Below are positions 1 to 32,531 of a stretch of DNA of 32,531 nt, one piece after another (the first letter of the stretch is position 1; every line of letters begins with the position of its first letter). The notes beneath the pieces were generated by a model that had not been told where the DNA came from, made no database searches, and was given only the letters and a program-made list of their open reading frames with translations. The position numbers were made by a program, and so were the translations under genes. The DNA lies in assembly GCA_022826305.1 (NCBI GenBank), contig JAJDVC010000199.1, forward strand, positions 1 through 32,531. The letters run 5' to 3'. The DNA is from Gammaproteobacteria bacterium (GTDB taxonomy: Bacteria; Pseudomonadota; Gammaproteobacteria; Arenicellales; Poriferihabitantaceae).

Positions 1-719
1 TCCACGTTCCGCACCGCCTCGTCGAAGGTCACCCGCCACGTCAGGCTGTCCGCCGCGGTCGGCGAGACCGACGGCGCATGCCTCACGATCGACGACACCC
101 GCGGCGAAGTCGTGTCCGTGCCGCCGTCGTTGTCGCGGATGGTCACCGTGGCCGTGGGATTGGCGCCCACGGAATACCCGACCGGAAACGGATCGATGGC
201 GACCCCCGGCGACGGATCGATGTCGATCCTGAAGGTCTCGTCCGGCTCCACGACCTCGTGGTTCCATGCGTTCGATTCCACCACCTCGGGCGATTCGTCC
301 ACGGTCCGGACGGTGAAGGTGTGCGAGCCGGCGTTCGCCGGAATGGTCACGCTGTCGGGCGACGCCTCGTAGTCCTTGCCCACCGCGAATTCCCGCTGGC
401 TGTCATAGCTGACGTGCCTTCTGCGGGCCGTGCCGCCGCTCCCCCTGTCCGCATCCCGGTAAACGAGGCCCACTTCCGTGGCCGTGGCGCGCGGCGGGTC
501 GATGTTCACCGTCACGCTGACTTCCCCTCCCTCCGTCACGCTCCAGGACGCGCTGGCGAAACCGATCGTGTAGGTCTGCGCCTGTGCTACGGTCGAGAGG
601 CCGAACAGCAGCGGCAACCACAGCAGGCCGCCCGCAACGGCGCGGAGGAAGGATGATTCAGGCGGGCAGGAGCGGGCAGAGACCGGACGGAGGAACCGCC
701 GCCATATGGCCCCGATCAT
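1..719 (-). CDS. Secreted Calx-beta / Ig-like repeat protein, 5' part (gene continues past left edge)
   Basis: This frame is open on the minus strand from an ATG at 719 to the edge of the window, so the ORF track misses it. After a polar leader of about 24 residues comes a hydrophobic stretch (AVAGGLLWLPLLFGLSTVAQAQ) that looks like a Sec signal peptide with cleavage after AQA. The mature part reads TYTIGFASASWSVTEGGEVSV and later NPTATVTIRDND, the spacing and closing motif of a Calx-beta domain. A second motif, DSLTWRVTFDEAVRNVD, resembles the Ig-like modules repeated in large bacterial surface proteins. It is probably an exported calcium-binding or adhesin-like protein; its binding partner cannot be inferred. 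The ATG at 719 has no purine-rich ribosome-binding site. The nearest good one serves an ATG at 825 on the far side of an 8-bp repeat tract and out of frame, so the true start is uncertain. Confidence 0.8.
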   Translation of the reverse strand, partial: MIGAIWRRFLRPVSARSCPPESSFLRAVAGGLLWLPLLFGLSTVAQAQTYTIGFASASWSVTEGGEVSVTVNIDPPRATATEVGLVYRDADRGSGGTARRRHVSYDSQREFAVGKDYEASPDSVTIPANAGSHTFTVRTVDESPEVVESNAWNHEVVEPDETFRIDIDPSPGVAIDPFPVGYSVGANPTATVTIRDNDGGTDTTSPRVSSIVRHAPSVSPTAADSLTWRVTFDEAVRNV

Positions 720-744
720 GACCGGAATGCGAACGCAGGTTGGG

Positions 745-817
745 CGATCCAGCGATCCAGCGATCCAGCGATCCAGCGATCCAGCGATCCAGCGATCCAG
801 CGATCCAGCGATCCAGC
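745..817. repeat. Octanucleotide tandem repeat, nine perfect copies of CGATCCAG
   Basis: Nine uninterrupted copies of CGATCCAG run from 745 to 816, plus one extra C. The unit length is not a multiple of three, and on the minus strand every frame through it is open (ALA-GLY-SER-LEU-ASP-ARG-TRP-ILE in rotation). Each unit contains one GATC. The tract lies between an ATG with a GAGG ribosome-binding site and the open frame of the secreted Calx-beta protein. This is the arrangement of a slipped-strand contingency locus. Confidence 0.95.
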
Positions 818-822
818 TTATT

Positions 823-838
823 CATGATGCGAACCTCA
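823..838 (-). promoter_or_regulatory. Ribosome-binding site and ATG upstream of the octamer tract
   Basis: Reading the minus strand, GTGAGG is followed after eight bases by ATGAATAAG (ATG at 825-823), which runs straight into the repeats as LDRWIAGS units. With nine copies this start reads a dead-end frame that stops at 658. The distance to the ATG at 719 is 106 bases, so gaining one unit (10 copies) or losing two (7 copies) would join this start to the secreted-protein frame. Confidence 0.55.
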
Positions 839-1687
839 CGGCAACTTGTCAAACCCCGATCCAGAACCCCGCCTGCGGCAACCGGAACATGCTCGCCACA
901 ATGACGAGCATGAGAAATCCTGGCGGATGATGCCGGATTCAACACGCGAAGACAAGTCCCGCATGACCTGTCGGAACCACAGGTGCAGCAGCGGTGACGG
1001 CGCACCGGTCCCATGACACCAGCCGGATTTTGGCGCACTGCCGCTGGCGGGGCATTGCCACCCGCCATGCCAGGCCTGCCGCATCGTTCCGCGCCGCCAG
1101 CCATGGCCAGCGCCTCATGTCATGCTGCGATGACTCGTGACGGCAATGTCTTGGGAAAGTAATTTCCTGAAAAAAATCCGGATTATCCGATGGAAGGCTC
1201 ATCGACACGACCATGGCATGCCAGTGTGAAACTGTTAGGAGAGACGAAACTTACGCTGCAAGGTTGCGCTGGATGGCGGGGAAACACGGCCTTCCGGGCA
1301 ATATCACACACCGCTCGCCGGAGTCCGCCGCTTTGGCAGGCAATGCTCCCTGAACGCATCCACGCCCAGTTCGTTCACCATCTGCCTGAAGTTGCAGCCC
1401 AGCGCCATCACCCGAACATTGCACGAGCACCGAGAAGCAGGTGAGATTCAGGATATCAGGAGACGGAGAGGTCGGTATCGACGACAGGCAACGGTTTTGC
1501 CCGGCATTTCCTGCGGTGAAAGCCGCTTCGGAGGACCGGCAACGGGCCTCCAGGTCGTCGCTTGCGGCCGTTGCCGGAGGTCCGGGCAGGAGCAGTCCTC
1601 ACACCGTGGCGTGATCGGGCAATGTTCGGGGTAGCACCGGCGGGCGGGCCACCGCAAACCCCGATTCATTGAAATACCTTCACACTC
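826..1687. other. Long stretch without a recognised gene
   Basis: About 860 bases in which none of the listed ORFs resembles a protein family I know. One minus-strand stretch near 1317-1425 reads like coding sequence (VMALGCNFRQMVNELGVDAF), but it has no clear start and stops quickly, so I treat it as a possible decayed fragment only. Confidence 0.5.
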
Positions 1688-1804
1688 TCATTTGCACAGG
1701 TTCAGGGCGTTGATCACCTTCCCGGAGCGATGCGAATCCTTGCTCGTGATCCCCGCCAGTTCGTTCCGCTCCACTTCGTCCAGGCTCACCACATGGCGTT
1801 TCAT
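1688..1804 (-). pseudogene. IS630-like transposase N-terminal remnant
   Basis: A 38-codon frame beginning MKRHVVSLDEVERNELAGIT and ending with TGA after NALNLCK. It matches the start of IS630-family transposases, where a conserved VSL-x-EER-x-L-x-x-I segment leads into a helix-turn-helix. The catalytic DDE part is not visible downstream, so this is a stub of a lost element. GAGGG lies just upstream of the ATG, so a short peptide could still be translated. A small free-standing DNA-binding protein is an alternative reading. The element lies between the secreted-protein gene and the end of the cobalamin operon. Confidence 0.5.
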
Positions 1805-1885
1805 GCCCTGACCCTCGTCTTTGCCCGGAGACGAGAAATCCATCATGCCATATACGACATGTCATGTATGACGTTGCACCAGGTA

Positions 1886-1901
1886 CCCGGCGTCCGCCGG
1901 G
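1886..1901 (-). terminator. Hairpin just after the cobalamin operon
   Basis: CCCGGC-GTCC-GCCGGG forms a perfect six-base-pair GC stem with a four-base loop, only a few bases past the cobM stop codon. There is no run of T after it on the minus strand, so it could equally be a processing or stability hairpin. Confidence 0.35.
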
Positions 1902-1904
1902 CCA

Positions 1905-2735
1905 TCACGCCTTCGGGTCACGACGCCTGGTTGGCGGATGCAGTGTCGGACTGTCTACCGACTGCCTTCTCGCGCCGGAACCTTTGGGGCGGTAGACATG
2001 CGCCCTGGATGAATCATAGAGGTAGGAATCGCAAAACCCGTCGCTGCCCAGCACCCTGCCGACCAGTATCAGGGCCGTCCTGGTAAATTTCCTGGCACGT
2101 ACTTTCCCGACGATATCCCCGAGCGTTCCGGACACCCGCTCCTGGTCAGGCCAGGACGTGCGATAACACACCGCTACCGGACAATCCTCGCCATAGTGCG
2201 GAATCAGTTCCTCCACGATCCTGTGAATTCGCGGGACACCCAGATGAATGGCCAGGGTAGCCCCGGTAGCCGCCAGCGCTGGCAGCCGTTCGCGTTCCGG
2301 GAACGGCGTCTTGCCCTCGTAGCGGGTCAGGATCACCGTCTGGGTTATGCCGGAGAGCGTCAGTTCCCTGCCCAGCCAGGCCGCCGATGCCGAAGTTGCG
2401 GTGACGCCCGGGATGATTTCGTAGTCGATCCCGAACACCTCAAGGCGCCGAATCTGCTCTGCGACGGCACCATAGATCGAAGGGTCTCCCGAGTGCAGGC
2501 GGGCAACGTCCCGTCCCGCCGCGTCAGCCTTCCTGATTTCCCCGATGATCTGGTCAAGGTCCATGGATGAGGTGTCCATGACCAGTTCCGCGGAATCCCC
2601 GGCCGGTTCGAGGACCGCGCAAGGCACCAGCGAACCAGCATACAGGATCACCGGGCATGCGGCGATAAGCTTTTGTGCCTTGACCGTGAGCAGTTCCGGG
2701 TCACCTGGCCCGGCGCCGATGAAATAGACCGTCAT
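1905..2735 (-). CDS. cobM: Precorrin-4 C11-methyltransferase (CobM/CbiF)
   Basis: Transfers a methyl group from S-adenosylmethionine to C-11 of (cobalt-)precorrin-4. The start is taken at ATG 2735 rather than the upstream track start because the protein then begins MTVYFIGAGPGDPELLTVKA, the family's N-terminal SAM-binding loop. Further tetrapyrrole methylase signatures are RLHSGDPSIYGA and YEIIPGVTATSASAA. The core ends near YLYDSSRAHVYRPKG, the usual CobM end, and is followed by a basic tail of about 25 residues that is probably disordered. The start codon overlaps the cobJ stop codon (ATGA), so translation is coupled. It is the last gene of the operon. Confidence 0.95.
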   Translation of the reverse strand: MTVYFIGAGPGDPELLTVKAQKLIAACPVILYAGSLVPCAVLEPAGDSAELVMDTSSMDLDQIIGEIRKADAAGRDVARLHSGDPSIYGAVAEQIRRLEVFGIDYEIIPGVTATSASAAWLGRELTLSGITQTVILTRYEGKTPFPERERLPALAATGATLAIHLGVPRIHRIVEELIPHYGEDCPVAVCYRTSWPDQERVSGTLGDIVGKVRARKFTRTALILVGRVLGSDGFCDSYLYDSSRAHVYRPKGSGARRQSVDSPTLHPPTRRRDPKA

Positions 2736-3508
2736 GACTGCCTGCCGTAACCCCTGGGCGTGTAGACCCACTCCTGCTGCGGCGTTTCAAGGCGGCGACT
2801 CTCGCTGTTCCCTACCGATACCAGCGTGAACATGTCGATGTCTCCGGCCTCCAGTTCCGATAACCTGACCACGCGAATGCGTTCATTCCTGCGGGTCAGC
2901 TGTTGCCCGATAATCACGGGCGTTGCGGACGGTCGGTATTCAAGCAGGATTTCCCGGGCGGCATCGATCTGCCAGTTTCGTCTCCCTGACCGGGGGTTAT
3001 AGAGCGATATCACGAAATCGCCCGCACCGGCGGCGTGCAGACGCCTGGCGATGGTTTCCCACGGAGTAAGCAGGTCGGACAGGGAAATGGCGCAGAAGTC
3101 GTGCCCCAGTATGGCGCCGCATCGGCTGGCTACCGCCTGCATGGCGGAAATTCCAGGTATGACCTCTATCTCCACGCCATGCCAGCCGCCCCCCCGCAGG
3201 GCACCATCTGGGTGCCGGTCAAGCAGTTCGAATACCAGGGTCGCCATGGCGTATATTCCGGCATCGCCGCCGGATACCAGGGATGTCACCCGCCCTCCGG
3301 CGGCGAGATCCAGTGCAAGACGGGCCCGTTCGGTTTCCTTGCCGAGAGGCAGCTCGTGCAACGTTTTTCCGTCACGGATGGCTCCGAGCAGTTCCAGGTA
3401 CAGTCCATAGCCCACCAGTTCGCTGCTGGCCCCGATAGCCGCAGCGGCCCGGGGAGTAACGAGGTCCGGACTGCCGGGGCCAAGACTCACAATGTACAGT
3501 CTAGTCAT
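2732..3508 (-). CDS. cobJ: Precorrin-3B C17-methyltransferase (CobJ/CbiH)
   Basis: Methylates C-17 and drives ring contraction in corrin synthesis. The ATG at 3508 gives MTRLYIVSLGPGSPDLVTPRA; the longer track start adds 16 residues that do not belong to the family. Diagnostic segments are SGGDAGIYAMA, VIPGISAMQAVASRCGA, DFCAISLSDLLTPWE and VISLYNPRSGRR, all characteristic of CobJ/CbiH. At 258 residues it is normal for a single-domain CobJ, without the fused C-terminal extensions some bacteria have. It overlaps cbiG by eight bases upstream and cobM by four downstream. Confidence 0.95.
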   Translation of the reverse strand: MTRLYIVSLGPGSPDLVTPRAAAAIGASSELVGYGLYLELLGAIRDGKTLHELPLGKETERARLALDLAAGGRVTSLVSGGDAGIYAMATLVFELLDRHPDGALRGGGWHGVEIEVIPGISAMQAVASRCGAILGHDFCAISLSDLLTPWETIARRLHAAGAGDFVISLYNPRSGRRNWQIDAAREILLEYRPSATPVIIGQQLTRRNERIRVVRLSELEAGDIDMFTLVSVGNSESRRLETPQQEWVYTPRGYGRQS

Positions 3509-4286
3509 CTTCAGGGTTCTTCGTTGCAATCCCGGCGCAGGCTCGGGCAATGGCACAGGTGGCGCGTCCCGACTTGCGCTTCGGCACCATCAGCTCAGGC
3601 TGTGCGCCGGTAGCCCGTGCTGCTGCCAGAAGCGCTGCTGACTCCGCCACACCGTAGATGCCGACGGTCTCCTTCACATAGTCCGAACGCACCGACAGTA
3701 ACGGCTCCATCGGCGAGAGGTCGGCGGCGCTGAACACCTGGAAAGGTATGTTGAGGCGTCCGCACAGATTCCGCAGCCCGGGCTCATCGCGCTTGATATC
3801 GATACTGTTTACCGAGTGCAGGCTGTCTTTCGGCATCTCCGCCAGTCGGAGACACTGCTTGAGCAACGTTTCAAGCTCCTGGTCGCTGCAATTCCGTTCA
3901 CACCCCATTCCAGCCGTATAGACAGGCTCCGGGCAGGCGCTCGCAGTGGTCAGTACGGGCCGGGCCCCGATCGCGCCGGCAACCTCCATCGCAAGCGCGT
4001 TCGCACCGCCTTCGTGGCCGGACAGCAACGAAATGACATATGCGCCGACCTGGTCCAGCACCACTACCGGAGGATCCGTTTTCTTGCTCCCGAGGACCGG
4101 CGCCAGGGTGCGCACGACAATGCCGGTGGCACAGATCATCACCAGTGCATCCCCGTCCCGGAACGCCTGTTGAACCCGCGCCTTGAACGGGCTCGGCCTG
4201 TGCCACTGCCTGCAGTTCGGGAGACGCTTCACGATCTTCCTGCCCAGATCACGCCCTGCCGGGGTAAGGCTTACCACCTGTCTCAC
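3501..4286 (-). CDS. cbiG: Cobalt-precorrin-5A hydrolase (CbiG), short form
   Basis: Opens the delta-lactone of (cobalt-)precorrin-5A and releases the two-carbon fragment as acetaldehyde in the oxygen-independent route. The N-terminal domain shows VMICATGIVVRTLAPVLGSK and VISLLSGHEGGANALA. The C-terminal domain has the family signature YTAGMGCERNCSDQELETLL and a late VGIYGVAESAALLAA. At 261 residues it is shorter than the roughly 350-residue enterobacterial CbiG; the connecting middle region seems to be reduced. The start is a GTG overlapping the cobI stop (GTGA). CbiG together with CbiD in the same operon argues for the oxygen-independent type of ring contraction. Confidence 0.9.
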   Translation of the reverse strand: MRQVVSLTPAGRDLGRKIVKRLPNCRQWHRPSPFKARVQQAFRDGDALVMICATGIVVRTLAPVLGSKKTDPPVVVLDQVGAYVISLLSGHEGGANALAMEVAGAIGARPVLTTASACPEPVYTAGMGCERNCSDQELETLLKQCLRLAEMPKDSLHSVNSIDIKRDEPGLRNLCGRLNIPFQVFSAADLSPMEPLLSVRSDYVKETVGIYGVAESAALLAAARATGAQPELMVPKRKSGRATCAIARACAGIATKNPEDD

Positions 4287-5011
4287 TTGACCGCCCGCCC
4301 GGCGCGCATTACCAGAAACAGGGAAAAGTAGGGACCTGCTTCGACCGGAAGGCGGCTCACGTCGGTTTCGACACGCTGGTTGTCCCGTCCTATGTATTCA
4401 AGGTAAACCGCCTCCTCGGTCCGCCCGGCGCGCTCCAGCGCCTCGATAATCCGGGGGCGCGAACGACCCGCCTTCATGATGACGACACTGTCATGAGCAT
4501 CAAGCGTCTGCACTATCTGCCCAAGGTCATGGCGGCCGCTGGCTACGGCGAAAGACTCGTCCAGCAGGGTCAGCGGACGCTGCAACGCGGCGGAAGCAGC
4601 ATGCATTGAGGAAATGCCCGGCACGACTTCACAACGGTTATGCACAAGGCGTATCAGCAGGTATGCAAAGGAGCCGAAAAACAGGGGGTCGCCCTCGCAC
4701 AGGAACACGACCCGCTTGCCTGCGTCGATGCGTTGCTGGATGTCGGAAGCGGCCAGGTCGTAAATCCGGTTGGCAGGCGTGCGGTCGTCGTTCATCGGCA
4801 CCACGAAGGGGAGTTCCTCCTGGTGCCCGGGCGCCTCTTCAAGCAGTCCGCCAGCGATATCGCGCGCCTGCGACCTGCCGGGAGCACTGCAGATATAGCT
4901 GACCACATCTGCATGGAGAATACGGTCTGCCGCCCTGATGGTGATCAATCCGGGGTCACCCGGCCCCACGCCGACACCGGTAAAAGCAGATTGACAGGCC
5001 TCGATCTTCAT
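4283..5011 (-). CDS. cobI: Precorrin-2 C20-methyltransferase (CobI/CbiL)
   Basis: Adds the C-20 methyl group to precorrin-2, the first step committed to cobalamin rather than siroheme. The ATG at 5011 overlaps the cobL stop (ATGA) and gives MKIEACQSAFTGVGVGPGDPGLITIRA. Other tetrapyrrole methylase landmarks are VVFLCEGDPLFFGSFAYLL, CEVVPGISSMHAASAALQRPL and SVVIMKAGRS. The segment TEEAVYLEYIGRDNQRVETD near the C-terminus fits the CobI/CbiL subgroup. The length (243 residues) is normal for the family. Confidence 0.95.
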   Translation of the reverse strand: MKIEACQSAFTGVGVGPGDPGLITIRAADRILHADVVSYICSAPGRSQARDIAGGLLEEAPGHQEELPFVVPMNDDRTPANRIYDLAASDIQQRIDAGKRVVFLCEGDPLFFGSFAYLLIRLVHNRCEVVPGISSMHAASAALQRPLTLLDESFAVASGRHDLGQIVQTLDAHDSVVIMKAGRSRPRIIEALERAGRTEEAVYLEYIGRDNQRVETDVSRLPVEAGPYFSLFLVMRAGRAVK

Positions 5012-6273
5012 CCATGCACACCTTCGCTCTTGCAAAGCCGGAACAGACTTACGGGTCGCTTCCGCGCCTGGGTCCATTCACCTGCACGGAACCTGCTCCG
5101 GCTTACCGCGATGTCAATGGATTCAGCCAGGGCGATGTCCCGCCGTTTGCAGAAACCCCGCAGGCACTCGCGGCTTGAACCGGTCACGGCGCTCGCGACC
5201 AGCAATCCGCCTGATGCCAGACGTTGCCAGCAGTAGTCCAGCAGCAGGGGCAACTTGCCTGCACTGCCTCCGATAAAGACCCGGTCCGGGTCCGGCACCG
5301 ACTCCAGTACCGCCGGCGCATTGCCATTCACGACCTCGACGTTGGACACGCCGAACCTTGCGCGGTTGGCGCGGATGCATCGCAGCCGTTCCGCATGACA
5401 TTCGACAGCGAATATCGTTGCGTCGGGATGCCACAGGGCAAGTTCGGTGGCGACGCCGCCGCACCCGGCACCGACATCCCAGACCAATTGATTCGCACCC
5501 GTCTGCAGGAGAGACAGGATCTGCAGCCTGGTCTCCCGCTTGCTGATCATCCCGGCACCGGGCCCGCCATCGGTAACAAGGTCGGTATCCCGGATACCCG
5601 GAAAGTCGGGGACGCCCCTGCCCCTGCCCCGAAGATGCAGCACGCTGATGTTCAGGTCGGCAAACGACCGGCCGGTATCCCTGTCGAACCCATTCACGTC
5701 AATACGGTGTATCTTCTCGTCATCGTAGCCGAGCCTTTCACAAACCCACAGGATCGACTGCTCCAGCTGCGCATCGATGCAGATGCCCGCCAGCGTGTCC
5801 GGGGGGCTGTTCTGGTCCGTAAGGATCACCAGCGTGCGGCCGGGCCGCAAATGACGGTTCAGGGTGTGCAGGGGTCTGCCGTGCAGGCTCACGACGGTGC
5901 AATCCTGCAACGACAGCCCGAGACGGCTGCAGGCGGCCTGGATGCTTGACAGGGCGCCATGAAACCTGAGCTTCGACAACGGATACTGTCGGCTCAGCCG
6001 CCGGCCGATGCCAAAGAACAGGGGATCGCCGGAGGCCAGGACGGCCACCTCGCCACCATGTCCTGCAAGCAGTGTATCCAGTTGTGCAACCTTCGACAGC
6101 GTGATCATCGGCGGCCAGTCAGCCGGCATTGTCCGGGTCATGGCACACAGCCATTCCAGGTGACGCTCGGTACCGATGATGGCCGAAGCGCCCCTGAGCG
6201 CCGCCTCGGCAACGGAACCCAGCCGGCCGCCGGCTTCCACGCCCAGGCCCACAACATGAATCCGGTCGGCCAT
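5008..6273 (-). CDS. cobL: Precorrin-6Y C5,15-methyltransferase, fused CbiE-CbiT (CobL)
   Basis: A two-domain enzyme that methylates C-5 and C-15 and decarboxylates the C-12 acetate side chain. The CbiE-type domain begins MADRIHVVGLGVEAGG and includes VAVLASGDPLFFGIGRRL. The CbiT-type domain begins around MISKRETRLQILSLLQ, followed by the SAM-binding LVWDVGAGCGGVATELAL and later DRVFIGGSAGKLPLLL. At 421 residues it has the usual fused CobL length. The ATG at 6273 overlaps the cobH stop by one base (TGATG); the track's upstream start adds only three residues. Confidence 0.95.
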   Translation of the reverse strand: MADRIHVVGLGVEAGGRLGSVAEAALRGASAIIGTERHLEWLCAMTRTMPADWPPMITLSKVAQLDTLLAGHGGEVAVLASGDPLFFGIGRRLSRQYPLSKLRFHGALSSIQAACSRLGLSLQDCTVVSLHGRPLHTLNRHLRPGRTLVILTDQNSPPDTLAGICIDAQLEQSILWVCERLGYDDEKIHRIDVNGFDRDTGRSFADLNISVLHLRGRGRGVPDFPGIRDTDLVTDGGPGAGMISKRETRLQILSLLQTGANQLVWDVGAGCGGVATELALWHPDATIFAVECHAERLRCIRANRARFGVSNVEVVNGNAPAVLESVPDPDRVFIGGSAGKLPLLLDYCWQRLASGGLLVASAVTGSSRECLRGFCKRRDIALAESIDIAVSRSRFRAGEWTQARKRPVSLFRLCKSEGVHG

Positions 6274-6914
6274 CAGTACCACTCACCGTGGTTGCAGCGC
6301 AACAGCGCGTTGCAACTGGCGGCCGTCGGTGCGCTGCCGCCTTTTCTCCCCGGCAGCGTAATGCACTCGACGCCCAGTTCACGGTGCCGCTCCCACAGCA
6401 ATTGCTTCGATTCCTGTGCTCCCACGAAACCGACCGGCATGGCAATGACCAGTGCCGGGACGCCAGCGTCGCCTTCAAGCATTTCCAGCAGGCGAAACAG
6501 GGCCGAAGGCGCATTACCGATAAGGACCACGCTACCTGGCAGCAGTTCGCGCCACAGGTCCAGAGCCACCATGGATCGCGTCTGCGCATGTTCCCGTGCC
6601 CGTCTGGACACCGACTCGTCATTGAGAAAGCACAGTGGCGGTTTCGACAACAGTCGCCGGGTTATGCCCTGGCATACCATTTCGACATCGCAAAGGATCG
6701 TGCATGAGTCCCGGAGCGCCGCACACCCCATGTCACATGCCCGCTCGCTGAAACGCAGTTCGCCGGCGATGCCCGGTTCTCCGAGGCTGTGCACCACGCG
6801 CATTGCCACCTGCTGCTGGACACGGCCGAGACCATCGAGATCGGTCACACGGCGAATCCGGCGAAAGCTTTCGTGCTCGATCTCGACAGGATCTGACAGA
6901 TACTCTCTGGACAT
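6273..6914 (-). CDS. cobH: Precorrin-8X methylmutase (CobH/CbiC)
   Basis: Moves the C-11 methyl group to C-12, producing hydrogenobyrinate or its cobalt form. The ATG at 6914 gives MSREYLSDPVEIEHESFRRI, the standard family start; the longer track ORF runs back into cobK. Family segments visible are VVHSLGEPGIAGELRFS, ILCDVEMVCQGITR, LIGNAPSALFRLLEML and VGFVGAQESKQLLW. The conserved histidine in RVVHSLG corresponds to the proposed proton-transfer residue of the family. The length is 213 residues. It starts seven bases after the cobK stop. Confidence 0.95.
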   Translation of the reverse strand: MSREYLSDPVEIEHESFRRIRRVTDLDGLGRVQQQVAMRVVHSLGEPGIAGELRFSERACDMGCAALRDSCTILCDVEMVCQGITRRLLSKPPLCFLNDESVSRRAREHAQTRSMVALDLWRELLPGSVVLIGNAPSALFRLLEMLEGDAGVPALVIAMPVGFVGAQESKQLLWERHRELGVECITLPGRKGGSAPTAASCNALLRCNHGEWY

Positions 6915-6921
6915 GGCGAAC

Positions 6922-7677
6922 CTATTCCATACCAAGTTGCAGTACTGCGTCATGGCAGGCGGGAACATCATCGAACTCGCGATCCACCACAGGCAGTTCG
7001 GGCCGTGCCAGCAGGTGGACCGGGACACCGTGTTCCCGGGCGACCACCAGCTTGGCTGCAGAATGCCTTCCGCCGCTGTTCTTGCAGACTATCGCATCAA
7101 CGGCGAGCTTGCGAAGCAATTGCCGCTCCGCATCGATTTCGAATGGACCGATTGCCTGGATCCATGACATGGATGACGGCAGATCGATCAACGGCATCGT
7201 GGCCGAACGCAACCACTGCTGCTGACCGGCGGAACGCGTGGAGGCCGAGAGGGTGTCAACGAACCCCTGGGACAACCGTCCCGTGGCAAGAAACACCGAA
7301 CGCGAATACGCCAGTTCCGGAAGCAGCGATTCCCAGTCATGGAACACCTGCCACCGGTCACCCGGTCTTTCCCGCCAGGCCGGGCGCAGGTAGCGCCAGC
7401 ACCTGATCCCTGCCGTACTGCCAGAGCAGGCGGCCTGCCGGCTCATGGTGGATGCGTAGGGATGGGTCGCATCGAGAATCAGGTCGATCGCCTCATTGCA
7501 GAGCCACTGGTCAAGGCCGCCGTGACGGCTGAATCCGCCGCTGATCACCCTGCAGGGAAGATCCGGCTGGCGCACCTGGCCAGCGATGCTGTAGATGACG
7601 TCGATCGTTTCGTGCCGGTGCAGCCGACTGGCCAGATCCACGGCCTCGCGGATGCCGCCCAGTACCAGAATCCTCAT
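6922..7677 (-). CDS. cobK: Precorrin-6A reductase (CobK/CbiJ)
   Basis: Reduces the macrocycle of precorrin-6A using a nicotinamide cofactor. The protein begins MRILVLGGIREAVDLASRL, a Rossmann-like start typical of the family, and has LILDATHPYASTMSRQA, which contains the conserved DATHPYA motif. The later segments VFLATGRLSQGF and DAIVCKNSGGRHSAAKL (the KNSGG motif) are also diagnostic. At 251 residues it has normal length. The ATG overlaps the cbiD stop (ATGA), indicating coupled translation. Confidence 0.92.
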   Translation of the reverse strand: MRILVLGGIREAVDLASRLHRHETIDVIYSIAGQVRQPDLPCRVISGGFSRHGGLDQWLCNEAIDLILDATHPYASTMSRQAACSGSTAGIRCWRYLRPAWRERPGDRWQVFHDWESLLPELAYSRSVFLATGRLSQGFVDTLSASTRSAGQQQWLRSATMPLIDLPSSMSWIQAIGPFEIDAERQLLRKLAVDAIVCKNSGGRHSAAKLVVAREHGVPVHLLARPELPVVDREFDDVPACHDAVLQLGME

Positions 7678-8771
7678 CGGCTGAAGGGAGCATGACCAAC
7701 GAGATCGCCATGCCGGTCAATGGCCCACACCTCCACGTCCGTGCCGGGGCCCGCCAGGTCGGCCGCAAAATCACGGGCAAGGCCACAGACCGGCGCGGCA
7801 ATCCCCACATCCGCTTCCCGACACATCTGCAGGACCTCGATACTGGTATTGGCCGAGAGGATACGGCTGGACAGGTTCCGGTCCGCACCGCCCGCAGCCG
7901 CGATTCCCGACAGGAATCGGAAATCGATTGAAGACTTTCGACTGTTGAGATCCCGGTTCCTGCACGCCAGCTTGCTGATCTTGCCGAATCCGCCGCAGAT
8001 GCTCAGACGGGCCACCGGATGTCGTCGCAGGTATTTCAGCATCGCACCGGCGAAATCCCCCATTTCGACCAGTGCCGAATCCTCCAGCCCGTAGTGCCGC
8101 CTGATCGCGCATTCGCTACTGTTGCCGGTGCTTGCGGCGATATGCGACAGGCCACAGGCTCGGGCGACATCAATGCCCTGATGAATGGATGCAATCCAGG
8201 CCGCACAGGAATAGGGGCGGACGATACCGCTCGTGCCGAGTATGGACAACCCGCCGACGATGCCAAGCCGCGGATTCATGGTTTTCCGTGCCAGGGCCGC
8301 GCCAGCCTCGATGCCGACACTCACTTCGAACCCTTCCGTGTAGTCGAACCGCAGGGCCTGACGGGCCAGGTGTTCACGCATCATCCGCCTCGGTACGGGG
8401 TTGATGGCGGGCTCCCCCAAGGCAAGCGGCAGACCGGGCCGGGTCACTGTACCCACCCCCTCTCCGGCACGGAACCGGACACCGGGCGGTTTCCTGCGAT
8501 GCAGTTCAACGAAAACGCAGGCACCATGCGTGATATCGGGATCGTCGCCGGCGTCCTTGATGGTCGAGGCATGAACCCCCTGATCCCGTGTTTCGCAGGC
8601 TTCTATGGGCAAAGCCACCTCATCGCCCTTCGGCAGGGTCACAGTTACCTCCTCAAGGGACAGACCGGTGAACAGCCGCTCGGAGGCGGCAACACAGCAG
8701 GCCGTGGCACAGGTTCCCGTGGTGAATCCGCTACGCAGCCTGTTCGAACGTTCCGCGCTCTCGGGCCACAT
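7674..8771 (-). CDS. cbiD: Cobalt-precorrin-5B C1-methyltransferase (CbiD)
   Basis: Methylates C-1 of the contracted ring in the oxygen-independent route. The N-terminal RSGFTTGTCATACCVAASERLF carries the FTTGTCA signature of CbiD. Other matches are IKDAGDDPDITHG, GEPAINPVPRRMM, GLSILGTSGIVRPYS and HIAASTGNSSE. The length is 365 residues, as expected. It starts three bases after the stop codon of the permease gene on the same strand. Its presence together with cbiG, and the absence of cobG and cobF from this window, favours the cobalt-early logic. Confidence 0.95.
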   Translation of the reverse strand: MWPESAERSNRLRSGFTTGTCATACCVAASERLFTGLSLEEVTVTLPKGDEVALPIEACETRDQGVHASTIKDAGDDPDITHGACVFVELHRRKPPGVRFRAGEGVGTVTRPGLPLALGEPAINPVPRRMMREHLARQALRFDYTEGFEVSVGIEAGAALARKTMNPRLGIVGGLSILGTSGIVRPYSCAAWIASIHQGIDVARACGLSHIAASTGNSSECAIRRHYGLEDSALVEMGDFAGAMLKYLRRHPVARLSICGGFGKISKLACRNRDLNSRKSSIDFRFLSGIAAAGGADRNLSSRILSANTSIEVLQMCREADVGIAAPVCGLARDFAADLAGPGTDVEVWAIDRHGDLVGHAPFSR

Positions 8772-8774
8772 GTG

Positions 8775-9437
8775 TCACCAGACCCGTGTCAGCCAGTAGC
8801 CGCCAACCGCCATTGACCCAAAGGCGACCAGGTATCGAAATCCGTTCATCTTCCTGGCCGAGCAACGACCGATACAACGCTGCATGGACCCGAAACCCAA
8901 CCCGAACATCAGCATCGTCAGCATGACCGCAAGCGAAAACAGCAACAGGTAAACGAGGGCCGAAAGCAGGCTCCCCTGCATCGCAACCGGCATCAGGGCC
9001 AGGACCGTTGCGCTACCGGCAAGCCCGTGCAGCACCCCTATCATTACCGGCGCATGAGTCAGGCCTGCCTGGCTGTGACGAACCTTGACGCCTGCTCCCT
9101 GCGGTTCCCACTGACGATGTTCCGGCGTCCCGGACACTTCCAGGCGAAGGCGTCGGATACAGTAAAAGCCCATGCCGATCAGTACCAGTCCCACCGACAG
9201 TTCACTCACCTGCAGCAGGTGTGCGGGCAGGCCGAGGCCGAGGCCGAAAAGCAGTACGCCGCTCACCAGCAGGACCAGAGAATGCCCGAGCGCCCAGTTG
9301 GTACAGTAGCGCATGGTTCTCGGCAGATCCGTCTCCATGCTGCTGAAAGCCGACAAGGTCATGACGTGATCGGGATCGAATGCATGCAGCAATCCCAGCA
9401 TGTAGACGAAGCCCAGCACATGCAACGCACCATCCAT
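8775..9437 (-). CDS. NiCoT/UreH-like nickel-cobalt permease
   Basis: A polytopic membrane protein of 220 residues with about six hydrophobic segments. The first helix carries HAFDPDH at residues 18-24, matching the H-x4-DH metal-selectivity motif of nickel/cobalt transporters (HxxxxDH), and a second histidine-containing motif, GVLHGLAGSATVLAL, occurs mid-protein. Such proteins are often annotated as UreH or sulfite-exporter-like. Inside a corrin operon the sensible cargo is cobalt, but import versus efflux cannot be decided from sequence. The ATG overlaps the cobB stop by one base. With CbtAB upstream, the operon carries two candidate cobalt transport systems. Confidence 0.75.
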   Translation of the reverse strand: MDGALHVLGFVYMLGLLHAFDPDHVMTLSAFSSMETDLPRTMRYCTNWALGHSLVLLVSGVLLFGLGLGLPAHLLQVSELSVGLVLIGMGFYCIRRLRLEVSGTPEHRQWEPQGAGVKVRHSQAGLTHAPVMIGVLHGLAGSATVLALMPVAMQGSLLSALVYLLLFSLAVMLTMLMFGLGFGSMQRCIGRCSARKMNGFRYLVAFGSMAVGGYWLTRVW

Positions 9438-10780
9438 CAGGCAACCTCCCCGCAGGCGGGCAGGCCCCGGGCATTACCCCTGAGCAGGCTGACAATGGCG
9501 GACAGGTTGGAGGGGAAGAACAGGTGCAGATAGGTGGCGGTCAGGCTGCCCTTGCGGTAAATAGCCTCGCCGGGAGCAGGGTGATGTGGTCGCCTGCCAT
9601 GGGCGATTGGAGCCGGTGTCCCGGAACTGCGTGAGCGGTGATGGGCGTGTCCGCGAATTTCTCCTTCGGGCAGCGGTGCGCTCTGCATTCCCTGACAGCC
9701 CCGCTTTCCGCGCATGGCTCCGTGTCCCGTCATCAGACCAGCCATCGGATGGCATTCCTGGTTGAGATCGGTCAGACTCTCGAGACAATAGAGGAGGCCA
9801 CCGCATTCCGCCAGTATCGGCCTGTCCGAAGCGTGAAAGTCCCGCAGGTCCCTGATCATGGTGGTATTGCCTGATAACCGTCTGGCATGCAGCTCCGGAT
9901 ATCCGCCGGGTAGCCAGATCGCATCGACATCGGGAAGGCCGGGGTCTTCGAGCGGCGAAAAGAACCGAACCTGCGCGCCCATCTCCCGCAGCAGTCGCAG
10001 ATTGGCCGCGTAGATGAAACTGAAGGCATCATCCCTGGCGACGCCTATCACGCACCCCCCGAGCCACGGTGCAACGGATGCTTCCGCCGGAGCGGTGAAC
10101 TCAACTGGCTCGAAATGCTCCACGATACTGTCGGCGCCGGCATCCTGCAACCAGTCGGCCCCCGCCTCGAAACGCTGTTCGAGCTCGGTTGCAATCTCGG
10201 ATGCCTGCACCAGTCCCAGATGCCTTTGCGGCAGGACAACCGCATCGGATCTTGCCAGACTGGCCAGCAGCGGAATCGATGGGGGCAGGGCATCGGCAAT
10301 CAGCTGGCGGTGCCGTTGCGTACCGCAATGGTTCGCGATCATGCCCGCTACTTGCACATCATCCCGGTAGGCGGCAAGGCCGCCAACCAGGGCGGCAGCC
10401 GTCTGGGCCATCCCCCGCACATCCATGACAACCACCATCGGCAGCCCGAAGCGGACAGCCAGATCGGCGCTTGAGGGCTCTCCGTCGAACATGCCCATCG
10501 CCCCTTCGACAAGAATCAGATCGGCGCCTTGGGCGGCATCCCGGAGACGCTGTCGGCACCACGCCTCGCCCGCCATCCACAGATCGATCTGCTCTACCGG
10601 CTGCCCCGAAGCCTGCTCAAGAATCTGCGGGTCCAGATAGTCCGGTCCGGTCTTGAACACCCGCACCACCTTGCCCTGGCGGCACAACATGCGGGCCAGG
10701 GCGGCGGTGATGGTGGTTTTCCCCTGGCCTGAAGCCGGGGCAGCCAGGAACAGGGCCGGACAACTGGCGGACTCACTCAA
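9437..10780 (-). CDS. cobB: Cobyrinate a,c-diamide synthase (CobB/CbiA)
   Basis: ATP- and glutamine-dependent amidation of the a and c side chains of the corrin ring. The N-terminal ATP-binding domain has APASGQGKT at residues 14-22 and KTGPDYLDP, the substrate-contacting segment. ADLILVEGAMGMFDG follows. The C-terminal half is a class I glutamine amidotransferase with the nucleophile in AECGGLLYCLESL (Cys about 326) and the histidine in TATYLHLFFPSN. The length is 447 residues, typical for the family. It starts within the cobO stop codon (ATGA overlap). The same enzyme family serves both the aerobic (CobB) and anaerobic (CbiA) routes. Confidence 0.95.
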   Translation of the reverse strand: MSESASCPALFLAAPASGQGKTTITAALARMLCRQGKVVRVFKTGPDYLDPQILEQASGQPVEQIDLWMAGEAWCRQRLRDAAQGADLILVEGAMGMFDGEPSSADLAVRFGLPMVVVMDVRGMAQTAAALVGGLAAYRDDVQVAGMIANHCGTQRHRQLIADALPPSIPLLASLARSDAVVLPQRHLGLVQASEIATELEQRFEAGADWLQDAGADSIVEHFEPVEFTAPAEASVAPWLGGCVIGVARDDAFSFIYAANLRLLREMGAQVRFFSPLEDPGLPDVDAIWLPGGYPELHARRLSGNTTMIRDLRDFHASDRPILAECGGLLYCLESLTDLNQECHPMAGLMTGHGAMRGKRGCQGMQSAPLPEGEIRGHAHHRSRSSGTPAPIAHGRRPHHPAPGEAIYRKGSLTATYLHLFFPSNLSAIVSLLRGNARGLPACGEVA

Positions 10781-11379
10781 AACTCGATCCCCGCTTGGGC
10801 CTTGACACCGAGGCGGAATGCGTGGCCCTCATCCTTGACCACGGAAATGGTATCGGCAATGGCTCTCAGCCTTTCCGTCATGGTGCGTCCGGTAATGATG
10901 ACATTCTGATTTCGCGGGCGGCCGACAAGAGCCTCCACCACCGGTTCAACCTCGAGATAACCGTACTTGAACATGTAGCTCATCTCGTCAAGCACCAGCA
11001 GATCGGGGCCCGGATCACGCATCAGTTTCCGGGCAATTCCCCAGGCTTTTTGCGCGGCGGCGATATCCTGGTCGCGATCCTGGGTTTCCCAGGTGAACCC
11101 ATGCCCCATGACATGCCACTCGATATTCCGGTGGTCCTTGAAGAACCTGTACTCTCCGGTTTCCCTTCGTCCCTTGATGAACTGCACCACCACGCACCGC
11201 TGTCCATGGCCTGCCGAACGGGCCATGGTACCGAAAGCGGAACTGCTCTTGCCTTTACCGGGACCCAGCAGGAGAATCAGTACGCCCCGTTCTTCCCTGG
11301 CCTGGGCAATCCGGGCATCCACGACAGCCTTCTTCCGGGCCATTCGCTTTCTGTGCTTGTCGGGATCGGTTATCGGCAT
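10777..11379 (-). CDS. cobO: Corrinoid adenosyltransferase (CobO/BtuR type)
   Basis: Transfers the 5'-deoxyadenosyl group from ATP to the cobalt of reduced corrinoids. The P-loop is ILLLGPGKGKSSSAFGTMAR at about residues 35-54, with proline where most members have asparagine (GNGKGK). Downstream landmarks are VVVQFIKGRRETGEYRFF, PDLLVLDEMSYMFKYGYL and NVIITGRTMTERL. At 200 residues, with a basic helical N-terminus, it matches the BtuR/CobO class. It starts five bases after the chelatase stop. Confidence 0.93.
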   Translation of the reverse strand: MPITDPDKHRKRMARKKAVVDARIAQAREERGVLILLLGPGKGKSSSAFGTMARSAGHGQRCVVVQFIKGRRETGEYRFFKDHRNIEWHVMGHGFTWETQDRDQDIAAAQKAWGIARKLMRDPGPDLLVLDEMSYMFKYGYLEVEPVVEALVGRPRNQNVIITGRTMTERLRAIADTISVVKDEGHAFRLGVKAQAGIEF

Positions 11380-11384
11380 GGCTG

Positions 11385-13052
11385 TCAGGCCGGCAGCGGA
11401 TGGTAGGCGGCGCCCAGCGTTTCCGCAATTTCAGTGGCGCGGCCCCGCCTGATTCTCGAGGTCTCCATATCGATCAATACCGTGTCACCCCTGAGCGCAA
11501 GTCCGGAAAGTGATGCGGAAGACCTGCCGTCGGTGATCAGGTAGGTGCAAAACCGCAGTTCCGGCTGCGTGCGATGCATGACCTCCTGATACTGTGCAGC
11601 ACGTTCGATCACGCTCCTCAATGGCGTACCGCCGCCACCCTCGATCCTGTCCAGCAGACAACGCAGGCCCCGTGGCGTGCGCCGATTCGACAGCAGCATC
11701 CTTACCTGCTGATTGCCGAATCCCAGAATGGCAAGCTGCGCACGGTCGAGATATGCCTGCTCGGCAATGTCGAGAATGGCTGCCTTGGCATCCGCCAGCC
11801 GACTGTTGCGCAGCGTCGAGGCGGAGGTGTCGAGCAGAATCAGGTGCAAAACCGGATCGCCGCAGCGCCGGCGCCTGAACCGCAACCGGGACAATGGCCA
11901 TTGCCCCGGATTGGCCGCCAGTGTCCGAAACCAGTCCAGGCGGCTTCCCATGTAGCCGGACAGCCTGCTTCCGTATCCACGCCTCCCCTGGCGACGCGAG
12001 AATGCCGAACCGTTTCGTCGATCCACCGAGTCGGCTCCGGATGCCGATACGGCAGCCCTGTACTTCGATACGGCTGCCGTCGGCTGTCCGAGCGGCGGCA
12101 TCTGTCCCCAGTCACCGTCTTCACGTCCCTGCCGACCATGCCGTTCCGAAGGACTGGACGCCGGTGATTCGGGGGGTGCATCGGATGGGCAGGATTTCCT
12201 GTCCCTCCGTCGGTGATCCAGCACCAGACCCTCGACTGCGTCAACGTCGTCGAGTCGGACACGGGTAACGCCGCCCAGTGCGGCATGCGCCAGTGCGGCA
12301 CGTATCCAGACGATATCGGCGCGCAGTCCATCCACATCGGCTGCCAGGCATCGCTCGGCGATCTCCATGCGCATGTCCTCCGGGCAATCGACGTTTTCCC
12401 GAAGCCGGATGGCCTGCTGCAAAACGTCACGCAGCGCATCCTGTTCCGACTGCCTTCGGCGGCAGTACGTCACGGGATCCCGCTCAAACAGTTCACGCTG
12501 CCGGGCGATCTCGACACGCTCCTGCACATTGAACCGCTCCTGTATACGGACCGACATTCCAAACCGGTCCTGCAGTTGCGTGCGCAATTCGCCCTCTTCC
12601 GGGTTCATGGTGCCCAGCAGGATGAATCGGGCCTCATGCCGGTGACTGATTCCGTCTCTCTCCACATGGTTGATGCCGCCCGAGGCAACATCCAGCAGCA
12701 GATCCACCAGGTTGTCCGGCAACAGGTTGATCTCGTCAACATACAGCACGCCCCCATGCGCCCTGGCAAACAGACCGGGGCTGAATGCAACCTGCTTCTC
12801 GCCCAGGGCCCGTTGCAGGTCGAGCGTCCCGGTCAGCATCTCTTCGGAAGCACCCAGCGGCAGGTTGACGAAAGCGACGGGATCGGGCACGATTTCGGGC
12901 AAGCCCCTTGCCAGGGTTGACTTGGCGGTACCCCGGGGTCCGCTTACCAGCAGACCCCCAATACGTGGATCAATGGCCGCAAGCTTGAGCGCCAGCTTGA
13001 ACCTTGACTGGCCGATTACCGCGGTAAACGGAAATTCGGGCTGGATGCTCAC
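11385..13052 (-). CDS. ChlI/ChlD-type fused AAA+ and VWA metal chelatase subunit
   Basis: A 555-residue protein joining a ChlI-like AAA+ ATPase to a ChlD-like von Willebrand A domain. Walker A is SGPRGTAKST (about 37-46) and Walker B is GVLYVDEINLLPD (101-113), followed by LLGTMNPEEGELRTQLQDRFG. A charged, low-complexity linker spans roughly 283-365. The VWA domain has the MIDAS motif LLDTSAS (about 406-412) and the TYLITDGRSS strand. Such proteins power metal insertion together with a large CobN/ChlH-like subunit, here presumably for cobalt. No CobN is present in the window, so the partner must lie elsewhere or a different chelatase inserts cobalt. The GTG start overlaps the cbtA stop by four bases. 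Confidence 0.85.
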   Translation of the reverse strand: MSIQPEFPFTAVIGQSRFKLALKLAAIDPRIGGLLVSGPRGTAKSTLARGLPEIVPDPVAFVNLPLGASEEMLTGTLDLQRALGEKQVAFSPGLFARAHGGVLYVDEINLLPDNLVDLLLDVASGGINHVERDGISHRHEARFILLGTMNPEEGELRTQLQDRFGMSVRIQERFNVQERVEIARQRELFERDPVTYCRRRQSEQDALRDVLQQAIRLRENVDCPEDMRMEIAERCLAADVDGLRADIVWIRAALAHAALGGVTRVRLDDVDAVEGLVLDHRRRDRKSCPSDAPPESPASSPSERHGRQGREDGDWGQMPPLGQPTAAVSKYRAAVSASGADSVDRRNGSAFSRRQGRRGYGSRLSGYMGSRLDWFRTLAANPGQWPLSRLRFRRRRCGDPVLHLILLDTSASTLRNSRLADAKAAILDIAEQAYLDRAQLAILGFGNQQVRMLLSNRRTPRGLRCLLDRIEGGGGTPLRSVIERAAQYQEVMHRTQPELRFCTYLITDGRSSASLSGLALRGDTVLIDMETSRIRRGRATEIAETLGAAYHPLPA

Positions 13053-13780
13053 CCGGACGGACGCAGCCAGCGGTTGTACACAAGGGCGCTGGAAACTCCC
13101 AGTACGATCCAGAAGGCAAGATTGACCGCGCCGCCGACCATCATGAACTGCATATGCAGCTCGGTCAGCCTGACAACGGCATCCGGATCGGCGTGTACAA
13201 ACGCAGGCCCTTCATGCGTCGGCGGGCCGACAATGTAGGGAATTGCGACCAGGACGATGCCCAGCACCTTGAACCTGGCTTGCGCCAGGGCAAGAATGCC
13301 GATCCCGAGGGCCACACAGGCAACCGTCAGCAACCACCAGAACTGGCGGTCTGCAAGCGGCGGCGCCTCGATACCGGGAATTTCCGGATGCAGTCCCATG
13401 CCCGGAGCAAGGTAGATGGCGGCGAAACCGGCAAGGCCCCAGAGCAGTCCCTGACCGAGACTGATGTCCTGCCGTCTTGCCGACCAGAACTGGCTCATCA
13501 GTGCGAGCAGCACCGCAGCGAAGCCTGTTGCGGCAAACATGTTCGAAACCACCGTGTAAAATGTACGCTCGACGCCTGCCTCGGGCTCCCACTCCCCGTG
13601 CACATGACCCGCATCATGGTCGTGACCGTGCCCTGTTCCCGCATCCGATGGCTCATCGTCTTCAAAGCCTTCAGCCGCAAGAATGATCGGATCCACCGCC
13701 ACCACCTGCATCAGGCTGAGCAATGACCCCGCCAGGACCCCCATGGCAAGTGCACAGTACACGATACGGGCGAAGATCAT
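13049..13780 (-). CDS. cbtA: Cobalt transporter subunit CbtA
   Basis: A predicted inner-membrane cobalt transport protein. The start is set at ATG 13780, giving MIFARIVYCALAMGVLAGSLL, the characteristic CbtA first helix; the track ORF uses a TTG 24 codons upstream. A histidine-rich loop (GTGHGHDHDAGHVHGEWEPEAG) follows the first helix and is a likely metal-binding segment. Then come several membrane helices, with GFAAIYLAPGMGLHPEIPG in the middle and PYIVGPPTHEG later. The length is 244 residues. It follows cbtB by 78 bases and overlaps the chelatase gene by four. Confidence 0.9.
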   Translation of the reverse strand: MIFARIVYCALAMGVLAGSLLSLMQVVAVDPIILAAEGFEDDEPSDAGTGHGHDHDAGHVHGEWEPEAGVERTFYTVVSNMFAATGFAAVLLALMSQFWSARRQDISLGQGLLWGLAGFAAIYLAPGMGLHPEIPGIEAPPLADRQFWWLLTVACVALGIGILALAQARFKVLGIVLVAIPYIVGPPTHEGPAFVHADPDAVVRLTELHMQFMMVGGAVNLAFWIVLGVSSALVYNRWLRPSG

Positions 13781-13858
13781 GCTGACTTCATACCGGCGGC
13801 ATGGCTGGATCTGGACTCGAACAGGCTCTCCCGGGTCAGGAGATGGCTTCAATCCTGC

Positions 13859-14041
13859 TCAGTGACACGGAAACGCCAGCGTATGACGAGTGTCGTGGGC
13901 AGCATTGTGGGCTGCATTCATGGGGGAGAAACCAACCGCAAGGAGAATGATCAGGCCGAGTACTGCTGCCGCCAGATTCTGCACCGGCAACGGAATAGTC
14001 GTCTTGATGGCTGAAGTAGCGGATATCGCAGGAATATTCAT
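13859..14041 (-). CDS. cbtB: Cobalt transporter subunit CbtB
   Basis: A 60-residue protein with a single membrane helix (LAAAVLGLIILLAVGFSPM) and a histidine-rich C-terminus, HNAAHDTRHTLAFPCH, which is the hallmark of CbtB. GAGG lies nine bases upstream of the ATG. It is the first gene of the cobalamin operon and pairs with cbtA just downstream. I looked upstream for a cobalamin riboswitch, which usually controls cbtAB, and did not recognise one. Confidence 0.9.
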   Translation of the reverse strand: MNIPAISATSAIKTTIPLPVQNLAAAVLGLIILLAVGFSPMNAAHNAAHDTRHTLAFPCH

Positions 14042-15197
14042 TTTCGTGTGCCTCGTTACGCTTGGGAATGTCGGATGAAATCAGATCGCTCTACGGTTCC
14101 TGATCAGGGTTGTGCCGGAAATGCCTCGATTCCTGCCTGCCCGCCAATTGCCTCGGTATACAGCAGGTGACCGACGTCCGCTCGGCCATGCCAGCACACT
14201 GTGACTGCACCAGCGGCCATTGCCGCCATCCTTGCCAGGCTCTCCACAATGAAGTCTGACAGCCCGGCAATATTACCAGTATTTCAAGGTCAGTCAATCG
14301 TTTTGTACCGGAACAGCCTGGACATCGTGCTTGAAAAGGACACCTTTTGACGCACAGGCGGCACAACTCGTCCCGGCAGGAAGAACCGACATGGCCACGG
14401 TCTCCGGAACCGGGCGTGAGAGGCTTGCATCCGGCAGGTCCGCATCCGGAAGGACAGGCATATCGGCTGACCGGCATCCTGCAGAACCGGGATTGCACAG
14501 GAATTTCCGACTGCACACGCAATGCATCAGATCTGGTCATTTTTCCCACGGGATCAACCTGCAACCGGTACGCCGAGTCGGTCCATCCTGGCCGTCTCAA
14601 CCAATGAGGCGATGCGGGACCAGGGCGTGCTGACACAGGCACGGGACTTCGAGCATTCCGATAACGGAATTCTCACTTCGTATCTCCGCAGGCTCGCCAA
14701 CCCCTCCTCCTGCGGATCACACCACGCAGCGACGGCGTCGGTCTCCGCAAGCCTCCATTCCCGGGTCTGAAAATCCCTGCAGCACAAGGCCCCCTTTCAT
14801 GCTCAGGGTTGCATCCGGGGCGGTGTGTGTATACGATCAGAAGTATCTGATCTTGGAAAATTTGCGTTGTGCAGCTTCTGTGATTCATGTTCGTTGGGTG
14901 CCACTTCAGGGGAGGCGTCTGGTTGGGGAACTGATCAAATCTTGTAATCTGCGACTTCCTGTTCACTCGACCCTGTTCATTTGGATGCGCCCGCGAAACC
15001 CATAGGTGCCCCAAATATCCTGGCCAAATGATCAAATTCTCATTCCGTTCGCAACGATCCATGAACCATAGCCCGTTGTCGCGAGGCGTATTTCACATGA
15101 TGGACTCCTGAAACCGATCAATGTACAAGATAATGCCGAGAAAAGAACTGATCCGGTCTCACGGGTGGATTGGTCACATGGACGAGTGCTCTCACGA
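14042..15197. other. Intergenic region between the cobalamin operon and the methyltransferase cassette
   Basis: About 1.15 kb without a gene I can support. It must contain the promoter of the minus-strand cobalamin operon and that of the plus-strand methyltransferase cassette. It holds one copy of a ~158-bp repeat (14416-14573) and a cluster of seven GATC sites in 14835-15153. Listed ORFs here do not resemble known proteins. Confidence 0.6.
14416..14573 (+). repeat. Dispersed repeat, copy A
   Basis: This begins GTGAGAGGCTTGCATCCGGC and ends ATCAACCTGCAACCGGTACGC. The same ~158-bp sequence recurs at 18755-18913 in the same orientation. Both ends are highly conserved and the centre is more diverged. 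Copies A and B bracket the methyltransferase / ParB-like / nuclease cassette. It could be a non-autonomous mobile element or the remains of a longer insertion sequence. Confidence 0.8.
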
Positions 15198-16085
15198 ATG
15201 AATCATGTGAGCCCACTTCGCTATCCTGGGGGAAAATCCGCTCTTTCGGATTTCCTCATTGACATCATTGATCTCAACAACCTTCGTGATGGTGCTTATT
15301 ACGAGGCCTACGCAGGTGGAGCTGGCGCAGGGCTCAGGTTATTGATGGAAGGTGTCGTCTCGGAGATATATCTGAACGATGTCGACTCACGAATTCATGC
15401 GTTTTGGGTCAGTGTTCTTGACGAACCGGAGCGTTTCGAGAAGTCGATACGCGAAATACCGCTGTCTATTGAGGAATGGAAGAAGCAAAGGGAAATATAT
15501 CTGAACCCGGATCACCATGATCGGTTTGACCTCGGGTTTGCGGCATTCTATATGAACCGCTGCAACCGGTCGGGGATCTTGATGGATGCGGGTCCGATCG
15601 GTGGTTTTGGGCAGCAGGGAAAGTGGCATATGGGTGTACGTTTCAATCGGGAAACCCTTTCCAGGCGAGTACTCGATTTGGCTGGCTATCGTGAGAACAT
15701 CCATGTATTCAACAAGGATGCCATCAGATTTCTCAAGGAACACCTACCGAAAGGCCGTGGCAGGTCCCACGTGTTTGTCTATCTGGATCCTCCGTATGTG
15801 AACAAGGGTCGTCGCCTGTACTTCAATGCCTACGGAAAAAAGGACCATGCCACCCTGGCGAGGTATCTCCTGAACCAGAAATCACTGTACTGGATCATGT
15901 CCTACGACGATAACAGCCTGGTACGGGATTTGTACAGGGACCGCTTGAGGGCACTGGTGCACTCGAGCTACACGTTGCAGTCCAGGCGGTCCACACATGA
16001 GATCCTGATCGCCCCGGAACATGTAACTATCCCACTGGAACAACGTGTCGGACACAACCGGTTTCCATTAAGGAAAGTAGCGTAA
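15198..16085 (+). CDS. D12-class DNA N6-adenine methyltransferase (Dam-like)
   Basis: A 295-residue DNA methyltransferase that should transfer a methyl group to adenine N6. The protein starts MNHVSPLRYPGGKSAL, the standard start of D12-class enzymes, so I chose ATG 15198 over the GTG at 15165. The SAM-binding motif is AYYEAYAGGAGAG (about 33-45), the family segment YMNRCNRSGIL is at 118-127, and the catalytic motif is VYLDPPY at 194-200. The recognition site cannot be inferred; the many GATC words upstream are suggestive only. It ends directly against the ATG of the ParB-like gene, so the two are co-transcribed. Base composition is more AT-rich than in the cobalamin operon, suggesting transfer. 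Confidence 0.92.
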   Translation: MNHVSPLRYPGGKSALSDFLIDIIDLNNLRDGAYYEAYAGGAGAGLRLLMEGVVSEIYLNDVDSRIHAFWVSVLDEPERFEKSIREIPLSIEEWKKQREIYLNPDHHDRFDLGFAAFYMNRCNRSGILMDAGPIGGFGQQGKWHMGVRFNRETLSRRVLDLAGYRENIHVFNKDAIRFLKEHLPKGRGRSHVFVYLDPPYVNKGRRLYFNAYGKKDHATLARYLLNQKSLYWIMSYDDNSLVRDLYRDRLRALVHSSYTLQSRRSTHEILIAPEHVTIPLEQRVGHNRFPLRKVA

Positions 16086-17207
16086 ATGGATCCTGCAATG
16101 CAAGACAACCAGGCGACCAGAACTCTGCCGACCAGGGAACTGCACCTCGACAGGAAAAATCCGAGGCTGGCGGAGCATGGTATCAATTCCGACACCCCGG
16201 AAAACGACATCATTGACATACTGTGGCAAGTGATGGACGTACAGGAGTTGGTACAGTCTATTGTCGCCAGTGGATTTTTCGAGCACGAGCCCCTGATCGT
16301 CGTTCAGGAAAACGACAGTTACATTGTTATCGAAGGAAACAGGCGTCTTGCCGCAGTCAGGGTGCTGTTGGACCGGAAGCTGGCGGATCGTGTCGGATGC
16401 AGATTCCGCATCAGGGAAAAGGCTGCCCTGAGAGCACTCGAGAATCTTCCGGTCAAGGTATCCGGGCGCAAAGATTCATGGCGTTATCTTGGATTCAAGC
16501 ACATTAATGGCCCGGCCAAGTGGAGCAGCTACGCCAAGGCGCAATACATAGCAGAAGTCCATCGAAAATATCATGTGCCTCTGGCAGATATTGCGGAACA
16601 GATCGGTGACCGTCACAAGACAGTACAGAGGCTTTATCGGGGCCTGATGGTGATGGAACAGGCCGAGAAAGCAGGTGTATACCGACGTGAAGATCGGTAC
16701 CGGACAGGATTTGCCTTTTCCCACCTCTATACAGGGCTGGATTATGACGGAATCAGCGATTTCCTGTCCCTGGGTCCCTCGAATGTCGAGAGCGAACGCC
16801 CGGTGCCGAGGAAAGCGCTCAAGGAACTCGGCGAGCTCTGCCTATGGCTGTATGGAAACAGGAATGACCAAGTACAGCCTGTAGTACAGACCCAGAACCC
16901 TGATTTGCGGCGACTGGATACAGTTCTCAAGAACAGGGAGTCACTTGCGGCACTTCGAGGTGGCGTACCCCTGGACAAGGCACTGGAAACTGGTCGCAAG
17001 CCAGAAGCAGTACTTGAAGAATCCCTTCTTGAAGCAAAGCGCTCCCTGCAACAAGCCAGTGGGTATGTCACCACAGGATTCAAGGAGTCACGCGCCATTC
17101 AGTCAATAGCAGAAGATGTCAGTGACTTGGCCAATGATCTCTGCGATCAACTGAATCGCAAAATACAGCGGGCCGGTCGCAGAAGCTCTAAATCATCGGG
17201 CGGCTGA
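16086..17207 (+). CDS. ParB-like N-terminal domain protein with HTH
   Basis: A 373-residue protein. Residues 15-130 form a ParB/Srx-like domain: RELHLDRKNPRL, LVQSIVASGFFEHEPLIVV, then YIVIEGNRRLAAVRVLLDR, where E-G-N-R-R-x-x-A (83-90) is the nucleotide-binding signature. A predicted helix-turn-helix follows (VPLADIAEQIGDRHKTVQRLYRGL, about 164-187). The rest is helical with a basic tail. Classical ParB segregates chromosomes with ParA, but no ParA is present. Proteins of this type sit beside methyltransferases and nucleases in accessory islands, where they may bind DNA or hydrolyse CTP/ATP. It starts immediately after the methyltransferase stop and is followed after 11 bases by the nuclease gene. 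Confidence 0.85.
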   Translation: MDPAMQDNQATRTLPTRELHLDRKNPRLAEHGINSDTPENDIIDILWQVMDVQELVQSIVASGFFEHEPLIVVQENDSYIVIEGNRRLAAVRVLLDRKLADRVGCRFRIREKAALRALENLPVKVSGRKDSWRYLGFKHINGPAKWSSYAKAQYIAEVHRKYHVPLADIAEQIGDRHKTVQRLYRGLMVMEQAEKAGVYRREDRYRTGFAFSHLYTGLDYDGISDFLSLGPSNVESERPVPRKALKELGELCLWLYGNRNDQVQPVVQTQNPDLRRLDTVLKNRESLAALRGGVPLDKALETGRKPEAVLEESLLEAKRSLQQASGYVTTGFKESRAIQSIAEDVSDLANDLCDQLNRKIQRAGRRSSKSSGG

Positions 17208-17218
17208 AGGAACCAGTC

Positions 17219-18253
17219 TTGTTCAAGCTGCCGAACCTTCCCAACCCCGGGGCGGATTGCCAGGAACTGGCAGATTTTGCCGAGATAAGGTGCTGGATAG
17301 ACAATACCAGGCATGCGCACAAGAGCTTGTCCGAATCTGAAATTGTCAGATATCTCGTGCAAACTGACGATAACGACAAGAATTCCGGGTGTGATGACAG
17401 TGAGGATGCAATCCGGGACAGGGTCAGTGAAGCAATGGGAGAAATCAGCCGAAGAGCCGAAATTTGCCGTGATGGCTACCCGTTTCACCAGGGTCGCGAT
17501 GGTCAAACACTGAAATTTGCACCAATGCGTAAGGGAAGGAAACAAAAAGCAGTCTATCTGTACTTGCTTCTTTGTACCCGCCTCAATATGCAGAAACAAC
17601 GTATGCATGCTGATCTGGACGGAACCCGGCTTCTCGAAATTCTTTCAGGCCATGTGCTGCAGACATATCTCGGGCCGAATTCCCGGAACCTGTTGTTTGG
17701 AACAGCAACGACGGGCGGATTTAGGGGCAAGGTGAACGACCTTTGTCAGAAGTTGGGTGAAGGAGGATCATACCGTCAGATTGATGACAGGAGCGATCAG
17801 GCGAAAGACGGCGGACTGGATACGGTTGGCTGGATACCATTCGCTGATCGGAGTCCCGGCCAGTTGATCATATTCGGTCAGTGCAAGACAGGAACCAACT
17901 GGCGTGATGACACTACCAAGCTACACCCAGAGAATTTTGCCAAAATCTGTTTGTCCGACTCCTTCCTTGTCGATCCGCTGCGCGCATTTTTTGTGTCCGA
18001 ATCGGTTGATCGGTCTATCTGGAAGAAAGCAGTCATCAGTGCCGGTATTCTTTTTGACCGATGCCGGCTTGTGGAGCACAGCGGGAATCTTCCATCAGGA
18101 ATCTTCAGCGACATTTCCATCTGGAACAAGGAGGCCGTGAAGTCAGTGGCACAGTCTTTTTGGTCTCGTGTTCATGGAGGAATGGTTTCCAAGGATAGGA
18201 CCAGACCGAATGGCACCATTACGAAACAATCTGGACAACAACTCTCAGGATAG
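17219..18253 (+). CDS. Putative PD-(D/E)XK restriction-like endonuclease with QxK motif
   Basis: A 344-residue protein that I do not recognise by name. Residues 196-225 read KDGGLDTVGWIPFAD, a strand, then LIIFGQCKTG. An aspartate (D201) followed about 20 residues later by Q-C-K (221-223) after a hydrophobic strand is the catalytic core of PD-(D/E)XK nucleases of the Mrr type. The preceding half is mainly helical and could bind DNA. The start is a TTG with GAAGGA eight bases upstream; no ATG or GTG is well placed. Its position third in line behind an adenine methyltransferase and a ParB-like protein suggests a restriction role, with the methyltransferase protecting self DNA. The assignment rests on the motif and context. 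Confidence 0.65.
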   Translation: MFKLPNLPNPGADCQELADFAEIRCWIDNTRHAHKSLSESEIVRYLVQTDDNDKNSGCDDSEDAIRDRVSEAMGEISRRAEICRDGYPFHQGRDGQTLKFAPMRKGRKQKAVYLYLLLCTRLNMQKQRMHADLDGTRLLEILSGHVLQTYLGPNSRNLLFGTATTGGFRGKVNDLCQKLGEGGSYRQIDDRSDQAKDGGLDTVGWIPFADRSPGQLIIFGQCKTGTNWRDDTTKLHPENFAKICLSDSFLVDPLRAFFVSESVDRSIWKKAVISAGILFDRCRLVEHSGNLPSGIFSDISIWNKEAVKSVAQSFWSRVHGGMVSKDRTRPNGTITKQSGQQLSG

Positions 18254-18617
18254 TGAAGGAATATCTTCTACGAACGAACATAGCATCCCCTACAACTGGT
18301 TGATTGATCTGATTTTATCGTTTACTTCCACCAGATCCGGCATCATTTCAGATTCAGATGTATTCGACATGGGGTCAGCACAAGCACATATCTGGCGGCA
18401 GTCGATGGGGCACACCAGCAACCTCCGTCTCCGGACAGAAGCGGACTTCGGTCCACTGTTCAGTGTTCCCAAGACCTTCCTTACAGCAATTCCAGACGCA
18501 TCCCCACCAGCGGCATCATTCCTCCCGACTCAGGAATTTATCCAACCCTTGTTGCTGGTCGGTCTAGCCCGAAAAATGCATGAGAGAGGAGGGTGGAACC
18601 TCAATCATGTGATATAA
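18210..18617 (+). pseudogene. Unknown fourth gene of the cassette, 3' end replaced by IS1380-like sequence
   Basis: An open frame from ATG 18210 (or 18168) that overlaps the nuclease gene's 3' end by 44 bases, implying coupled translation. The protein (MAPLRNNLDNNSQDSEG... FIQPLLLVG) matches no family I know, and no motif or membrane segment stands out. The last codons, LARKMHERGGWNLNHVI, come from CCCGAAAAATGCATG and following bases. That 15-base word also occurs at the window's right end and looks like an IS1380-type terminus. So the original C-terminus has probably been lost and the present stop is supplied by the element. It may still yield a truncated product. Confidence 0.5.
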
Positions 18618-18865
18618 TTCAATCAGTTAACAGAGAATTACCGGAGATCCCACCCATGATACATTGTACCCGCCAGCCGCTCCGGTTTTCAAGACGCAGA
18701 GGCCGCAAGGTCGAAGCCAGTTTCCAGGGCGGCGCCATCACCGGCAACGGCGGCGTGAGGGGCTTGCATCCGGCAGGTCTGCATCCAGAAGGACAGGCAT
18801 ATCGGTTAGCCAGCATCCCGCAGGGCCAGAATTGCACAAGAAATTCTGACTACATAAGCAATTGA
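18565..18865 (+). mobile_element. IS1380-family remnant: left end plus transposase N-terminus
   Basis: The element appears to start near TCTAGCCCGAAAAATGCATG. An ATG at 18656 with GGAG upstream opens a frame MIHCTRQPLRFSRRRGRKVEASFQGGAITGNGGV, which matches the N-terminus of IS1380-family transposases (basic RR-GRKV followed by F-x-GG-x-I-T-x-x-GG). The homology stops at about 18757, where dispersed repeat copy B begins, and the fused frame ends at 18865. The rest of the transposase is missing, so the element cannot move by itself. Confidence 0.65.
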
Positions 18866-18913
18866 GGAGGTTTGAAAACTTTCCCCCCTGCGATCAACCT
18901 GCAACCGGTACGC
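18755..18913 (+). repeat. Dispersed repeat, copy B
   Basis: A ~159-bp copy of the sequence at 14416-14573, in the same orientation, from GTGAGGGGCTTGCATCCGGC to ATCAACCTGCAACCGGTACGC. It begins exactly where transposase homology of the IS1380-like remnant ends, which suggests that it is an internally deleted part of that element family or a sequence captured by it. Confidence 0.8.
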
Positions 18914-18960
18914 TGAAGCGCATCCGTGTCTACAACAGAAGAGGATTGACCTTCTACGGC

Positions 18961-18989
18961 TGTAGGCATATGGTTGGCATATGCCTACA
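18961..18989. promoter_or_regulatory. Perfect inverted repeat operator over the vapB start
   Basis: TGTAGGCATAT - GGTTGGC - ATATGCCTACA is a perfect 11-base inverted repeat with a 7-base spacer. The vapB ATG (18981) lies in its right arm. A TTGACC at 18946-18951 followed 17 bases later by TATGGT (18969-18974) is a plausible promoter whose -10 box is inside the palindrome. VapB proteins of the AbrB class bind such palindromes and repress their own operon. Confidence 0.75.
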
Positions 18990-19244
18990 GATTCACAAAA
19001 CCTTTCCAGATCTGCCCGCCATGCTCGGCTGTTCCGCAATGGCCGCAATCAGGCAGTTCGCATTCCGCGAGAATTTGAACTATCAGCGGACGAGGTGATG
19101 ATCTACAAGGAAGATGGCCGTCTTGTCGTTGTGCCGATCAAGCGGTCCCCAACCCTAGCCGAGGTTTTGTCGCGGCTTACCCCCCTTGAAGAAAACTTCC
19201 CAGACATGGCAGATCCGCCAGTCGCACTGGAAGATTTCCTCTGA
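18981..19244 (+). CDS. vapB: VapB-type antitoxin (AbrB/SpoVT swapped-hairpin)
   Basis: An 87-residue antitoxin. The segment HARLFRNGRNQAVRIPREFEL (about 14-34) and then VMIYKEDGRLVVVPIK form the AbrB-like DNA-binding domain. The C-terminal tail (TPLEENFPDMADPPVALEDFL) is the acidic, flexible part that usually wraps around the VapC active site. A perfect palindrome overlaps its ATG, fitting autorepression. If the promoter I propose is right, transcription would begin at or near the ATG, giving little or no leader. It ends one base before the vapC GTG. Confidence 0.88.
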   Translation: MPTDSQNLSRSARHARLFRNGRNQAVRIPREFELSADEVMIYKEDGRLVVVPIKRSPTLAEVLSRLTPLEENFPDMADPPVALEDFL

Positions 19245-19245
19245 C

Positions 19246-19650
19246 GTGGTACAACTGCAATACATGCTGGATACTAACGTTGTATCCGATCTGGTACGCC
19301 AGCCCGGTGGATCCATCGCGCAACGGGCTACCGCTCTTGAACCAGGAAGTGTTGCTGTCAGCATTATCGTCGCATCCGAGCTTCGATACGGTGCGAAACG
19401 CCGCGGGTCCATGCGCCTGACAAAACAGCTCGATGCTGTGCTCTCGGCCATTGAGACCGTCCCTCTAGGGGAGCCCGCAGACAGGCATTACGGCTTGATC
19501 CGCAGTGAACTGGAGCGAATCGGTCTCCCGATTGGGCATAATGACCTGCTGATTGCTGCCCATGCGAGAGCACTCGGTACAACACTTGTAACGAAGAACA
19601 CCAGCGAATTCAGCCGTGTTCCGGGTCTTGAAGTTGACGATTGGGTGTAA
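19246..19650 (+). CDS. vapC: VapC-type PIN-domain ribonuclease toxin
   Basis: A 134-residue PIN-domain toxin that should cleave RNA (often initiator tRNA or rRNA) when freed from VapB. I choose the GTG at 19246, one base after the vapB stop, giving VVQLQYMLDTNVVSDLVR; the track start is inside vapB. Acidic residues at the expected places are the D in MLDTN, the E in VASELRYGA and the D in GHNDLLIAAHARA. TLVTKNTSEFSRVPGL is the typical end motif. The pair looks intact. Confidence 0.9.
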   Translation: MVQLQYMLDTNVVSDLVRQPGGSIAQRATALEPGSVAVSIIVASELRYGAKRRGSMRLTKQLDAVLSAIETVPLGEPADRHYGLIRSELERIGLPIGHNDLLIAAHARALGTTLVTKNTSEFSRVPGLEVDDWV

Positions 19651-19751
19651 GGATTGCTCTGACCCATCTCGTGATGATGCTGACAAATCACGCAGTTGCA
19701 CAGAACCTTGAAGCTGGATAAGGATATGCTTCATGCAGTCTCCCAGCCATA

Positions 19752-20797
19752 TCAACCCGTATCTGTTTGACCCATCTTCAACTGCCGGGTTGACCGGTCA
19801 CGAAGGGTGTACGGGCATGCCCCCGGTAGCTGACAACAGCGCTGCACCGCCGCGATAGTTGTATCAACTTCTTCAAGAAGCTGGATGGTGTCACGTAGCT
19901 TTATTTCGCGCTCCGACTCCACGACGCATTTCTTCAGGATTTCGTGCACGAAGTGAATTGCAGGATCTTCCGGGAAGATTTGCCGTAAGTCATCCCCTTC
20001 CCGATCAAAGTACCGGAGAGGGAATCGAGGGCGACCGGATACCATCGCCCACAGCACCCTTGCAAGGCTGAACACGTCGAATGTTGGCTGAACATCCTTC
20101 AGAAGTTGACCGAAGCTCTACGGCGGTTGATATTCCCGGGTTCCTGCGTTTTCGAAGGTCAGCGTCAGCCTATCCTGATTCTCAAGCTTGAACGCGAGCC
20201 CACAGTCGGCCAACACGAGCCGGTCTCGGGCGCGACGAAGATGTTATCGGGCCTGATATCCCTGTGTACGACCTTCTGGCCGTGCAGCATGGCGACTGCA
20301 TCCACCACGGGTCGGAAAGCCTTGAGCGAGTTCAGTACGCGCCCCTTGTGCGTGTTCAAACGGCCAGTCAGCGTTCCTCCTTCGAGGTATTCCATCACAA
20401 ACCACTTCTCATCGAGGTTGCTGTCCAGCACCTTCACCAGTGACGGGTGATTGATCGATTGGAGTGTTGATAACTCCACCTTCATTCGGCCCAGCGTGGC
20501 TGTCTCATCGCTCCCCGCCCCCTCTTCGAGGGGCAGGAGTTCCTTGAGATCCCCCAGTGGTGCTTGGGACCCGGCCGCAATTTAACGGACTTCTTCCTCC
20601 AATTGTTCAGCGGCCATCTTGAGCCGGAGTTCTTCGGTGATGTGGGCCAACGTCGCAACGCTGGTGTGGAAGGTCCTCTGCCGATTCTCTGCGTTCGGAA
20701 CGGCCGCCGGATATCGGACCAGATAAACTCGTCCTTGCCCGCCCTGCCCGATGGATTTGACCACTTCCCACTTGCCGTACTTGGCGGAATTGATCAT
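19752..20797 (-). pseudogene. Ser/Thr protein kinase, disrupted
   Basis: Minus-strand pieces in series reconstruct a eukaryotic-like kinase. The start at 20797 gives MINSAKYGKWEVVKSIGQGGQGRVYLV (glycine-rich loop). An in-frame TAA at 20584-20582 interrupts it, after which the same frame continues to MKVELSTLQSINHPSLVKVLD, FVMEYLEGGTL and VVHRDIRPDNIFV (catalytic loop). A frameshift near 20205 is needed to continue into RLVLADCGLAF (a DCG form of the DFG motif). A TAG follows GTREYQPP, and the frame then resumes with DVFSLARVLWAMVSGRP to the end. Two stops and one frameshift make it almost certainly inactive. It lies 53 bases behind the DUF4041/GIY-YIG gene and was probably its operon partner. 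Confidence 0.8.
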
Positions 20798-20850
20798 GCG
20801 GAAAATCTCTGCAATGCGCTGGTGCAGAGCAAGCCGCGCCGTGCACGGTG

Positions 20851-22197
20851 TCAGATATGTTCCGGAAACTCGTCGGACGCCTTCTGCATATCCACCAGTG
20901 CCTGCTTACGGAGCGCCAGCGTCTCGTGCCATTCTTGCGCCTCCCGATCCTTGACAAAACCTGCATTGGGAGCAAGTTTCCTTACAGCCCCTTCCACCTC
21001 ATCCAGAGTAACCCGAAAAAACTCCTTGCGAAGATTGGACGCATTGATTCGCCGGTCAGAAAACTCCTTGTGCAGTGCGACCTCCAGAGCCGGTGCGTCT
21101 TCCGAGTAAATAATCGCATGCGTGTCGAACTTGAAGGGAACACTGGCGTCACCCAGCTCCCGAACGCGATCATCTGGATCCAGCCTTCGGGTCAGACCAA
21201 TCTTCACCACATCGCCACCGAACGAGCCGATGTTCGAGACAATGTAGACGTAGCCGGACCGGGTCATCTGCGCCATCGCACGCGCACGTGAGCTCCTGGC
21301 CTGGGCTGCGGCCAGCTGTGTTTCCAATTCTGCGATGCGGCTCATATCAACGCCAGCCTGATTTCTAGCCTCGTTGAGGAGGCCAGCAAACTTTCGTTCT
21401 TCTCGTTGAGCGGCCTCAGCTTCCGCGAGCAGCTTTTTCTCCTCGTGTTCAGCACGTGCCAGTTCCGCGCGTTCGTCTTTCTCAATCTTGAGGCGCTCCC
21501 GGTATTCGTGTGTCAGGTACAGTTCCTCAAGTTTCAGGACCACGTAGTCCTCGTGGATGACCAAATTCATGGAGGCGTTGGCATTGTTGATCTGTTTGGC
21601 TGCATCGAGAATACGTTTTTCCATGGCGATGACGTTGTTCCATCGCGTATTGGCGATCGCTGCCTCACATTCGTTGTTGAAAGCTCTCATGGTGAGGCGG
21701 GTTTGCCTGTTGACCATGGTCTGTCCTTTGGAGCGACTGCCGTCGACCGCCCAGTCGGTAGGGCAAGTCGTAGCTTCCTTTGACGAGACCATCGCCTTCT
21801 GACGCTCTCGAACGAGTTTGATGCTCTCCTTGTAAGCATCACTGTCTCCGAAGTCGAAATGCGGTTCATAGACTCCCAGTTCTGCGAAAGAGATGCGTTC
21901 GTCGTAGATTGCGACCTGCTGTTCAAGTTTTTTCAACGTGGAGCGCTTCTCGGCGTACTGTGCCCGCACCTCATCTGTTTCTTTCCGCCCCTGTTCGGCA
22001 GACGACCGAAGTCGGTCCATTTCCGACTCGATGGAGATAATGGGCGCATACTTGTGCTTTAGTGCCTCGATTTCTCGTTCCTGATTCCTGATTGCCTTCC
22101 TGGAGGCCTTGGCCCGCTTTCTCGCTACCAGCCAAAGGACAAGAAGGACGGGCGGGAGAATGAACCAGACAAGCAAGGCGATGGTGGACGGGGTCAC
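20851..22197 (-). CDS. Membrane-anchored DUF4041 / GIY-YIG (T5orf172-like) protein
   Basis: A 448-residue protein with one N-terminal membrane helix (IALLVWFILPPVLLVLWLVA, residues 6-25). A charged coiled coil covers about 30-105, a DUF4041-like middle part about 105-235, and a second coiled coil about 235-310. The C-terminus is a GIY-YIG domain of the T5orf172 type: SGYVYIVSN (314-322), VVKIGLTRR (330-338) and EVALHKEFSDRRIN. Such domains cut or bind DNA. Tethering a nuclease-like domain to the membrane is typical of proteins in phage-defence islands, although the function is not established. It lies between a disrupted kinase gene and tRNA-Ser. Confidence 0.82.
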   Translation of the reverse strand: MTPSTIALLVWFILPPVLLVLWLVARKRAKASRKAIRNQEREIEALKHKYAPIISIESEMDRLRSSAEQGRKETDEVRAQYAEKRSTLKKLEQQVAIYDERISFAELGVYEPHFDFGDSDAYKESIKLVRERQKAMVSSKEATTCPTDWAVDGSRSKGQTMVNRQTRLTMRAFNNECEAAIANTRWNNVIAMEKRILDAAKQINNANASMNLVIHEDYVVLKLEELYLTHEYRERLKIEKDERAELARAEHEEKKLLAEAEAAQREERKFAGLLNEARNQAGVDMSRIAELETQLAAAQARSSRARAMAQMTRSGYVYIVSNIGSFGGDVVKIGLTRRLDPDDRVRELGDASVPFKFDTHAIIYSEDAPALEVALHKEFSDRRINASNLRKEFFRVTLDEVEGAVRKLAPNAGFVKDREAQEWHETLALRKQALVDMQKASDEFPEHI

Positions 22198-22389
22198 CGG
22201 GGGCTACCCATAGCGCGCATATGCTCGAATTCGCTGATCGTGCCTCTCAAGGCAGGAAAAGGTGGGATGAGGGCCGGAAGCCCGGATCAGACCAAGAAGA
22301 ACCGAGGCCATCTGTATGGACAGATGTACATGCACTTCATTCATAAGCACATATAAGCTCTTTCCTACCAATACGTTATGAGAAAGGCT

Positions 22390-22480
22390 TGGCGGAGAGA
22401 GAGGGATTCGAACCCTCGATACGCTGTTAACGTATACTCCCTTAGCAGGGGAGCGCCTTCAGCCACTCGGCCATCTCTCC
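22390..22480 (-). tRNA. tRNA-Ser(GCU)
   Basis: Reading the minus strand, GGAGAGA pairs with TCTCTCC at the 3' end, followed by discriminator G and an encoded CCA. The anticodon loop reads CTGCTAA, giving anticodon GCU. A long variable arm (GGGAGTATACGTTAACAGCGTATC) and the T-arm GAGGGTTCGAATCCCTC identify a serine tRNA. It lies downstream of csrA, the usual place in gammaproteobacteria. Its 3' end faces the accessory island. Confidence 0.97.
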
Positions 22481-22534
22481 TATTCCAGCAGGACTGACAG
22501 TCGATCAACTGATCACGGGCATGCCCGGTGGAAA

Positions 22535-22807
22535 TCACACGTTGTGCGGATCGTCCTCTTCGTCTTCCGGGTCATAATCATATTCGGAGTCGGAGTCGGC
22601 ATCAATCGAGTTGCTCCCTTCATGGCTTGCAACGGTATCTCCAGTCTCGTTCCTGATCCGGTGATAAATTTCCTCCCGGTGAACCGGCACCTCCTTGGGC
22701 GCATTGATACCTATCCTCACCTGCGTTCCGCGCACACCCAGCACGGTCAGCCTGACATCATCTCCGATGTAAACGGATTCACCGACACGACGTGTAAGTA
22801 TTAACAT
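22535..22807 (-). CDS. csrA: Carbon storage regulator CsrA with acidic C-terminal tail
   Basis: A global post-transcriptional regulator that binds GGA motifs in mRNA leaders as a dimer. The ATG at 22807, behind GGGAGGG, gives [51 protein letters not shown], a complete CsrA core with the RNA-binding VHREEI segment. The track's longer start is in the upstream leader. Unusually, about 30 further residues follow, strongly acidic and serine-rich ([24 protein letters not shown]), so the protein has 90 residues instead of about 61-65. It is the last protein gene before tRNA-Ser in the recA-alaS-lysC-csrA block. Confidence 0.95.
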
Positions 22808-22825
22808 GTTGCTACCCTCCCACCG

Positions 22826-22854
22826 ATTATAATGAACAGACCGACGACTGTCGT
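22826..22854 (-). promoter_or_regulatory. Candidate csrA promoter
   Basis: On the minus strand ACGACA (22854-22849) is followed after 17 bases by a perfect TATAAT (22831-22826). Transcription would begin about a dozen bases before the csrA ATG, with the GGGAGGG ribosome-binding site inside that short leader. A TTGACA further upstream (near 22892) could serve a second promoter. Confidence 0.6.
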
Positions 22855-22927
22855 TCTTCATCCTTGCGAACGTCTACCGTTTCGCAACAACCCTGTCAAC
22901 CTGTCTTTCATCTTCCGTATCAGCCCC

Positions 22928-24157
22928 TTACTCTATTCCGGCAGCGACATGAAGCTCAAACGCATTATGCAACGCACGGACTGCAAGTTCCAGATACTCC
23001 CTGTCTATGGTAACAGAAATCTTGATTTCTGAAGTAGAAATTATCTGAATGTTGATGCCCTTCTCCGACAGGGCACGAAACATGGTTGTCGCAATCCCGG
23101 CATGAGATCGCATGCCGACGCCCACAACGGAGATTTTCGCCAGGCTCGAATCACCGACCACCGTTTCGGCATCAAGCTCCCTCACCACCGGCTCCAGCAG
23201 GGCCAGCGTCCGCTCCAGGTCATCCTGATTGATCGTGAAGGTCAGGTCAGTCAGGGAATCAGTCCCGACATTCTGGACAATCATGTCGACATTGATATGG
23301 GCCTCGGAAACCGGGTTGAGAATACTGTAGGCAATGCCCGGGCGGTCCGGAACACCGCGAATCGTGACCTTGGCCTCGTTGTCGACAGAGGTAATACCGG
23401 AAATCAATGGTCTTTCCATACTCGAATCCTCACAAGATATGAGCGTCCCGACTCCATCCTCGAACGAGGACAGAACCCGGAACGCAACGTCGTATTTGCT
23501 GGCAAATTCCACCGCACGTATCTGCATGACGCGGGCGCCTGCACCGGACAGCTCCAGCATCTCCTCGAATGTCAGGTAGTCAATGCGGCGCGCATTTTCC
23601 ACGATCCGGGGATCAGCCGTATATACTCCGTCCACATCGGTGAATATCCGGCACTCGTCGGCCTTCAGCGCCGCCGCCATGGCAACAGCGGTTGTATCCG
23701 TACCGCCCCGCCCCAGGGTAGTGATGGCGTTTTCGCTGTCGATACCCTGGAATCCGGCAATCACCACAACCTTGCCGGCCTCCAGGTCCGCCATGACCCG
23801 TTCGCCCGATATGTCTTCTATCCTGGCCTTGCCATGAATCGAGTCGGTCTTGATGGGAACCTGGAAACCCGCATAGGAGCGGGCAGGCACACCCAGTTCG
23901 TGCAGTGCCAGTGACATCAGGGCGATCGTCACCTGCTCTCCGGTCGAGACCAGCGTGTCGACCTCGCGGGCAGAAGGACGGGGGCTGATTTCGCCGGCGA
24001 GACCAAGGAGCCGATTGGTCTCCCCGCTCATTGCCGAAACCACCACGACCATCCGGTTCCCTTCCTGCCAGCTGGCCTGTACGCGCCGTGCGATCTTCCT
24101 GATGCGTTCGACAGAACCGACGGATGTGCCGCCGTACTTCTCCACTATCAGTGCCAC
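22928..24157 (-). CDS. lysC: Aspartate kinase
   Basis: Phosphorylates aspartate as the first step towards lysine, threonine and methionine. The protein begins MALIVEKYGGTSVGSVERI (KYGGTSVG signature at 7-14) and has GRGGTDTTAVAMAAALKADEC and the regulatory-junction segment LLSCED-like TLISCEDSSMERPLISGIT. Two ACT domains close the protein, one ending in SLTDLTFTI, the other beginning AKISVVGVGMRSHAGIATTMF. They suggest feedback inhibition by lysine or threonine. At 409 residues it is the monofunctional type found in pseudomonads and relatives, where it also lies between alaS and csrA. The start is GTG with GGAG six bases upstream. Confidence 0.96.
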   Translation of the reverse strand: MALIVEKYGGTSVGSVERIRKIARRVQASWQEGNRMVVVVSAMSGETNRLLGLAGEISPRPSAREVDTLVSTGEQVTIALMSLALHELGVPARSYAGFQVPIKTDSIHGKARIEDISGERVMADLEAGKVVVIAGFQGIDSENAITTLGRGGTDTTAVAMAAALKADECRIFTDVDGVYTADPRIVENARRIDYLTFEEMLELSGAGARVMQIRAVEFASKYDVAFRVLSSFEDGVGTLISCEDSSMERPLISGITSVDNEAKVTIRGVPDRPGIAYSILNPVSEAHINVDMIVQNVGTDSLTDLTFTINQDDLERTLALLEPVVRELDAETVVGDSSLAKISVVGVGMRSHAGIATTMFRALSEKGINIQIISTSEIKISVTIDREYLELAVRALHNAFELHVAAGIE

Positions 24158-24201
24158 AGGTGGACTCCGATGACCAGGCTTTCAGGCATTGCAAGACAGT
24201 C

Positions 24202-26853
<2,652 letters not shown>

Positions 26854-26859
26854 GCCGTC

Positions 26860-27339
26860 TTACCCGTAAAACAGCCTCCTGTACTGTTCGGTCTCCGAAT
26901 CCCTGAAGCCGCGCTGTTTCAGAAAACGGATCTGTTTCATCCACCCTCCGGGGTCGGCCGGAATTCCCGAACCGAATTTGCGGGTTCGTATCTCTTCTAC
27001 CCGTTCCCGCCACAAGCTCTCGTAAGGTTCCATCACGCGTTCGATTGTCTGTACGGCTATATGGTGTCGTTTCAGTTCAACAAGGATCCTGAGCGGTCCC
27101 TTGCCGGCATTGTATCGCGAACGGCACAATGATTCTGCGAACCGGTCATCGGAGAGGGCCCCCTGATCGAGCAGGGATTGCACCACCTGATCACACAGCC
27201 CGGGAGAGGCCCTGTCCTGCAGCTTCCGCCTGATCTCATGGACGCTGTATTCCCGCCTTGACAGCCACGTGCAGGACTGCTCCAGCAACGCGGCCGCATC
27301 ATCCGGCGATCGCCTGACTCCCAAACCGCGTCGTGTCAC
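26860..27339 (-). CDS. recX: Regulatory protein RecX
   Basis: Modulates RecA by capping or destabilising its filaments. The 159-residue protein shows the three-helix repeats typical of RecX: SCTWLSRREYSVHEIRRKLQDR, VVQSLLDQGALSDDRFAESLCRSRYNAGKGPLRI and later WMKQIRFLKQRGFRDSETEQYRRLF. The start is a GTG 16 bases after the recA stop. The position between recA and alaS is the usual one in gammaproteobacteria. Confidence 0.93.
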   Translation of the reverse strand: MTRRGLGVRRSPDDAAALLEQSCTWLSRREYSVHEIRRKLQDRASPGLCDQVVQSLLDQGALSDDRFAESLCRSRYNAGKGPLRILVELKRHHIAVQTIERVMEPYESLWRERVEEIRTRKFGSGIPADPGGWMKQIRFLKQRGFRDSETEQYRRLFYG

Positions 27340-27355
27340 ATCCGTTCAGAACGAA

Positions 27356-28396
27356 TCAGGCATCTTCCGCCTGTGCCGCATCCCTGCCTCCGGAACCGGC
27401 AAGAGGCGGTATGGACTTTCTTTCGCGGATAATCCGCTCTATCTCCTCCGCCATGCCGGAGTTTTCCATGAGAAAGGCCCGGACGTTGTCCCGTCCTTGT
27501 CCAATCCGGTCATCGCCATAGCTGTACCAGGCGCCGGACTTGTCGATGATTCCCAGGTTCACGCCCAGATCGATCAGTTCACCCTCCTTGGAAATGCCCT
27601 CGTTATACAGGATATCGAATTCGGTTTGCCTGAAAGGAGGCGCCAGCTTGTTCTTGACCACCTTGATCCGGGTCTGGTTGCCGAGCACCTCGTCACCCTT
27701 CCTGATGGCCCCGATCCGCCGGATATCCAGCCGTACCGAGGCATAGAACTTCAAGGCATTGCCACCAGTCGTCGTTTCCGGATTGCCGAACATCACACCG
27801 ATCTTCATCCGGATCTGGTTGATGAAAATGACCATGGTGTTCGACCGCTTGATATTGGCAGTCAGCTTGCGCAACGCCTGGGACATCAGTCTCGCCTGCA
27901 ACCCGACATGGCTGTCACCCATGTCACCCTCGATTTCCGCCTTGGGCGTCAGGGCCGCGACAGAGTCGATCACGATGACATCGACGGCCGCCGAACGGAC
28001 CAGCATGTCGGCAATCTCCAGGGCCTGCTCCCCGGTATCGGGCTGGGAAACCAGCAGTTCATCAATATTGACGCCGATCCGCTCTGCATAGGAAGGATCA
28101 AGCGCATGTTCGGCATCGATGAATGCAGCCGTCCCGCCGCTTTTCTGCGCTTCGGCGATTACCGAAAGGGTCATGGTCGTCTTGCCGGACGATTCCGGGC
28201 CATAGATCTCGATCACCCGGCCCCGTGGCAAACCGCCGATCCCGAGTGCAATATCCAGCCCCAGCGACCCGGTTGAGTAGCTCTGGATATCCTCCGCCAC
28301 ATCGGAATCTCCGAGTCGCATGACCGAACCCTTTCCGAACTGGCGATCGATCTGACCCAGTGCGGCGTCTAGCGCCTTTCTCCTGTTTTCATCCAT
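27356..28396 (-). CDS. recA: Recombinase RecA
   Basis: The DNA strand-exchange ATPase, also the co-protease for LexA. The ATG at 28396 gives [30 protein letters not shown]; the track start is a TTG nine codons earlier. Walker A is [12 protein letters not shown], and [41 protein letters not shown] covers Walker B and DNA-binding loop 1. [35 protein letters not shown] covers loop 2. The length is 346 residues, and the C-terminal tail (RDAAQAEDA) is acidic as usual. I see no canonical LexA box (CTGT-N8-ACAG) in the 140 bases upstream. Confidence 0.98.
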
Positions 28397-28537
28397 ATCG
28401 TTTCTCTTTCTGACATCGTTCAACCAGCCGGAACAGGAACGAACCTGCGGCCCTTTCCGGAACGGGGAACGGATTATCCCACATGCGTCACCAATGAACC
28501 AGCATCATCCGTACGCCCTCGTGCCGGGGCCTGCAAT

Positions 28538-29047
28538 TCACCCGCGCAGATCGGCAGGCCGGACAAGCTCCCGCAAGGCAACCGCTCCCGTGCTGCCGGA
28601 GTCCATGTCCAGAACAGCGATTGCAGCTGTCGTCATCAGCTTGCCACAGGCACTGGACCGGGCATGCGGACAAAAGTGCAGGAGCAAGTCATCCAGGGTC
28701 GGATTGTGTCCAACCAGCATCAATCGATCATACTCCCCGAATCCCCCGTCAATCATGTCCAGAACAGAACCCCGGGACGCCAGGTACAGTGACCGGGTAC
28801 AGCGTATCTTGGGGTCATGCCCCTTCCAGCCGGGCGTCGTGCTCGCCAGTTCAAGCGTCTCTGTCGTTCTGCCGGCATCGGAACACAGGACAAGATCCGG
28901 CAGGTAACCGGAATCCGCCAGCCATTGCCCCATGATTGGAGCATCCCTTCTTCCCCGGTGGTTCAATGGCCTCTCGTGATCCGTCGGTGTGCCGCTGTAC
29001 CAGTCGGACTTGGCATGGCGGAACAGGATCAGTTGCTTGTGTAACAC
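28538..29047 (-). CDS. sixA: SixA-like histidine phosphatase
   Basis: A small histidine-phosphatase superfamily protein; SixA removes phosphate from histidine phosphotransfer domains. The catalytic motif is LILFRHAKSDW (RHA near the N-terminus), with LNHRGRRDAPIMGQWL, VLCSDAGRTTETLEL and the second histidine in RLMLVGHNPTLDDLLLHF. I set the start at a GTG (29047), which gives 169 residues and leaves room for the divergent promoter region. The track's ATG at 29110 would overlap the start of the opposite gene and add 21 residues absent from the family. It reads towards recA, 141 bases away. Confidence 0.85.
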   Translation of the reverse strand: MLHKQLILFRHAKSDWYSGTPTDHERPLNHRGRRDAPIMGQWLADSGYLPDLVLCSDAGRTTETLELASTTPGWKGHDPKIRCTRSLYLASRGSVLDMIDGGFGEYDRLMLVGHNPTLDDLLLHFCPHARSSACGKLMTTAAIAVLDMDSGSTGAVALRELVRPADLRG

Positions 29048-29064
29048 GGCATGTGATGTCCGGG

Positions 29065-29084
29065 TAGAATACACTTCGATTCTA
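29065..29084. promoter_or_regulatory. Candidate symmetrical divergent promoter between sixA and the methyltransferase
   Basis: TAGAAT-ACACTTCG-ATTCTA is a perfect 6-base inverted repeat, so a -10-like TAGAAT faces each way. Start points would then lie about 25 bases from each gene's GTG. No good -35 boxes are visible, so the site may depend on an activator or may be a coincidence. Confidence 0.35.
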
Positions 29085-29103
29085 AACCATCTGCAGCCAG
29101 CTC

Positions 29104-29937
29104 GTGACATTCAGGACAAGGCCTCCGAAACCCCCACCACCCGGCACGCTGGCCAGCAGGGCCGACAAGCACCGATGCTACGAAATCTCCGTGCAGGACC
29201 CGGTTGCCGAAATCGACATGATCGACATGACTTACAGGGTGTTGCGGGGGAAAACGGCAACCGTGCTGCGGGAAGATTTCTGTGGTACCGCCAACACGAG
29301 TTGCGAATGGGTGAGAAGGCGCACGGACAACCGTGCGGTGAGCATCGATATCGACCCGGAGGTTCTGGAATGGGCCAGAAGAAACAACGTGGCCCGACTC
29401 CGTTCCTCCCAGCGCGAACGCATCGACATCTGGAAGACCGACGTCATGGATTTCCGCCACGGCAAGGCCGATGTCATCCTTGCCATGAACTTCAGCTACC
29501 AGTTGTTCAAGACCCGTGCCGAACTCGGAACCTATTTCTCCAGGGCCCGGGAGGGTCTGGCCGATGACGGCGTACTTTTCATCGACGCATACGGTGGATA
29601 CGAATCCTGCCGCAGAAATCGTGAAAAGACCCGGCTGGAGCAGTTCACCTATTACTGGGACCAGGCGAAATTCGACCCGATGTCCGGCCACATGCTGTGC
29701 TACATCCATTTCCGGTTCCGCGACAAGTCATGGCTGAAACGTGCGTTTTCCTACTGCTGGCGACTGTATACCCTGCCTGAACTCAGGGAGATGCTGGACG
29801 AAGCCGGTTTCAGCAGGGTTACCGTCTACTGGGAAGGCACGGACGAGGAGACCGGGGAGGGAAACGGCATATTCACGCCTGCCGGGCACGGACAGGACGA
29901 TCCGGCCTGGATCGTTTACATCTCTGCGGAAAAATGA
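29104..29937 (+). CDS. Class I SAM-dependent methyltransferase, substrate unknown
   Basis: A 277-residue protein with a Rossmann-type methyltransferase core. ATVLREDFCGTANTSCEWVRR (about 53-73) replaces the usual glycine-rich motif I with an EDFCGTA form seen in one bacterial subfamily. AVSIDIDPEVLEWARRNN follows as motif II, and DVILAMNFSYQLFKTRAEL as motif IV. A CyaY-like or secretion signal is not seen. The substrate cannot be deduced. The start is a GTG 27 bases from a candidate -10 box. It faces away from sixA and converges on the MFS gene, with only 52 bases between the two stop codons. Confidence 0.8.
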   Translation: MTFRTRPPKPPPPGTLASRADKHRCYEISVQDPVAEIDMIDMTYRVLRGKTATVLREDFCGTANTSCEWVRRRTDNRAVSIDIDPEVLEWARRNNVARLRSSQRERIDIWKTDVMDFRHGKADVILAMNFSYQLFKTRAELGTYFSRAREGLADDGVLFIDAYGGYESCRRNREKTRLEQFTYYWDQAKFDPMSGHMLCYIHFRFRDKSWLKRAFSYCWRLYTLPELREMLDEAGFSRVTVYWEGTDEETGEGNGIFTPAGHGQDDPAWIVYISAEK

Positions 29938-29989
29938 CCGTCTCCGGAGAAACCCGGTACTGCATCGACCCTCTTCCGCCTCCCCGTGC

Positions 29990-31225
29990 CTATGCGGCTT
30001 CTCCGCCTCTGCCCGTACCCCTGGAGAACCTCAGCCCAAGAGCCAGCACAATCGAGGCGGCAGACAATACGGCTGACAGCAGAAATGCAAGGGAAAGATC
30101 GATTTCCCCGGCCAGTCCGGACAACAGGGCGCCGAGCGCCCCTACGCCATCCAGAATGGCGAACACCAGCCCCATGGTGGTGGATTCCGAATCTCCCGAA
30201 AACTCAACTGCAGCAGCGAGGATCACCGGACGTATTGCGGTCAGCAGGGAAGCGGCGCCAACCAGCGAGACGATGAACGGCAGAAACCCGGAAAGCAGTC
30301 CTGCGGCGCCTGCACACACGGCTGCAAGACCGACCGTTCCGATCAGCAACGCCTTGCGTCCGGCAATATCGGAAATCTTGCCGACGAAAGGCTGGCACAG
30401 GGTACCGAACACCAGCATCCCGGCAAACACGATGGAAGCGTTGAAGGTATCGAACCCGTATCGCTGCTGCAGAATGACCGGCGTCATTGACAACAACGCG
30501 TACAGGGCCATGTTGTAGCAGACCATCACGCCCACCATGCACAGTCCCCTGGATGAACTCCAGAGCCGCACCAGTTTCCTCAGGTCCGTGATCGACAGCC
30601 TCTTTCCGCATGCCGCCGGAATTCTCGGCGCTATGAACACGAACGCAAACCCCATCAGCAAGGCAGGGATGATCAGCAACTGCAAACTGGTCTGCCAGCT
30701 GAAGTATCCAAGCAGAAAGCCCATGCTCAACGGCCCCAGGATTTCCGCACCGATGCTGCCGCCCATGGCGTGAATGCCAAGCGCCTGGGCCCTTCGGCTG
30801 GGCAGGGTCTTGACCAGCACTCCGGTTGCGACCGGATGCCAGAACGCATCGCCCATGACCCCGACTGCCAGCAACAGGGTTATGGGCCAGAATCCTGGCA
30901 CGAGGGTGCTGACGAAATACCCTGCCGCAACCCACCAGAACGTGACCAGCATCAGGAGACCCTGATTCGAAACCCGGTCGGCAATTATGCCTGCCGGAAT
31001 ATAGGTAAGGCCGGCGGCAATACCGTTCACGGCCAGAATAATGCCGATTTCGGCAGGACCGAGCCCCATGCTCACCGCAACCGCAGGCGCAATGATCCAG
31101 ATCGTTCCACCGACCCAGTCATTGACCAGATGACCCAAGGTAAGCACCTCCAGCAGAAACCTGTTCCTGACAATGACTGAAGATCCGTTGGCCAGAACGG
31201 CAGGATCCGCTTCAGAGCGTGCCAT
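29990..31225 (-). CDS. MFS transporter (Fsr-like drug or metabolite exporter)
   Basis: A 411-residue major facilitator protein with about twelve hydrophobic helices. The first helix HLVNDWVGGTIWIIAPAVA and the loop IPAGIIADRVSNQGLL (motif A-like) resemble the fosmidomycin-resistance branch. QPFVGKISDIAGRKALLIG is the matching motif in the second half. The short basic C-terminus ends SRGTGRGGEAA. The substrate is unknown. The gene is monocistronic, convergent with the methyltransferase gene, and followed upstream by the IS5 remnant. Confidence 0.88.
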   Translation of the reverse strand: MARSEADPAVLANGSSVIVRNRFLLEVLTLGHLVNDWVGGTIWIIAPAVAVSMGLGPAEIGIILAVNGIAAGLTYIPAGIIADRVSNQGLLMLVTFWWVAAGYFVSTLVPGFWPITLLLAVGVMGDAFWHPVATGVLVKTLPSRRAQALGIHAMGGSIGAEILGPLSMGFLLGYFSWQTSLQLLIIPALLMGFAFVFIAPRIPAACGKRLSITDLRKLVRLWSSSRGLCMVGVMVCYNMALYALLSMTPVILQQRYGFDTFNASIVFAGMLVFGTLCQPFVGKISDIAGRKALLIGTVGLAAVCAGAAGLLSGFLPFIVSLVGAASLLTAIRPVILAAAVEFSGDSESTTMGLVFAILDGVGALGALLSGLAGEIDLSLAFLLSAVLSAASIVLALGLRFSRGTGRGGEAA

Positions 31226-31364
31226 GATGCATACCCGGCCTGATGGGGAGAATCAGGCAGTATAGCAGTTCTGCCGCCAGCGCAGTAACAGCATGTTGCT
31301 CGTGACAAATGTGTATCCACATGCCAGCAAGGCGGAAGTTTCATCAGACAGTGTCTGGGCCCTG

Positions 31365-31716
31365 TTAACTCAAACGCAGGAATTCGACGATGAGTTCGAA
31401 GGTGACGAAGCCGAGGAACATGACATCGGGCCTGTGAAGCGCGAGAAGATCCTGCGGAATCCCCTGAACCGTCGGAACAGGCGCTCGATCTCGTTGCGCC
31501 GCCGGTACAGTTGCCGATCGTACTGCCAGGGCGCGCACCGATTCCGCTTCGGCGGAACCACCGGCCTGAACCTCCGCTCCCGGATCAGCTGGCGGGTCGC
31601 GTCGTCTTCGTACGCCCGATCCATGAGCAGGACCGGTCTGTCCGCCGGTCGCGTCAGAGCCTGCCCTGCCCAGACCTTGGGCAGAGCCCTGATCAGGGCC
31701 CTGGAAACCCGTTGCC
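31365..31716 (-). pseudogene. IS5-family transposase, C-terminal fragment with frameshift
   Basis: The frame reads RPVLLMDRAYEDDATRQLIRERRFRPVVPPKRNR, then YDRQLYRRRNEIERLFRRFRGFRRIFSRF, the second half of the DDE domain including the catalytic glutamate. After SRF a one-base loss throws it out of frame; the proper ending (DVMFLGFVTFELIVEFLRLS and TAA) is in the neighbouring frame. GGGCCCTGTTAAC just beyond may be the element's terminal repeat. The N-terminal half is missing and is replaced by a toxin-antitoxin remnant, creating the 204-residue chimeric ORF in the track. Confidence 0.8.
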
Positions 31717-31771
31717 GACCTGCCGGAACGTCTTTTAATCTCTCAGTATCTTTCGGGCGCTTCCGACGATG

Positions 31772-32076
31772 CGTCCCCAGTCCCGCGACCTGCGTCGGGG
31801 CACGGTCGGGAAATTCAACTGTCATTTTCAGCCTTCCGCCCATGGCTCCGATATGGCTGCACAGCGTCGATATCATGAGATCGCTGCGCTTTTCCATCTG
31901 GGCAACGGTTGCCTGACGAATGCCCGGGGTCCTGGCAAGCTGGACCTGGGTGAGTGCCCTTGTGCAGTTCCTGAAGGGTTTCATACTCCTCTGTGCAGGC
32001 GCCTGGCCTCGGCATCGATCCTCGCGCGGCGTTCCGGTGTGAACTCGCTCATGATGTCGTTTGATGCAGTTGTCAT
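31772..32076 (-). pseudogene. HigA-like XRE antitoxin, frameshifted
   Basis: The ATG at 32076 gives MTTASNDIMSEFTPERRARIDAEARRLHR, then a frameshift leads to EEYETLQELHK, and another to ALTQVQLARTPGIRQATVAQMEKRSDLMISTLCSHIGAMGGRLKMTVEFPDR. The last part is a complete XRE helix-turn-helix typical of the higBA-type antitoxins that follow their toxin. Beyond VAGLG the frame fuses to the IS5 fragment. Two frameshifts make it non-functional unless the assembly is faulty here. Confidence 0.8.
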
Positions 32077-32081
32077 GATAC

Positions 32082-32434
32082 TCACCCTTTCATTTCATCA
32101 AGATGGATGTCGAACCGCTCATCGGTCTTCGCAAGTAGTTGCCTGTAAAACCGCTTCTCGCTCATTCCTGACTTATCGCCAGCTACCAGAAGGACAGCTT
32201 TCGATCAGGATCAAAGGCGAAGGCAATCCACCAAACCCCGTCATTTGCATTGCACCTCATATCCTTCATGTTCGCGTGCTTCGATCCAGCAAGGTGTCAG
32301 CATGCGGCCTGCCGAGTCGTGGACCTTCGCGCTCCAGAAGCCTGATACGGGCGGCCATGGCATCCTGAACGGTTTCAGGATAAGCCTTGAACTCCGTCAC
32401 ACAAGGTGTCAACGAAAACGACTGCCCAGTCCAT
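32082..32434 (-). pseudogene. HigB-like RelE-superfamily toxin, frameshifted
   Basis: The reading begins MDWAVVFVDTL and changes frame to give TEFKAYPETVQDAMAARIRLLEREGPRLGRPHADTL. It changes again to give ANMKDMRCNANDGVWWIAFAFDPDRK, and again to VAGDKSGMSEKRFYRQLLAKTDERFDIHLDEMKG. Together these are a nearly complete HigB-type mRNA interferase (LGRPHADTL and RFYRQLL motifs). At least three frameshifts separate the pieces. It sits just upstream of the antitoxin remnant, the usual toxin-first order. Confidence 0.8.
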
Positions 32435-32511
32435 ACCCGGAATATGGCTTGAATACCATAATATCTGAAAATCTGTATTTTCTGGTTGCGCGAATCCAAC
32501 TGATCATGCTT

Positions 32512-32531
32512 CCTAACCCGAAAAATGCATG
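32512..32531 (+). mobile_element. Probable left terminus of an IS1380-type element at window edge
   Basis: CCTAACCCGAAAAATGCATG ends the window. Its last 15 bases are identical to 18568-18582, where they precede an IS1380-type transposase start by about 75 bases. The body of this second copy would lie to the right of the window. Confidence 0.5.

What the first reader, a model, noticed from the sequence alone, without database searches (positions are those of the whole stretch)
717..838. Octanucleotide repeat positioned to phase-switch a secreted Calx-beta protein
Nine perfect 8-bp units separate an ATG with a good ribosome-binding site (825) from the open frame of an exported repeat protein (ATG 719, no ribosome-binding site). 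The two are out of frame at nine copies and would be in frame at ten or seven. All three frames through the repeat are open, so any copy number is translatable. This is the architecture of slipped-strand contingency loci, but with an unusual octamer and on a Calx-beta protein. Each unit also carries a GATC.
Basis: partly seen in the sequence, partly recalled or inferred. Interest (0 to 1): 0.75.

Follow-up and report, generated by a model that had tools for sequence, protein, structure and literature searches.

The report
Repeat-driven on/off switch of secreted protein
An 8-letter DNA repeat between a start codon and the reading frame of a secreted protein very probably lets an uncultured bacterium switch that protein on and off at random; the same octamer precedes three sister genes, and homologous genes in the same and a related species carry a 7-letter repeat or a run of C or G at the same spot.

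Summary
Nine perfect octamers (746-817, minus strand) separate ATG825, with a GAGG Shine-Dalgarno 8 nt upstream, from the secreted frame: out of frame at nine units, in frame at 7 or 10. The octamer is arrayed at four loci in this genome (9, 5, 15 and 22 units), each between an ATG and a paralogous signal-peptide ORF; one of the four is in frame. A fifth paralog has 15 heptamers there, and five homologs in a congener have poly-C or poly-G there. Congeners hold up to 78 poly-C/G tracts, many between ATG and signal peptide, some at or inside DNA methyltransferase genes. One array holds 14 T-type then 8 C-type units, a footprint of past slippage. This is a contingency-locus family in an uncultured, probably gammaproteobacterial, genus. 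Two corrections: the Calx-beta label rests on motif and neighbouring domains, not a Pfam match; and the switch may have three states, because at 8 or 11 units the upstream ORF stops in an ATGA overlap with ATG719, which could allow coupled re-initiation. No reads were available, so slippage in living cells is inferred, not shown.

The parts
746..817 (-). Switch: nine perfect octamers GCTGGATC (TRF array 744-817, 9.2 copies)
823..825 (-). Upstream start codon ATG825 (MNKLDRWIAGS...)
   Evidence: same ATG in C238, and an ATG just before the repeat in C219, C230, C74
834..837 (-). Shine-Dalgarno GAGG, 8 nt before ATG825
717..719 (-). ATG719 at the head of the secreted frame, no Shine-Dalgarno; overlaps a TGA (ATGA, 719-716) that ends the upstream ORF at 8 or 11 units
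658..660 (-). TGA that ends the ATG825 frame in the present nine-unit state (55-aa product)
3..743 (-). Secreted ORF frame from the end of the array to the contig end: signal peptide then Calx-beta-like/repeat domains, incomplete
824..852 (-). Promoter-like TTGACA-17-CATCAT overlapping ATG825; would put transcription start at the array (basis of a rival)
   Evidence: 1 found, 0.5 expected in shuffles
927..955 (-). Alternative promoter-like TTGTCT-17-CATCAT upstream; similar hexamers at 17 nt in C219 and C238 (read by eye)
   Evidence: sequence; consensus resemblance only

Best explanation
The octamer array is the switch of a contingency locus. Translation starts at ATG825, runs through the array and reaches the secreted frame only when the number of units is right (7, 10 and so on). 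Gain or loss of units by slipped-strand mispairing changes the frame and so turns the protein on or off. The present nine-unit state is OFF and gives a 55-residue peptide. Shown: the anatomy, the same layout at four loci with this octamer, and replacement by a heptamer or homopolymers at the homologous place in another paralog and in a congener. Inferred: start at 825, slippage in living cells, and a benefit at the cell surface.
For: Array not expected by chance. All four octamer arrays of the genome stand between an ATG and a paralogous signal-peptide ORF, with 9, 5, 15 and 22 units, one in frame. 14 T-type then 8 C-type units in C238 point to past slippage. Heptamer in G000:C74 and poly-C/poly-G in five homologs of congener G003 at the same place. 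Genus-wide ATGAAA-N4-20-C10 layout, none for the reversed control pattern in 24 genomes; 5 of 18 distinct secreted loci in frame, near one third. Methyltransferase genes, frequent targets of phase variation, also carry tracts.
Against: No reads or second strain, so variability is not shown. ATG719 is kept as ATG in 8 of 10 homologs and could be the only start. In frame, the signal peptide would carry a long N-terminal extension. Only 1 of 10 loci of this family is in frame from the upstream ATG, and that one (C230) lies at a contig end. A promoter-like match overlaps ATG825.
Confidence: 0.75

Rival explanations
1. Three-state switch. The upstream ORF either fuses to the secreted frame (7, 10 units), or stops in an ATGA overlap with ATG719 so that ribosomes re-initiate there and make the protein with a shorter signal peptide (8, 11 units), or runs past 719 and does not make it (9, 12 units).
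For: Stop begins 1 nt from the A of ATG719 at 8 and 11 units; C238 and G003 C63 are in that frame now; ATGA or TTGA at this site in 9 of 10 array-bearing homologs (sequences). It would explain a kept start codon without a Shine-Dalgarno.
Against: The overlap may be kept by common descent alone; the ATGAAA-type loci of the genus have no such second start; no paper found on it.
Confidence: 0.22
2. The array is untranslated leader: transcription starts at the array from TTGACA-17-CATCAT and translation begins at ATG719 at any copy number; the repeat tunes amount at most.
For: Promoter-like match with predicted start near 817; TTGACA at the same spacing before the ATG in C74 and G003 C63.
Against: One such match is within chance (0.5 expected). 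ATG719 has no Shine-Dalgarno and is TTG in G003 C37 and C85, which have a promoter-like TTGCAT-17-TATAAT about 40 nt before their upstream ATG. Other genes of the genus need the upstream ATG.
Confidence: 0.1
3. Neutral repeat: the array was copied along with a duplicated gene and has no switching role.
For: All four octamer loci are paralogous; the octamer also occurs as arrays of 3 to 15 units in unrelated genomes without a shared context.
Against: The repeat type is replaced while the position is kept, and non-paralogous secreted genes and methyltransferases of the genus have the same layout.
Confidence: 0.08

Closest known systems
Translational simple-sequence-repeat contingency loci (Haemophilus influenzae lic genes, Neisseria opa; general knowledge)
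   Same: Repeat tract inside the 5' end of the ORF, out-of-frame states with early stops, surface or secreted products, several loci per genome
   Different: Octamer or heptamer units instead of tetra- or pentamers; Calx-beta-like secreted proteins; uncultured lineage
Octanucleotide repeats of H. influenzae: GCATCATC 200-213 nt upstream of hmw1A/hmw2A, ATTATTTG 12 bp upstream of a pyridoxine gene (PMC2651432)
   Same: Octamer unit; hmw genes carry hepta-, octa- or nonanucleotides in different strains, like the unit exchange seen here
   Different: Those lie upstream of the gene; here the array is between the start codon and the secreted frame
Phase-variable DNA methyltransferases (phasevarions)
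   Same: N6/N4 adenine methyltransferase genes with repeat tracts at or inside the 5' part in congeners (L128, L133, L142)
   Different: Fused to HNH or Mrr domains, found in congeners and not in the window; type III membership not tested

Membership tests
SSR translational phase variation (contingency locus) | Perfect tandem repeat far longer than chance, unit not a multiple of three | tested here: met
   9 x 8 bp, none in 100 shuffles
SSR translational phase variation (contingency locus) | Start codon with ribosome-binding site before the tract, open frame through it, unit changes shift the frame | tested here: met
SSR translational phase variation (contingency locus) | Several loci with the same layout, in mixed frame states | tested here: met
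   four octamer loci (1 in frame, 3 not); 5 of 18 poly-C/G secreted loci in frame
SSR translational phase variation (contingency locus) | Repeat number varies between cells or strains at high rate and reversibly | not testable with these tools
   no reads; one genome per species. Indirect: differing lengths between paralogs and a block of variant units in C238
SSR translational phase variation (contingency locus) | Expression follows the reading frame | not testable with these tools
   needs reporter or proteomics
Calx-beta domain protein (PF03160) | Pfam match above the curated cut-off | tested here: not met
   no match on the 247-aa fragment; the fragment matches residues 585-773 of the G003 C2 frame (numbering), which has Calx-beta at E 7.4e-16
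Dam/GATC-linked switch | Dam methylase and MutH present | tested here: inconclusive
   Dam-like matches only below cut-off, no MutH; genome 90.8% complete

The most novel reading that the evidence does not exclude
A ternary translational switch: the octamer number selects among fusion, termination-coupled re-initiation at an ATGA overlap, and silence, so that one repeat gives two forms of a secreted protein plus an off state; and the switch position is kept in evolution while the repeat unit itself is exchanged (octamer GGATCGCY, heptamer GGATGCC, poly-C, poly-G).
Probability: 0.22. Interest if true: 0.8.

Novelty: new variant of a known kind. Interest (0 to 1): 0.62.

Why it matters
Large repeat-driven phase-variable repertoires are described mostly from host-adapted pathogens. 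Here an uncultured, probably gammaproteobacterial genus carries dozens of candidate switches on secreted proteins and some on DNA methyltransferases. The paralogs show repeat units being exchanged at a fixed position, which opens the birth and turnover of contingency repeats to comparison. The ATGA overlap gives a simple test of whether a single repeat can produce three expression states.

Tried and rejected
A structure prediction of the window domain without an alignment gave pLDDT 35 and was not used. A sequence search of solved structures gave nothing of significance, and NCBIfam nothing for the secreted proteins. The Cupredoxin_1 and DUF7926 Pfam matches are below cut-off and were disregarded. 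A Dam-type role of the GATC in each unit has no support. The octamer in 17 stretches of unrelated genomes (3 to 15 units) showed no shared context in a frame scan and was set aside as independent. The leader of the window gene folds no better than shuffles. The organism could be placed only roughly: a partial 16S fragment is closest to gammaproteobacterial records at about 85%. Ten paper searches found no octamer frame switch like this and nothing on this genus; the library is open-access only.

Full report
What is there. On the minus strand of the window, nine perfect octamers (GCTGGATC; 817-746; 9.2 copies by TRF over 744-817) lie between ATG825 and an ORF whose product starts with a signal peptide. 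Three tandem units never occur in shuffled sequence. ATG825 has GAGG 8 nt upstream; ATG719, at the head of the secreted frame, has none. The contig (G000:C4) begins inside the gene, so only 247 residues of the secreted frame are visible.

The same switch elsewhere in the genome. The genome is a draft of 3.03 Mb in 263 contigs. It holds arrays of this octamer at exactly four places: C4 (the window), C219 (5 units), C230 (15) and C238 (22, of which the last 8 carry T to C). In all four the array stands between an ATG and a paralogous signal-peptide ORF. From that ATG, C230 reads through 1165 aa; the other three stop after 45 to 73 aa. C230's array starts 10 nt from the contig end, so its copy number is not secure and its Shine-Dalgarno cannot be seen. 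Between paralogs with similar flanks the number differs strongly: C4 versus C238, 9 versus 22; C219 versus C230, 5 versus 15. The block of 8 variant units in C238 is what slippage of a point variant would leave behind.

Different repeats, same place. A search with the N-terminal region found more members. G000:C74 has (GATGCCG)15 directly after the ATG. In congener G003, C2 (C17), C23 (C10), C37 (G13), C63 (C14) and C85 (G13) carry homopolymers at the same place. C63 reads ATGGATCGCCGGATCG followed by C14, that is, two copies of the C238-type octamer run into the poly-C; the heptamer GGATGCC is the octamer GGATCGCC less one base. The leaders of C74 and C63 are alike by eye (GGGGTTGACAG...GCGACCATGGAT). 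I infer that the unit has been exchanged while the position was kept. Because the heptamer contains ATG, an internal ATG in C74 is in frame although the first is not.

The genus at large. Seven genomes of the genus are held. Poly-C/G tracts of 10 or more number 6 (own genome), 4, 12, 10, 11, 78 and 21. Sixty regions were fetched and 20 more later. Many tracts stand between an ATG with Shine-Dalgarno and a signal peptide, for example ATGAAACTTCTACGAACACTCA-C10-HKLTALLLLAMLAGPAVAQ. The pattern ATGAAA-N4-20-C10 matched in 5 of 24 genomes of the family, with none for the reversed control pattern. Among 18 distinct secreted loci of this kind 5 are in frame and 13 not, in keeping with one third (I left out one wrong-strand row and one row of the Calx-type family). 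Three tracts lie at or inside N6/N4 adenine methyltransferase genes fused to HNH or Mrr domains (L128, L133, L142). Some tracts lie within 100 nt of contig ends and a few are very long (51 C in L138), so individual lengths may be unreliable.

Mechanism. The best reading is slipped-strand switching of translation from ATG825. A second reading deserves a test: at 8 or 11 units the upstream ORF ends in TGA overlapping ATG719 (ATGA), an arrangement known for coupled re-initiation (general knowledge). At 9 or 12 it ends 59 nt further on; at 7 or 10 it fuses. C238 (22 units) and G003 C63 are at present in the ATGA frame. The overlap (ATGA or TTGA) is kept in 9 of the 10 array-bearing homologs, G003 C2 being the exception (sequences; the regular expression hit the wrong place for C238 and C2). 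Common descent could explain this too. The rival that the array is untranslated leader rests on TTGACA-17-CATCAT overlapping ATG825, which is within chance for one region; G003 C37 and C85 have a consensus-like promoter about 40 nt before their ATG (read by eye).

The protein. Pfam does not report Calx-beta for the window fragment. The fragment matches residues 585-773 of the G003 C2 frame (numbering) at E 1.8e-96, in a protein whose Pfam Calx-beta match (E 7.4e-16) lies just before it. Secreted repeat protein is safe; Calx-beta is likely by motif (VTEGG, ATVTIRDND) but not confirmed.

Known parallels. Octanucleotide repeats are reported in H. influenzae, 200-213 nt upstream of hmw1A/hmw2A and 12 bp upstream of a pyridoxine gene, and hmw expression is potentially controlled by hepta-, octa- or nonanucleotides in different strains (PMC2651432). 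The kind of system is therefore known. What is new here is the octamer read inside the ORF, the gene family, the lineage, and possibly the third state.

Limits. No reads and no second strain were available; one genome per species is held. The organism was placed only by a partial 16S fragment, about 85% identical to gammaproteobacterial records.

Noticed in passing
window 1042-1145: About 104 bp of the intergenic DNA upstream of the gene recurs at many other places of the genome (75-83% identity), a dispersed element of unknown nature.
   Followed up: partly
L128 (G003:C9), L133 (G003:C84), L142 (G004:C3): Poly-C or poly-G tracts at or inside adenine methyltransferase genes with HNH or Mrr domains; possible phasevarions.
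   Followed up: partly
L138 (G001:C307:7600-9421): A run of 51 C/G at a contig end; may be real or an assembly artefact.
   Followed up: no
L209 (G013:C4:1-1500): ATGAAA, C12 and a signal peptide out of frame in a different genus of the same family, so the layout is not limited to one genus.
   Followed up: no
window 1905-8771: Several tetrapyrrole methylase genes and a CbiD gene: part of a cobalamin pathway cluster.
   Followed up: no
window 15210-15992: Weak Dam-like match (27 bits, below cut-off) in an open frame.
   Followed up: no
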